From contig CAMXCT020001660.1 in assembly GCA_947184155.2 (NCBI GenBank), positions 1 to 64,000 of the forward strand: DNA of 64,000 nt, read 5' to 3'. This DNA is from Cladocopium goreaui. Taxonomy: Eukaryota; Sar; Dinophyceae; Suessiales; Symbiodiniaceae. The notes under the pieces are model-generated. The model saw nothing but the letters and a program-made list of their open reading frames with translations. It ran no database searches and was not told where the DNA came from. A program made the translations under genes and the position numbers. The number at the start of each line of letters is the position of its first letter. Within the stretch, counting starts at the first letter, position 1. Below are positions 1 to 64,000 of the stretch, piece by piece.

Positions 1-563
1 TCACTTTGGTTGTATTCATCTGATCGATGGCAATGTATTTGGAGTAAGTATACACTGCATTCAGCTCGGCTTCGTCGGAACAACTCATTTGGACACTTTC
101 AATTGGGTTGAATCGTGCGGCTTCGCCGCCGAGAGTTCCCATGGGTCTCAAACTCACAATGAGAAAGACAGGGCGACAAGCGAATTCTCTGTCATCTCTA
201 GAAGGAAAGCAACGAATGGGTGATCTGCTCCTGTGCGATGGTTCAGAATGCATTTCGCTGGCCATGGCTGCCACTTCGTGATGTATCAATATCTAGATAT
301 ATCCTTGAACTTGAGCACTTCGCACTTCGCTGCATATATGGTGGAAAACATGGATAGAAGAAGCGTGCATGTATGACAAGTTCTGACATGTGTCGCGATC
401 TTTCTTTTTCATTGAGTTTTCATCAGTGTCCAGCCGCTTGGCCGCAGATCGGCTCCTGGGTAAGCCAGTATTAGTTTGTTAAATATTTGGTGCCTCTTCA
501 CCTGGGCTGATTCGGAAAATGTCTGGGCTGATGCAGGAAGCATCTGGAAAACCACTGTATATC
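1..563. other. No gene seen
   Basis: Mixed-composition sequence downstream of the first minus-strand gene. The short open frames overlap each other on both strands and none has coding character I would defend. It may hold the 3' untranslated region of the gene at 564-1148. Confidence 0.5.
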
Positions 564-1148
564 CTACGGCAAGATTATTCCTGGACGATACTTGTGACAC
601 GAAAGACGTAAAAGGAAGGGCTGGGTGGCCCCAACAAACGTGGCACTGGACAAGAAGTCGGACTGCCTAATGCGCCACTCAGGTCTATACGTGTCTAACA
701 GCTCAACAATCGTGGTGTCATTCGAGACTTGAAAGGTGTCCCCATCAAGATCTTGATAACGTAGTTCAACGTCCGAAGTGGCCACCCGAAGATTGAATTG
801 CCGCCATAGGTTATGGCAAACGCCAAATCGTATGTTGCCCACTGGCATCTGATGGGCGACTTCCGCCGAGTATTGTTGTGTGAAGGTAAAAATGGCCTCC
901 AGCTCTTGAAGTGTAGCATTCTCAAAGTTGGACGGAGTGAGCTCCTCGAAATCCACGGCAAAGTCCCGGAGGCTCATATAGTCCACAATGGCAAACACTG
1001 GTCGGTCTGGCGGTGGAGTTGCCTCTGAGGTGGTCCCGCGACGGCCAGCAAACCAAGGGGCTTCGGCCGTAGTCCATGTAGAAGTCCTTTCCTGATATGG
1101 TTGGGCGCGTCGGGAGCTTGGACCAGTGCGCGAACGTTCCGAGGCCAT
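564..1148 (-). CDS. Hypothetical protein, WR-C paralogue family, member 1
   Basis: Intronless, 194 residues. I start at the ATG at 1148 because the longer frame (to 1352) runs into the neighbouring minisatellite and only adds repeat-derived residues; the protein begins MASERSRTGPSS. Not recognised by family. The N-terminal ~45 residues are Ser/Arg/Pro/Thr-rich and probably disordered. Near residues 120-165 there is a strand-strand-helix pattern (VELRYQDLDGDTFQV, then TIVELLDTY), followed by PEWR and, 25 residues after the Arg, FLLRLSC. The first part resembles a beta-grasp (ubiquitin-like) layout by eye. The same blocks occur in the gene at 4674-5375, and the WR...C tail recurs in the genes at 3514-4254 and 8770-9234, so I infer a diverged tandem family. 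The ubiquitin-like idea is inference only. Confidence 0.6.
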   Translation of the reverse strand: MASERSRTGPSSRRAQPYQERTSTWTTAEAPWFAGRRGTTSEATPPPDRPVFAIVDYMSLRDFAVDFEELTPSNFENATLQELEAIFTFTQQYSAEVAHQMPVGNIRFGVCHNLWRQFNLRVATSDVELRYQDLDGDTFQVSNDTTIVELLDTYRPEWRIRQSDFLSSATFVGATQPFLLRLSCHKYRPGIILP

Positions 1149-1254
1149 GATCACCAATTTGTCGAGAAACAAAGGACACCAGCAACTAACATCCTTAACA
1201 CAAAGCCTGCGAATGCAAAACAAGGAAATTGAAAGATGTTCTAGGTGTGGAATG

Positions 1255-3360
1255 CCTGACTCGGCTGTAGCAGTCGACATCAGGAAGGCGTCGCGTTTTT
1301 TTCCCCCAAGTATTGAACAGAAATTTGTTGACAACACCACTTTTGGTGACACTGTAATTTTCCAAAATCAACAAAAATTCAAAACGCCCAGCTTGTTACG
1401 GCTTTACCTACCCTGAATGCTTGCAGTTTCCCCCCCCCCCCCTTCATCAGGAAGGCGTCGAGTTTTTTCCCCAAGTGCTGAACCAAAATTTGCAAGGATC
1501 TGGACAAAAGAAATGTTCAACGCCCAGCTGGTAGCAGCTTTACCTGATGGCTGTAGCAGTCTTCATCAGGAAGGCGTCGAGTTTTTTTCCCCAAGTACTG
1601 AACCAAAATTTTCAACCACTTTTGGTGACACTGAAATGTTCAACGCCCAGCTGGTAGCAGCTTTTTTTACACCCAAACCTGATGGCTGTAGCCAGGCCCC
1701 AGGACTGAGCAACTAGGGAAATCCCGCCCAAAGCAGTCTTCATCAGGAAGGCGTCGAGTTTTTTCCCCAAGTACTGAACCAAAATTTGCAAAGATTTGGA
1801 CAAAACCAGTTTTGGTGACACTGAAATGTTCAACGCCCAGCTAGTAGCAGCTTGACCTGATGGCTGTACCAGTCTTCATCAGGAAGGCGTCGAGTTTTTT
1901 TCCCCAAGTACTGAACCAAAACTTGCAAAGATCTGGACACAACCACTTTTGGTGACACTGAAATGTTCAAACAAACAGCCCCGCTGGGGTACGCTTTAAC
2001 ACAACGCTTTACCTGATGGCTGTAGCAGTCTTCATCAGGAAGGCGTCGAGTTTTTCCCCCAAGTACTGAACCAAAATTTGCAGCTTTACCTGATGGCTGT
2101 AGCAGTCTTCATCAGGAAGGCGTCGAGTTTTTTCCCCAAGTACTGAACCAAAATTTGCAAAGATTTGGACAAAACCAGTTTTGGTGACACTGAAATGTTC
2201 AACGCCCAGCTGGTAGCAGCTTGACCTGATGGCTGTAGCAGTCTTCATCAGGAAGGCGTCGAGTTTTTTTCCCCAAGTACTGAACCAAAACTTGCAAAGA
2301 TCTGGACACAACCACTTTTGGTGACACTGAAATGTTCAACGCCCAGCTGGTAGCAGCTTTACCTGATGGCTGTAGCAGTCTTCATCAGGAAGGCGTCGAG
2401 TTTTTCCCCAAGTACTGAACCAAAATTTGCAAAGATTTGGACAAAACCAGTTTTGGTGACACTGAAATGTTCAACGCCCAGCTGGTAGCAGCTTTACCCG
2501 ATGGCTGTAGCAGTCTTCATCAGGAAGGCGTCGAGTTTTTTCCCCCAAGTACCGAACCAAAATTTGCAAGGATCTGGACAAAAGAAATGCTCAACGCCCA
2601 GCTGGTAGCAGCTTTACCTGATGGCTGTAGCAGTCTTCATCAGGAAGGCGTCGAGTTTTTTCCCCCAAGTACTGAACCAAAATTTGCAAGGATCTGGACA
2701 AAAGAACCAGCTGGTAGCAGCTTTACCTGATGGCTGTAGCAGTCTTCATCAGGAAGGCGTCGATTTTTCCCCCCAAGTATTGAATCAAAATTTGCAAAGA
2801 TTTGGACAAAACCAGTTTTGGTGACACTGAAATGTTCAACGCCCAGCTGGTAGCAGCTTTACCTGATGGCTGTAGCAGTCTTCATCAGGAAGGCGTCGAG
2901 TTTTTTCCCCCAAGTACTGAATCAAAATTTGCAAGGATCTGGACAAAAGAAATGTTCAACGCCCAGCTGGTAGCAGCTTTACCTGATGGCTGTAGCAGTC
3001 TTCATCAGGAAGGCGTCGAGTTTTTTCCCCAAGTACTGAACCAAAATTTGCAAGGATCTGGACAAAAGAAATGTTCAACGCCCAGCTTGTAGCAGCTTTA
3101 CCTGATGGCTGTAGCAATCTTCATCAGGAAGGCGTCGGGTTTTTCCCCCCAAGTATATTGAAGAGAAATTTGTTGACAAAACCACTTTTGGTGACACTGA
3201 CATGTTCAACCCCAGCTGGTAGCAGCTTTACCTAATGGCTGCAGCAGTCTTCATCAGGAAGGCGTCGGGTTTTTTCCCCCAAGTATATTGAATAGAAATT
3301 TGTTGACAAACCCACTTTTGGTCACACTGAAATGTTCAACGCCCAGCTGGTTGCAAGAAA
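1255..3360. repeat. Minisatellite, ~100-150 bp composite unit
   Basis: About 15-17 imperfect head-to-tail copies of a composite unit. Recurrent phrases are CTTCATCAGGAAGGCGTCGA, a T-run with C-run, AAGTACTGAACCAAAATTTG, and CAACGCCCAGCTGGTAGCAG. Copies differ by whether they carry the block TTTTGGTGACACTGAAATG, so the array mixes unit variants. It lies between two family members (564-1148 and 3514-4254) and runs into the 5' side of the first. Short open frames through it on both strands are repeat by-products. Confidence 0.9.
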
Positions 3361-3513
3361 CAATACAGATCGATGTGATGCATGTCATTTTTTTGCCAGG
3401 AAGAACGCGGCTCTTGTCGCTGGTATATGGTACATTTGCCAGGCGGGAGATATAGAGTTAACATCTCCAAAACAGGCAGCCAAACTAACCTATGGGAACC
3501 CGCTCAGTATCAT

Positions 3514-4254
3514 CTAGTGGCAGCCTACACCAAAATCACTCAGAGTCTCAATAGGGAGCGATCGATGCTGAAGCAGACGAGGATTGAGCTTGGCGGTTGG
3601 CTGATCGACCTCATATTTATCAGTGTGGCCAGGAATGACAGAGTATGGTTCACACACATGTAGCAGAAAGAATAACTTAAGCTGAGGCAAGGTGCTGCCA
3701 TCTCCAGAGATCTCGTCGATGCCATACCATCTTCTCCAATCGTTGGCAGTCCTCTGAGCTGAGGCATAGTCGTTGTGGATGCTGCTGAAGAATCTTTCTG
3801 GGGTCTTCCAAGTTATCCAGCCTTGCGGTGTTGTCTCCTTCACCCATAGCACGCTTCTGGAATTGTATGCAATTCTTATGAAGTCAATAGTATGGACGGT
3901 GCTCTCGACCGGTGGAGGGATCTCTGGTTGCAATGCATCTTGAACATCTTCTTGCAAGTTCCTCACAGTGTCTTCAATCAGTGTCCCACGAGTCAACTGG
4001 GCCCAATAGCGTGCGAAGTCAGCTGGAGATTCAGTGTCGGCAAGAGCTTCCATCATGAACAGAATTTGAATGGGCCTAATCTCGTTCATAGGGATTGGCC
4101 TGCCTGGAGAATCTTCGTCCCTCATGCACCCTGTTGATGATATAAGTGCCTTCACCAATTCCAAATTTGCCGGTCGTAGCCGATTTGCCACGCGAAGAGC
4201 TTTTTCTTCTATTTCTTGATCAGATCGATGTTGGCTAGCATTGGCAGGCGGCAT
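3514..4254 (-). CDS. Hypothetical protein, WR-C paralogue family, member 2
   Basis: Intronless, 246 residues, starting MPPANASQHRSDQEIEEKA at the ATG at 4254. The first ~45 residues are charged and probably helical (EIEEKALRVANRL, NLELVKALI). A middle helical stretch (RPIQILFMMEALADTE) and a Pro-rich linker (QPEIPPPVEST) follow. The C-terminal half contains RTANDWRRWYGIDE and then LKLFFLLHVCEP, placing the Cys 27 residues after the Arg; this is the spacing class shared with the other three family members. No catalytic motif or signal peptide is visible. Its neighbours are a minisatellite downstream and the member at 4674-5375 upstream, all on the same strand. Confidence 0.6.
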   Translation of the reverse strand: MPPANASQHRSDQEIEEKALRVANRLRPANLELVKALISSTGCMRDEDSPGRPIPMNEIRPIQILFMMEALADTESPADFARYWAQLTRGTLIEDTVRNLQEDVQDALQPEIPPPVESTVHTIDFIRIAYNSRSVLWVKETTPQGWITWKTPERFFSSIHNDYASAQRTANDWRRWYGIDEISGDGSTLPQLKLFFLLHVCEPYSVIPGHTDKYEVDQPTAKLNPRLLQHRSLPIETLSDFGVGCH

Positions 4255-4673
4255 GGCTTGCGTTCAAGCGGTTTCGGAATTATAGGTTACGTCAACAGCA
4301 TGGAATAAATATATCTCTGCCATGCGAAATGCATTAGCAGCTTTACGGTCGCTGCTTGCCCAATTAACCCTTTCGGAGAAGCAAGTTAATGCTGGACGGC
4401 AAAAATGATGCTGCGACATGCAATTGACAGCGAAATATTATTCCGGAATGTAAGTATATATATATTTATGTCAGTTTTGGACATGGTTCATTTTTGAACG
4501 TAGAAGGAAATTATAATCGTTCAATGGTCCCGATGCTGAAACACAAAGGTCAAAATAATAGTTCGAAGCAAAGCAGCGTCGGAAACCAAAAGACATCCAG
4601 AATGATATGTGGACTGCGGACTGGTTTAATTTTGCCGAAATCGATCACATATGAGACAAGTTCTTTGTACACA
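4255..4673. other. Intergenic, no gene seen
   Basis: Spacer between two same-strand genes, with a short TATATATATATTTATG stretch near 4452. It presumably contains the promoter and 5' leader of the downstream gene (3514-4254) and the 3' end of the upstream one; no recognisable signal was found. Confidence 0.5.
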
Positions 4674-5375
4674 TCATTTGAAGTGCATGTTGGCTACTTC
4701 GCCGGCCATTTTGGCGCTTGACGCTTCTGCCTCTGCCGCCGTGGCTCGCTTCTTCCACAGATCCTTATTCTTTTGCATCTTAGTCTCATCCTCTGGTGTC
4801 CAATGTAGGTATGCAGATGGTGGATCTGGGCGACTGACGTTCCCAAATGGTAGCTCAGGACACCAATTCGGGTGGCATGCCATTTCGAGGACAAAAGCCG
4901 CGTACTCATTGTCATGATCTTTGTGAGCCAAGTTTTCATAGAACTGCTTGGATCTCCATCCGGGGAAATTTGTTTCGAGCACATCTTCAATACTTTGCTC
5001 TGTGTCTCCAACTTCAAACGCACCTTGGCGTCCTAGGAAGGTCAAAGTGATTTCAAAAGTCCTGAATGTAAGACCAAAAGTCCTCTTCATATGGTCGCAA
5101 ATCTCTTCGGCAATGTCTGCTACCTTTGTTTTCCAAGTCCAGCCACCATATATGTACTTCCAGAATGTATAGAGAGACTTTTTGTCTGGCGGGCTCAGAT
5201 TCATGCTGTTGGAATCGCGCAAGCATTCAAAATGCGGAGAAACTCTGTGATACTTCTGCATGGGTTCGAGGCTGCACTGAATGATAATTGGTCTGTGCCA
5301 ATCTGCCCTTTTTTTTCCTCCCCAAGTTTCCGGCTGGGGAGATCGTGATCGTGATCTCATTCTATCATCCGCCAT
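4674..5375 (-). CDS. Hypothetical protein, WR-C paralogue family, member 3
   Basis: Intronless, 233 residues. I prefer the ATG at 5375 (MADDRMRSRSRSPQPETW) over an in-frame ATG at 5447, because an RS-rich N-terminus looks like a natural start and the extra 24 residues have no coding character. The Arg/Ser head may be a nuclear or nucleic-acid-binding tail (inference). Residues ~115-180 hold FEITLTFLGRQGAFEV, SIEDVLETNFPGWR and, 26 residues after the Arg, FVLEMAC. These align convincingly by eye with 564-1148 (VELRYQDLDGDTFQV, TIVELLDTYRPEWR, FLLRLSC). The C-terminus is a charged helix (WKKRATAAEAEASSAKMAGE). The predicted fold is a strand-strand-helix unit, possibly beta-grasp. Function unknown. 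Confidence 0.62.
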   Translation of the reverse strand: MADDRMRSRSRSPQPETWGGKKRADWHRPIIIQCSLEPMQKYHRVSPHFECLRDSNSMNLSPPDKKSLYTFWKYIYGGWTWKTKVADIAEEICDHMKRTFGLTFRTFEITLTFLGRQGAFEVGDTEQSIEDVLETNFPGWRSKQFYENLAHKDHDNEYAAFVLEMACHPNWCPELPFGNVSRPDPPSAYLHWTPEDETKMQKNKDLWKKRATAAEAEASSAKMAGEVANMHFK

Positions 5376-5779
5376 ATGTACGCTAAGAAAGAAAGTTGAG
5401 TTGATGCTAGTGGGTGCACGAGCAAACATGCTGCGCGTGTGATGCATGCCTCACAAACATATATGGGAAATCCGAAATGATTGCACCTCAATCATTTATG
5501 TTATGTATCTCTGTCTCTCTTTGTTTTATTTATCTTTTTTAAGATACATGATATTGTAAAAAGTGCATCTTTGAACTACAAAACGCCTGATTGAAATCAT
5601 GCATTTGATTCCTCACTGCTTTCCTAAATGGTGTAGATCGATTGCTTCAACAACATGCGGGGCAGCAGAATGCTCCATGCAGCAACTTCGCAATTCAATT
5701 CTGTGTGCACGCGATGGCTTTTTCAGTCTTGCGCAACAAGTTAGATAGCAACATGTCGCTGAGATTGGAGAGATATATA

Positions 5780-6100
5780 TTATCCATCGGCATCATTTGC
5801 CCATGTGTCGCCTAGCTCAGCAGTCGGTGACAAATCCACAGAACCCTCTGGGTTTCGAGTCTCAACCGTTCCATCCTCTGGGTTTCGAGTCTCATTCGAC
5901 AGCTGGTTCCAGGCAAGTTCATCTGAATCGGCTGCTAGGGTGTCCCACTTGCGTTTGATGCCTCGTATTTCGTCAGCAATGATGTTTTGTTTCTGTTCGA
6001 GTATCTGAAGCTGCACTTTGAGGTGCTGCAAACGATAATGAAGACGAGCAACAAGGTCAATAAGTTTGTGCACTGGCGACGGTGTTTCTGCGTTCGACAT
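5780..6100 (-). CDS. Small coiled-coil protein
   Basis: 106 residues, starting MSNAETPSPVHKLIDLVARL at 6100. Residues ~12-58 form a strong coiled-coil candidate with heptad hydrophobics (LIDLVARLHYRLQHLKVQLQ, then ILEQKQNIIADEIRGIKRKW). The C-terminal third is acidic and carries an internal duplication: ETRNPEDGTV then ETRNPEGSVD, encoded by a direct repeat (CCTCTGGGTTTCGAGTCTCA) near 5848 and 5877. It lacks the WR...C tail of its neighbours. It lies between two family members on the same strand and could be a partner of theirs, but only position supports this. Confidence 0.55.
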   Translation of the reverse strand: MSNAETPSPVHKLIDLVARLHYRLQHLKVQLQILEQKQNIIADEIRGIKRKWDTLAADSDELAWNQLSNETRNPEDGTVETRNPEGSVDLSPTAELGDTWANDADG

Positions 6101-6284
6101 GGCTGACTATAAAGAACAATTAGTTTTCTTTCTGCCTTGAAAAACTATACGCTACATGCAGTAAACGCTCTCATTACATGCATATGGAACCTTGCAGCTG
6201 CTTAACTGAAACGGACGTTGCAAAGAGCAATAGAATTTGTTTTCCAGATATTATAAGCGCTGGTCGATGCACCACAACATTGGC

Positions 6285-6482
6285 CCTGCGGGCCTTTGGC
6301 CTCACAGGCCCAGGAACTCCTGATTGTGGATATGTCCTGCATCAATTTACAGAGGAATTGGTAAATTTTAGACATGCTGCACAAACAGGAGTTCCGGAAC
6401 CTCTGGGCCTCACAGGCCCCGGAACTCCTGATTGTGGATATATGTCCTGCATCAATTTACAGAGGAATTGGTAAATTTTAAA
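6285..6482. repeat. Direct repeat pair, ~70-90 bp
   Basis: Two adjacent copies of a block beginning GGCCTCACAGGCCC, continuing CTCCTGATTGTGGATAT and ending CAGAGGAATTGGTAAATTTT (copies near 6298-6370 and 6408-6480). GGCCT(C)ACAGGCC is itself palindromic. No gene is visible here. Confidence 0.75.
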
Positions 6483-6537
6483 AACATCCAATGCTCACCA
6501 GGTGCTTGTCGAAGATGTTGTCCCCTCGTTCACCTCC

Positions 6538-7795
6538 CAATGCCGTCAGCTGGACGGTCCAGCTGACGGCTTTGAGTTAAGCAAGCTGTCAGCATGGCAC
6601 CTTCGAAAAAAAGCGTATCGACCAGCTTGTCGAAGCGCAAGTAGCATGGCAAACGGATCCACTTCCGGATGCCTGCAGCAAGGACGAAAATAACAAACAA
6701 GCAGCGTATCGTCGAGCTTGTCGAAGCATGTTGTCGCCATCATGCGATGATGCACGACCCCACTTGGATATGGCTCCAAGTGGGTCTCCCCAACCACCCA
6801 ACCTCCTGGGGGGACTCAAGGATCTACCCAACCCACGCCTCATAGGATATTTCCTCCAAGTTCTGGAGAGAATATACAATGAGGCCCTAGCCGGAAAAAC
6901 ACAAAAAGGACCAGATACATGGTCGGTGTCATACAGCTGAAAGATCGTTCGCTGAAAGGTCGATCAGTTGTATGGTGCAAACCACCAGAATTGAGGGATG
7001 TCGAAGATGTTGATCGTTCACCTCCCAATGCCGTCAGCTGGACGATCCAGCTGACGGCTTTGAGTTAAGCAAGCTGTCAGATGGACGACGGACTTCCACT
7101 ACCAATCGAGGACGCGCGCGGTGGCAGTACCTCTAAAGGATATGTGGCCGCTTCCGAAGTTCTTGCTTCGCATCAAGCATGATGCGCAGAGCGAGGCGAC
7201 TTTCGCACCTCAGGATCCCACTTGGATATGGTTCCAAGTGGGTCTCCCCAACCACCCAACCTCCTGGGGGGACTCAAGGATCTACCCAACCCAGGCCTCA
7301 TAGGATATTTCCTCCAAGTTCTGGAAAGAATATACAATGAGGCCCTGGCCGAAAAAACGCAAAATGTCGAAGATGTTGATCATTCACCTCCCAATGCCGT
7401 CAGCTGGACGGTCCAGCTGACGGCTTTGAGTTAAGCTAATTGTCAGATGGACGTGATGACGATGCTCTTGAAGTCTTGCAGTGCGTAGCCCAAACATTCG
7501 ACTGGCTCTCACCCGAGCGGCCCGGCCGCGGCATAAACCGGTGGAGGCCTGCGGGCATCTGGGCAGAAAAAAAACAGCATCGTTCCAGCGGGCGTGTCAA
7601 AGCCCTGTTGTCGCCATCATGCGATGATGCACGACCCCACTTGGATATGGCTCCAAGTGGGTCTCCCCAACCACCCAACCTCCTGGGGGGACTCAAGGAT
7701 CTACCCAACCCAGGCCTCATAGGATATTTCCTCCAAGTTCTGGAGAGAATATACAATGAGGCCTCATAGGATATTTCCTCACATACCACATGCAC
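6538..7795. repeat. Interleaved palindrome-bearing direct repeats
   Basis: Three imperfect copies (~365-490 bp apart) of a composite unit. One part is an odd palindrome with 14-nt arms, GCCGTCAGCTGGAC and GTCCAGCTGACGGC, around one base, at 6542-6570, 7030-7058 (one mismatch) and 7396-7424. The other is a ~125-bp block near 6759-6890, 7217-7350 and 7636-7765 that starts with a hairpin (CCACTTGGA...TCCAAGTGG) and ends at CAATGAGGCC. CTTGTCGAAG-type phrases are scattered between. Unit order differs between copies, which suggests rearrangement or repeated insertion. Open frames across it on both strands are repeat by-products. Confidence 0.8.
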
Positions 7796-7859
7796 GTCGA
7801 GCTTGTCGAAGCCCTAGCATGGCAAAAGGATCCACTTCCGGATGCCTGGCAACAATACC

Positions 7860-7955
7860 ATTTAAATTCTTACAAGCACGCGGACAGCAATGTGGTACGT
7901 GAGGAAATATCCTATGATACCACATGGCTGTCCGCGTGCTTGTAAGAATTTAAAT
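7860..7955. repeat. Long perfect-armed inverted repeat (hairpin)
   Basis: A 29-nt arm at 7860-7888 (ATTTAAATTCTTACAAGCAC onward) is matched exactly in reverse complement at 7927-7955. One unpaired base on each side is followed by a second 8-nt arm pair (7890-7897 with 7918-7925), leaving a 20-nt loop. The loop sequence GAGGAAATATCCTATGA is in turn the inverse of TCATAGGATATTTCCTC at ~7770-7786 upstream, giving nested inversion. Candidate non-autonomous inverted-repeat element or replication-fold product; no coding content. Confidence 0.85.
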
Positions 7956-8769
7956 TTGAAATTCCTCAAAAAGTCGACTTTTTGAGTATACTATATACCC
8001 TTTTTATTGAAAATTCAACAATATATAGAGCCTGGATCAGAAACCGCAGAAGGTGAGTGAGGCGCGATGTGCCTCACTCACACTCTGAAGTCTGAGCGGC
8101 ATCGTCACGAGTTCACGAGTCCACGTGGTCAATAAGGAACACGATTGAACTGCCTGATGTGCTCTTGCAGGCTAAATTGAACTGATTGATGTGCTCTTGC
8201 AGGCTTTAGATCTGCCTGTCAATGGCCAAAATTGGTTCCAACAGCTCTTGCATGGTGGTCGTCAAATTCGGCTTGCTTCCAAAAACTGCCATTGCCAAAA
8301 GTAATGCTTTGAAATTTGCATGGCTTTGAAATTTGCATGATCGACCAGTGGAAACTTTGATGGTGCTACATTTTCCTCGATCGTGTTTCATCAAACAAAA
8401 ATGAAACGAATATTCACTATTTCCCCTATAGATCATTGTCAAGAATAAAACATGTTTTTTGATTTGCTGGATGTTTCTGGAAATTGAAGAAGGACAATTG
8501 ATATATTTTGAAAGGTTTCAGTATTTGTTCAAACTGTATTTGAATTTATTTGCATCCAAATCTAACAGGAGAAATGGCTACGGAAACCAAAAAAACGTGT
8601 GGCCATGAAACAAATCGAACTGCAGCTGATATCACAACTGGCTGATATCACACAACTACGGGATGCACACACTCAAGTTTGCAATGCACATGATACTGTA
8701 CTTTTTCGTCAGTCAAACAACGTTGGAGGTTGAATTGTGGTGCTATTGTTCCCAATTCGATTTTCTACT
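7956..8769. other. No gene seen
   Basis: AT-richer spacer with a short direct repeat (CTGATGTGCTCTTGCAGGCT near 8154 and 8186) and no convincing open frame on either strand. It lies just downstream of the gene at 8770-9234. Confidence 0.5.
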
Positions 8770-9234
8770 TCACTGAATTGAAAGCGTCAACCAAGAACAA
8801 GAGATCTTCCAAAAAAAAAACTCATCTGGTGCGGTCTCTGAGCCATCACGTTGTTCCAAACAGTACGTACGCATCTTCATCAATGCTGCCTCTGCACAGC
8901 TCGTGCTGTCAAGGAAACCTCTGTCATTATGATGCAAAGAACGCCAAGATTGGATCTTCCAAGCGGCAATCGATGTCACGTCGGCCGGGCGTGGCAAAAC
9001 ATCTTCTGAATGTGGGTAACCACGTTTTTCGTCCCAGATGCGGCATGTCATGTCTGCTGTGATGTACAGGTCTTCAATCGATGCCAAAGCCCTGGTTCTT
9101 CCGATATTTTTCAAAGTCCGTCTGGCCCAATCCCTAAGCAACTCTATGTGTTCAACTGGTATTTCGTGATCTTCTTCTGCACTATTCCACATCCAGTTGA
9201 AAAAAAATTGCACCAATGCCAGCTGCATTGACAT
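8770..9234 (-). CDS. Hypothetical protein, WR-C paralogue family, member 4
   Basis: 154 residues from the ATG at 9234 (MSMQLALVQFFFNWMWNSAE). The frame stays open to an ATG at 9396, which would give 208 residues with a hydrophobic head, so the start is uncertain. After an acidic segment come helices (HIELLRDWARRTLKNIG) and SIEDLYITADMTCRIW. The tail has IQSWRSLHHNDRG and then ALMKMRTYC, with the Cys 27 residues after the Arg, matching the spacing of the three other family members. There are no known motifs. It is the most upstream member of the minus-strand cluster and the most diverged. Confidence 0.5.
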   Translation of the reverse strand: MSMQLALVQFFFNWMWNSAEEDHEIPVEHIELLRDWARRTLKNIGRTRALASIEDLYITADMTCRIWDEKRGYPHSEDVLPRPADVTSIAAWKIQSWRSLHHNDRGFLDSTSCAEAALMKMRTYCLEQRDGSETAPDEFFFWKISCSWLTLSIQ

Positions 9235-9396
9235 AGGCAGCGCAATATATACAACAAAGCGATCGAGCAAAACAGCTTTGTCGAAACCAACCATGCAGGT
9301 TCCAAAAAAACATTGCAAATTTAGAATTACCATTTGAGTCATGAATAAGCTTTCATATAATCTTACAAGACAATGAACGCGTTCGATGCACCACAA

Positions 9397-9984
9397 TCAA
9401 TTCATGACTGTTGCGTCCCTCACGCTGCAGAGCACCAGGATTCAATGCTCTGCAAAGCACACTCACTATAATTGATATAGTGATTGCCCTGTGGGTTACC
9501 CTCACTGGATGAGGACACTAACATCTTGTTGGGATGGAGGCACGTATACACAGGCTCATTTGCAAGTCCTAGCAGCCGGCCCCTAAATCCCTTCAATTAA
9601 TGCGGCGGAAATGAATGATTTTAGTTGTATTTTTCCTTTTTATAGCACACAATTTGTTTGAAAAAACGTTCATGCAATATGAAAACTGATCAGTTCAGTT
9701 TACATCAAAAACAACAAAAATATATAAAAATTATTTTTATATATTTTTTAAAATATTTTTTATTTTATATATATATAATTTTTATATATATATATATATA
9801 TAAAATAAAAATTATATATTAATATATAAAATTTTATTTTTGAATTTTATATAAATACATAATTTTTATTTTATATATATATATAATTTTTATATATATA
9901 TAATTTTTATTTAAATACATAAAAATTATGTATTATATAAAATTTTATGTTATTTGATCCTTATGGACTGCCATTGGGAGGCTG
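9397..9984. other. Non-coding spacer with AT block
   Basis: No open frame of note. From ~9715 to ~9950 the sequence is almost pure A/T (TATATAAAATTTTTA-like) and self-complementary. It separates the minus-strand cluster from the plus-strand relic that follows. Confidence 0.6.
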
Positions 9985-12013
9985 GTGCAAGTACTGGCTG
10001 ATGCGTATCGCGTCACTGAATCCGTGGTCAAGGATCGGTTCCAGTTGGAGTCGGTCTTACCGTTTTTGGAGAAGAAGAACATTCCTGGACAAGTTGAACA
10101 CCCTGTAGAAGAAGAACCTAGGAGTATCCTAAAACGGGGGGATAAATTCAAAAGGGGTAACTCAAAACCAAAAAGGGTTCATTTTTGGGATGAAAATCCA
10201 CCAATTTTGAAAGTTTTGCGGGTACAAGATCACCACGGTCATGTTGCCCAAGTGCACAGTTCGGGAAAAGAAGAACCGGATGGTCTTGGGGATGGACAAG
10301 AGAAAAATTGGGACTTGGATTGCGTCAGGTCCATGCGAAAAGACCATCGAGCTGCCGAAGTTGTACCAAGGTCGGGTTCCACAGAGCCGAGGGATCTGGT
10401 TGCAACTCGGGGAATGGGGTTTTTGGGGAATTCGGATGTGATAGTTAAGGGAAAAATTCATCCTGAAACCTCAAGGGGGATAGCTCCGCAACCAACGGTA
10501 TTTCAGTATTTTTCCGTTAGGGAATTGGGGTTGTCCGCAACAATTTATTTTTTCCAAAAGTTTTGGGCTCAAAAGCGTCCTCGTCTGCCTTGCTGCACCA
10601 GTGACAGCTATGGACGGTGAAGATGCTTCGCAAGGTGTCAGTTTTTCGGCATACTTTATGCCATGATGGTCATCTTGGTGTGGGAAGTCTTCCGATGGCT
10701 TATGGGCCACTTGATGCTCCTGATGGTACCTCAGTTCAATCGACAAATGGTGGAACAAGCTGAACTGATGGTGAAGTTGGCCCCGAAATATCAAAGAAAA
10801 GATGTACGTGGGGAAGAAGATGAGCCTCAGGAAGAAGAAACACGTCCGGGAGAAGATCATCGATTAGAAAAAAAGAAGAAAAACCGAAGAGAGGGATGCG
10901 GACCGAGCCCGTGAAAAAAAGGAAAAAAGAAGAGACCGTCGGAGACGGGGTGAAACAGGGCGATCTAGGTCGCCGCACAGGGAAACGGAACCGACAATAA
11001 GGCGATCGGAGGGTGAAAAAAGCCCAGGCCCTTCTGCAGCCGAATCGCAAGAATCGGGGAGGGTCGCAAAGGGACCAATAGCTCCGCTACCAGAAGGTAT
11101 GAAAGCCCCTGGGAGACCGCCACCGAAAAGACCACCGATGCCAACTCTCAAGAAAGAAGAAAATTTTCCCACCGATGAGGAAGAATGGGGAAAATGGAAG
11201 GAACAGAGAGAAGGAGAAAAAATTGCTGATTACCTTACACGGATGAGATCAGTCTATGGAAAGGAAAAACCTGCAGGGCCAACGGAAATACCTGCGGAAC
11301 CGGCCCAAGCCTCCTCCTCTAAGGCAGCTCCTAAGGCAGCGGCCTATTATGAAGTGGATGGAGGAGACTGGTATTGGTGGGATGGCGCATGGGGTGACAA
11401 GTGGGAGCCGAAAAAGAAAAAGAAGAAGAAGAACAAGCACACGGAAGCTGAATGGTAACATTGGTACAAGGAGCATCCGGATGAGGACACTGAGTCTTCC
11501 CAAACACCGAGAAGGCCAGCAGAACCGGAGACTCCTCCACCGGCCCAACGACCAAGAATTCGTCCGGGACAAGATTTAATTCGACGTCCTGAAATGGACA
11601 GTCTACATGCCAGAGGTGGTCATGCGTGAGGTGGAATACATCATCTCAGGAGATGATACAGCATGGATGACGAAGCCACCGGCCGCAAAAGGCTTTGAAG
11701 AACAGGGACAGGCCATCGACATGTGGGAAGTTCCAGTCCCTGGGGAATATGGACGAATCATCACAAGAATCCATTACAAGTGGAGACAGAATTCGTTTCA
11801 TCCGGATCACCCCACTTTACCGAAAAAGGTCGACCAGTTGGATCCTTACAGGGTCACATTTTGTGGAATACCCTGGACAGCAATGAGCGAAAAATAATCT
11901 TGTATTTCGACTGGGAGACCAAGTGGGTCGAAGACAAGTGGGTGGGATACACCGTTTTCTTTGTCAAACATGACCCAAGGGATGTGGTGAAGAACTCACC
12001 TAAAAAGGAATAG
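9985..12013 (+). pseudogene. Degenerate retroelement-like coding relic
   Basis: Several plus-strand frame segments read as one decayed protein once frameshifts are allowed. Segment 1 (9985-~10240) includes EPRSILKRGDKFKRGNSKPK. A shift near 10240 moves to a frame with REKKNRMVLGMDKRKIG and KTIELPKLYQGRVPQSRG. Segment 3 (10663-10870) has MVEQAELMVKLAPKYQRK then a Glu/Lys-rich run; a shift in the A-run at ~10868-10880 leads to a frame that stays open to 11458 (SRSPHRETEPTIRRSEGEKS, EEEWGKWKEQREGEK, YEVDGGDWYWWDGAWGDK). Another piece starts at 11607 (MPEVVMREVEYIISGDD). The basic, Arg/Ser- and Trp-rich style suits a gag-like or polyprotein relic, but I saw no protease, integrase or reverse-transcriptase motif, so the retroelement label is weak. 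Confidence 0.4.
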
Positions 12014-13270
12014 ATCGCCAGAGAAAAAACATCGGTGGCTTGAGAAAAAGATCATCAAGACCCAGGGAAAAAATCATTAGCTGCCGGTGGAAAAGATCAG
12101 TACAGGGAAAAGATCATCAGCTGCTGGACCCAAAGAACACCGTTGGGCGCTCTTCGAGTGCGGCGCTGGTGAGCGAGGGAATTCAAAAAAAAAAACTACG
12201 AAGTTAGGGCTGTAGTTTTTCAATTTTTGGAGTCAACCCGAAGTGGAACTCCACGCGACCCTTGGATGAAGGGGGAACCAACACCAGCCTGGGACCATGG
12301 CACACGAGGGTCTTCGCCCTTCTGGCTGGGGGAAGGGCGAGTTCCCGGAGAAAACGTGGCCACCCTTGAAATTGTTGTTTTTGGTGTTGGGGAACCTGGA
12401 TTCCTGCAAGCAGGAAGGGGGAGTGCGGTTGGGAAATCTGCACAGAGTACCACTGCACCCCCACTAAGGTCTTTTTAAAGTTTTTCACAGTCGTTGAGAC
12501 GTCCTCCGACTGTTGCAATCTGGCTCAAGGGCCAATCAACCGACTGGCTCAAGACCGAGCCCAACTTGGAGTGAAAAGGTGCAGCCGCATCTGCCTCTTG
12601 GTGGGGACCTCTGGGAAGGGTCTCGGTCGTAGTCTGAAACCCGTGAAAAAAAATAGGTGTGTTATAGATTAATATAACGTATTACATTATGTTACATGAT
12701 ATGTCAAAGTTTTGGACTCTGGGCTGGGCTTCTTCTACATATGTTCATCACCCATTCATATTAATGTTTGCCAAGTTTGGGCCCATACCCAAATAAGAAC
12801 AAAGTACCGTTTGCCCGTTTGCTGCTTTTATTCTTAAAAAAAAACATCGAAACCCATCACTTTGGTGCACGGCTGGATATCCCTACATAAACTGCCAACA
12901 GGAAAGCAGATGAAAGCAGTATGGTTTCCAAAGGTTTTAACATCTCCAAATTCCCAACAGAACAGCCCGAAGCACCGGCACAGGGAACCTCTCACGCTTG
13001 GGCACAGAAGCTCCAAAGGTCCCATGTTCCGTTGGAAATCAGCCTCGGAACAGGAAGCCCCAAATCCAAAGGATTCAGCACTGCGTCAACGAATTAAAGG
13101 ACCGGATAACCCCACAAGCCAACTTCTTCCAATACTGAGCTTCAAAGGTTGTAGCGGGGACGGGGAAGGAAGGAAAGACAAAGGAGGTGGTGAAGGATCG
13201 ACAAGGTAAAACAGTTGTGTGTGACAAAGTGGAATGTGAAAGACGGTGTGTGACAAAGCAAGAAGGTATG
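12014..13270. other. No gene seen
   Basis: Contains A-rich phrases of the type GAAAAGATCATCAG at ~12045-12120 and G-rich sequence near 12240-12440 without convincing coding. From ~13215 degenerate copies of the 29-bp satellite seen at 17.1 kb begin (GTGTGTGACAAAG, TGTGAAAGACGG). Confidence 0.5.
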
Positions 13271-13283
13271 TGAAAAGATAGTA

Positions 13284-13795
13284 TGCGTGTACGTATGTAC
13301 GTATGTACGTATGTACGTATGTACGTATGTACGTATGTACGTATGTACGTATGTACGTATGTACGTACGTACGTATGTACGTATGTACGTATGTACGTAT
13401 GTACGTATGTACGTATGTACGTATGTACGTATGTATGTATGAATGATGTATGTATGTATGTATGTATGTATGTATGTATGTATGTATGTATGTATGTATG
13501 TATGTATGTATTAATGTAATGTATGTATGTATGTATGTATGTATGTATGTATGTATGTATGTATGTATGCAGTTAATGCATTGTAAATGTATGTATCAGG
13601 AAGCATTTATGCCTGTAATTATCATGTATGCATGTATGCATGTATGCATGTATGCATGTATGCATGTATGCATGTATGCATGCATGTATGTATGCATGCA
13701 TGCATGCATGCATGTATGTATGTATGTATGCATGCATGTATGTATGTATGTACGTAATGTATGTAATGTATGTAATGTATGTACGTGTATGTGTG
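13284..13795. repeat. Compound microsatellite TACGTATG / TATG / CATGTATG
   Basis: Three successive arrays: (TACGTATG)n to about 13430, (TATG)n to about 13570 with a few interruptions, then (CATGTATG)n from ~13622 to ~13745 ending in GTATGTAATGTAT-type units. All are variants of a purine-pyrimidine tetranucleotide. The tyrosine/valine/cysteine/methionine-type frames through it are artefacts. It is bordered on both sides by degenerate copies of the 29-bp satellite. Confidence 0.95.
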
Positions 13796-14334
13796 TGACG
13801 ATAATGCGTGTGAAAGATGGCGTGTGTGAAAGTGACGTGAGTGCGCGACAGTGCAGACATTTTTTTGCCAGCGCTGCAATGTCATCTGCTCTGCATGCGG
13901 CAGCACTGCGGACCTGGAATGGGCTGAATGAGGTGTTCCATGATCTTCTGTGCTCCATGTGGTGCAACGAGATGTGCTACGTGACAACCGCGCCTGTCCT
14001 ACAGCCACGAATCCGACGATGATGACATAGAGGAAAGGTACCTGGCCGCAAAAGTGTAGAACACGAATGTAGCTGGTTGTCAATGCAACTATGGAAGACA
14101 AGTGCAGAGCGCATGCCTGTCAAGTCACGACACAGTCACAGTGGCAAGCACCATGGTTATGACGCTAACTGTGCAGTTTTTTTTCAAACATGTCAACCAA
14201 CCACAAATTTGACCACATCTTTGACTGCGCTAAGCTTATTAACAAAACGTGTGCAAATACCAAAAATCGAACTTGAAATCGAACTTGACTGACTATGTCA
14301 TTGATTCGGTATGCCGGAGCGACCCGAGTAGCAA

Positions 14335-17100
14335 ACATCATCTGCCACGCAAAACGATGGTACATGTGAGTTTGTGCCACGCCTGCCACGCAAAACGACG
14401 GTAGATGTGAGTTTGTGCCGCGCCTGCCACGCAAAGTGCCGCGGCGTCACGGGCGACTAAACCAAGACCAAGCGCGCCACCCAGTGCCACCCAGTGCCAC
14501 CCAGTGCCATCTGTGCCACGCCTGCCACGCAAAACGACGGTAGATGTGAGTTTGTGCCACGCCTGCCACGCAAAACGACGGTAGATGTGAGTTTGTGCCG
14601 CGCCTGCCACGCAAAGTGCCGCGGCGTCACGGGCGACTAAACCAAGACCAAGCACGCCACCCAGTGCCATCAGTGCCACGCCTGCCACGCAAAACGATGG
14701 TAGATGTGAGTTTGTGCCACGCCTGCCACGCAAAACGATGGTAGATGTGAGTTTGTGCCACGCCTGCCAAGTTTGTGCCGCGCCTGCCACGCAAAGTGCC
14801 GCGGCGTCACGGGCGACTAAACCAAGACCAAGCGCGCCACCCAGTGCCATCTGTGCCACGCCTGCCACGCAAAACGATGGTAGATGTGAGTTTGTGCCAC
14901 GCCTGCCACGCAAAACGACGGCAGATGAGTTTGTGCCGCGCCTTCCACGCAAAGTGCCGCCGCGTCACGGGCGACGAAACCAAGACCAAGCGCGCCACCC
15001 AGTGCCATCAGTGCCACCCCTGCCACGCAAAACGATGTAGAATGTGAGTTGAAAATGCCCGCCTGCCACGCAAAAACGACTGGTAGAAAAGATGTGAGTT
15101 TGTGCCGCGCCTGCCACGCAAAGTGCCGCGGCGTCACGGGCGACTAAACCAAGACCAAGCGCGCCACCCAGTGCCATCAGTGCCACGCCTGCCACGCAGA
15201 ACGATGGTAGATGTGAGTTTGTGCCACGCCTGCCACGCAAAACGACGGTAGATGTGAGTTTGTGCCGCGCCTGCCACGCAAAGTGCCGCAGCGTCACGGG
15301 CGACTAAACCAAGACCAAGCACGCCACCCAGTGCCATCAGTGCCACGCCTGCCACGCAAAACGATGGTAGATGTGAGTTTGTGCCATGCCTGCCACGCAA
15401 AACGATGGTAGATGTGAGTTTGCGCCACGCCTACCACGCAAAACGACGGTAGATGTGAGTTTGTGCCGCGCCTGCCACGCAAAGTGCCGCCACTAAACCA
15501 AGACCAAGCGCGCCACCCAGTGCCATCAGTGCCACGCCTGCCACGCAAAACGATGGTAGATGTGAGTTTGTGCCACGCCTGCCCACGCAAGACGACGGTA
15601 GATGTGAGTTTGTGCCGCGCCTGCCACGCAAAGTGCCGCGGCGTCACGGGCGACCACGCGGGGCACCCAGTGCCATCAGCGCCACGCCTGCCACGCAAAA
15701 AGATGGTAGATGTGAGTTTGTGCCACGCCTGCCACGCAAAACGACGGTAGATGTGAGTTTGTGCCGCGCCTGCCACGCAAAGTGCCGCGGCGTGACGGGC
15801 GACTAAACCAAGACCAAGCACGCCACCCAGTGCCATCAGTGCCACGCCTGCCACGCAAAACAATGGTAGATGTGAGTTTGTGCCACGCCTGCCACGCAAA
15901 ACGATGGTAGATGTGAGTTTGTGCCACGCCTGCCCACGCAAGACGACGGTAGATGTGAGTTTGTGCCGCGCCTGCCACGCAAAGTGCCGCCACTAAACCA
16001 AGACCAAGCGCGCCACCCAGTGCCATCAGTGCCACGCCTGCCACGCAAAACGATGGTAGATGTGAGTTTGTGCCACGCCTGCCACGCAAGACGACGGTAG
16101 ATGTGAGTTTGTGCCGCCTGCCACGCAAAGTGCCGCGGCGTCACGGGCGACTAAACCAAGACCAAGCGCGCCACCCAGCGCCATCAGTGCCACGGCTGCC
16201 ACGCAAAACGATGGTAGATGTGAGTTTGCGCCACGCCTGCCACGCAAAACGATGGTAGATGTGAGTTTGTGCCACGCCTGCCACGCAAAACAACGGTAGA
16301 TGTGAGTTTGTGCCGCGCCTGCCACGCAAAGTGCCGCGGCGTCACGGGCGACTAAACCAAGACCAAGCACGCCACCCAGTGCCATCAGTGCCACGCCTGC
16401 CACGCAAAACGATGGTAGATGTGAGTTTGTAACACGCCTGCCACGCAAAACGATGGTAGATGTGAGTTTGTGCCACGCCTGCCACGCAAGACGACGGTAG
16501 ATGTGAGTTTGTGCCGCGCCTGCCACGCAAAGTGCCGCGGCGTCACGGGCGACTAAAACAAGACCAAGCGCGCCACCCAGTGCCATCAGTGCCACGGCTG
16601 CCACGCAAAACGATGGTAGATGTGAGTTTGTGCCACGCCTGCCACGCAAGACGACGGTAGATGTGAGTTTGTGCCGCGCCTGCCACGCAAAGTGCCGCGG
16701 CGTCACGGGCGACTAAAACAAGACCAAGCGCGCCACCCAGTGCCATCAGTGCCACGGCTGCCACGCAAAACGACGCAAAACGATGGTAGATGTGAGTTTG
16801 TGCCATGCCTGCCACGCAAAACGATGGTAGATGTGAGTTTGTGCCACACCTGCCACGCAAAACGACGGTAGATGTGAGTTTGTGCCGCACCTGCCACGCA
16901 AAGGGCGACTAAACCAAGACCAAGCGCGCCACCCAGTGCCATCTGTGCCACGCCTGCCTTGCAAAACGATGGTAGATGTGAGTTTGTGCCACATCTGCCA
17001 CGCAAAGTGCCGCGGCGTCACGGGCGACTAAACCAAGACCAAGCGCGCCACCCAGTGCCATCAGTGCCACGCCTGCCACGCAAAACGACGGTAGATGTGA
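14335..17100. repeat. GC-rich higher-order satellite, 41-bp and 78-bp modules
   Basis: The 41-bp module (GTGCCACGCCTGCCACGCAA, then AACGATGGTAGATGTGAGTT) is tandem in runs of one to three and alternates with a 78-bp module containing GCCGCGGCGTCACGGGCGAC and ACCAAGACCAAGC. This yields higher-order units of about 160 or 201 bp, for example between the CGTCACGGGCGAC landmarks near 16336, 16537 and 16698. Roughly 15 higher-order units are present. The modules lack stops in several frames, so long open frames appear on both strands; these are not genes. Confidence 0.95.
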
Positions 17101-17745
17101 TATGTGAAAGATGGTTTGTGACAAAGTTGTATGTGAAAGATGGTGTGTGACAAAGGTGGGTGTGAAAGATGGCGTGTGACAAAGTTGTATGGGAAAGATG
17201 GTGGTTGACAAAGTTGTGTGTGAAAGATGGTGTGTGACAAAGTTGTATGTGAAAGATGGTGTGTGACAAAGTTGTGTGTGAAAGATGGTGTGTAACAAAG
17301 TTGTGTGTGAAAGATATTGTGTGACAAAGTTGTATGTGAAAGATGGTGTGTGACAAAGTTGTATGTGAAAGATGGTGTGTGACAAAGTTGTATGGGAAAG
17401 ATGGTGGTTGACAAAGTTGTGTGTGAAAGATGGTTTGTGACAAAGTTGTATGTGAAAGATGGTGTGTGACAAAGTTGTGTGTGAAAGATGGTGTGTGACA
17501 AAGTTGTGTGTGAAAGATAGTGTGTGACAAAGTTGTATGTGAAAGGTGGTGTGTGACAAAGTTGTATGTGAAAGATAGTGCGTGACAAAGTTGTATGTGA
17601 AAGATGGTGTGTGACAAAGTTGTGTGTGAAAGATAGTGTGTGACAAAGTTGTGTGTGAAAGATGGTGTGTGACAAAGTTGTGTGTGAAAGATGGTGTGTG
17701 ACAAAGTTGTATGTGACAAAGTTGTGTGTGAAAGATGGTGTGTGA
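17101..17745. repeat. 29-bp satellite
   Basis: About 22 tandem copies of a 29-bp unit, GTGTGTGACAAAGTTG followed by T(A/G)TGTGAAAGATG. Degenerate copies also occur at ~13215-13280 and ~13790-13830, on the far side of the other two arrays. Confidence 0.95.
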
Positions 17746-19742
17746 CAGGAGGCGGGAGGAGGAGGCGGGAGGAGGCACCCAGGATACAGAATCAAAAACA
17801 AGAACCCCACACAAAGTTGTGGGGAAAAAGATCCACGAGGCTCAAACCTCCCAGAACCTTTCGGTTACCGTCAGCCTTTGGTTTCAAGTTTCTGCCTCAA
17901 TCTTGACACGAACGCAAGTGAATGGTCCAAAAAGTCAGGCCGCCTCCCAAATATCAGTAAGAAATATGTGGATGATCCATCCAAATCACTTCTGCCTCTT
18001 GAAACTTGAAACCAAGCAAAAGTTGAACGCAAATCACCACAAATCCTTCAAACGATGCGAATCCACACAAATTGGTTCACTTATTATAGCTTATGTTCGC
18101 TTTGATTCTATCTTGGGAAACCCCAACAGATCAAACAGCTAGAAAACATTAGAAAACCCTGGTTGCATCATGTTTCAGTGATGCTATCCTAACATGTTGG
18201 AGCTCAGAAGCCTGTCAGCGACACCGGCGCAAATCGCTGCTGCCGCGGTCGGAGCGGTTCGAGCTCTCTGTTTGTGCCGGACTGGCGGACGGGTACCGCA
18301 CTTTCTCAACAAGGAAAGTGTTGATAATAGGATGTAAATGGTGGCCCATGTTTGGACAAAGCCATCTCTAGTCTAGTTTGCTGAGATCTGACATTGCTAC
18401 CAGAGATGGAAAAACGATAGCTGGACGAAGAAAGCGGTACATCCACAGCGGTGCAGCGAAGCTTCAGCTGGGTCAAAATCGCAAAGGGACGCTTGGGGGT
18501 TGGCTTTTTGTACCTATGAACTTGGAGGAACCTGATAGGAAGACTTCGCATTTTGAATCACAACAACTGCAACACTGAACTGGGGCATTGTGCAGAAGTG
18601 TCACAGTCACAGTATATGGAGCATTGGCATTGATTGACAAGCCCGAGTCACTCGAAAACCGCCGGGCAAGTGCCTAGATGTAATGTACTGGGCCCAAGTT
18701 CCGAAGTTCCAGCATGCAGATTTTGAGAATGGCACGCTGCATGGAGGTTCCAAGTTTCCGTTGCGCACGAAGTCGAGACACGTCGGGGCAGAGGCCTTCC
18801 GCGTTAGTCCGCCATCATCCACCGTCGGGGGAACATGCCTCAATTTGATCTTCAATTCTGCGCCGTCAAGCCGTCAATCTCTCCTGGGTCCCAAGTCACA
18901 AACAAATGTCCCTGCCAGCCGCTAGCCATTTTGCAAAGCCCATTGTGTGACATAAGCAGAGTTCGATTGAGTGATGATTTGCAGAAACTTGTATGCCTTT
19001 GAAGCCAGGACCTGCATCTCGCTTTGCGGGACTGACAAGGGCACAGCGTCCATTCGATTTAGAACATGATACACTCGTCACTGCGAATCAAACATATCTA
19101 ACATCATCAAACTTCGTCTCGTGGCATTCATTCTTTCGGGCATGGCATTGCCGTGATCGCTCCACGTGGAGCCAATTCTGCTGACCCAAGGAATGCAATT
19201 CTGCAAGCAGGTGCTCAAAGGGTATCTTTTGGACATGCCGTGCATGACAGGCGACAGCATACCCCGTTTGTTTTTCGAACGCGCGCTTTGGCGCAAACAC
19301 GCGCATTGCGAAAATGTACGCTTTGTACTGCATCTACAATTCCAATGCCAGATGTTTCAAGACTGACTCACTTGTGCCAAACTGGGCCCAACCATATGTC
19401 GGACACTGTACCACACGCGTCGCAGGGCCAATATGCTGCTGGCACTGGAGCCTTGTTTTTGCAAGGCGCCTCGGACCTAGACATGCTGTGGGAAGAGCCC
19501 CTATGCGACGCTTTTCCCGTGGAAGCGCCTTCACATCTTTTCGAGCCTTAAATCCCTGAGCGCCCATTGTCTGCGTCAGGCGGCGTCGAAGTGATCGATC
19601 TGTTTTCGCGGCGTCGTGCATGGCAAATCCCCGTCGTGGGTGTCAAATCTCCGTCGATGTCCGGTTTTTGGTGCGGAGCTGTTGTTGCGCTTTTTTCTTG
19701 TAACGAAGACAAGCAATGGATTTTTTACAAAAGGTTTTGTTG
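17746..19742. other. No gene seen
   Basis: Begins with GGAGGCGGGAGGAGG-type purine-rich repeats, then unique-looking sequence. Short open frames overlap on both strands without consistent coding character. Segments at ~19340-19560 resemble the duplicated blocks at 20.3-20.75 kb (for example CACACGCGT...GCGCCTTCACA...CCTTAAAT). Confidence 0.45.
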
Positions 19743-19855
19743 AAATGATTGACCGGGAAATGGCGGGGATTGGCCGGGAAATGGCGAGGATTGACCGGGA
19801 AATGGCGGGGATTGACCGGGAAATGGCGGGGATTGACCGGGAAATGGCGCGGAAA
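19743..19855. repeat. 21-bp tandem repeat
   Basis: About five copies of a 21-bp unit (GATTGACCGGGAAATGGCGGG with single-base variants). As 21 is a multiple of three, a plus-strand frame reads a seven-residue repeat (DREMAGI) and the minus strand reads PGQSPPF. There is no independent sign that either is expressed. Confidence 0.85.
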
Positions 19856-20299
19856 CAAAAATGGATCGCGACGATGCTACTCTTGTTTCACTTTGCTGTT
19901 GCTGATGCCAACGCGCGACTTTGAAGCATGAAGTTTCATGGGGCCAAGCTTTTTTCGGAATAAATGTCCATTCCCAAAAAAGGGCACAACCCCCAGGCGT
20001 ACATGGTACACAAAAAATATCCAGAATCAATTTTGAGACCATGGGGGCAAACATCTCTGGATAAAGTTCCAGTGGCCAAGGTCCTGCTTATCCCTTTGCA
20101 AGTCTCCAACAAACTCCGCTCCGAGAAACTCCACACTTTTCTTTGGTTGCGACCCCAGTGTCGCTGAATATTTTTCCACGGGACAACCCCCCTGAACTTT
20201 GAAAATACCAAAGTTGGGGCCTGGGGCTGAATAAATTTCCTAGAGGGATAATTTTTTCGTGCACAGGGTCAGGAAAAAATCCTGCCAGCGCGAACCCGG

Positions 20300-20760
20300 T
20301 TCTTAAATGATCTTAAATTTCCCAAAGAGCAAATGAGATGTGGCCAACACTTTGGCTTGTGGGTCGAACTGAATCCTGTCGGACAAGTGGACATGAAACA
20401 ATTCTTGCGCGGGCTACAGTGTCCAAAATTCAAAACAACAATCTGACGAACGCACCACACGCGTTGCAGCGCCACAATGCTGCCTGCACTTGTTCCTTGT
20501 TGTCTTGGGACATAGAGACGCCAAGCTGCTGCCAAGCCTAACAGAAGCGCCTTCACACCCTTTTGGGCCTTAAATGATCTTAAATTTCCCAAAGAGCCGT
20601 CACGACACTTAAATGATATGTGGCCAAGACTTTGGCTTATGGGTTGAACTGAATCCTGTCGGACACTCTTCAAAGTGGACGTGAAACAATTCTTGCGCGG
20701 GCTACAGTCTCCACCATTCAAAACACAACCATCTGACGCACGCTCCACAAGCGTAAACAG
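20300..20760. repeat. Tandem duplication, ~265-bp offset
   Basis: Two diverged copies, from ~20306 and ~20570, start TTAAATGATCTTAAATTTCC and run through GAACTGAATCCTGTCGGACA and CAATTCTTGCGCGGGCTACA to an ACGC(A/T)CCACA end. A third, more decayed relative lies near 19360-19555. A minus-strand frame of 316 codons spanning 20269-21219 reads the same phrase twice (CSPRKNCF); I treat it as a duplicated relic, not a gene. Confidence 0.75.
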
Positions 20761-21518
20761 AAGGTGCTTGTGGACAGCGTTGGGTCCCGTCAGGGCGCCA
20801 GGTTGGTTCCTAACTATCCTGCAAAATGTGCTTCGCACGCTTTGCGGGTTGAAACACGCGCTTGGCAATTTCTGGCAAATGTATGGCAGAGACTGGCACA
20901 AATCCTTACGAGCCACAATCCCTACCAATGAACGCTGGTCAAAGCATTTTGCAACCGAATTTGAGTCAGCATCTTCCATGTTGCACTTTTGTTGGTGAAC
21001 CGATGTCCTAATTATGTCTTTGTGCGTTGTTCGAATTGTGCCAAATATTTTTGTGCGGTGTGCATTTTGGAGATGGAGCATTCCATTCGCATGTGAAGGG
21101 TCTACCCTTCTTCCATTTGCATCTGAGGGGTCTGCTTCGCATGGTGCTCGCAAACTGTTGGTCCTCCTCTTGAGCTTTCCGCAGGTCATAGTGTACTTCA
21201 GCCATGGCTTGCAAAACACTCAGCGCAGAAATCTTCTGAATTGCTGAGCACAAGATGAGCAAGGTGCTTGAACTCTTGCTGCTGTGATGGACAATTGTCC
21301 TCTACAAGGGCTAATGCACTTTTATCACCAAAAAAACAAATCGTCACCAAACAAAAATCAATGACTGGACCGCGCTTCCAAGTTCCACCAACGAAAAAGC
21401 GGCGCTCCCATGCAGCAAGCACATTTGAGATCGTATAGCTTGACAAGTTAAGCTTTGTCGTCTTGATGTGGCAGTCGTGAGCGGCAACCCGTCCGCTTTT
21501 TGCGCAGTTCGTACTTCA

Positions 21519-21808
21519 CAAGTACTTCAGCCGTGGCAAAATCTGCATTGCAGGCAGCGCGGGCCAAATGACTGAGCAACATGCTTGAACTCTTTCTAAT
21601 CTAACTCACAAGCTTCCTTGCAAACGGTCTGGGACTTGCAGTACTCAAAAGGTGGCTGTCCTCTACGAAACACTTTTAAGCCCTTGTAGCCTCGACAACT
21701 TAACCAGCCGGGCGGCACCACATGTGGCAAGTGGCACATGCTGTTCTGCCTGGTGCACCCATTTCAGGTGTGCGCAAAACTCTCACGGCGACGAACTTCT
21801 GCATGGCA
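21519..21808. repeat. Segmental duplicate, copy A (pair at 23920-24208)
   Basis: About 270-290 bp containing CAAAATCTGCATTGCAGGCA, CTCGACAACTTAACCAGCC and TCTGCATGGCAGAACG recurs almost identically at 23920-24208. The only difference noticed is a 2-nt indel (AACTCTCACGG here, AACTCACGG there). On the minus strand both copies read NADFATAEVLVKY, vaguely like a helical-repeat protein, but stops interrupt it. Confidence 0.85.
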
Positions 21809-21814
21809 GAACGT

Positions 21815-22035
21815 CTTGATACCATTTGTGGGAATCGTGAGCCTCAACTGTCCGTCCGCTTGTTGCACTGTTGGTATTTCACAAGTACTTCAGCCGTGGC
21901 AAAATCTGAATTGGAATCGCAAAGGGTCTGGTAGTTGGAGTGAAAGGTGTCTGCCCTCCACAAAACACTTTTCCCAACTCGACAACACCGGGTGAAACCG
22001 GTGGCAACTGTTGGTCCTTTCGTTAAACCAGTGAG
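21815..22035. repeat. Segmental duplicate, copy B (pair at 24516-24735)
   Basis: About 215 bp with CCATTTGTGGGAATCGTGAG, GGGTCTGGTAGTTGGAGTG and CCGGGTGAAACCGGTGGCAA is repeated at 24516-24735 with a few substitutions. A shorter third relative lies at ~23850-23920. ACCGGGTGAAACCGGT is an imperfect palindrome. Confidence 0.85.
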
Positions 22036-22039
22036 GAAG

Positions 22040-23850
22040 CTGCGATTCCGCCATTTCGCCCAAGCCCCGTTGCCACTGCCAAATCAAGAGGAATTTCGCA
22101 AAAGCCATCATCGCGCTGTGCTGCCAGAATCCGTGGGCCTTCCAACTCCTAAAAAATCAGTCGTTTTGCACAATCACAGGCGTTTCATCAAATTTATGGT
22201 CGTATTGAGCGTTTCCCCAAAAAGTTAGGCGTGGTATGTCATGGCTGTGTTTCCCATCGGCATGGCCCTGTCTTCTCGCCAACATTTTGCTTTCAAAATA
22301 TGGAGCCGTGCATCCAAGTTGGATTCTTGGATTTGCGGGCGTTTGCGGGTTTTTGCGGGTGTTTTGCGGGTAATTTTGGGCGCAGCTGTGTGCATTTATA
22401 TGCGTTGGTGCTCGGGATATGAGAATGGCCTGGTATGTCATTGGGACGCAGCCATGATGCAAGCCATGTTCAGTCGCATTCAAAATGTCAATTGTGGTGA
22501 TAGTGTGGCCACTGGGAAGCAAAACCAGGCAAACTATAGTAGAATTAGACGAGATTCTGAAAACTGGGTCGTTCTAGGTCATACTCCAAAACTACCAAAA
22601 ATAATTGATCGAAGGAATGTTCAGGTCGAATTCGAATTTCGCAATTTCTTTGGCACACCGTGGCTCAAAGTTGCTGGCACTCGCAAGAAAGTGCCGCAAC
22701 CAGTATGGCATCGACATGCATCGACTGTAACTGGGAAAGAAACTGGCGCAAGGCCTCGAACCTGCTCTCAGATATTTGAGATATTCCACGTATTGCCAGT
22801 CAAAAAGAACTTTCCCTCTGATGATCTGTGTGTCTGCAGCCCCGAACTCAAACATTGGAACATTGAAACTGTTCCTCGATATTCGTGCTGTGACAAAAAT
22901 GGGAGCAGCTTTTGGATCCAAAACTTCAAGTTTTGATCTCTAATTGAAGCTTGCTTCGGACACACAAGACAAAACATCTGTGCTGTTGATTTTGGCGGAA
23001 CAGCGACAAGGAATGGCTCTTGAAAGGTGCTATGTATTCATATCATTTCAGTTTCCAATGATTTGATCGTTTCTGATAGCGATGATTGAGCGTGGGAAAC
23101 GCGAAACTGCTGGTGTCACTGCCGAGGGGCAGCGGCTACGGCTTGGAAGTGCACTGAGCATGTTTTGCTGTGACGCAGCGACAGTTGCATATTTGTGCAC
23201 GGGGATTCATGGACAGCGCTAGCATGAGACAGGTGCGAAAGAGAAAGTCTTTCGAGAGTTGGCCAAAAGTTTTTCATGATATGTTGCCACCATTTTTGGG
23301 GGGAGAACCTGAAAATTTCACAAGCGATGTCCTACAAGACTCGAAAGGTTCATCCAAGTGCATCTCAAGGGAAAGCTGAAGAACAAACTTCGAAAGAGGA
23401 ATGTCTGGCAGGGGAACTTCATGTTTCTGCAAGGATCCGATTATTTTTTGCATTTCCACAACTGGTACACCAGGAATCCGAAACAAACTGCCAGACATGG
23501 ATAGCCAAGTCGGCCCGCAGCAGAAAAGCTGATAGCACTTACTTGTAAAGAAGAGGTGGCTATCCCCTACTACAAACAGCCTGCAGCCGTGACTTGACAA
23601 GGTAAACCGTGACGTACTGATACTTTGTTTGAGAAACAGTGGCAACTGCTGATCCTCCTGTTAGACTTTCGGTACACCGAGGGCTTGCAGAACACTCAGC
23701 GCAGCGATCTCCTGAATCGCCGAGCAGAAGATGAGCAAGGTGCTCGAACTCTTGCTGGCGCGCGGGTGTCTTTTATACAAGGGCTGAATCCACAGTTGAA
23801 GCAGAAACTCTTGAGATCGCTTAGCTTGACAAGTTAACCTTCGTCGTCTT
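22040..23850. other. Unassigned region with weak minus-strand coding hints
   Basis: Between the duplicated blocks two minus-strand stretches look somewhat protein-like: 22921-22592 (FEFGAADTQIIRGKVLFDW) and ~23548-23276 (FRIPGVPVVEMQKIIGSLQ, SLEMHLDEPFESCRTSL). Neither has clear borders, and the plus strand is also open at 22241-22936. They could be exons of one minus-strand gene or relics. Confidence 0.2.
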
Positions 23851-24735
23851 GATACCACTTGTGGGAATCGTGAGCAGCAACTGTCCGTCCGCTTGTTGCA
23901 TTGTTGGTATTTCACAAGTACTTCAGCCGTGGCAAAATCTGCATTGCAGGCAGCGCGGGCCAAATGACTGAGCAACATGCTTGAACTCTTTCTAATCTAA
24001 CTCACAAGCTTCCTTGCAAACGGTCTGGGACTTGCAGTACTCAAAAGGTGGCTGTCCTCTACGAAACACTTTTAAGCCCTTGTAGCCTCGACAACTTAAC
24101 CAGCCGGGCGGCACCACATGTGGCAAGTGGCACATGCTGTTCTGCCTGGTGCACCCATTTCAGGTGTGCGCAAAACTCACGGCGACGAACTTCTGCATGG
24201 CAGAACGCAAGACTGAGCAACGTGGTTGATTTCCCACCTGGCAAGATCGGAGAACCGGCTACTGTTATTCCATGGGGCGGAGATGGAAACTATGGGAAAA
24301 CTAAACGGACAATTGGAAGCATTGCCAGGTTAGACCAAAAGGTTTTCAAATGGTTGTGGGTATTTGCGATTGGTGGATTTGCTGAAACACCGGTGTGAGA
24401 CAGTACCGAAATGGTAAATGAGAATGCAACACTCAATGAGAATGTGACGCTCCCATGAAGGAACAACTTTTGAGATCGCATAGCTTGACAACTTGACAAG
24501 TTAACCTTTGTCGTCTTGATACCATTTGTGGGAATCGTGAGCGGCAACTGTCCGTCCGCTTGTTGCACTGTTGGTATTCCACAAGTACTTCAGCCGTGGC
24601 AAAATCTGCATTGGAATCGCAAAGGGTCTGGTAGTTGGAGTGAAAGGTGTCTGCCCTCTACAAAACACTTTTGCCAACTCGACAACACCGGGTGAAACCG
24701 GTGGCAACTGTTGGTCCTTTCGTCAAACCAGTGAT

Positions 24736-25540
24736 AGCTTTTGAATGCTTTTGATCCATTCATATCCTAATTAATTATGCTATTTTGATTTGAGCTCCCC
24801 TTGAGTGCCCCCACTCAGGCGTGTTGAAGACGGCCTCAGTTTGATCACAGCAACAGGACAAGTTTAAGCTGTGGATAAACCGATAAACCCTTCATGTTTA
24901 AACAAAAACGTAGCTCAACTGGGGATTGAAACATTAATGGGTGGTTCTAAGAATCAGAGTAACCCTGAAACGATTGCTTTCCCCATGAAATTGCTATGAG
25001 TACCAACATTGTCACAGTTCTGAGCTTGGAGCGTGGAACAGCGAATAGCACAAACCAGAGATCTTCAAGCAATCCTGGCCGACACATATGACTGGATCAT
25101 TTTTGGGTGATAAAATGTGATAAACAATCATATCAAATGCATCATCCAATACTGGGTCATCTTGAGGTCATCTTGAGGTCATCTTGATGTGCGTCAACAG
25201 CCATTGGACTCGGATAATCTGATCCGAAGGTCCTCTTCACCGAAGCACCGTCATCAGTCGTTACTCGTAATGTCTACATCTCTTTGACAATAAACATGTA
25301 CAAGTACACGAAACTGCATCCAGAAAACCTGTGCAAACCACTCAAATCTATATATAGAGAATCATAGACATACACATCATTACACATCTATCCATAAAAT
25401 CCACATGGACCATCCGGACCCTCCTCATACTGCTCATCCAAGGTATATGTCAAGCACGCCCGACTGTACCATCTCACCACAAACTGCTGTGCACAGTGGT
25501 TTGAAACCAATGCCACCCCAATCAGTTGAAATCCACATTT
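24736..25540. other. No gene seen; transition to AT-richer DNA
   Basis: Spacer between the duplicated blocks and the first exon cluster. It contains three TCATCTTGAGG-type repeats near 25160-25190. From here on, base composition and gene style change (short exons, TATATA tracts). Confidence 0.5.
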
Positions 25541-25660
25541 TTATGCATGTTTTCCCATATTGTTTCCCATATATGTTCCCCATTTACCATACATTTTCCG
25601 TGCCTTCTCTCGCTTGGGCCGCACGATCTTCTCCTCGGTCTCATTCTCGTCCTTGTCAAC
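25541..25660 (-). CDS. Gene A, terminal exon
   Basis: Acceptor CTCAG at 25661-25665, then 39 codons and TGA/TAA-type stop at 25541-25543 (TAA). Reads VDKDENETEEKIVRPKREKA: acidic, then basic, typical of a flexible charged tail or nuclear-localisation-like segment (inference). It follows 25891-25980 in frame if that exon uses the GC donor noted there. Its end is the last gene signal before the repeat-rich left third of the window. Confidence 0.6.
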   Translation of the reverse strand, partial: VDKDENETEEKIVRPKREKARKMYGKWGTYMGNNMGKHA

Positions 25661-25890
25661 CTGAGATCCATAGAGTTGTTCTTACCTCGAAAATAAGAAC
25701 ATATGAAGAGTTATGAAGTGTGTAGAAATCAACAATTGCACCATGATCACCATGATTTTTCCATTTGAAAATACACATAACTGACATATACTTTTCACAA
25801 ATTCAACCTTGACCATAACCATGAAACATTATAAAGCATGATAAGACTAAACCATGCATCTTTGCACACAGATTCACATCTGCTCCTCGC

Positions 25891-25980
25891 CTCGTCCTCG
25901 TCGTTGGGAGCGATCTCAAATTGAGGGTCTGCGGCCTGGTCAGACTCGAGTTGCTGACTCTGGGGTTGCAACGATTTCGG
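25891..25980 (-). CDS. Gene A, internal exon
   Basis: Thirty codons, phase 0, after acceptor TTGCAG. Reads PKSLQPQSQQLESDQ and ends APNDEDE: a Gln/Ser then acidic low-complexity linker. The in-phase donor is GCGAGG (a GC donor) at 25885-25890; the nearby GT (25872-25877) would break the frame into 25541-25660. GC donors are known in dinoflagellates and in eukaryotes generally. Confidence 0.55.
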
Positions 25981-26350
25981 CTGCAAGGTCAAAGAATTTG
26001 GTATTGAATAACAAATTGCCATGGAAACATTGGTGGATAGGTCAAAATTTATATAAGCCCTATGGGACCACAGATTTTAGTATATGTTTAGTATTGACCA
26101 TCTAATTATTGGGGTACCCAATTTTGACCTATACAAAAAAAAATTGTGCTTAGAAGCGGGTAGCCTGAATTCGGCTCAGTCTTTTAGAGGTCAACATTGG
26201 ACATATGGTAATCACCAAAAAGATAGAACAGCAATTCATCACATTCATCACATTCGACTGACTATAGTTTTATATAGGATTTGACTCACGTTTTTGTAAA
26301 AATCTGAATTTGGGGTTGCTATTGGATTTCGACGAAAATTGGACCTTCAC

Positions 26351-26434
26351 GTACCAACTGAACTGTTCGACGGCCATGCCTCTGAGGTTCCAGTGAGTGA
26401 TGATCTTCCAGCACAAGACTACTGGTGCCAATTC
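26351..26434 (-). CDS. Gene A, internal exon
   Basis: Exactly 28 codons, phase 0 to 0, acceptor CGCAG, donor GTGAAG. Reads ELAPVVLCWKIITHWNLRGM, ending FSWY. Unrecognised. Frame is kept into both neighbours (26573-26653 upstream, 25891-25980 downstream). Confidence 0.65.
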
Positions 26435-26572
26435 CTGCGCATTCCGTGATCTTTGCTCATTTTAAACAATATGATTTGGATTGTATAATTAGATAGAGGT
26501 TTTAAAAAAAACTGAAAGAATCTTCAAAGCACTTTAATATGTCACTTTAAATCTATCCATTATGAAACTCAC

Positions 26573-26653
26573 AGGTGCTTCAACCAGCTGCACCCGTTGG
26601 TTCTGCAGATCTTTTTCTGAGCACAACTCTCTTGGGCTCAGCAGAACACCATC
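26573..26653 (-). CDS. Gene A, internal exon
   Basis: Exactly 27 codons, phase 0 to 0, acceptor CCTCAG and a consensus donor GTGAGT. Reads DGVLLSPRELCSEKDLQNQR, ending VQLVEAP. Unrecognised. One of the clearest exon borders in the window. Confidence 0.72.
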
Positions 26654-26968
26654 CTGAGGCCGGTGGAGCTAGGCAGCGATTTCTCCCAAAGACCAATGTC
26701 ATGTTGGGGGTACCCTAAAATGGATGGTTTATAAGGGAACATCCTGGAATCCTATTAAAATTCATGATTTTAGTTTCAAATGATAATCCCTTCCCCCGAA
26801 AAAAAATAAACACCCCCAAGGGGAAACCACGGTTTAGTAGGGAATTTCCACATAATTGGAACCATTGGAACGCGGGTGTTTGATATTAGGGGGATGGGAT
26901 TAGTCTTTCTCTGTGATCCCAGAATCGACATATTGGGTGTAAGAAAACAACTAAAGGCTCTATCTGAC

Positions 26969-27022
26969 TATCTGATGTTTTCTGATGTTTTCTGATGTTT
27001 TCTGATGTTTTCTGATGTTTTC
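26969..27022. repeat. 10-bp tandem repeat (TGATGTTTTC)5
   Basis: Five perfect or near-perfect copies in an intron or intergenic segment. Confidence 0.9.
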
Positions 27023-27126
27023 TGGCCCTATGTCATGGTCTGCCAGGGTTTTCGCAATGCGAATCGTTGATGAACTTCCAACCCTTCTGCCCGAAAGGTT
27101 CTTTCGGCAACCAACACATATTTCTG

Positions 27127-27576
27127 CTATGAATATTCCCCGAAAGCAAGCCTGATTTTGTGCCAGTTCATAAAAGGCCGCCCATCAGCAAGGATACACT
27201 GAGTTACACAGGATCTATGGCCTGGTTGTGGCCCAGTTTCCGTTCGGCTTGCACCGTTGATGCGTATCACTTCAGCTCCGACTTCACCTGCCGCAGGATC
27301 CAGCAGGCGCTCACGGCAGCGAATAGGGGAAACCACTGCCATGTTCGGCCATCCCCTTCGGGACACTGCGGGTCTCTCAAGATCATTCAACAGTTCTTTG
27401 AGTTCTTTGAGGGGCTCAAACATGGGACTATGATTTTCCACGTTTTCGCCAGTAGAGTTCCCATCTGACCCGGGAGTACCCAACAGCCATACACCAAGAT
27501 ACTCGCCCAAGACTCCACCAATCGCAGTGACCCCGCCTAAGGTTGCCACCAACTGAGATCCCAAGAAGGCCCAAAT
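27127..27576 (-). CDS. Gene A or neighbour, membrane-segment exon
   Basis: A 149-codon open stretch to a stop at 27127, placed after acceptor TTTGCAG. It starts IWAFLGSQLVATLGGVTAIG and continues GVLGEYLGVWLLG: about 32 Gly-rich hydrophobic residues, long enough for a membrane hairpin or one long transmembrane helix. A hydrophilic part follows with EPLKELKELLNDLERPAV and GWPNMAVVSP. The 3' border (stop or donor) is unclear, so its link to 26573-26653 is inferred from proximity and strand. Confidence 0.5.
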   Translation of the reverse strand: MWAFLGSQLVATLGGVTAIGGVLGEYLGVWLLGTPGSDGNSTGENVENHSPMFEPLKELKELLNDLERPAVSRRGWPNMAVVSPIRCRERLLDPAAGEVGAEVIRINGASRTETGPQPGHRSCVTQCILADGRPFMNWHKIRLAFGEYS

Positions 27577-28078
27577 CTGCAAAGACCATGGAGCTATCAC
27601 CATTGGCCCTGTGTAAAAACTTGCCAGGATTTTCCGCAAAAACATTTACTAAATGGGTTCTCAAAGTGGTGATTCTGGAAGTTATCATAGCTATCAACTA
27701 TTGCCAATCTGTTTCGCCAGTGGCTGACATCCCCTGACCATCCCAGACCAAACATGTCATATCCCAACCACATTCCCCGGAGAATCTGGCTAGTTCAGAA
27801 CTGGATTCCTCTAGTGGATTCTCATAAATTCCCCATTATACATCATTATATATCATTATATTGGGTAGATTTGGGTAGTATACTGTAATCCCCATACATA
27901 CATTAACCACATATAATGTGTGTATATATATATATATCTGGTTGGTGGTTTTAACCATCTTGAAAAATATTAATCAATGGGAAGGATTATCGCATATATT
28001 ATGGAAAATAAAAAATGTTTGAAACCACCCCTCAGATATATATATATATAACTTATATAACCAACAACCATCATTCAC

Positions 28079-28144
28079 CAAGGGCACCAAGGGCCGTTCT
28101 CGACAGCCTCGCCCTCGTGCTTGACCCGCATCCAAGACCAAGAT
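28079..28144 (-). CDS. Predicted exon
   Basis: 66 bp between acceptor CCCCAG and donor GTGAATG. In phase 0 it reads ILVLDAGQARGRGCRERPLV; a second frame (WMRVKHEGEAVENGPWCP) is also open and equally protein-like, so the frame is unsettled. Confidence 0.45.
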
Positions 28145-28197
28145 CTGGGGAACTGGGATGAGAGCCATGAAGAAGAAACCCATGAGAAACCCATGGG

Positions 28198-28301
28198 TAC
28201 CCTCTGGTAATTTAACGTAGCTATTGAAAATGGTGATTTATAGTGGGTTTTCCCATTAAAAATGGTGATTTTCCATAGTTATGTTAAATTACCAGAGGGT
28301 A
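28198..28301. mobile_element. MITE-like TIR element, copy 1
   Basis: About 104 bp, bounded by TACCCTCTGGTAATTTAAC and its reverse complement GTTAAATTACCAGAGGGTA (outer TA on each side could be the target duplication). The interior has two inverted ATGGTGATTT(T)-type pieces. Size, TIRs and TA flanks fit a Tc1/mariner-type non-autonomous element (inference). Other copies lie at 41.93, 44.73, 45.88, 50.95, 52.68, 59.02 and 59.37 kb. Confidence 0.8.
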
Positions 28302-28735
28302 ACCTGTTTTTCTATTCCATAATATCCTAAAAAACTGTGACCATAGCGTGTTTGTGGAACTATAGGTCCAATACGCAAAGACGTGCCCAATGAACATGCT
28401 GGAGTATGTACATGCGTACAGGTTTTGCTAGTGGCATCTATCTTGCTGGTTGGACGCCTGATTGGATCATTCCAAATCTTCAGAAATCCTTGACATTCAT
28501 GCTTGGATCATGATATATCATTACACAAATCATCACACATCTACATCACTCTAAACCAATAAGATATCCAATAGGATCTCATTACACTTATATATATATA
28601 ATCACTCTAAATCAATCTAAGTATAAGCAAACCAATAAAAGATATTAAATAGAATTTCATTACACAAATTTACATAGATCACTCTAAACCAATATAAGAT
28701 ATATTAAGATATAAAATAGGATCATTCAAAACCAC

Positions 28736-28787
28736 AAATCCAATCTTTCTCCAAGCGAGGCACGAAAGAGTTCTGCTCCCAGAGATC
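28736..28787 (-). CDS. Predicted exon
   Basis: Acceptor TTTTGCAG, reads DLWEQNSFVPRLEKDW, donor GTGGTT. Good acceptor, weaker donor. Function unknown. Confidence 0.5.
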
Positions 28788-29255
28788 CTGCAAAAGAGAA
28801 TCGTTCGCTATGTAAAAACCAGGTGATGTTCTCCCGGGAAAGTCCATGGTGCCACCATATTGGAATAACGTTAGTAAAGATTGTAAATTTCAGGGGATGG
28901 TATGGGATGGTGGATCCTATTGTTTTGCGAACATTCATGGGATTTTGACCATGTTCTTCAACCATAACGCAACCAGAGTTCAAGGTCCAACCAAGAACAA
29001 TTTTAATGGGATATGGAATCTGTTTACCTGCCAAGCAATATTGGTTTTATATTGGTGGGAATAACTCCCAATCCGCCGTCCTGCCGGCGTGTCTGATTGG
29101 AAGGTGTTGTTCTTGTTTCTGTTCTTGGTTTGTACTTGTTTCTGTTCTTGGCTTGTGCTTGTTCCTTTGTTCTCTTGCCGCGCGTTTTTGCTTCGTCTGA
29201 ATCAAAGTCCCCCCCCTCCCCCCACAACATGTACTAGTACTATGTACTTTGTACA

Positions 29256-29698
29256 AATGTACTAGTAGTAGTAGTAGTAGTAGTAGCAGCAGCAGCAGTA
29301 GCAGTAGCAGTAGCAGTAGCAGTAGCAGTAGCAGTAGCAGTAGCAGTAGCAGCAGCAGCAGCAGTAGGAGTAGGAGTAGGAGTAGGAGTAGGAGTAGGAG
29401 TAGGAGTAGGAGTAGTAGTAGTAGTAGTAGTACTAGTAGTACTAGTAGTACTAGTAGTACTAGTAGTACTAGTAGTACTAGTAGTACTAGTAGTACTAGT
29501 AGTACTAGTAGTAGTAGCAGTAGCAGTAGCAGTAGCAGTAGCAGCAGCAGCAGCAGTAGCAGTAGCTGCTACTACTACTACTACTGCTACTACTACAGCT
29601 ACTACTACTACTACCACCACCACCACTACTACCACTACTACCACCACTCCTACTCCCACTCCTACGCCTACTCGACGCCTACTCCGACTTCGACTCCT
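29256..29698. repeat. Trinucleotide/hexanucleotide array with strand switch
   Basis: Blocks of (AGT)n, (AGC)n, (AGTAGC)n, (AGGAGT)n and (AGTACT)-type units run to about 29570. There the pattern flips to its complement, (CTA)n/(CTG)n/(ACC)n, around GTAGCAGTAGCTGCTAC, which can fold on itself. Serine-rich (plus) and Val/Ala/Thr-rich (minus) frames are artefacts. Confidence 0.95.
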
Positions 29699-29699
29699 C

Positions 29700-30805
29700 A
29701 GAAGCTTTTACACACCGAAGCTTTTACACACGGAAGCTTTTACACACAAAAGCTTTTACACACAGACACTTTTACACACCGGCGCTTTTACACACACACA
29801 CACACTTTTACACACAGAAGCTTTTACACGCAGAGGCTTTCCCGGATTCCGTCCAAATAGCTCTCCCCCAGCAGAGTGAAGGATTTTTGGTGTTTTTTTA
29901 CTTACAAAAGCTTTTACACACAGAAGCTTTTACACACAAAAGCTTTTACACGCAGAAGCTTTTACACACAGAAGCTTTTACACACAGAACCTTTTGCACA
30001 CAGAAGCTTTTACACTCAAAAGCTTATACTCACAGACACTTTTACACACAGAAGCTTTTACACACAAACGCTTTTACACACAGACGCTTTTACAGACAGA
30101 TGCTTTTACACACCGAAGCTGCTACACACAAAAGCTTTTACACACAGACACTTTTACACACAGAAGCTCTTACACAGACACTTTTGCACACAGAAGCTTT
30201 TACACACAGAAGCTTTTACACACAGACGCTTTTACACACAGAAGCTCTTACACACAGAAGCTTTTACTCACAGACACTTTTACACACAGAACCTTTTACA
30301 CACAGACGCTTTTACACACAGAAGCTTTTACACGCAGAAGCTTTTACACACAGAAGCTTTTACACACAGAAGGTTTTTCACACAGAGGCTTTTACACACA
30401 GAAGCTTTTACACACAGAAGCTTTTACTCACAGACACTTTTACACACAGAAGCTTTTACACACAGACGCTTTTACACACAGAAGCTTGTACGCACAGAAG
30501 CTTTTACACACAGAAGCTTTTACACACAGAAGCTTGTACGCACAGAAGCTTTTACACACAGAAGCTTTTCCACACAGACACTTTTACACACAGACGCTTT
30601 TACACAGAAGCTTCTACACACAAACGCTTTGCACACAGGCGCTTTTACACACAGACGCTTTTACACACAGAAGCTTTTACATACAGAAGCTTTTACACAC
30701 AGAAGCTTTTACACACAGAACCTACACACAGAAGCTTATACACACGGAAGCTTTTACACACAGAAGCTTTTACACACAGAAGCTTTTACACACAGAAGCT
30801 GCACA
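29700..30805. repeat. 16-bp minisatellite (CTTTTACACACAGAAG)n
   Basis: About 65 copies over 1.1 kb with single-base and short-indel variants, interrupted once at ~29840-29900. Each canonical copy holds an AAGCTT. Because 16 is 1 modulo 3 and the unit has no stop in any plus phase, all three plus frames stay open for ~300 codons. It sits between the predicted exons at 30912-30958 and 28736-28787, probably in an intron or intergenic spacer. Confidence 0.95.
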
Positions 30806-30911
30806 TCAAACTCCCTTGGGGCCACCTCTCTATGGCCGGCGGGCTTGCCGAAGGCAATTAAATAACAACAGAAAACTTGTCAAAAGTACCTGATAGAAAT
30901 ATAAATTATAC

Positions 30912-30958
30912 CTCCCAATGGGAATCTTGATGCCGAAAGAAACATCGAAGAGAGGCCA
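30912..30958 (-). CDS. Predicted small exon
   Basis: 47 bp between acceptor TCAAG and donor GTATAA. One frame reads WPLFDVSFGIKIPIG. Following 31387-31508 in phase would select a different open frame, so the frame is uncertain. Confidence 0.4.
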
Positions 30959-31386
30959 CTTGACCAAACATGTTGAATGGACATTTAGCATTGTATGTAT
31001 ATATATATATGTGTGTGTGTCACAGTGATAGAGATTCAATCGAACAAACATGTACTTTCACCAAAAACAACAACCATCCAAATTTAATGTGAGAAAGCAT
31101 TGGATTTAGCCAACACAAGCATGAGTTGACCCAAGAACCACGGGCATTCAACCTACAGACACGGATTCAAATATTGCCGTACAATTTCTCGTTTTTTGAA
31201 TGACCAGAAACTCAGGATTCTTAGCCCCAACTTCACTTTTTGAGCACTTTCAAATCACTACTCCACCCAAAAAAATATGTATACAGCAAAATGCATAGTT
31301 GTTCTCCATACACATACCATACATTAGAGGTAAAATGAGTTAAATCCAGTAAAATGCCAAAAATGGAAGATTGTGCTCCAATAAAC

Positions 31387-31508
31387 CTCTCAGAAATTGG
31401 AGATCCAGCTTCCTGCAGCAAATGGAGCGGAGCAGCACCCCCTCCACGGCCACATTCCAATAAGACCTCCAGCGATGCCATGTGCGCGCCGGAAAGTGGG
31501 AGCAGATC
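31387..31508 (-). CDS. Predicted exon, faintly ankyrin-like
   Basis: Acceptor TTTTGAG, donor GTTTATT. Phase 0 reads DLLPLSGAHMASLEVLLECG and then GGAAPLHLLQEAGSPISE. The A-h-M-A-S-L-E-V-L-L-E-x-G pattern recalls the second half of an ankyrin repeat, but one unit is not enough to name it. It follows 32091-32202, which ends in phase 0. A second frame (TWHRWRSYWNVAVEGVLL) is also open. Confidence 0.5.
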
Positions 31509-32090
31509 CTCAAAATGGGATAAAAAAACCAACCACAACATGGGATATGGAGGTGTCCTAAGTCATGGAGGTAGCCCCAAATCATCCTTCAAGTCATGGA
31601 TCATGACTTGGTATTGAAAGCTATGGTGACTTGGGGATCCCTCAGTTTAAGAAACACCCATATAGTGACTGTGGGGATACAATACGGGGATATATGAGGC
31701 GAAAGAAAACCAACAAAATGTTTAGTGGCACACAGACACACACACACAATGGAATCTTCCGGGATCTAGGCAATTTGACAAACAAAAAATGATACATTTC
31801 ACGAACCATCATGGGTATATATATATATTTACATATTGGGAGACACTGGCATACATCGAAAAACGGGGTTTCAATGGGGAGTACTCAGCCAAATTGGGAT
31901 TTTGACCATTTTGACCATCGTACGTGATGCAGTTGGGAAAACACGAAGTAAACCAGAAAGCCAACTAAGTATTCATTGGGTATATCCCAGTTTGCTAGGG
32001 GTTTTTTTTCCCATTGCTAGGGCTATATCCCATTGAATAAACCATCTGCAACTGGGGTCATTGGGATATACCGCAATGGGATGTTCTGAC

Positions 32091-32202
32091 CTCTGATGGT
32101 TGGGATGGCGGCCGTGCAACTGGGCCACATGAGATGGCTATCCGATCATTGGCCAAAGATGGTAAGAAACGGGGGAAGAATATCACGTCGTCCTGGATTC
32201 TC
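32091..32202 (-). CDS. Predicted exon
   Basis: Acceptor TTTCCCAG, donor GTCAGAA. Only one frame is open: RIQDDVIFFPRFLPSLANDR, ending RPPSQPSE, so coding is well supported. Function unknown. Confidence 0.65.
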
Positions 32203-32390
32203 CTGGGAAACAAAATCATGGTAAAGTCGTGGTCAAGCAACAATCCGCAAGCTGATCTGCCAGTCCCACAAAAAAAAAAAACAACTGAGAGCGATGCATG
32301 AGAAAAGATGTAGAGATCATACCTTAGCCGTAGCCGGTTGGAGAGTCTATGACCCCAAAAACATGTCTTTTGAAATCAAATCATAAAGGC

Positions 32391-32465
32391 TTATTTGCTT
32401 GTTCCTTGTGGTTCCTGCCAGCAACCATCCGGACCGTTAGCAAAATCTGTGACTGGGACTGAGCT
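32391..32465 (-). CDS. Predicted exon
   Basis: After acceptor TTCAAAG it reads SSVPVTDFANGPDGCWQEPQ to a TAA at 32391. It may be terminal, or a donor inside was missed. Confidence 0.4.
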   Translation of the reverse strand, partial: SSVPVTDFANGPDGCWQEPQGTSK

Positions 32466-32777
32466 CTTTGAAGGGTTCTTTCAGTTCTGTTGTCTGTCTC
32501 TATATATATATATATACGTATATCTAGATACAGTAGTCTTCAAACCATTATACCGCCTCATACCCTCCAAGCTTACGTCATAGACATGAAGCTGCAAAGT
32601 CAGATCCTGATTCCAATCGATTTACTATCATGTGCTTAGGAAACTCTTAGTAGCTCCTTAGCTCCTCATTTAACAGGGATTCCATGGTATGCGCATAGCT
32701 CCTTTGAATCCTAACCACCAAATAGTTTGTGGAAAAAAGTAAACGATTCATCAGCCCCATTCGCCAAGGTTTACTCA

Positions 32778-32897
32778 TCAAAACCCGCGGCCGTGCCACA
32801 CTGGTCTGCCATTGGCCATCGAATGGAATCGCACTGCGGCATTCTGTTCATCCGACAGCGGCTTGGATACATCACCTGGATGCACTTTCCACGAAAA
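32778..32897 (-). CDS. Predicted exon
   Basis: After acceptor ATACCAG, 39 codons to TGA: FSWKVHPGDVSKPLSDEQNA, ending RPVWHGRGF. Mixed charged and aromatic composition suggests real coding. It may be terminal or may use an unseen donor. Confidence 0.5.
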   Translation of the reverse strand, partial: FSWKVHPGDVSKPLSDEQNAAVRFHSMANGRPVWHGRGF

Positions 32898-33149
32898 CTG
32901 GTATTTTGATTCAACACACTTCAACCACTTTTGATCGTTTGAACATGGGGTATCCCAGAAATGGCCTTTGCTGATGCACAAGGGTCGGTCCGCGGCTGTC
33001 GTTGCAGTGCATGTGCGAGAGAACACACTCATGTTGGAAGTAAATACCATGGTTTCCTCCATTTTTCCAACATCAAAGCATTGTTTCTTTTTGATGGCTG
33101 CTCTTATAATGTCGTGATTTTGAGGAGCCTGCACCGTGCTTTTTTTTGA

Positions 33150-33182
33150 GCTTTCCAAGTTTGACCAAGGATTTCCAGTCCA
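33150..33182 (-). CDS. Possible small exon
   Basis: After acceptor CCTTGCAG the frame reads DWKSLVKLGKLKKK before an A-rich stretch. Donor unclear. Confidence 0.3.
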
Positions 33183-33679
33183 CTGCAAGGATCTTTTGTG
33201 GAACATACAGTGGGATTAGAATTGTTCCCATTTTATTTCGACTGCCTAGAAACTTTGAAAGCCGCTGGATTTCTTGATTGATGTGTCGTGTCTGAAAAAA
33301 AAAAAGAGCATGTCCCGAAAATGGTAATTCTACAGGGGAACCTGATTGTGATATTATAATAATCCATCAATCAACTTTCAGGATCCCCTGTATAAACATT
33401 AACTTTAATATATGATCCCCTGTATCAATCATTCTGATATATGATTATAACATTAATTTATTATAATCCATCAACTTTCAGGTGTTCCATGGTTTTCCCA
33501 GCATTTTCAGACAAAGATTCAAGGGGAACAAGTGAGAATTTTACCACACATGTTCATTCGGGATTGTCAGTATACCATCATGAATTTTCTATGGTTTACC
33601 TCATGGATTGGGACCAGTGGCAATATTACAATATATTATAATATATTATAGTATATGAAAGTATATTATAGAATCACAA

Positions 33680-33789
33680 CTATCGATATTTGGACCAGTG
33701 GCAATGATGATACTCGATCTCTTCCTGCATCACGTTCGCAACTGCCTGGACAATGGAAGACCAAGTCTCCACCCATTCCTGGGCGGGAG
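33680..33789 (-). CDS. Predicted terminal exon
   Basis: Acceptor CCTTCAG, one open frame PAQEWVETWSSIVQAVANVM then QEEIEYHH, stop TAG at 33680-33682. Amphipathic helical character. It probably closes one gene of the minus-strand array. Confidence 0.6.
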
Positions 33790-33990
33790 CTGAAGGTCCA
33801 TGGTCCAGCCTAAGGGCCTAGGATTTCAATGCATTCAGATGGTTAGTGTTGGTTAGTTAGTTCCTATATATATATGTGCGTGTGTTTCTATATCAGGTTT
33901 AGTTTATATAAATATTACTCGAAACTTTAAGATATTTCAAGATATTGTCAATTCCATAGATCCAGGTGTCGATGCAATACGCAGAGAAAC

Positions 33991-34065
33991 CTAGTGCACC
34001 CGTTCACGACGTGACAGGATCTGTTCAAAGCCATGGATCTCTACCACCACAGGGGGCCACAATGA
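33991..34065 (-). CDS. Predicted exon, possibly terminal
   Basis: After a weak acceptor (AAAAAG) it reads SLWPPVVVEIHGFEQILSRR and stops TAG at 33991-33993 (24 codons plus stop). An unseen donor could make it internal to the gene ending at 33680. Confidence 0.5.
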   Translation of the reverse strand, partial: SLWPPVVVEIHGFEQILSRRERVH

Positions 34066-34899
34066 CTTTTTCCATGTGGAGCTAAAGAAATGGGCTCTGA
34101 AATGTCGAAATCGAGTGTTCCTATTGTGAGTTGTCTTTTTCCGGTGAAAGTACCAGGTAAGTTGAATCACACGGAAAAAGAAAATAAGCGTGCGAAGGAC
34201 AAACATTGACCGGAAGGCAGCACCATCCAGCAGAGCTGACCCTCAGAAAACATCACACATCCAGACGATCTTCCTGCAGATGGAAACTAGAAGCACGACC
34301 AAATAGGCTTTGCAAACCACATTGTTTAGTTATCGTTTGAATCAACAATAGTGTCAAATCAGGACTCATACCCCCACTAGTACTTGACACCAGCAACAGT
34401 TCAAGTACCCTGTGGCATCCACTGGAACTTGTAAAACCCAACGGGTTTTTCAACCCACACTCAGTGTACAATCCCGAAACCGAACAAAAAAATGGCCGAG
34501 ACTGGTGAAAAAAACCCATTTTTGCTCTTCGGTTCACCACAAATAGATGCAAATAGCGGTAGTGGAAAATGTTCATCCCCCATATGGTATGATTCGTATC
34601 GACACTTTTTCCGACCAGCTTTGGATAGTTAGTTTTGTTGCTGTCCAGCCATTAACCATCAAATTCTTATCATGAAATGGCATCAAAAGTCCCCATGAAA
34701 ATCCCAAAAAAAAACACTGACCAACCATTGGCTTATAAGCGCTTAGAAACTATATATAACTAAATATAACCCAAACATACGAATTCATCAATTCTCACTA
34801 CTAATTTCCATTAAACCGTCAAAAAATGATACGTGTTACCCCAACATCAACCAGCCACCGTGGCTTCATCAGCCCCAGTTTCATAGACTGCCATCTTAC

Positions 34900-34956
34900 C
34901 AGGCCGGCCACCAGACAAGTCTCTGGCCACCTCGGCTCCGTGGAAGATGCTTTTCC
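34900..34956 (-). CDS. Gene C, exon 10 of a phase-matched run
   Basis: 57 bp, acceptor CAAAG, strong donor GTAAGA. The phase set by the upstream exon gives EKHLPRSRGGQRLVWWPA. An alternative frame (KSIFHGAEVARDLSGGRP) looks even more protein-like and recalls the heme-binding-loop style of cytochrome-b5-type domains, so the frame is open to question. Confidence 0.5.
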
Positions 34957-35257
34957 CTTTGTTGGAACAGCGAGTTGTTTTTTTCCAGTGCAATCGTGTT
35001 ATCACTTTGTTAAAACACATCCAAATGGATTAAATGGACCATTTGAACATGAACAACGAATGTGTTCGAATTTTTCCAGTGCGTGTCCTTCAAACCTTAT
35101 GAATGTCCAATAACTCTGAAAGGTACACTGAGTCCCCCAACTTAGTCTTACTCGACTATTGGTCAAGCCATGGCTTATCCGAAAATCTTGGATTGAATTA
35201 ATTACCATCAGATGTGTCGTTCTCAGTGTTCATTTTGAGATGCATGCCGTGAAAAAC

Positions 35258-35297
35258 CTTGGAACCAGCACCTTTGAGACGATGGGCTTCAACATCC
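35258..35297 (-). CDS. Gene C, exon 9
   Basis: Small 40-bp exon between acceptor CTAAG and donor GTTTTT. Phase from 35479-35584 gives MLKPIVSKVLVP. Weak alone; supported by frame continuity on both sides. Confidence 0.4.
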
Positions 35298-35478
35298 CTT
35301 AGACTCGTTCTTAGGTATAATATTGTTATTATATATATACATATATATATAATTATATAATTATATAATTCTATAAGTTGTTCTTCTTATAAACATTCTT
35401 ATTCTCAGGTATATGAAGGTTTCCTAGTCATGAAGCTACTCCCAAATCCAGTCATGGATGACCATGACTTCATATAAC

Positions 35479-35584
35479 CCATGCTGACGACTCCCGAGGG
35501 ATCCCCTTGGTGACAGGTGGCCACGGCAGCGAAAAGCTCTGCGGCTGGACCTCCACCCATGGCGGCCACGCTGAAGGACCCCTC
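35479..35584 (-). CDS. Gene C, exon 8
   Basis: Acceptor TTCCCCAG, donor GTTATA. Reads EGSFSVAAMGGGPAAELFAA, ending DPSGVVSM. Small-residue-rich, possibly a helix or nucleotide-binding-like turn; no family recognised. Starts in phase 0, matching the end of 36694-36860. Confidence 0.65.
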
Positions 35585-36693
35585 CTGGGGAAAAAAAAAC
35601 AACTTTCGGCGGAAATTTCACCAGTGATGGGAAGCCCACATCATTTATTAAGCCCTTAAAATATAGGGATTTAACCATTCAAAATAATTCGTCAAAATAG
35701 GGACTTAAGATGATGTAAGCATTTAACAAAGGGACTTCAGCAGGCAAAATTCAAATTGGGGATGATTTGAATGGGAAGATAGTGGGGAATAATGTAGGAA
35801 GTGTGGACTTACAATGTTATACATACATAACTTAACCAATAATAATACACAACTTGGGTGTGTCCAAAAATTGGTATACCAAACAATCAAGTGTATGTTC
35901 AAATAAAACCAGATCTGGTGTATCATGCAAACGTTCCCACTCTAGTATGTCATTGATAAATCATAATAATATATCAGAATATCATACAATTGTGGATGAG
36001 GTGAAAAGGCTGGGGAAAAAAATACAGATAGGCTGCCTTGGAAAATCATCTCGATTGGGTCCGACATCCCCATAGTAAATTGCTAGGGATCCTCCACTTG
36101 CCTCTGGGACAAGAGCATGTTCCCTGAAACTGGAAAGCATTAGGGGAGTGGGCCTGGTGAACGTGCATTTGGAGAGGAACATATGACACAAACAGTCACA
36201 AACACATCAACTGGGCATTTCATCTCATCATGGAATAGATAATTATTACGGTTGATTCTTGAGTTACGGGCCTCTTAAAACCCGAGATCGCAAACTTCAG
36301 TTTGTTAAATCATCTCTCATCCTCCATCTTTTGCAGCTGCAGGGAGGAAAACCCTCACTTTCCATTAAAAAAAACAAGTTAGCATCTGGCTGCATAAAAA
36401 AAAATATCATGTGGCTCTTTTTTTGGTTTCAACGCATCGAGTTCGTTGCTTTAGGGATCCATCCGACGTAAAAATCCATGTGGCTCGGGATGGAACATAT
36501 CACACACCAGTCCATTCCAAGGTTTCACCGGTTCTTGGATGGTCTTCCATTCTTCTGGACTACCGTTTTATGAAAAATGATGGCTAAGTTTCCACCGTTG
36601 TTCATGGTGAAAAATAGCCATTCTTCATAATTAAAGCCAAAAAACTTTTCATGATTAAAGCCGCAACTGTTCATGATGAAACCATCTTTAAAC

Positions 36694-36860
36694 TCCCGTT
36701 GTGTTCCGCTTCGTGCTGGACATAAAAATCGAAGCGCGCTTCCACCGAGGCACCATCCTTCGTCGGAGAGCTGCAGGCGCAAAGCTGGTCAGCGCGTTGA
36801 AGGCCATGGAGGATCGGAGCACGAACTTCTCACGCGTGTACCTGGAAGCACCAGGTCTGG
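36694..36860 (-). CDS. Gene C, exon 7
   Basis: 167 bp, acceptor TGGCAG, donor GTTTAAAG. In phase with exon 6 it reads SRYTREKFVLRSSMAFNALT and ALRRRMVPRWKRASIFM: basic, possibly membrane-adjacent or nucleic-acid binding. The plus strand is also open here (FRFVLDIKIEARFHRGTI), so strand rests on splice signals and the minus-strand context. Confidence 0.55.
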
Positions 36861-37418
36861 CTGCCATATAAAAATGGTACATGTATGGAATATATAGTGG
36901 ATATATTGTGGGATATCATGGACACACACATATATGTGTATATATAGTGTATATATATATGTATATATATAGTGTATATATATGTATATGTATATATTTA
37001 TAATTATTGATATATGGCATAGTGATGTTCCGAACAATTCTATGGGACCACCGCAGGAGCGGCGCGGTGATTCCACCACGATGAATTTACGGGGAAAAAC
37101 ATCTCCAAATCAGGATGATCACACTGGAAGACCCAAGTATGGATCATAAAAAACAGCCAACTTTCGCCTCTTTCGAAACCCATCTCACAGTGACATGATA
37201 CTGACTGGCTCACAAGCCATGACAAAAAAAACACATACTCATTTCATGCTGTCAAAGATCTCACTGGAATTGCAGCAATTCATATGGCCTTGTCATGCTT
37301 TGTCCATAGCTTGTCCCTAGATTTGATGATTAATATTGATGAATCATAATCTTCCTGTTCCCCAAAAAAAGGCTGGGAGGATAACCCAGCAGCCATGGCA
37401 TGCCATCCATCAACTCAC

Positions 37419-37616
37419 AGCAGCTCTGGTGCGCACCCCCACAGGGCATCCACATCCTCAAAGTCTTCCGGCTGCTGCTCGCATCGCCGCATTTGACTTT
37501 GGACATCTCGAAGCTGCAACAAAAACCATGGCTTGGACAACCGGGCCTTTCGGGGATGTAGCCCTTTCTGAAAGGCCATATTATAACTGGGGAACTGATA
37601 CGGTGATGCCAATGAG
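37419..37616 (-). CDS. Gene C, exon 6
   Basis: Acceptor TTCCCACAG, consensus donor GTGAGT. The phase-matched frame reads HWHHRISSPVIIWPFRKGYI and later GFCCSFEMSKVKCGDASSSR. A second frame is open throughout (MRRCEQQPEDFEDVDALWGC) with its own internal acceptor TTTGTTGCAG at 37513/37514, so a shorter exon 37419-37513 is possible. Confidence 0.6.
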
Positions 37617-37789
37617 CTGTGGGAAAAACCCTGCATTAGTCCCACAGTGTCGCAGCGGCCTTCTGTGCCGTTTCAGCTGATGGCCTGGCGTCGATCAAAA
37701 AAAGCCAGTAATCCAACCAGCATGGCATCCATAAAGATCAATCGCCATAGATGCCATAGATGTAGGAAAAATATGGAACAGACATGAAT

Positions 37790-37850
37790 AGACATGATGT
37801 GAATATCTATGTGAATATCTATGTGAATATCTATGTGAATATCTATGTGC
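37790..37850. repeat. 12-bp tandem repeat (GTGAATATCTAT)4
   Basis: Four copies in the intron between gene C exons 5 and 4 side sequences; no coding role inferred. Confidence 0.85.
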
Positions 37851-37881
37851 GTTTTTTCCGCTCGGGTTCCTTGAAAAAAAC

Positions 37882-37936
37882 CGCTGGCATGGCATGGCCT
37901 CTGACACAGGCTGAAGAGGAAACGCTCTGCCAGGTG
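37882..37936 (-). CDS. Gene C, exon 5
   Basis: Acceptor CCCTTTCAG, donor GTTTTTTT. Reads HLAERFLFSLCQRPCHAS in phase with exons 4 and 6. Confidence 0.5.
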
Positions 37937-38342
37937 CTGAAAGGGAAAGGAATCGCCTCCAGGCCATGGCCAGAATTGAACTGCCTGGGTGGCAGCACTG
38001 GCCCATTGCATGGGTCAAATGGCGGGGATAAAACCGTTTTGTGTAACGAAATTCCTTGATTGTGTTGAAATTGCCTTAAATGTATTGATTTTTGTTTTTT
38101 CGGAGCACAAGAACCACTCAGACCATGTCTATGTGTATGGATATATATATATACATACTTTGCGGATCCCAAAGAGTTTTCTTTCCCATAAGGTCTTCAC
38201 TGGTGATATCCTCATTCTGAAGAAATTGCTGGTTCATTCCCATATTTCCCCTGTTTTATCGGTTGGTCACATCTCCTAAGTGGTATAAGTTGGAATCAAC
38301 CCCAACCCATGTTTTTTCTACTCTTTCTTGTTTAAAAAGAAC

Positions 38343-38408
38343 CCCAACTGCACCACCAAGATCTACGAGTACCAAGTCGTGACCAAACTGAGCCGTGTTC
38401 AAAACCCT
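38343..38408 (-). CDS. Gene C, exon 4
   Basis: Exactly 22 codons, phase 0 to 0: RVLNTAQFGHDLVLVDLGGA. Acceptor GATGACAG, donor GTTCTT. A plus-strand frame with a GTGAGA donor is also open here, so confidence is moderate. Confidence 0.5.
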
Positions 38409-38561
38409 CTGTCATCCCTTGCTGCGCACGGTCTCGGGGTGACACCAACCGAAGTGAGCATCACACCGCTTTCAGTGAGATGGAAAAGATGACCAGAAAG
38501 TGTGCGGTGTCATGTCAGGTAGTTGTTAGACAATTCACCGATTGGAATATTCTCTAATTAC

Positions 38562-38670
38562 GAATTTGGTCTGATCAGCCCCCTCAAGCTGTTTCAGACC
38601 GGCTACGACTGGCTTTACGGCTTTGGTAGTATACCATTTGGTACCACCGCTGCCAATTGGTTGCACGGGC
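38562..38670 (-). CDS. Gene C, exon 3
   Basis: Acceptor CCAAAG, donor GTAATT. Phase-matched frame PVQPIGSGGTKWYTTKAVKP, then VVAGLKQLEGADQTKF, with good coding character. The plus strand is also open here. Confidence 0.58.
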
Positions 38671-38965
38671 CTTTGGCATCAAGATTACGTCAACTGGGTG
38701 AACTGACACATTAATGGGAGGTAATGAAAGATCCAAACCAAAGTTTAAAGGCTAGCTTAGAGGATTTCTCAGGTCATGGATTGTGATAATCCACAATATC
38801 TTGGATAGCATATCATCCAATCATCAGTTATCAACTAGATCCCCATCTTTTGATACTTAAAGACCTTCGATACGGGCTGGAAGATTAGTTTCCACAACAA
38901 AAAAAATGTTCTTTTCTGTTATTTTCAAGGTCTATGTTAATTTACCAGAGCCCAACATGCCCAAC

Positions 38966-39139
38966 CACTGCACAACTGAGGCGATGCCATGCCACCCCTT
39001 CTCTTGGCGGATCCCTTGCTCCCGCCCCAGGCAAGGGCAGTCGCGCCCATGCGGGGCCGTCCAGCTTCGGGGCAGGGCCCCGCGGGTTGAGGAGACCTCA
39101 AAGGCCCAAGGGAAAGGGACTGATGGGGACATAGGGGAC
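38966..39139 (-). CDS. Gene C, exon 2
   Basis: 174 bp, acceptor ACTCCAG, donor GTTGGGC. Reads SPMSPSVPFPWAFEVSSTRG and GRDCPCLGREQGIRQEKGWH. GC-rich compared with its introns. The flanking intron holds a lone copy of the right end of the MITE (near 38931-38950). Confidence 0.58.
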
Positions 39140-39619
39140 CTGGAGTTGGTGGGAAAATGGTGAGGTTCACCATATCTTACCAAGAAAAAATATGAAAAAA
39201 AATTGAACCATCAAACACTTGGTGATTTTAAGCATCAAACATGGGGGATTGGACCTTCAAAATTGGTGATTAAGGGATTGGTTTAAGCTTGGATCCCGTC
39301 TGGGGAGAAATTCATCGAGAACTGCTAGCTATTTTGGCGTGAGCTACAGGATGGACAAGGAGCACAAGCTCCGCACACGAGTGGGTCTCAGCCAGATAAA
39401 CAGTGGTATTCAAAAGATCAGGCCCCATGTGGGTCGAATGTTTTGGTCTTGGATCACCATGTTTAGTTTCGATGACAAGTGCCCTCAAATTCCGAAATTT
39501 TTGCCATTGTATTAAAAGAAAGTCAAGGGAACAAGGAGCTACAGTAGTCCTGAAAATCGTTCCAGCAACTTCATCACTTCATCACACACATGTAAACTAT
39601 TCCACCCCAATTAGAACAC

Positions 39620-39699
39620 CTGAATCTCCACGCTGAATCCGGGACAACCATTGTGAAGATGCCCGACATTTTGGGTCCCACCAAGCCGGCCATTTCTTT
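39620..39699 (-). CDS. Gene C, exon 1 of the run
   Basis: Acceptor CGGCCCAG, donor GTGTTC. Reads KEMAGLVGPKMSGIFTMVVP then DSAWRF. With the nine exons downstream it gives about 350 codons without a stop. Upstream exons were not linked with confidence. Function unknown. Confidence 0.62.
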
Positions 39700-40311
39700 C
39701 TGGGCCGGTCGTTTGGCATTCCAAGATATCTATAGATATCTCAAGTCTGTAGAAGTAGGAACAGGGCCCACGAACATTACTAGAAATTCATTCCGAAACT
39801 CCCAAACTCCATGAGGTTTTCAATGACCACCTGGCAACCAACCAAGGCAAATGCCACATGTCAACAGAAATGGTTGGTTCCCTTTGAAAACTTTGCAGTC
39901 CAGAAATCCCAATGGTTTTATCATCATATTAGTTCCCAACTTTCATGGCAATTTTGCGGCAACCCACAGCCTCCCACATCTTATCATATTGTTGCTTGTA
40001 TAATCTTATAATATTTGTTCAATATATATATATATATACCCGTATATATAGTTATGATATACATATATCATTTTTTCTCCAAGTACATGCCATATGGCTA
40101 TATGTCATAACCACATTGGTATATCCTCATGTCAGTCATGGATCTTATATCATACATACATTCCATATTGGGATAATTTCACCTAATTATAACTAATTAT
40201 ACATACATGTGGTTTCTATGATCTTACATTATCTTACATTGAATTCTATGGTATATCTCGATGCTTGGCTAATGTTTGATACCATCTTCTACCCCCACGT
40301 GTGCTTCAAAC

Positions 40312-40396
40312 CCTGCCAGGTGTCGCTTGCGATGCGTCTTGCCCGCTTCATGCAGGGGCCAGGACTCAGGAGGGCCCGTCCTGACTGACCAGCCAG
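40312..40396 (-). CDS. Gene D, predicted exon
   Basis: Acceptor TGCTTCAG, reads LAGQSGRALLSPGPCMKRAR then RIASDTWQ in phase 0; donor uncertain (GTTTGAAG). Confidence 0.5.
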
Positions 40397-40728
40397 CTGA
40401 AGCATGGCTGAAACCAGCATCACTTTGATGATGTTTTGCAGTTTGGATGCTTTGATCATGGATAATTATCTGATATCATCTGATCGTTTCATCATTTATC
40501 AATCTGATGTTTCGATCATGGATCATTTTACAGCTGAGAATGGATCATTGTGATAATCGTTTGACAATGGTTTGATAGTCTATCCAGTAGCAAGTTTGAT
40601 AATGTTTTGCAGCTGATAATGGTACCAGTGGTTTACCACCCTTTGTTGAATCGTAAGTTCATCCATTCGTTGTCCCCAGAATCCTGTCTACTGGTGCTTT
40701 TGGGGGTCCACATTGCCCGATGACTTAC

Positions 40729-40776
40729 ACTGCAGCAATGCGTCCAGAAAAGCTGGCAAATCGCACAATGATGTGC
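40729..40776 (-). CDS. Gene D, predicted exon
   Basis: 48 bp, acceptor TCCCGCAG, consensus donor GTAAGT. In phase with 41444-41551 it reads AHHCAICQLFWTHCCS, with a C-x2-C and H-x-C pattern like part of a zinc-binding knuckle (tentative). The plus strand is also open over 40680-40805 with an AG and a GTGAGG donor. Confidence 0.5.
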
Positions 40777-40813
40777 CTGCGGGAATGTGGACATTCGCAG
40801 CATCTGTGAGGAT

Positions 40814-41335
40814 TTCCATATATATATATACATAATTATATATAGTTATAGTTATATAGTTATATATATATAGTTATATAGAGTTATATAGAGTTATATA
40901 TAGAGTTATATATATATATAGTTATATAGAGTTATATATAGTTATATATAGTTGTATATAGTTATATATAGTTATATATAGTTATATATAGTTATATATA
41001 GTTATATATAGTTATATATAGTTATATATAGTTATATATAGTTATATATAGTTATATATAGTTATATATAGTTATATATAGTTATATACAGTTATATACA
41101 GTTATATATAGTTATATATAGTTATATATAGTTATATATAGTTATATATAGTTTTATATATAGTTATATATATATTAGTTATATATAGTGTTATATATAT
41201 ATACATAGTTATATATATACATAGTTATATATATATATATACATAGTTATATATATATAGTTATATATATAGTTATATATATATATAGTTATATATATAT
41301 ATAGTTATATATACATATAACTATATATATATGTG
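40814..41335. repeat. 10-bp AT satellite (GTTATATATA)n
   Basis: About 50 copies, very regular in the middle (40950-41150) and decaying at both ends. Lies in the intron between two gene D exons. Confidence 0.95.
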
Positions 41336-41443
41336 TGTGTACAACATTTCTGGCAAGTACAACCTATCATCAAACATGATCACATTGGATCCTTGAGTGG
41401 AGTGTTCTTCAGCTACTGATATGAAGAAAAACCTGCCAATCAC

Positions 41444-41551
41444 CTGGCCTCCATGGGTGCATCGCATGAAGGCGCCGCCGTGGCTGGAAATCAGCTTGAC
41501 ACCACGCTGTTGTCCATTCGTTGTGACCAGTTGTCCCAGAATTGAATCCGC
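41444..41551 (-). CDS. Gene D, predicted exon
   Basis: Exactly 36 codons, phase 0 to 0: ADSILGQLVTTNGQQRGVKL then SSHGGAFMRCTHGGQ. Acceptor TTTTTGAG, donor GTGATTG. Good coding character; family unknown. Confidence 0.65.
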
Positions 41552-41807
41552 CTCAAAAAAAAATGGAAATCATCATGAATCACATATATATATATATCAT
41601 GTTCAACAGGTAAATCCATGTAAATCCACGACTGGAATGAGTTTGTTTCTGGCAATCCATGTTTGTTTACCACGGGATACGCAAAACCATGCTGAGCCGA
41701 AAGGCTTGACTGAACAAATCGATGGATGTGGAGAAAACACAAGGAACAGTATAGCCTTTCCGTAACAAACATCAGAAAATCAGTGGATAAATCTGACTTG
41801 TTTCTAC

Positions 41808-41900
41808 CAGCAACGGTGCCATCATCTCCGTGGCGTGCTGGAAAATCCCCCATCAACACGACTGGATGGTGCTTCACAGTCCTCAACGACTGCTCAATGG
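41808..41900 (-). CDS. Gene D, predicted exon
   Basis: Single open frame after acceptor GGATAG: IEQSLRTVKHHPVVLMGDFP then ARHGDDGTVA, donor GTAGAAA. The V-V-L-M-G-D-F-x-A-R string resembles the catalytic-site strand of endonuclease/exonuclease/phosphatase proteins (typically MGDFN), but Pro replaces the usual Asn and nothing else supports that family. Confidence 0.55.
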
Positions 41901-41932
41901 CTATCCAGTGAATTAGGGCTTATTAATGTTAT

Positions 41933-42037
41933 TACCCTCTGGTTATTTAACATAGCCATGGAAAATCACCATTTTTAATAGGTAAACCATCTATAAATGG
42001 GCCATTTCCCATAACTATGTTAAATAACCAGAGGGTA
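41933..42037. mobile_element. MITE-like TIR element, copy 2
   Basis: TACCCTCTGGTTATTTAAC ... GTTAAATAACCAGAGGGTA; ~105 bp. Same family as 28198-28301; in an intron of the minus-strand array. Confidence 0.8.
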
Positions 42038-42107
42038 GTTATAAGATGTTAGAAGACAGTAATCCCCAAGTTTCATCAGTTAGGTCAATAACCCGCAACA
42101 ACTTAAC

Positions 42108-42258
42108 CCATGAACAGCTGGGTATAACTTTACAGCTGGCTCCATTGGGTTGGTCTGAAAACAACGGTACCCCAAGAGCCGCGAGTGCAGCGAGTTTATC
42201 ATCATCTTTTGAATCTGTTCCCAGAAAACTGGCCATATCTTGGGAGATCAGTTCCCCA
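42108..42258 (-). CDS. Predicted exon with two open frames
   Basis: Donor GTTAAG; acceptor either at 42259 (CTGAAAG) or 42239 (CTCCCAAG). The first reads LISQDMASFLGTDSKDDDKL and ALAALGVPLFSDQPNG; the second reads WPVFWEQIQKMMINSLHSRL. Both look protein-like. The second follows 42424-42504 in phase; the first has the more usual composition. Confidence 0.5.
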
Positions 42259-42423
42259 CTTTCAGACAAACCCCTATATATATATATACACACACGAAAT
42301 AATGTTGATTATATATATATATACATATACAGTACACATTATATCATAGACAATATTGTTTCATATTGTATCCTTGTATTCTATCCCCTGTTAAATCCCC
42401 AATCAGACTATCAAAACTCCCAC

Positions 42424-42504
42424 CATGTCCTGAATCATATGTGCCAAGGTCGTGGTTTTGTGCAGCACTACCTGCCGGGAGAAATCTCCCATGCTGCCCC
42501 AAGG
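42424..42504 (-). CDS. Gene E, exon 5 of a phase-matched run
   Basis: Exactly 27 codons, PWGSMGDFSRQVVLHKTTTL ending HMIQDM. Acceptor GGCACAG, donor GTGGGA. Starts in phase 0 as required by 42901-42988. Confidence 0.65.
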
Positions 42505-42900
42505 CTGTGCCGGCAGGATGCTCCGGTCAAAACAATGTGAATAGGGTGTAAGGTTTTTTTTTGTTCAGCAAAAATACACCACCCTTATTTTGATGGTTTA
42601 TACCACCCATAAAAATTGCCAAAATGATGGCTAAACAATTGGGATATACACCAGGTTTAAATATGACATATGGCGGTTTCCAAAATGGGGGTCCCAAATC
42701 ATCCCGGTCATTAGATCATTTTTTAATATTGAAACAACCATGGTGACGACTGGGGATCCCCCATGACTTGAGAACCCCCAGATATGGCTAATGCGGGAAA
42801 CCCAATAATATACCGCCCCCAATTTTGCCAGACATAGATGGTAAATAGCCATTCCAATGAGAGCTTCATGGCATTGGGTGAATGGGTAAATCCCACATAC

Positions 42901-42988
42901 TTGGTGAGCATTTAAGACCTCGGGCCCGGGGATCACATTGGCCATTTCTAGTATTTCAAGAATACAAGTTCCCATCAAATTGTCAGGG
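42901..42988 (-). CDS. Gene E, exon 4
   Basis: Acceptor ACTGCAG, donor GTATGT. Reads PDNLMGTCILEILEMANVIP then GPEVLNAHQ. Its first base completes the Ser codon begun by 43616-43668. Helical character; unknown family. Confidence 0.68.
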
Positions 42989-43615
42989 CTGCAGTATCTA
43001 ACTAAATTCTTAAATACATACAATATGGCTGCAGAGTATCACGGATATACAACCAACAGCTACTGGAAAGTGGCAATTGAAGACTGAACCATAGATTGGC
43101 TTCTGGGCATTGCTGCCCTATTGGCGTTCCTTTGGAATGGCTGTTCAATCCATATTAAGCCATGGATGCTCAACTGATATATTCGGAACCAATATCATGA
43201 CCACAATTTCCTCACTCTTGTTATATTTGACATATCTCCCGTTGTGCAGGCGCCCCATATCATATCTTGGGCTCAATGTAGGAGAACAAGAAAAAAGACA
43301 TTAGAGGCATTAGAGTCCCCGTACGACTTATTGTTGATTGATATAAACCGATAAAATAATCAAATAACCACATCCCCCATTCAACCACATCCCCCATTCA
43401 TATTAAAACACCCCAGAAACCATGATGGATATGGGGGATAAAGAACCCATATTTGGGACCATAGAATGGAAGTGTTCCATATGAAAGGGAGATGGCATTG
43501 ATCCATCAGAAAATCATAACAAATCATAACCCATTAAAGTAATCAACTTCAATGGATATATTGTTGATTGATAATCCATTGACATCTATGTTGACATCAT
43601 CAGTCTGACTGCCAC

Positions 43616-43668
43616 CTGTTCCGTTCCTGCTGCTTGGCAAAGTCGTTGTCATCCGACAGTTGGAGCTC
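43616..43668 (-). CDS. Gene E, exon 3
   Basis: Acceptor CTCTTTCAG, donor GTGGCAG. Reads ELQLSDDNDFAKQQERN: charged, probably helical. Phase-matched both ways. Confidence 0.62.
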
Positions 43669-44226
43669 CTGAAAGAGTTGAGGATATACCATATAACATA
43701 TAAATGTGGGACATAGTTATAGACATCACGTTCTATAGATATCCCATCATTATAATTATATATATATATACATATCCCCATCTGCCATCTACTGGTTATA
43801 CATGGCTCTATAGACGAATATATATATATATATAATATGAGGATATTATAAACCAGTTCAATGTGAAAACATGGGGATATAGGTATTCTAGGGTCAATGA
43901 GCAGAAGTGCTCCAACCAGCATCACCCCTAGCAAGAAAGCATTGGGATGCAGCTACAACGTGGATGTTTTTGGGTCCCAAAGCCATCAACTGCGAAGTTT
44001 TGGTGGACGAGTTTCTTCAATTTGGGCTGCCCTTACCATGGTACCACCAGTCAGTAAGTCGATCATCGCAGTACCTATCACACATGATAAGCATACCAGT
44101 GAAAATGCTATATGTTGTTTAGGAGTATGTGTTTATATAGTTTATATATGTGTATTCTTTTCTTTTCGATACCACCAAACAGTAAAATTTGGCGGCGGTC
44201 AATGTTGCTTCTGATGTGGTGTTTAC

Positions 44227-44287
44227 CCAATGATGGTTGAAAATCCCAGGATTCCTCCAGTGACATGGCAAACTTCTGTCGCGCAGC
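44227..44287 (-). CDS. Gene E, exon 2
   Basis: Acceptor GTTTAAG, donor GTAAAC. The phase linking its neighbours gives LRDRSLPCHWRNPGIFNHHW; another frame (KFAMSLEESWDFQPSL) looks at least as natural, so one of the adjoining borders may be off. Confidence 0.5.
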
Positions 44288-44424
44288 CTTAAACAAAGAG
44301 ATTACAAAGAGAAAGGCAACTGGTGTGCCCTACAAACATCCAAAAATATCGAAAACAAGGCATATCTGGAATCAAAACAAGTCTAACAAGTCGAAATTTG
44401 ACGCAGAGATTGAACACATTTTAC

Positions 44425-44519
44425 ATAAAGCCCTGGTGGTAGGATTGGTGTGTGCGTAGCGCTGAGCTTGCGACAAGTCCATCCAGGATCATCCAGGTGT
44501 CGAACAACTCTTCATTGTC
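44425..44519 (-). CDS. Gene E, exon 1 of the run
   Basis: Acceptor TGGCCCAG, donor GTAAAATG. Reads DNEELFDTWMILDGLVASSA then LRTHQSYHQGF. Clear coding character, helical; unknown family. Confidence 0.65.
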
Positions 44520-44726
44520 CTGGGCCAAAAAAAAACAGGACATGTCAGTAATATGTTGATGTCATACATAATATATCATATATACCTTCCTGCTAAGATG
44601 ATCTAACATGGCTATGGAAATCACCAGTTTTAGTTCATAGCTAAATCATCGAACTAAATCTATAAATGGGTGATTTAGTTGAATCCTTTGATACTTGATA
44701 CGTGACACATGTATCGAAACATCACA

Positions 44727-44863
44727 TAGCCACTGGTTATTTAATGTAGCTGTGGAAACTCCGCATTTTTCTTTAATGATAGGTACAGTAAATCAATGTA
44801 GATCATCATAAATCATCTGTAAATAGACCATGTTCCATCGCTATGTTAAATTACCAGATGGTA
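44727..44863. mobile_element. MITE-like element, copy 3 (degenerate)
   Basis: Left end TAGCCACTGGTTATTTAATG, right end GTTAAATTACCAGATGGTA; longer and more decayed than other copies. A fragment with the same interior (CTATGGAAATCACCA...TATAAATGGGTGATTT) lies just left at ~44610-44690. Confidence 0.6.
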
Positions 44864-44880
44864 TCCAAAATAGATATCTG

Positions 44881-45091
44881 TTAATTTTTCTGGGTCTTTT
44901 TGCCTAAATGCCCACGAAGGATGGTCCTGAATCAGACCTCGGAAGGTTCCCTCGTCCTTGCGGAGATTTTTCCGAGATTGATGTCTGCACCTCAGGAATT
45001 TCCAAGCTGCTCCAGGCTTTCTCTCTTGTTGGGTGCAGTTCTCCACATATAAAAACGTATGATGACAGTCATCCAGTAAACTCACAAGATC
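44881..45091 (-). CDS. Predicted exon, 3' border uncertain
   Basis: After a strong acceptor (TTTTTTTTTAG) reads DLVSLLDDCHHTFLYVENCT, then KPGAAWKFLRCRHQSRKNLR and GLIQDHPSWAFRQKDPEKLT. Long and coding-like, basic in the middle. Internal donors (GTGCAG, GTCTGA) could shorten it. Confidence 0.6.
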
Positions 45092-45219
45092 CTAAAAAAA
45101 AACATGTTCTGTTCGTGTTTTTGTCATGGAAAAAACATAGTAAGTACCCACCATGGCGCCATGGGAACATGACAGATAATCATCCCCCCAGTGTATCATC
45201 CAATACATGATATATACAC

Positions 45220-45433
45220 TGAGAAAACTTCGTGGAATGTTCCTTTTTCCTCTCCGTGAGGCCAGGGTGAGCCGCTCCGAGGGCGGTGGCAATATCTTCA
45301 ACATATCTTCAACTTTGGCAATCCTGCAAGCCGGAACTTGGAGAAGTGTTCTCCTCAGTCCCTCCCAAACAGACGAAGGCCATCGGCGGCCAGTGGCATC
45401 GGTTTGACGAACTCGCCCAGGTTCCGCAGTTGA
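45220..45433 (-). CDS. Predicted exon
   Basis: Acceptor GATGGCAG, donor GTGTAT. Reads GRVRQTDATGRRWPSSVWEG, then RIAKVEDMLKILPPPSERLT and RRGKRNIPRSFLS. It follows 45574-45681 in phase 0. A shorter version starting at 45313 (acceptor GGCTTGCAG) is possible. A different frame upstream (GDDLVRADDGSQLRNLGEFV) is also coding-like, so two exons may overlap here. Confidence 0.6.
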
Positions 45434-45573
45434 CTGCCATCATCTGCCCGTACCAAATCATCTCCTCCGGCCACTGCACTGTTAAGAGGTGACCAGTGCC
45501 CAAGATGAAGTCAGTTGAGTCATGTTGAGTCTGTCATAGTCTGTCATTCGATCGTTCTAGGATCGCGGTTCAC

Positions 45574-45681
45574 GTTTTTCAGGGCGGCATCTGCCAACAT
45601 TCGCAAAGTTCCCTTCTCCAGTTCTCTCCAGTTGCGTTTCCAAAGGGCAGCTGCTCGAAGTAAAGCAACCAATCGTTTTTC
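45574..45681 (-). CDS. Predicted exon
   Basis: Exactly 36 codons, phase 0 to 0: EKRLVALLRAAALWKRNWRE then LEKGTLRMLADAALKN. Acceptor AAGCCAG, donor GTGAAC. Strongly helical and basic. Confidence 0.7.
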
Positions 45682-45875
45682 CTGGCTTTCACCAATCCCA
45701 TTCTCCCCATTCTCTCAGTATAGAAGATTCCCCTCAATAAGGGACCCGGAAATGAATGTGAGTTCCAACTTATACCCAATGCAATGCTATCCAATACTAA
45801 GTTCCAAGGTTTCTAAACGCATCAGAGGCCCATATTGGGTCTGGAGTGTTCAATCTTATCGGAATGGATAGGATA

Positions 45876-45986
45876 TACCCTCTGGTAAACTAACATAACT
45901 ATGTATGGAAAATCACAATGTATTCATGGGTAAATCAACTATAAATAGCCATGTTCAATAGCTTTTTGTATGTTTACCAGAGGGTA
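45876..45986. mobile_element. MITE-like TIR element, copy 4
   Basis: TACCCTCTGGTAAACTAAC at the left and TGTTTACCAGAGGGTA at the right, ~111 bp. It ends 27 bp before the stop codon of the glycosyltransferase gene's last exon. Confidence 0.75.
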
Positions 45987-46012
45987 TGTTAAGGGGAACG
46001 AATTCCCATCCA

Positions 46013-46105
46013 TCAGTCTTCCTGCGTCTCCATCAACTTGCCGTAGACGTTGCGAATGTGTTGCCGTGTCTGTTGGATACCTTGGAGTTCTCGAGGTAAA
46101 CTCTC
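46013..46105 (-). CDS. Exostosin-like gene, last exon
   Basis: Acceptor TGCCACCAG, 30 codons, TGA at 46013-46015. Reads ELQGIQQTRQHIRNVYGKLM: a helical C-terminal tail after the catalytic half, as is usual in exostosin-family (GT47) proteins, where a Met/Arg-rich helix precedes a Tyr-containing end. A MITE lies just beyond. The link to the upstream exon is by family expectation, not proven phase. Confidence 0.6.
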   Translation of the reverse strand, partial: ESLPRELQGIQQTRQHIRNVYGKLMETQED

Positions 46106-46847
46106 CTGGTGGCAGGTGGGTCATGTCGTCTCGACATGGGGTAGACATGGGTAGACCCACACATGATGATTCTTATTGTTGATATATGTGGCTTTGATGT
46201 ACCCCAACACGTATGGCCATGATGACTACTATTGTCATTATTGCTATCACTATCATTATAGTTATTTACAATTTGCTATCATGGCATATCATGGCTTATG
46301 ATTTGGGGTGCACAAAATGACCAACAGTTCTGTGATGTTATGAGTATTGTGGGTGCATTTTTTTGTGCCATGGTCTTAATTTCGGATCCATACGAAGGTC
46401 ACCTGAATTCAATTCAAGACCCATGCAGGACGGAAATTAGACTGTCGAAATCGATGCTCCCTGAAGGCAAGCAAACTTTTAGGAGTCCTGGTGCCGAATT
46501 TTCACTGGCAAACCCTTTTTATCTGGACAATCTGCACCCAAAATAACCCGCAGTGTAAACTGGGGGGTGCAGTTGGGGTTCTGAGTGGGTATCACCATGA
46601 TTAGACAAAAAAACCGAAGTTCGGATCTAACCCTTATAAGTATATGGCCATTTATATTATATAATACTTATAGCTGGAAACTGCATCCCCAAGAACAGGT
46701 TCATATCGAGTTGAAAAAAGGCCCAACATCTTCAAACGTCGCCCAAATATTGCACGGTACCTCCCAATATGCCTATAGAACCTCTAAGCTTCTAAATTAA
46801 GAATAATCCCGTCCACCTCATACTAACCCCTGGCCAGAAACCATGAT

Positions 46848-47057
46848 TTAGATTGATCTAGTATTGGTTCTATTGATTTGGGGGATCCTATGGTTTTGTA
46901 TTTCACCTTCGGGAAACGAGGAAATGTTGTACCCATCCCACCTGAAACCGCCAGACCCATCAATTAAGCTAGGCCCTGTTTCAATCAGCGCAGCAGGATC
47001 ACATGCCATCTTCTCTGAGCGAAGCAAAGAGATCTTCTCCCAGTCAATCAACTCGTC
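46848..47057 (-). CDS. Exostosin-like gene, C-terminal catalytic exon
   Basis: Begins after GGCAAAG with DELIDWEKISLLRSEKMACD and DPAALIETGPSLIDG, matching the exostosin-family motif in which an aspartate-tryptophan strand follows the nucleotide-sugar-binding loop. The frame is open to TAG at 46848, but a donor AG/GTGGGA at 46942 probably ends the exon. The intron on its 5' side is the non-canonical one described in the findings. Confidence 0.68.
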   Translation of the reverse strand, partial: DELIDWEKISLLRSEKMACDPAALIETGPSLIDGSGGFRWDGYNISSFPEGEIQNHRIPQINRTNTRSI

Positions 47058-47204
47058 CTTTGCCGGGCAGCGGGTGAAAAAAACGTCCGAAACAGCACCA
47101 AACGGGACAGAACCAACCAAACAAAAAAAGACCAACAGCCTTGTCCTCAGCAACTTAAGTATGAGGCATGACTTGCCATCTTCCAGCATTTTGAGCCAGG
47201 TGTC

Positions 47205-47340
47205 AAGTGGTAGTTTCCATCCATCCGCCAAGATCACAGGAATAGCTTCCCCATTCAACACCTCCATCAGTCGGTAGCTCCAGCGCCCATGGCCGTGCAA
47301 CACCAGGCCATAGGCCGAATCGAAGAGGGAGAAATATGGC
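47205..47340 (-). CDS. Exostosin-like gene, nucleotide-sugar-binding exon
   Basis: Acceptor GTGCCCCAG. Reads YFSLFDSAYGLVLHGHGRWS, then YRLMEVLNGEAIPVILADGW and KLPL. This is the signature region of exostosin (GT47) glycosyltransferases: Tyr/Ser-x-Arg-Leu-x-Glu-x-Leu, small residue, Ile-Pro-Val-Ile, Asp-Gly-Trp-x-Leu-Pro. Members transfer sugars in the Golgi using UDP-sugars. The 3' end is drawn at a GA donor that gives the continuous family sequence KLPL-DELIDW; a GCAAGT at 47171-47176 is an alternative. Its first base completes a Gln codon from 47766-48107. Confidence 0.8.
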
Positions 47341-47765
47341 CTGGGGCACCCCGAAAATCACCGTGTGGTACCCATGATGAACCACAAGGTGAGAACCCCC
47401 AGTTATAAGATTAGTTTATAAATCCATTGACTATATATACATATATATATTGTACCCCATAAATCCATAAGCCCCTAGTTAAGCATGTTATAAATCGTTA
47501 TAAGTCGTCAACTTAGCTATCTACGGGGCATCACCTTGCACCAATGTGTGGGTTTTTAAGGAGCCAATGTGTTTGGACTGGTGACGGCCTTCACACACCT
47601 GGAAGTACAGGGAGACTTCCAATCCCAGAGCTTTGTAGTGCTTGAACTAGGGTAATTAACGTGTTAAACTCAGTAACAAGCCATCCCATTCACCAACCAT
47701 TCGGAGGTCATTCTCCATCCCAAGACGGGTTTTTTTCAACCTCTATGGTTTACCATTGGGCTTAC

Positions 47766-48107
47766 TGCAGGCACACTAAATTCGAAGCCCTTTCGATGGC
47801 ACCCTTTTGGTGCCTCATTTCTTTGTGGCGTTGTGCTTTGTCGGCAATGGCAATGAACACGTCAGATGGCAGCATGACACTGGTCATACTCGGCGAGCCT
47901 GTCGGGCAGCCACTGAGCTCTGGTCGGCGGATGGACACGTTGAGCATTGCTTCCAGGTTGCCACGGACATAGGATGCCCCGTCCAGACCATTGTTCCGAA
48001 TCCCTTGGAAGGTGAGAAAGTACTTGGGCGGATCAGAAGGTTTCACCTGACCCAATTGCGCGCGGAGTTTGCACTGGTTGTCATGTTCTTTCACCAAAGC
48101 TTTTGAC
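47766..48107 (-). CDS. Exostosin-like gene, central exon
   Basis: 342 bp, acceptor TTTCTTTCAG, donor GTAAGC. Reads KPSDPPKYFLTFQGIRNNGL and DGASYVRGNLEAMLNVSIRR; the K-Y-F-L-T-F-x-G-I-R...V-R element is the strand usually found in the N-terminal half of the exostosin domain (R-x-L-L-x-F-x-G). It ends KGAIERASNLVCL and joins 47205-47340 in phase. Confidence 0.78.
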
Positions 48108-48232
48108 CTGAAAGAAAGAATATGAGTCTCTCTACATAATACATTGACAACAAAATCACGTTTTCATGGCTTCATACTAACATACGTAATTGTTAATTAT
48201 GAACATCTCTGGTAGTTTTCATCCATCCCCAC

Positions 48233-48404
48233 CTTGTTGTTCTTCAGTTTTTCTGGTGCCGGGATGTGATGCACATGCGTCACGCCCGGCACCAACAGTG
48301 CGGAGTCGTTCTTCAGATCCCAACCCCTGAGATCTGAGGAGGAAAACATGAAATCTCGACGCGCCAGGAGCTTGACGATGTTCGGATCCTGGTGGTTGCA
48401 GATC
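48233..48404 (-). CDS. Exostosin-like gene, N-terminal exon
   Basis: Acceptor GTTTTCAG, donor GTGGGG, 57 codons: ICNHQDPNIVKLLARRDFMF, then SSDLRGWDLKNDSALLVPGV and HHIPAPEKLKNNK. The L-V-P-G-V...H-H-I-P-A-P stretch matches the position of the Val-Ile-Pro-Pro segment in exostosins. It ends in phase 0 while the next exon needs phase 2, so a small exon or a different donor was missed. Confidence 0.72.
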
Positions 48405-48524
48405 CTGAAAACCCCCAAAATCCAAGGGATAAACAATCCTGAAAAAAAAGCTGGACTGGTGAATTGAAACATGTATGGAGTATGTACATACATGTGGTAT
48501 ACATGTGGTATACATGTGGTATAC

Positions 48525-48854
48525 ATACCTAGAGACTCATGTATCCAAAATTTCGGGCGCATTCCCAACCTACAAAAAAATCAGGCGCAAGTCCACAAGA
48601 ATGGCGCAATGTAGAAAACATGGCGCAATTCCACAAAAACGGCGCAATGGAAATTCTGCACGGGCAAGGACGGCGCAATCACGGGCAAAAACGGTGCAAT
48701 CATTGGCAAAAACGGCGCATTCCAACACCAAAATCTAAAACCATATTTGTTTCCCAAAGAACGGCGCATGCCAGAAATTTCAGCGGCAATCAGATGAAAC
48801 ACTGTTTTGCTAGACCAGCATCAAAATTTTGATGCCGCTCGAGTCTCTAGGTAT
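48525..48854. mobile_element. TIR-bounded cassette with degenerate GGCGCAAT array
   Basis: Perfect 14-bp terminal inverted repeats, ATACCTAGAGACTC (48525-48538) and GAGTCTCTAGGTAT (48841-48854). Between them about ten copies of an octamer around GGCGCAAT recur every ~17-25 bp with A-rich spacers. Near the right end is the palindrome CATCAAAATTTTGATG. It lies in an intron of the exostosin-like gene. An 11-bp repeat (ACATGTGGTAT) abuts the left end. Confidence 0.75.
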
Positions 48855-49277
48855 ATGATATATGTATACTGTATACATGTATACATATAATTTACATATA
48901 CACTAGATTTTAGGCCGGTGTTCAGTAGCAGGGGATTATTCAGGGCTTTAGTTGTGGCTAAACGCCGTCGTGCCGCCCGATGCAAAATGAATTCACTTCA
49001 ATCAATATTTGGCAATTGGACATTTTCGTGACCCCATCCCGTCCCATGTTCAGAAAGAAAATACTCCAAAAAAATCTATGCTCCCAAATATGTGTATATA
49101 AATCCCTCACAGCCACCATGGTTTCTTCGGAGGATGTTTAATATGAACCGGGGATAGCATTAATCATAGCTGAATAGATATTAACCACTATATTAACCAC
49201 TATATTCCCATTAAAATATCCCAGGAAATCACAAAAAATCATGATTTCTGAGGCCTGGAAAATCATGGAAAACATAC

Positions 49278-49447
49278 CAACAAATTGCCCTGGCCCCTGG
49301 CCTTCCGTCCCCTGGCGCCAAGTCTCGCAGTTTCGCCGAATCTGACACTTCTCTTGCGCCAGCGAGCTCAGTTGCAGCTTGGCGTCGCAGTCGTAACCTG
49401 ACGCGGAAAACCGTGTCCAACGTCCAAGGGCCGGTCCCCTAAAGGCC
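49278..49447 (-). CDS. Probable upstream exon of the exostosin-like gene
   Basis: Acceptor AAGACCAG, donor GTATGTT (or GTTGGT slightly earlier). Reads GRWTRFSASGYDCDAKLQLS, then LAQEKCQIRRNCETWRQGTE. Cys-containing and charged, consistent with a luminal stem, but assignment to this gene rests on order and strand. Confidence 0.5.
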
Positions 49448-49756
49448 CTGGTCTTGAAGCCACATTTCACCAGCAATGGGGGATAAACGGATAAACCAAC
49501 CACGGAGATACCATAGGAATCCATAGGTATCTCAAGACATGTATTGAAATGTGTCACAAACATTCACAAACAATGTCCCCTTTGGAATTGTCAATAAATG
49601 TGTTGTTGTCGTCCTGCGGAACGTGACAATGAAGCATGGGGCCCAGCACCCGCCCAAGGAACAAAGGTATGGCCGGTCAGGCGTTCGTGGTGGCAGCTCC
49701 AGAAATCGTTGCACTGGTCCGCAACACACGATGTAAAACACTGCCTGCCAACGACC

Positions 49757-49949
49757 CATGAAACTCATAGGCATGAACATCTCGAACATGTCCAGTAAAA
49801 AAACGTTTGAAATTATCAAACTGATCTGAGTCTGGATATGGAACATTTCCTGACAGATTGCTTTTCAGAACTATGAGAGTCTGAGACATCTGTTTCTTGT
49901 CATGAACATTTCCGTGGAAGCCTTCAATCACTTCAATAACCTCGTCAAA
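49757..49949 (-). CDS. Possible exon
   Basis: From an ATG at 49949: MFDEVIEVIEGFHGNVHDKK then MSQTLIVLKSNLSGNVPYPD and FKRFFTGHVRDVHAYEFHGS. Coding-like; borders unknown. It might be the first exon of the glycosyltransferase gene or a separate gene. Confidence 0.4.
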
Positions 49950-50244
49950 CATGGAATTCCAGCATGAATTTGATGGACAGTAGAAGTGCAATTATGACCA
50001 AAACTCGGGCATCCTGCACCCCATCAATTTGGTGCGGGGGCAAATCTTTGGACATACACGTGAATCATTTGGGTAGATGTTTGCAAACCAACTTGAACAA
50101 CACACCCTGAGAGAAGCAACGAACATGGAAACAGAACACAAATGAACATACTAAATCAGATTGACTGGCTAACCGGCTAATTCCAACTGATTCCCCAACT
50201 AATGATTCCCCACATCTTCCAAATATTCATGCGGGAGAATCCCC

Positions 50245-50338
50245 TCATATCCATTTTTCCAGTAGCTCCAGCACCTTCTCCGGCTCTTCCACAGTGAAGT
50301 TCCTTGGCGCGGGATACGGTGGATGCACCTTGAAGTAC
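50245..50338 (-). CDS. Gene G, terminal exon
   Basis: Acceptor ACTTTCAG, reads YFKVHPPYPAPRNFTVEEPE then KVLELLEKWI, stop TGA at 50245-50247. Good coding character; unknown family. Phase-matched with 50831-50909. Confidence 0.7.
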
Positions 50339-50830
50339 CTGAAAGTGGACTTCAGTTCAAACATCAGCAGGTTCAAACATATCCCAAATATATATTCCAA
50401 ATAGTTATCCAAATATCCTATTCAACTATCATAAACATGATAAATGATGATTGGGATGCTTACTTGTTCGATTTTGGAGACAATGTGCTTTTGATGCGCA
50501 CTAAGCGGATACTGGTGATGCAAAAAAACAATTTGGCCTTGGCCAGTTTGATACATTTTTTTGATCATAAAGGTACAAGCTGGAAATGCACAAACATGGC
50601 ATGGTAATGGAGTTTTGTCAATGGAGTTTCTCTTGGAGAGGAAACCATCACTATTTTCTCAGTGTCAAATTTACTGTAGAGTACATGAACATCAGGAACC
50701 ATCAGCCATGATTCTGGGTAAATAAAAAAATATTTCACTCACCTGAATTGTTGGGCCATTTTGGGATGATTCCCCGAATCCTAACTATGATTATAGTGAG
50801 GGAGAACAGTGAGGTCGTGATGAAATTTAC

Positions 50831-50909
50831 CCAGATGATTGCAAGCTGCGTTCGTGTGCAAATCTTCCCAGCGTTCGCAGCTTTTTTCCGCCGCTGTGAT
50901 TCCATCGTA
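50831..50909 (-). CDS. Gene G, internal exon
   Basis: Acceptor CAACCAG, donor GTAAAT. The frame that links both neighbours reads RWNHSGGKKLRTLGRFAHER. Another open frame (DGITAAEKSCERWEDLHTNA) also looks natural, so either this frame or a neighbour's border may be wrong. Confidence 0.55.
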
Positions 50910-50953
50910 CTGGTTGGAGAATAGGGATTCCGGTCGTGGATTATGATAGCCAA

Positions 50954-51058
50954 TACCCTCTGGTTATGTCAAAATAGCTATTGAAAATGGCCATTTATAG
51001 TTGATTTTCCCATTAAAAATGGTGATTATCCATAGTTATGTTAAATTACCAGAGGGTA
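50954..51058. mobile_element. MITE-like TIR element, copy 5
   Basis: TACCCTCTGGTTATGTCAAA ... GTTAAATTACCAGAGGGTA, ~105 bp; lies in the intron between two gene G exons and begins 45 bp from the exon at 50831-50909. Confidence 0.8.
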
Positions 51059-51183
51059 TATTGGATAGTCCAACCCCCTATAATCCTCCACCAACTATCT
51101 CCCGGATTATCATATCCCTATCGTTTGATGCTAAAAGACCCTATCAATGGTGATGAAATCACCAATCAATACACCAGGGCCAC

Positions 51184-51322
51184 CAGCAGTCTCTGCGCTG
51201 TCAGGATGCCAGCGTTGGAGTTCTCGGATTCGCAAATCCTTCCGAAGCATCAAGGTTTCTTCAATGAAGACCGGAGCAAATTCGTGAACCGGAGGATCTC
51301 CATCAAACACCTCAAAGCCAGG
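51184..51322 (-). CDS. Gene G, internal exon
   Basis: Acceptor GATGTCAG, donor GTGGCC. Reads PGFEVFDGDPPVHEFAPVFI, then LMLRKDLRIRELQRWHPDSA. One of the most convincing exons here; family unknown. Confidence 0.72.
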
Positions 51323-52220
51323 CTGACATCTCTTGGTCGCACTGACTATATATATATATATATACACACCTATATTATATATATATATATATATCCCTGT
51401 ATATTATATATATATATATCCCTGTATATAATTATACATATGCTCAGCGCCAATACATGGACCTACCTTTTTCCACTGTTGCCACTCTCGCGAAACATGT
51501 GTATGTATGTGTATATATATATATATGATTCTACATATGTTTTTTTTTAAATAATCTATGGTGATTGGATGGTTCATCCCATGCACGCCCTCTGGTAAGC
51601 TGGTACCGGTAACGCTTCTCCACTCATCCCAAACGTGGATGGAAGGCAACAGAAAATCGAACATGGCGAAATCAGATATTCCACACAACCATATAAAGAA
51701 TAGATACAGAAGTACTAATAGATAATGTATGTGTATATATATAATATAATATATTATATTATATTATATTATATTATAAACTATATAGATACTATTCAAA
51801 TCAAAGAACAAAAACCTGTTTTCTCCCGAACTTTGCCCCTTTTCGAATCCGGAATGGCCCACAAAATGCTTCAGTGGACTCAACGGAGTGAGTTTTTCGC
51901 AAGTGCACCATTGGTTGCTCTTTGCTGAGTGTATTATATATAGCTCATATATATATATATGCGATTGATATGGTACAATACCAACAAAAAAGACCCTATT
52001 GCACAATACTAGATATATATATATATATAGTATCAACAAATCATTTCAATATACACATTACAAAATATTACAAATACATGATTATGTGTAGAAGATCATA
52101 TAGATGTATATATATATATATGTATTATTTATTATTATACAAATACATAAGTTTATGATATCTTATCATAGATTTTCATCTACATCTACAGATCCTCGCC
52201 TTGAAGGGCGTCTCCTCAGC

Positions 52221-52299
52221 TTTCCCCGTGAACTCCGTGGACGGCGTTGTGGACCGCCTCACTTGGCATTGGAAAATGGTGCTTCACCATGGAAAAACC
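52221..52299 (-). CDS. Gene H, predicted exon
   Basis: Acceptor ATTTTTCAG, reads GFSMVKHHFPMPSEAVHNAV then HGVHGE; ends at a GC donor (GCTGAG) or at the TGA just after. A plus-strand frame is also open (ILALKGVSSAFPVNSVDGVV), so strand is inferred from context. Confidence 0.45.
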
Positions 52300-52495
52300 C
52301 TGAAAAATGATGGTTTAAGCATAAGAACCGGGGTGTTTGAAGGGGGATTCAGCTTGAAACATATGGGTGTTGATAAATGATGGTTGAATCATGACTTCAT
52401 CATCAATAGAGATTTTAACCAAATCGGAAAGTCAAATGTGGATATTCCAACCATTGATGTCCTCAACATCCACTCCACATGTTCTTACTTCAGCA

Positions 52496-52666
52496 CTAAA
52501 GCATCCAAATCCTGGTAGAGTCAGACGATGTCAGACGTGCGTGGGCCTTGTTGGTATCCGCGTCTGGGGATCTTTTTTTGACATCCTCGGGGATCCGCCA
52601 AAGTCCAAAGTCATTGCACGTGAAGAGAAGCAACGCCAGCCTTGCAGGGATTTCACCAAGGGGACC
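52496..52666 (-). CDS. Gene H, predicted exon
   Basis: Acceptor CTGACTGCAG. Reads GPLGEIPARLALLLFTCNDF, then GLWRIPEDVKKRSPDADTNK to TAG at 52496; may be terminal or end earlier. The MITE at 52681-52787 ends 14 bp from this exon, so its inverted repeat forms part of the acceptor region. Confidence 0.55.
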   Translation of the reverse strand, partial: GPLGEIPARLALLLFTCNDFGLWRIPEDVKKRSPDADTNKAHARLTSSDSTRIWML

Positions 52667-52680
52667 CTGCAGTCAGCCGC

Positions 52681-52787
52681 TACCCTCTGGCAAACCAACA
52701 ATTTGATCTGGAAAATCACCCGTTTTAATAGGCCTAAATGTGACATATTCTAGAGCTATGTTAGTATTGTTAGTTGACCGCAGGGTA
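52681..52787. mobile_element. MITE-like element, copy 6
   Basis: TACCCTCTGGCAAACCAAC at the left; right end more diverged (GTTAGTTGACCGCAGGGTA). About 107 bp, directly next to the acceptor of 52496-52666. Confidence 0.65.
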
Positions 52788-53168
52788 GTCTTTAGCATGT
52801 TGGTATGTGAAACTGTTTTTTCTCCATTCATGGATCAACTCTTAAGAGCTGATGATAAGTGTCGTTTGTTTCACACAAAATCAAGGTCTGTTACAAACAC
52901 TCTCATAGAATGACATGTGGCAGTGGGTCAAAACCCTATCCCCCTTCTGTTCACATCAAAATAGCTGGTAAATGGATGGTCATTCCCCTAAAAATGGTAT
53001 TAATAGGTTTTGACACACTGCCATGTCTGTTAGAATATGTTTGAATGGTTCACTTGATATCTTGATATATCTTGACAATGTCAACTGTCTTCTCTGTCTT
53101 CTCCTGAGACTTATGTTGTGCCGGACTGGTTTTGGGTTGAAGAGATTTTTCTCCTAGTAGCGCGTCTG

Positions 53169-53205
53169 TCATTTCTTGTTTCTGGGTAGTTTCCGAAGTT
53201 CAAGC
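53169..53205 (-). CDS. Gene I, terminal exon
   Basis: Acceptor CAGACAG, one base completing an Arg codon, then LELRKLPRNKK and TGA. Small, but it extends the three upstream exons in phase. Confidence 0.5.
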
Positions 53206-53332
53206 CTGTCTGAAGGTACAGTATCTATATATTATAGAGCCTAAAATCTTGGACACTCGCAAACATCTATTAAGCCATCATAGCCTTCTACAATTTTTTC
53301 CGGGAATCCCCACACCACATTGTTTTTTCAAC

Positions 53333-53441
53333 CTGGTCGACAAATTTGGTCGTGGCCAAGAGGCAATAGAAAGATCTGGCAAAAGCGCAGAGGGCCCCAG
53401 CCACAAATCATCCGCAAAACTTCGCAAAACGGATCCGATTG
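53333..53441 (-). CDS. Gene I, exon 3 of the run
   Basis: Acceptor TTTAAG, donor GTTGAA. Reads IGSVLRSFADDLWLGPSALL then PDLSIASWPRPNLST. Phase-matched both sides. A plus-strand frame is open too. Confidence 0.55.
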
Positions 53442-53616
53442 CTTAAAGTGACTGTTTGGATGTCGGATGATGTCGGTATGTCAAAGTCTTGTGGGGATGG
53501 GTCAAAACCCTGGTACCTAGTGAACCCCAAAATAGCTGGTAAATGGATGTTCATCCCACTAAAAATGTATCTATAGGTATTGACCCATACCCTTGTGTCA
53601 ATGCTGTTAATTTTAC

Positions 53617-53690
53617 CACTGGAAAGTCTGGATCTGTGAAAGAACGGTGGATCTCTACAGCATCGATCCAGGAGCGCGGGATCCAAGAAG
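53617..53690 (-). CDS. Gene I, exon 2 of the run
   Basis: Acceptor GATTTCAG, donor GTAAAA; both good. Phase-matched frame FLDPALLDRCCRDPPFFHRS. Confidence 0.55.
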
Positions 53691-53892
53691 CTGAAATCGA
53701 TCAGTTTCGTATACACTGTACAACTATTAATGGTTGTCCTTGTTGTAAATGACTTTCGATTCTGTGTATGTATATATATATATATACATGTATTATTGTG
53801 TATATATAATAAATTCCTCAGCTTAGTTTCTCAACCTGAAACAAACAACTTAGGGAAATTCAGGTCCCACTTTGGATTTACGTTTGATATAC

Positions 53893-53986
53893 CGTTGCAG
53901 CGTTGCATCATCTGCGAGGCTCCGACAAATGCCGTTGGACCTGAACGGATGTGCCAGGAGAATGCAGGATTTGCCGATGAACATAT
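53893..53986 (-). CDS. Gene I, exon 1 of the run
   Basis: Acceptor CACCAAG, donor GTATAT. Reads MFIGKSCILLAHPFRSNGIC then RSLADDATLQR. With the next three exons it gives about 104 codons and a stop, a C-terminal region of unknown family. The plus strand also offers a decent exon here (acceptor GTTGCAG; RCIICEAPTNAVGPERMCQE). Confidence 0.5.
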
Positions 53987-53999
53987 CTTGGTGCATGTG

Positions 54000-56900
54000 A
54001 AAATGAGCATGATTGGCATTAATAGGGTATCTGATTAATATCTGATTCATAGTGTATCTGATTAATCATCACTATCACTTTGATCACTATTTTATGGGCA
54101 TTTTGTTCAGTGATAGTGATGATTTTTCATCAGCGGATTTGGTGCTTCTCCCATAGTTCTCGGACCCATAACTTGAGCCACGACATGTTTTGGGTCAATC
54201 ATGTTGGGAATCACTCCCAGCAATATTCAGTGGGAAACCCATCTTTCCCGCGTAGACGGTCTACTTGAAAGATCTTGAAAGTGAAGACGCCAAAAAATGT
54301 GGTGCCCACCCCCCCGGTTTTTGCTATAAACCCCGTGAATCCAACTTATTTAGCCAAGCAAAAGAAACCAACTTAGCAAATGCTTAGGGGCACCATTATC
54401 AACAACTATTACCATCAATAACCAAAATAGACATATTTTCATGAACAAAATATGCTTATACTATATAACCCATTTCCCAATCATGAACAGCCATTATTAC
54501 TGTTGTCCGTTACAACTAATTAACTAATTAACAACCATTATATAAATTAAACCCATTTTTGACCTCGGCAAAAAACATCGGTATTTACGGTGTTTTTTGC
54601 TTCGAGAGTGTCAAAAAATGCGAAAACACCATCTATTTGACGATTTTTAGGGGTGCACAAAAATGCGAAAATAAGCTGTTGTGCAAGAACAACGACGACG
54701 ACAACAAGAAGAAGAAGAAGAAGAACAAGAACAAGAACAAGAACAAGAACAAGAACAACAAGAAGAAAATCAAGCACAAACATGCGACAAAACGATGTGT
54801 GGTAAGATGGTTACAAGCTGCGGTATGACAAGAACATCACACTGTGCTCTGCACCTGCTCGCACGCGCAGAGCACATGAACAACACCAACGCTCACACTA
54901 CTATACATAGCCCTTATGGCATCGCCGGTGTGCGAAGCTCTACAATATGGCAAAAATTGCTTTGGCTCCAAATGAACATGCCCAAGACTGAAGGTACTGA
55001 CAAGTTTCCCCTCTACATCTTTGAGTTGCCTTACACACATACACAAAGGAACAACACAAGGTTGTTTAAAGGTGGTGCTGTGGCACAACTATAAGAAATA
55101 ATATACGCTACAAAATACTGTAAGATACTGGGTTTGCTTTGGTGCCTACTGGGGGCAGGGGGGCAGGGGCCTGGCCCAGACCTAGAGAACTAAAATTGTA
55201 GCTAGCTAGGGTTGTGCTCCAAAAAACTGTTCCAAACTGAGATTTTGTTTAAAGGATTTTTTTGGTGCAAATGTTGTGCTAGTCTGGTGCTTTTTTTACC
55301 TTGAAAATGGTGCTTTTGTTTGGTCTTGTTTTTCTTCAAAATGGTGCTCCTAGCTGGTGTAAAATTTGTGCTCATCTGGTGCTTGTTTTCTTCAAAAGGA
55401 CGTTTGTGGTATCCAGGATGCAGTTTGGGAAGTTCGAACACTGCGTAGGGCCGTAGGAGGTGACCTTTGGGCAGGCATACGTTCGATATTGCGATAAAAT
55501 GCGATAAAATGTACCTGGATGGTTTTAGGGACTCAAATAAGCCAGGCTCAAGTAGCTTGGTGTTTCCACAGCAATGGTCGATTGACACAGCGCTTCTTGA
55601 GCACGTTCCCATGTGTTCCTAGTTCTCAGACGTTCTCAGATGTTCTATGACGTCCTAAGATCTTCTGAGATGTTCCCAAATGTTCTAAGTGTTCATTCAT
55701 TACTTCCGCCTTATTCCAGTGGCACCACGCTTGCATCAGCTGTTTCCCTGTTTCCAAGGCCAGCGCCAGGAAACACATGGGGAAAAAGTTGGACAGCACC
55801 AGCCTCAGAGATCCAAACAGGAAGAATAAAACATATTTTCAATATTTTGTATAGAAAATATAGATATAGAATGAGTCAGTAACGGTAGATGAGCATCGTA
55901 TAGTATCTTGGCATTGTATAGTTCAAATCTTACGCAACAAAAACAGGTGGCCCGAGACCATCAGGAAAGTCTTATATAACAAGAATCCCATCAAGAAAAC
56001 CATGGTTTAACAACAGGAATTACAATGACTGACGCATATTTGGAACATGTTGGAACCATAGAATGGACGGTGTTTCATAAGAATGCTTTACTGCTTAGAT
56101 TTCAACAGGCCCCAAATTTTGGCCCATGCCCATACGTGTCATGACCTGACCATGGGATGATCTGGAAAGACCTAAGGACCTTTTTGTTAGGGGCCGCCAT
56201 GTCACCTATGTCATTCCCTCACATCTAAGGAGACCAATTTCCTTTTTAAAGGTCATGGTGACAAATGGTGATGCGCCGCGCAACTGTTTTACTTCAAGCA
56301 TTGTGCAGGTGGTTTTTGTTGGTGGCTAGGCCAGAAAAGGCACTGCTTGTCGCGAAGCGCAAGCACTGAACTCATCTTCTGAGACGCGCGATGACACAAA
56401 AGGTGGAGCCTTATTCCCCGAATTCGAGTGAAGGTATCATGCAAGACTGCGTGATATGTTCAAACAGAAATGTAATACCATACTAAGATACAATGCGTAT
56501 ATGTGTGTGTACACATACTGCGCATGCATAAATGATCATAAATGCATATGCATTATATTAACTAGTTATACATTTTTCCATTGAGTGTGTCGTATATACA
56601 TGGATCATCATGGATCAAGAACAGACCTATCTCCCTAGCAGGTCCTAGCAGTGTCAAAGTGTCATTGCTGCTTCGCTCAAGCCCAGGGGGCCCAGGCCCA
56701 CAACAAGCCAATGATTGATGAAAAAAATCCTGCCAATGATTGGGCAAAAACCCTGCCAAACAATTGAGAAATCACCATGGATTTGCATGAATTGATGATC
56801 TTCAATTCTATCCCCATGTTTGCTGATATATTCCCATTATTGTTGGTGAACTGTTGGTTTGATGTTGATTTGGTGATCCACAGAAGGAATCAGTTTCCAC
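54000..56900. other. Exon-poor stretch
   Basis: Holds an (AAGAAC)-type purine-rich tract at 54705-54775, a degenerate TGGTGCT-bearing block at 55200-55400 (see findings) and scattered weak open frames, for example minus-strand PGLERSSNDTLTLLGP near 56640-56700. A minus-strand MIDPKHVVAQVMGPRTMGEA at ~54200-54130 may be an exon. Nothing is secure. Confidence 0.4.
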
Positions 56901-56926
56901 CATCTTTCACCATGACATCAGCTCAC

Positions 56927-56986
56927 AGTGCCAAGCTGACCCCACAGCGCATACCTCGAGCAGCATCCACATCATATGTCTGGCGA
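56927..56986 (-). CDS. Predicted small exon
   Basis: Acceptor TTCAAAAG, donor GTGAGC. Reads RQTYDVDAARGMRCGVSLA; a second frame (MMWMLLEVCAVGSAW) is open. Confidence 0.45.
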
Positions 56987-57051
56987 CTTTTGAACAATAT
57001 CGAAAATTCAAACATGTTTACAATCAGACATGTCCAATGACGGACCTGGAT

Positions 57052-57111
57052 TTAATGATTTAGAAGGGTGGCCCTAGGGCACATGGTCGGCCCCCAAGGG
57101 AGTTCGAATCG
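57052..57111 (-). CDS. Predicted terminal exon
   Basis: Strong acceptor CCCTTTTTGCAG, then RFELPWGPTMCPRATLLNH and TAA at 57052-57054. Another frame (DSNSLGGRPCALGPPF) is open to a nearby stop. Confidence 0.45.
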   Translation of the reverse strand, partial: RFELPWGPTMCPRATLLNH

Positions 57112-57746
57112 CTGCAAAAAGGGCAACACCAAGTGAGAAGTGCCACGACGTACATTACAAATAAACATGGAAAAATGTGTGTGTGTGTGTGTCCAAACTT
57201 GGAAAATACCACAACCATGGACTGCATTAAAATAGACCATGAAACATAACATCATTGACTTTTGGAGGTCCAAGAGTAGCTGTACAGGCTTGGTCCCTCC
57301 GGAAAACATATTCCACATTCTTACCAGGACTACAATACATTGTCTATCCAAGAAAACATGAACATCGGTTGCATAGATCATTCTTCAAAACAATGGTCTT
57401 AAGATATTGGCATGGTAACTTGCAATGGTGCATTGAAGCCTCAGGTTCCATCTGAAATTTCATAAACATATACATGGTTTTGTCGCAAAATAGGTTCTAC
57501 CACAATCCAATGGTTTGAGGATGGTTCATCATCATGTTCCCATTAAGTGGACATATTGTGGGTCATATGGGAAGCCCAATGCCATAAACAACTCCTACCT
57601 GCAGATGTTTTTTTTAATATACAACAAATAAACATAGTGGATGGTACACAACCAATAAACATAGTGGATGGTTTGAGGTTTTGGGGTTACCACATAAGAA
57701 CCAATTATACCCCAATGGTTAATCAAGCTTATCATGGCACGAAACC

Positions 57747-57815
57747 TCAAATTCCCCATGATATTTTCCGAGATGCCACGATGCTACGCATTGGGATGAT
57801 GCGCTGGTAGATATC
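57747..57815 (-). CDS. Gene K, terminal exon
   Basis: Acceptor AAGCCCAAG, reads DIYQRIIPMRSIVASRKISW and stops TGA at 57747-57749. In phase with 58130-58230. Confidence 0.55.
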   Translation of the reverse strand, partial: DIYQRIIPMRSIVASRKISWGI

Positions 57816-58129
57816 CTTGGGCTTTGGAATGTCCCAAAATGGTGTACATCTCCAAATGGGCCGTTTAAAAACAGCGAAAATGATGAGAATATACAATATG
57901 ATTTTTGCAGGTAGCCAATTTTTGGACAAACCTGTTTGCGGGGAAGGGTCGGTTGCGGCAAATAAAATTGGCATTTTATGCAACCGATTTGGCCAGCAAA
58001 TGATCAGCGAATAGCAAGTCATTCCAGTGAGATTCCACCACAACTTTGGCATCGCGCTAGGTGGAATGACGCACCCCCACAGTAGAGACCTTGCGATGCG
58101 AGTCCCACAGGCACCTGTTTGAAGGGTAC

Positions 58130-58230
58130 CTGGATTCGATGGATTTTCCTCTGGATTTCCCAACAAATTTGGAGCCAACTGCTCCGTCCTGGGAAAGTCT
58201 CCACCAGAGGTGTCACCGAGTGAAGCGAAT
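58130..58230 (-). CDS. Gene K, exon 3 of the run
   Basis: Acceptor TATCAAG, donor GTACCC. Reads SLHSVTPLVETFPGRSSWLQ then ICWEIQRKIHRIQ. The plus strand is also a plausible exon (CACAG acceptor, GTGAAG donor, HLFEGYLDSMDFPLDFPTNL); I favour minus because four exons then share one frame. Confidence 0.5.
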
Positions 58231-58530
58231 CTTGATAATCTCTTGTCACCGTGAGAGCCAATATAATATGATCGATATATATATATATAAATAATAATAT
58301 TAATAATAATAAGAAGAAGAAGAATAGTAAATAATAATAGTAATAATACATAATAATTATAATGATATAATAGTAAAACATACTAATAACGACAATAGTA
58401 CTAATAACAACGGTAACAATAATAATAAATGATGATAATAACAATAATATTATTAATAATGATTATATGATTAATATGCTGATCAATGTATGATATATGA
58501 TATGATAAATGGAACATATGATATTTTGAC

Positions 58531-58636
58531 CCTCAATTTTAGGGTCTCCCCTTCTCTCAAAACAAAGCCACATGGCCCAGATGTCAACGCCGGAGTTTCC
58601 AATGGTGGTTCTGGGCGGCTCATCGTCGGAATCCAC
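58531..58636 (-). CDS. Gene K, exon 2 of the run
   Basis: Acceptor AGACTCAG, donor GTCAAA. Reads VDSDDEPPRTTIGNSGVDIW then AMWLCFERRGDPKIE. Acidic start, aromatic core; phase-matched both sides. Confidence 0.6.
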
Positions 58637-59023
58637 CTGAGTCTGAAATCACACCACATGCTGCGAGGAGGGCAAACACTGGAAGATGGGAATGGAACAT
58701 CCTCTTTTTGGAACATCCACGTTGATGGTTACATCATGCTGTGTAGTATTGATGTATTCTGTAGAATTATACACATCAATTTGAAGTGGGTGTAGATCAC
58801 TACATGTCAATACATATCATGTACTGGTTGGTAGATAAACAAACAAAATACCGTACCCGGTACCCGTAAAATTGTTGGTTTATCATCATGTTTTTCATGA
58901 AAATGTCCATGGTAACCGGGTATTCCGTATTCCCCATATTATGCACCAAACGCTCCATCATAGACAATAATTAATTGGTTATACTTCCTCTATATCTCCA
59001 CTCTATCTCTATGAAGAGGAATA

Positions 59024-59140
59024 TACCCTCTGGTTATTTAACATAGCCATGGAAAAGGGCCCATTTATAGATTATTTTCACAGCTGGAAACCTCCATTTA
59101 TAAGGGATTTTCCATGCCTATGTTAAATAACCAGATGGTA
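59024..59140. mobile_element. MITE-like TIR element, copy 7
   Basis: TACCCTCTGGTTATTTAAC ... GTTAAATAACCAGATGGTA, ~117 bp, in the intron between gene K exons. Confidence 0.75.
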
Positions 59141-59373
59141 GTTCAATAGGGATATCTTTAATAAGGTACCTCTATCCCTATGGGATTGATCTTTATCTTT
59201 ATATCATCTGAATATCCCATTCATCTATATGGTATTGATGGTTCAATCCTATATTAATTGCTACGAGTATCATTGATAAATCTTTTTTTTGCTATATCCC
59301 ATTTTCATAGGATGGTTAAATCATGTTAAATTGAACCCTACCATTGATAAATCTCTATCTAAAAAAATTGCTA

Positions 59374-59483
59374 TACCCTCTGGTAAACTAACAGTTTGCT
59401 ATTGAAAATGGCCATAGAAATAGTGGATTTTCCCATTAATAGCATGGTGATTTTCCATAGCTATGTTAAATTACCAGAGGGTA
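59374..59483. mobile_element. MITE-like TIR element, copy 8
   Basis: TACCCTCTGGTAAACTAAC ... GTTAAATTACCAGAGGGTA, ~110 bp, 234 bp from copy 7 in the same orientation and same intron. Confidence 0.78.
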
Positions 59484-59589
59484 TAACCACCATTTTCCTA
59501 TGGTTTTCCTATGATTTTCCCATAAAACCACCATTATTGTTGGTTAAAAATTGCTATATCCCATTTTTCTCGCCTATCTCTATGGTCAC

Positions 59590-59670
59590 CAATCCCCCTA
59601 TCGGCGAGTCGGTCGGTCCAGGCACTTCCCAATAGGGCTTCGGTTCAGGCGGCGGTCCCAGGCCCATGGC
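59590..59670 (-). CDS. Gene K, exon 1 of the run
   Basis: Exactly 27 codons, phase 0 to 0: AMGLGPPPEPKPYWEVPGPT then DSPIGGL. Acceptor CACGGCCAG, donor GTGACC. Pro-rich. With the three downstream exons it encodes 118 residues plus stop. Confidence 0.62.
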
Positions 59671-59714
59671 CTGGCCGTGACGTCATCAAATCTAGAAAAA
59701 TAGATCATAATTGT

Positions 59715-60990
59715 ACATATATTTATTGATATTGATTGATATGTATTGATATATTATTGATACTTATTGATATTGATTGATATGTATTGATATATTATTG
59801 ATATTTATTGATATTTATTGATATGTATTGATATATTATTGATATTTATTGATATTGATTGATATGTATTGATATATTATTGATATTTATTGATATATTA
59901 TTGATATATTTATTGATATTTATTGATATATTTATTGATATATTATTGATATATTATTGATATATTATTGATATATTATTGATATAATTATTGATATATT
60001 ATTGATATATTATTGATATATTATTGATATATTATTGATATATTATTGATATATTTATTGATATATTATATTGATATAATTATTGATATATTATTGATAT
60101 ATTATTGATATATTATTGATATATTATTGATATATTATTGATATATTTATTGATATATTATATTGATATAATTATTGATATATTATTGATATATTATTGA
60201 TATATTATTGATATATTATTGATATATTATTGATATTTATTGATATATTTATTGATATATTATTGATATATTATTGATATATTATTGATATATTATTGAT
60301 ATATTATTGATATATTTATTGATATATTATTGATATATCTATTGATATATTATTGATATAATTATTGATATATTATTGATATATTATTGATATATTATTG
60401 ATATATTATTGATATATTTTGATATTTATTGATATATTATTGATATATTATTGATATATTTATTGATATTTATTGATATATTTATTGATATATTATTGAT
60501 ATTTATTGATATATTTATTGATATATTATTGATATATTATTGATATATTATTGATATGTTATTGATATTTATTGATATATTATTGATATATTATTGATAT
60601 ATTATTTATATTTATTGATATATTATTGATATATTATTGATATATTATTGATATATCTATTGATATATTATTGATATAATTATTGATATATTATTGATAT
60701 ATTATTGATATATTATTGATATATTATTGATATATTATTGATATTTATTGATATTTATTGATATATTATTGATATATTATTGATATTTATTGATATATTT
60801 ATTGATATATTATTGATATTTATTGATATATTTATTGATATATTATTGATATATTATTGATATATTATTGATATGTTATTGATATATTTATTGATATATT
60901 ATTGATATATTATTGATATATTATTGATATATTATTGATATATTATTGATATATTTATTGATATATTTATTGATATTTATTTATGGATTT
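59715..60990. repeat. AT satellite based on TATTGATAT
   Basis: About 1.27 kb of TATTGATAT units with 8-, 9-, 10- and 12-bp spacing variants (ATATTATTG, ATATTTATTG, TATAATTATTG). Lies between the exon islands at 59.67 and 61.02 kb, so probably intronic. Confidence 0.95.
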
Positions 60991-61017
60991 ATAGTGGATA
61001 AATAGAAACAAATGGAT

Positions 61018-61128
61018 TTGTCTTCAGTTCCTCCACCCAGGGCACCTGAGCCTCGTTCATGGGACAAATGAAAGGCCCTGGCACTACCTGGGCGATGCTG
61101 ACTTTTTCATCAATCTTTGTGCGAGATC
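61018..61128 (-). CDS. Predicted exon
   Basis: Acceptor TATAGCAG/GATAGCAG type, reads SRTKIDEKVSIAQVVPGPFI then CPMNEAQVPWVEELKTN. Strong coding character; 3' border uncertain because the AT satellite follows. Family unknown. Confidence 0.62.
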
Positions 61129-61477
61129 CTGCTATCTTCGAAGGATATTGATATCTTGGGTTGTTATATGTCTATATAATCTATTATAATCTATTGCAAT
61201 CATGTGCAATATGCATATCGGAACACGTATATTCTTCATATTTTTGGTTGCTATAATATATGGGATCATCTTTGATAGTCTTCAATATTGGTTCGTATTC
61301 CTCCGTACAAAAGATGCCGCCGAAACTATGCCATGTCCGATGACTTGGACGAAATGGGCCAATGGGCGGTATACTCCATCCACTATTATCCACTTTGTTT
61401 GGTCACATAACTTTTGATATATCATGATATATCCACTTTATGAGTCTTTACGACTGGTAAGACATTCTTTAACATAT

Positions 61478-61576
61478 CTAGGTCCACAGCCACTGTTCCA
61501 GCCAGGCTGCGTAGTCCTTTTGTCCACTCTTTCCGTCTTGGTAGATGTTGCCATCAGAAACAACCTGGAGGCGGTA
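61478..61576 (-). CDS. Predicted exon, possibly terminal
   Basis: Acceptor CTACTAG, reads YRLQVVSDGNIYQDGKSGQK then DYAAWLEQWLWT, TAG at 61478-61480; a donor GTGGAC just before the stop is also possible. Good coding character. Confidence 0.6.
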   Translation of the reverse strand, partial: YRLQVVSDGNIYQDGKSGQKDYAAWLEQWLWT

Positions 61577-61915
61577 CTAGTAGGTGGGATACGACCTTGT
61601 CAGCTGCCCTGAAGTACCACATATTGAAAACGGATGAAAACGGCTCAACAATTTGCTGAACACGAAAACTACATATCTAAGCTAAGGAAAATAATTCACT
61701 CGAATTTAGGAATTGAGCATTCACTGAAAAAAAGAAAACTTAAGACAACCAACCATCACTTGTCAATATGTAGTGTTCAATATTTATCAAGTGTATCCCC
61801 ATTTGTAAATATTTATCAAGTGTATCCCCATTTGTAAATATTCTGGATGATTAAAACTGGTTCGATTGAATCCCCATTCAAGGTCCCTCATCAACCAGGA
61901 CAAAGTGGTCGCTGG

Positions 61916-61986
61916 TCAAGCGGCAGCTTTCTCTGTCAGTACTTTCCACTCTTCTTTGTGCTGTTTCTTCTTTTCCTCACGCACTA
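61916..61986 (-). CDS. Predicted exon
   Basis: Acceptor ACCTTGCAG, reads VREEKKKQHKEEWKVLTEKA; ends at a GC donor (GCTTGA) or TGA. Highly charged helix. Confidence 0.55.
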
Positions 61987-62099
61987 CTGCAAGGTGCATG
62001 CCGCATCTGTACACGATATGACTAGATATGTTGCAAGTAAAGTTTGGACTGTTAACAATACCCAAAAGCTACAGCAAATATTGAAGAGTTTCCACCCAA

Positions 62100-63170
62100 T
62101 CTAATTGGTCATCATCACTCTCTAGCTCGGCTGGATGTTCACTTAGATTCAATGAGTTCCTGGCTGCCAAGATTATGGACACTCATTCACTTGCATCTGT
62201 CACTCCATGGTGCAATCCCAATGGCCCGGAGACCACCAAATTGATCAATCCTCAGCCACCCGCTCACAACTCAAGCCCGCTGCAGTAGAAAATCGCTGAT
62301 CTACATCTATGCATGGATGTTTTTCCTGAAACATCCAGAAATTCTGACTTTTGTTGGAACCATACCACTGCAACCCCGAACATTGGATGTGGGCCAGGTG
62401 CGGAACTGTCAAAGAACTGAAAACATATTGACCAATATCCATGTTACTATCATTATATTAGATCACTATATGATATGTGTGTGTGCACAAAAATGGTTGG
62501 TGTATATAATTATTGTGTATACATATATATATATAATTATAATATGTATAATTATAATAATAATAATGATAATAATTTCAATAGTAGTAATAAAAAATAG
62601 TAATAATAATAATAATAACACAATATATATATATATATACGTTGCACGCAACTCTGTTGGCCGTATCCCCAGATCTGCCAGGCCAGGGTTTCTGGCTTTT
62701 TTGTGCATCCCAAGTCGGGAAATCTATTGTTACTATAGGGAGGGTATAAGAAAAGTGTATATCTATTGACATACTATGGCTTATTATATATAATAACAAG
62801 GATAATATCGGTTATCCAATGTGACTCATCACAAAAATGCTCCGGCTCCATTGAAAATTCGTAGAACGAATGCACCAGGATGGACCTTGGAGCAGGTAGA
62901 TGATGGTAGAGGGCTAAGTAGTACAGGCTAGTGCCCATGGCCAAGCTTGGGAAGATGATCCCATCTACAGTTGTAATAATGGATCATTATCTATCTATAG
63001 ATCATATGATTATTAATAGCTATATGATGTATATGATGTAATAATAGCTATATGATGTAATAATACATGTACCCAAACTGATCTAGCTATACACCAACTT
63101 AGCTACGGGCTCTACCTAGTGATGGATTATTCGCCGTCACTACCATTATGAATCCTTCTTCATCATTGAT
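62100..63170. other. No secure gene
   Basis: Includes ATA/AAT-rich tracts (62500-62640). A minus-strand KARNPGLADLGIRPTELR near 62700-62650 could be an exon; nothing else is supportable. Confidence 0.4.
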
Positions 63171-63174
63171 AAGC

Positions 63175-63294
63175 TCATCCCCATGATGTCCACTGTTCAT
63201 CCATCGTTTTCTCCTTCAGCTGCTGCACTTTCTCCTCCTTCAGCTGTGCCTCCTCGGGAGTTAGTTCCTGCGGGGTGACTGGAAACTCCCGGAA
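63175..63294 (-). CDS. Predicted exon, coiled coil
   Basis: Reads FREFPVTPQELTPEEAQLKE then KVQQLKEKTMDEQWTSWG to TGA at 63175. Heptad-like Leu/charged pattern suggests a short coiled coil. Acceptor CATTGAG is weak. It may be terminal. Confidence 0.6.
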   Translation of the reverse strand, partial: FREFPVTPQELTPEEAQLKEEKVQQLKEKTMDEQWTSWG

Positions 63295-63483
63295 CTCAAT
63301 GGAGGTTTAGTTCGCTGGGAAAATTGTAAGCTTGCTTTAAAGGAGAAGAGCACGCTACTTGGATACTTTTCTTCGAAATGCGCCTGAACAAAAATGAATG
63401 TTTGTTTATCAGTTTACCAATGATGGCGGTCCCAAACCACGTGTTTTTTTCTCTTGTCGTGGTTAGGGACTGCCTTGGTTTAC

Positions 63484-63559
63484 CAATGATCAAGTCCAGG
63501 GACATGAAAAACACGTCATGCCCACAAGTACGCCGTTGCGAAGTTGGGTCCACACCAGG
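63484..63559 (-). CDS. Predicted exon
   Basis: Acceptor CGCCTTCAG, donor GTAAACC. Reads PGVDPTSQRRTCGHDVFFMS then LDLII. Good coding character, family unknown. Confidence 0.62.
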
Positions 63560-64000
63560 CTGAAGGCGGAAGTAAAAGTCAACAACGGCTAGCATTATTG
63601 TTGTTCGATCAGGGTTGAGTCGTAGCGTGCATTGTTTAGCTTTTGTGAGAATTACGTGCACCAAGTGAACTAAGTGGAGATTTCAACATATAGGGGCCCG
63701 ATATCCCAACTTCCGGTAGAGATCACATGCTTACATCCATTATGAACCACTACTAACCATTAGTAACCATTCAGAACCGATGGTATCTTCATTGTTACCA
63801 TGGTCCTACCCAGATTATTCCCATTACTAATCAGTGATATATCCATGTTCAGTTTTGTCCATATTAATCCATATGTTCATTCTATGCCCATATTTATCGT
63901 TATATAAATCCATATTAATCCATATTAATCCATAAAAGTCACGGGTCACCGGGTGACCCAAGCGGTGCCTTTGGTCCTTTCTTCGCTTCTGCCAAGTGGT
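63560..64000. other. No secure gene
   Basis: Intron or intergenic sequence with TCCATATTAA repeats near 63860-63930. The final ~50 bp are GC-richer and could start another minus-strand exon (AEAKKGPKAPLG), cut by the window edge. Confidence 0.4.

Follow-up and report, generated by a model that had tools for sequence, protein, structure and literature searches.

A tandem gene cluster of Cladocopium goreaui that probably belongs to a multi-gene retroelement lineage

A cluster of intronless genes in the 64,000-nucleotide stretch of Cladocopium goreaui DNA that we analyzed (the window) probably belongs to a retroelement lineage. The most likely explanation is that these genes are the cargo of a retroelement with a Penelope-like mode of action; we infer both the class of that element and the function of its cargo. 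Searching the window's own dinoflagellate assembly (1.17 Gb), we found homologues of P3, P2, and P1, three proteins of the cluster, inside a dispersed element, where they keep the order and strand that they have in the window.

The open reading frames (ORFs) of this element run in the order gag-like, reverse transcriptase (RT)/GIY-YIG-like, Myb-like, P3-type (P3t), P2-type (P2t), P1-type (P1t), and second P2-type (P2bt). By match coordinates, one copy spans about 13.1 kb, and the element ends in terminal direct repeats of 553 bp. P1 is 39 to 43% identical to P1t over about 195 amino acids (best E value, 1e-47), P2 is 35% identical to P2t over 107 amino acids (E value, 2e-14), and P3 is 27% identical to P3t over 127 amino acids (E value, 2e-16). 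In trees, P1 grouped with P1t (support, 94/99) and P3, on a long branch, grouped with P3t (84/88). Using 17 loci (L012 to L028) that we chose from the 143 distant P3 relatives among the matches listed, we observed matches to Myb, P3t, P2t, P1t, and P2bt in that order at every locus. An RT match was present in 16 of these loci, and the RT frame was single and uninterrupted in 8 of the 17.

Genome-wide searches listed at least 150 relatives each of P3 (150 scored among 725 candidates), P2 (150 among 707), and P1 (150 among 1058) and at least 50 of the RT (50 scored among 1877). With well over 100 scored relatives for each of P1, P2, and P3, the local family of the original prediction is not supported. 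All 50 of the scored RT copies, out of the 1877 candidates, were at least 98% identical, and 48 of these 50 had no in-frame stop; the element is abundant and apparently young. Median dN/dS values, taken at median dS values of 0.57 to 1.01, were 0.08 for RT, 0.13 for Myb, 0.09 for P3t, 0.19 for P2t, 0.19 for P1t, and 0.25 for P2bt. The values for the five accessory ORFs (0.09 to 0.25) indicate that all five are under purifying selection.

Upstream of the L046-5195 junction, at a distance of 3062 to 3063 bp, nine contigs found in both searches have a second copy of the terminal repeat; the exception to this spacing, C2347, has another repeat nested there. L046-5195 was dropped as a candidate 5' end of the element, being the edge of that other repeat in the C2347 copy. 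Head-to-tail copies are joined through one terminal repeat (L012 and L018) or through two adjacent ones (L019), and the 3' junctions are mostly at TG. By eye, the 3'-end flanks listed do not look telomeric, and short repeats are present in the terminal region of the element. A mir-297 match at the 3' junction, far below the gathering score, was set aside as a repeat-sequence match.

In the window, all four predicted intronless ORFs are present on the minus strand: P1 (564 to 1148; 194 amino acids), P2 (3514 to 4254; 246 amino acids), P3 (4674 to 5375; 233 amino acids), and P4 (8770 to 9342; 190 amino acids), the last of which probably starts at 9342 rather than at 9234. They had been read as one family sharing a tail of Trp-Arg (WR), 25 to 27 residues, and Cys. 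Part of that family is real. Judged from sequence, P3 is a true paralogue of P1 (BLASTP E value, 8e-10; profile-profile probability, 98.8; E value, 6e-17), and their similarity covers 121 residues rather than the 60 first noted. P5 and P6 belong with them: P5 (1 to 265, minus strand) is truncated by the window edge and matches P3 at full length with an E value of 3e-11, its complete form in the copy on contig C5976 having 190 amino acids, and P6 lies just outside the window. P1, P3, P5, and P6 do behave as fast-evolving paralogues. Their N termini had been called unrelated, yet P1, P3, and P5 all start with MA(S/D), followed by a Ser/Arg-rich stretch and then an RPV or RPI strand.

P2 and P4 stand apart. 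The best E value of P2 against P1 or P3 was 0.42, with a profile probability of 0.13 that fell within the range of 60 shuffles, and the profile probabilities of P4 (0.05 and 0.16) were no better than shuffles. By these comparisons, P2 is a second family (TWKxPExF ... RTAxxWRxxY) and P4 is a third. A single four-gene family is therefore highly improbable. What speaks for it is a layout visible by eye, as all four proteins have WR, a spacer, and Cys, with spacers of 24 (P1), 26 (P2), 25 (P3), and 26 (P4) residues instead of 25 to 27. However, the tail does not mark a family. Nine aligned proteins of the P2 family all have WR, P2 alone among them has Cys, and the P4 homologue in L047 has no WR...C. 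Within the P1/P3 family, Cys is absent from the P3-type element proteins and from the P1-type protein of L025; Pro-x-Trp is invariant in all eight aligned proteins and Arg is variable, while P5, which is outside the alignment, retains Trp without Pro. Moreover, six-frame translation of the window contains 10 stop-free instances of WR-x(25-27)-C, of which 7 fall elsewhere than in the four ORFs, and the pattern misses P1 with its spacer of 24. It is therefore not significant alone.

The proteins were rightly described as lacking a known family, since no Pfam family was reached at its cutoff; RinB and ZapB matches were subthreshold and were set aside. PDB sequence matches of P3 to sucrose phosphorylase (E value, 0.007; six entries near-identical in length and score) and of P1 to a halogenase (E value, 0.3) were judged to be due to chance. 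Scans with a few short peptide patterns confirmed no relatives in viral contigs or in prokaryote genome contigs.

The guess of a beta-grasp fold agrees with both the AF2 model of P1 and its Foldseek matches. The model has blocks within residues 81 to 160 at pLDDT values of 79 to 92, and as modeled, P1 is a beta-grasp (PB1/RAWUL/ubiquitin-like) protein. Foldseek gave probabilities of 0.99 to 1.00 for the top PB1, RAWUL, and tubulin-cofactor matches, at E values no better than 1.3e-3 and query TM-scores of only about 0.23 to 0.37. The best PDB matches were 4mjs (PB1), 9eds chain E (tubulin cofactor complex), and 3ixs (RING1B RAWUL). The PB1 gathering score of Pfam was not reached (13 bits versus 23.6; E value, 0.1), and although the predicted fold resembles the PB1, RAWUL, and ubiquitin-like domains, the P1 model has a helical insert after the first strand. 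Two kinds of cargo gene, the P1 and P3 types, would thus have a predicted ubiquitin-like fold in common.

Next to the abundant element, the cluster in the window is a diverged unit of low copy number, with a sharp 5' edge at position 9966 (minus strand). Matches to five contigs (C324, C5976, C513, C302, and C3184) begin at query positions 334 to 336; this edge is common to the window and five other places. An AT-rich imperfect palindrome (9709 to 9955; self-inverted match, 74%) lies at the edge, and tandem repeats of 119 to 137 bp (1442 to 3355) between P2 and P1 recur in the unit copies on C5976 and C324. The slot before P3 holds a 106-amino-acid ORF (5780 to 6100, minus strand), coiled-coil-like by eye and without indels among the unit copies compared; it has no sequence match to the element's Myb-like ORF and, by position only, is its possible counterpart. 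P4 had 18 genome matches, and two of the unit copies (C5976 and C1728) have a 1-base gap that breaks its frame. No tRNA or Rfam families were found in the window. The unit copies have few coding differences, mostly nonsynonymous (in C324, 2 synonymous versus 7 nonsynonymous codons over P1, P2, P3, P4, and the 106-amino-acid ORF), and we therefore limit the claim of purifying selection to the ORFs of the element.

Could the cluster instead be a host tandem array, holding the host originals of genes that an ancestral retroelement copied as cargo? Many dinoflagellate genes are described as sitting in tandem arrays (PMC11453091), which would fit such an array. Consistent with it, neither the window nor the 16 kb examined in the unit copy on C5976 yielded an RT, the near-identical copies among the matches listed numbered only four for P3, four for P2, and three for P1, and the ORFs beyond P6 in L045 had no match to element ORFs at an E value of 0.01. 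However, the unit itself is dispersed, with its common sharp edge and with decayed copies, and we consider a host array unlikely. On contig C5153, a broken P3 copy adjoins a 71% match to L045 4603-5994, and sequence beyond P6 therefore seems to have moved along. C324 and C5976 have about 16 kb in common, and their copies may therefore have arisen by segmental duplication. Retroposition of host genes, suggested earlier from the missing introns, found no support, at least as judged by spliced-leader relics: none occurs in the window at up to 3 mismatches of 21 or up to 1 of 12. In the assembly as a whole, exact spliced-leader 21-mers number 172 versus 0 for reversed controls, which supports its dinoflagellate origin. 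The missing introns are better explained if the genes are retroelement cargo.

The RT/GIY-YIG-like ORF of the element encodes 908 amino acids. Subthreshold Pfam matches were to RVT_1 (E value, 0.028; five of six aligned members matching at E values up to 1) and to GIY-YIG at residues 88 to 174 (E value, 0.19; one of six members). The RT motif order and two Asp residues, which we take to be those of motifs A and C, are invariant in all six close kin, as are Y89, Y103, G105, R114, E165, and N177 of the GIY-YIG-like region, residues to which we presume GIY-YIG roles. The MGSPLSP and RYVDN motifs look Penelope-like. The RT structure model was unusable (pLDDT, 31), and no PDB sequence match was found.

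An LTR retrotransposon or an unnamed class of retroelement is a possible but doubtful alternative. The 553-bp direct repeats and the gag-like first ORF would suit it, as would the single GIY-YIG match among six members. Hammerhead ribozymes in the terminal repeat are common among Penelope-like elements, though not universal; none was detected in the terminal repeat (L022 8000-8760) even at E values up to 5, and nine element loci had no Rfam match at gathering. Against this alternative, integrase, RNase H, and protease had no match in the ORFs scanned, which took in the gag-like ORF from residue 172 onward and the element beyond its roughly 3.06-kb 5' part (represented by a 5' leader in other copies). 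The invariant GIY-YIG-like residues, the head-to-tail joins, and the Penelope-like motifs also argue against it.

Penelope-like elements with an N-terminal GIY-YIG (Chlamys/Naiad type) were reportedly described by Craig et al. in 2021. Our Penelope-like candidate resembles them in having a GIY-YIG-like region ahead of a putative RT in a single ORF, terminal direct repeats, head-to-tail copies, and a protist host. In contrast, it has five conserved accessory ORFs, a length of about 13 kb, YVDN instead of YxDD, and no hammerhead found, and its membership in the class is putative. Terminons, described as giant Penelope-like elements at rotifer telomeres (PMC6431247), likewise combine an RT element with several accessory ORFs and head-to-tail arrays. 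However, as described there, they are endonuclease deficient, attached to telomeric repeats, and different in accessory genes, whereas this element has a GIY-YIG-like region (subthreshold) and mostly TG junctions. Dinoflagellate retrotransposons are reported to have acquired cytosine methyltransferases (PMC5890265). They share with this element an extra gene and a dinoflagellate host and are set apart, by their description, in that the extra gene is a methyltransferase rather than Myb-like, beta-grasp, and P2-type ORFs.

Target-primed copying is the mechanism proposed for Penelope-like elements. By analogy, the RT/GIY-YIG-like protein would nick TG-containing DNA and copy the element RNA there. 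The packed ORFs might yield separate mRNAs through spliced-leader trans-splicing, and the Myb-like protein might bind element DNA. The P1- and P3-type beta-grasp proteins could serve in the element ribonucleoprotein as subunits for PB1-like or ubiquitin-like interactions, or they could be adaptors that connect to host factors. On this reading, the window unit would be a nonautonomous or RT-stripped relative with accessory genes.

More tentatively, dinoflagellates may harbor a multi-gene retroelement lineage in which a Myb-like protein and two duplicated protein families, one of them ubiquitin-like (PB1/RAWUL type), are obligate components for transposition. Satellites without an RT, the window unit among them, would retain the accessory genes alone and perhaps be moved in trans. 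Single-exon genes in tandem are numerous in dinoflagellate genomes, and where they come from is often unclear. The window case suggests that retroelement cargo is one source of these arrays, and it offers a direct test, namely, to seek an RT-bearing relative in the genome that holds the array. The known cargo of Penelope-like elements would be broadened by a roughly 13-kb, high-copy retroelement whose five accessory ORFs are under clear purifying selection, and experiments could then address what accessory proteins do in retrotransposition.

All four intronless minus-strand ORFs named in the original prediction (P1 to P4) are present in the window. That prediction had also placed them in a single family, which stood for P1 and P3 and failed for P2 and P4. 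P1 and P3 are related by BLASTP (E 8e-10 across 121 aa), and in the comparison with shuffled profiles that had been proposed as a check, five P1-type against three P3-type proteins gave a probability of 98.8 and a score of 110, far above the maximum of 20.4 in 60 shuffles. P2 showed no relation to P3 by BLASTP (E 0.42), and the P1/P3 profile stayed below the maximum of 60 shuffles in two further comparisons, scoring 13.4 with nine P2-type proteins as target (maximum 16.9) and 13.5 with P4 and its homologue as target (maximum 17.6). When two ORFs were added to an all-against-all run, a fifth gene truncated at the window edge, P5, matched P3 at E 2e-4; it is complete on contig C5976, where the segment holding these genes (the unit) is duplicated, and the complete P5 matches P3 at E 3e-11.

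The assembly holding the window (C1660:1-64000) comprises 1.166 Gb in 6202 contigs. A 21-base sequence that we take to be the spliced leader occurs 172 times exactly and its reversed control 0 times, which supports a dinoflagellate origin of the assembly. The genome counts for P1, P2, and P3 are lower bounds. Among the 150 best of 725 candidates, P3 has at least 4 places at 98 to 100% (the window, C5976, C324, and C1728), three matches that make up a single broken copy on C5153, and at least 143 matches at 24 to 28% identity. P2 has at least 4 places at 99 to 100%, three partial or broken matches, and at least 143 more distant ones (150 best of 707 candidates), and P1 has at least 3 places at 99 to 100% and at least 147 at about 44 to 49% (150 best of 1058 candidates). 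P4 has 18 genome matches in total. A homologue at L047 377-1027 shares 27% identity with it (E 2.5e-13); next comes a 537-aa open frame (1389-2999) that looks coiled coil by eye, and these 3 kb gave no match below E 0.08 to the element ORFs described here.

Seventeen of the 143 distant P3 places were taken with their flanks and compared. They belong to a dispersed element, probably a retroelement, of ~13 kb, for which the order of the genes, purifying selection, terminal repeats, a high copy number, and a predicted protein fold were established. Ordered matches to Myb-like, P3-type, P2-type, P1-type, and second P2-type ORFs are found in all 17 loci, some of the ORFs not being intact, and an RT-like match precedes the five in every locus except L015 (16/17). 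Eight of the 17 loci keep the RT frame open for all 908 residues; in 7 it is broken or deleted, and in L027 the contig end cuts it. In the copy read furthest, a 481-aa gag-like ORF lies ahead of RT. The element P1 and P3 types are homologous (E 4e-12), as are its two P2 types (E 1e-5), and thus the element carries two duplicated families. In the tree, window P1 grouped with the element P1 type (support 94/99) and window P3 with the element P3 type (84/88), all four window proteins being flagged as long branches of unsure placement; P5 and P6, a 171-aa ORF after P5 on C5976 that the element P1 type matches at E 7e-6, are unplaced. In one element copy, the end of the P3-type ORF is partly duplicated in frame, giving a 338-aa frame (L028 4509-5522).

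Matches of the 908-aa ORF to RVT_1 (E 0.028) and GIY-YIG (E 0.19) fell below the Pfam cut-off, as, slightly, did that of the Myb-like ORF to Myb_DNA-bind_6 (E 6.6e-4); with E up to 1 allowed, 5 of 6 members gave an RVT_1 match and 1 of 6 a GIY-YIG match. Six aligned proteins all keep the motif order GRPIVS, DLAGFFTSI, RGSPMGSPLSP, RYVDN, FLGF as well as the GIY-YIG-like positions, an invariance that says little because they are 86 to 97% identical to the first. We presume that both features are Penelope-like. PDB sequence searches with this protein returned no match, and its AF2 model was unusable.

Median dN/dS was 0.08 for RT (15/15 pairs), 0.13 for Myb (28/36), 0.09 for the P3 type (28/36), 0.19 for the P2 type (31/36), 0.19 for the P1 type (31/36), and 0.25 for the second P2 type (24/28), after exclusion of pairs with dS of ≥1.5 or ≤0.02. 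The sample holds open frames only, from 6 to 9 loci per gene, and so favors intact copies, and the alignments include some residues upstream of likely starts. Of the 50 best RT copies, none falls below 98% identity, and 48 are without a stop.

By match coordinates, the C5754 element runs from 82763 to about 95872 (13.1 kb). At least 16 of the 40 best of 2956 candidates hold a 553-bp stretch (about L022 8138-8690) in a second copy. On C2347, another repeat is nested at the L046-5195 junction, and at least 16 other matches among the 40 best of 482 candidates in the junction search carry it; in the nine contigs common to both searches, the second 553-bp repeat lies 3062 to 3063 bp upstream of this junction. 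The nested repeat (L046 1-5194; C2347:408200-413393) has FGKG/LEKA-rich ORFs, and its last 1.7 kb recurs in 92 to 100% copies in those at least 16 matches. Twelve repeat ends were read in 11 of the 17 loci: TG follows 10, some as long TG repeats and some barely beyond TG, and the 5' leader ATTTCC follows 2. The leader directly follows the repeat end in L012, L018, L019, and L021; therefore, some copies lie head to tail. Of two 5' flanks read, the C5754 element has TGTGTCTGT on both sides, and the C1307 element has flanks common only in TG repeats; with ends this rich in TG, a target duplication is uncertain. No hammerhead was found in the element sequence searched.

The window unit, with P1 to P5 and a 106-aa ORF, matches C5976 (98 to 99%), C324, and, in part, C1728. 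Its 5' edge at window 9966 is common to C324, C5976, C513 (90%), C302 (88%), and C3184 (82%), and the window flank beyond is a different repeat; most of the 334 bp at about 9966-10300 are matched by at least 33 other hits. On C5976, the edge adjoins different sequence encoding what look by eye like CCHC-like zinc knuckles. The next 6 kb downstream are also common to C5976 and C324, and because ~16 kb are shared in all, these copies may be segmental duplicates. RT was not found in the window or in C5976:235000-250999. The broken P3 copy on C5153 adjoins a 71% match to L045 4603-5994. Between unit copies, P1, P2, P3, and the 106-aa ORF show few differences, mostly nonsynonymous and without indels, and two of the copies show a one-base gap in P4. 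Homology to the element proteins covers all of P1 and about 105 to 130 residues of P2 and P3. Since it is collinear at 27 to 43% identity, ancestral constraint on the unit genes is visible, which concerns their ancestry and not the present window copy.

A tandem repeat with a 119- to 137-bp unit lies between P2 and P1 (window 1442-3355) and is rearranged in the C5976 and C324 copies. Between the 106-aa ORF and P4 (6500-7800), one segment recurs as several near-repeats, which are rearranged in the C1728 copy. Right of the cluster, 13288-17731 holds large simple and 29- to 201-bp tandem arrays, and many of the long open frames in that stretch resemble artifacts of the repeats.

An AF2 model built for P1 from 8 sequences (mean pLDDT 68.8, residues 81 to 160 in blocks at 79 to 92, first 40 residues below 45) supports the suggestion of a beta-grasp fold. 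In Foldseek, this model matched PB1 (4mjs, E 1.3e-3), a tubulin-cofactor complex chain (9eds_E, E 1.4e-3), the RING1B RAWUL domain (3ixs, E 2.7e-3), and SUMO1 (4wjp, target TM 0.72, E 0.044). None of 343 PDB matches or 104 viral-library matches reached E 0.001, and query TM-scores were about 0.23 to 0.37 among the 50 best of the 343. The model puts the conserved Trp in a helix (157-168) and the Cys in a strand (178-188).

Methyltransferases in dinoflagellate retrotransposons are the topic of PMC5890265. No paper describing a dinoflagellate element like the present one was found among the titles and abstract openings of the open-access literature searched, most subscription papers lying outside it. 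Pyrimidine-rich AG contexts were seen, by eye only, upstream of some ORFs. In the mechanism we propose, the RT/GIY-YIG-like protein would nick DNA at TG targets and copy the element there, trans-splicing would release its ORFs as separate mRNAs, and the beta-grasp proteins would act as assembly or adaptor subunits.
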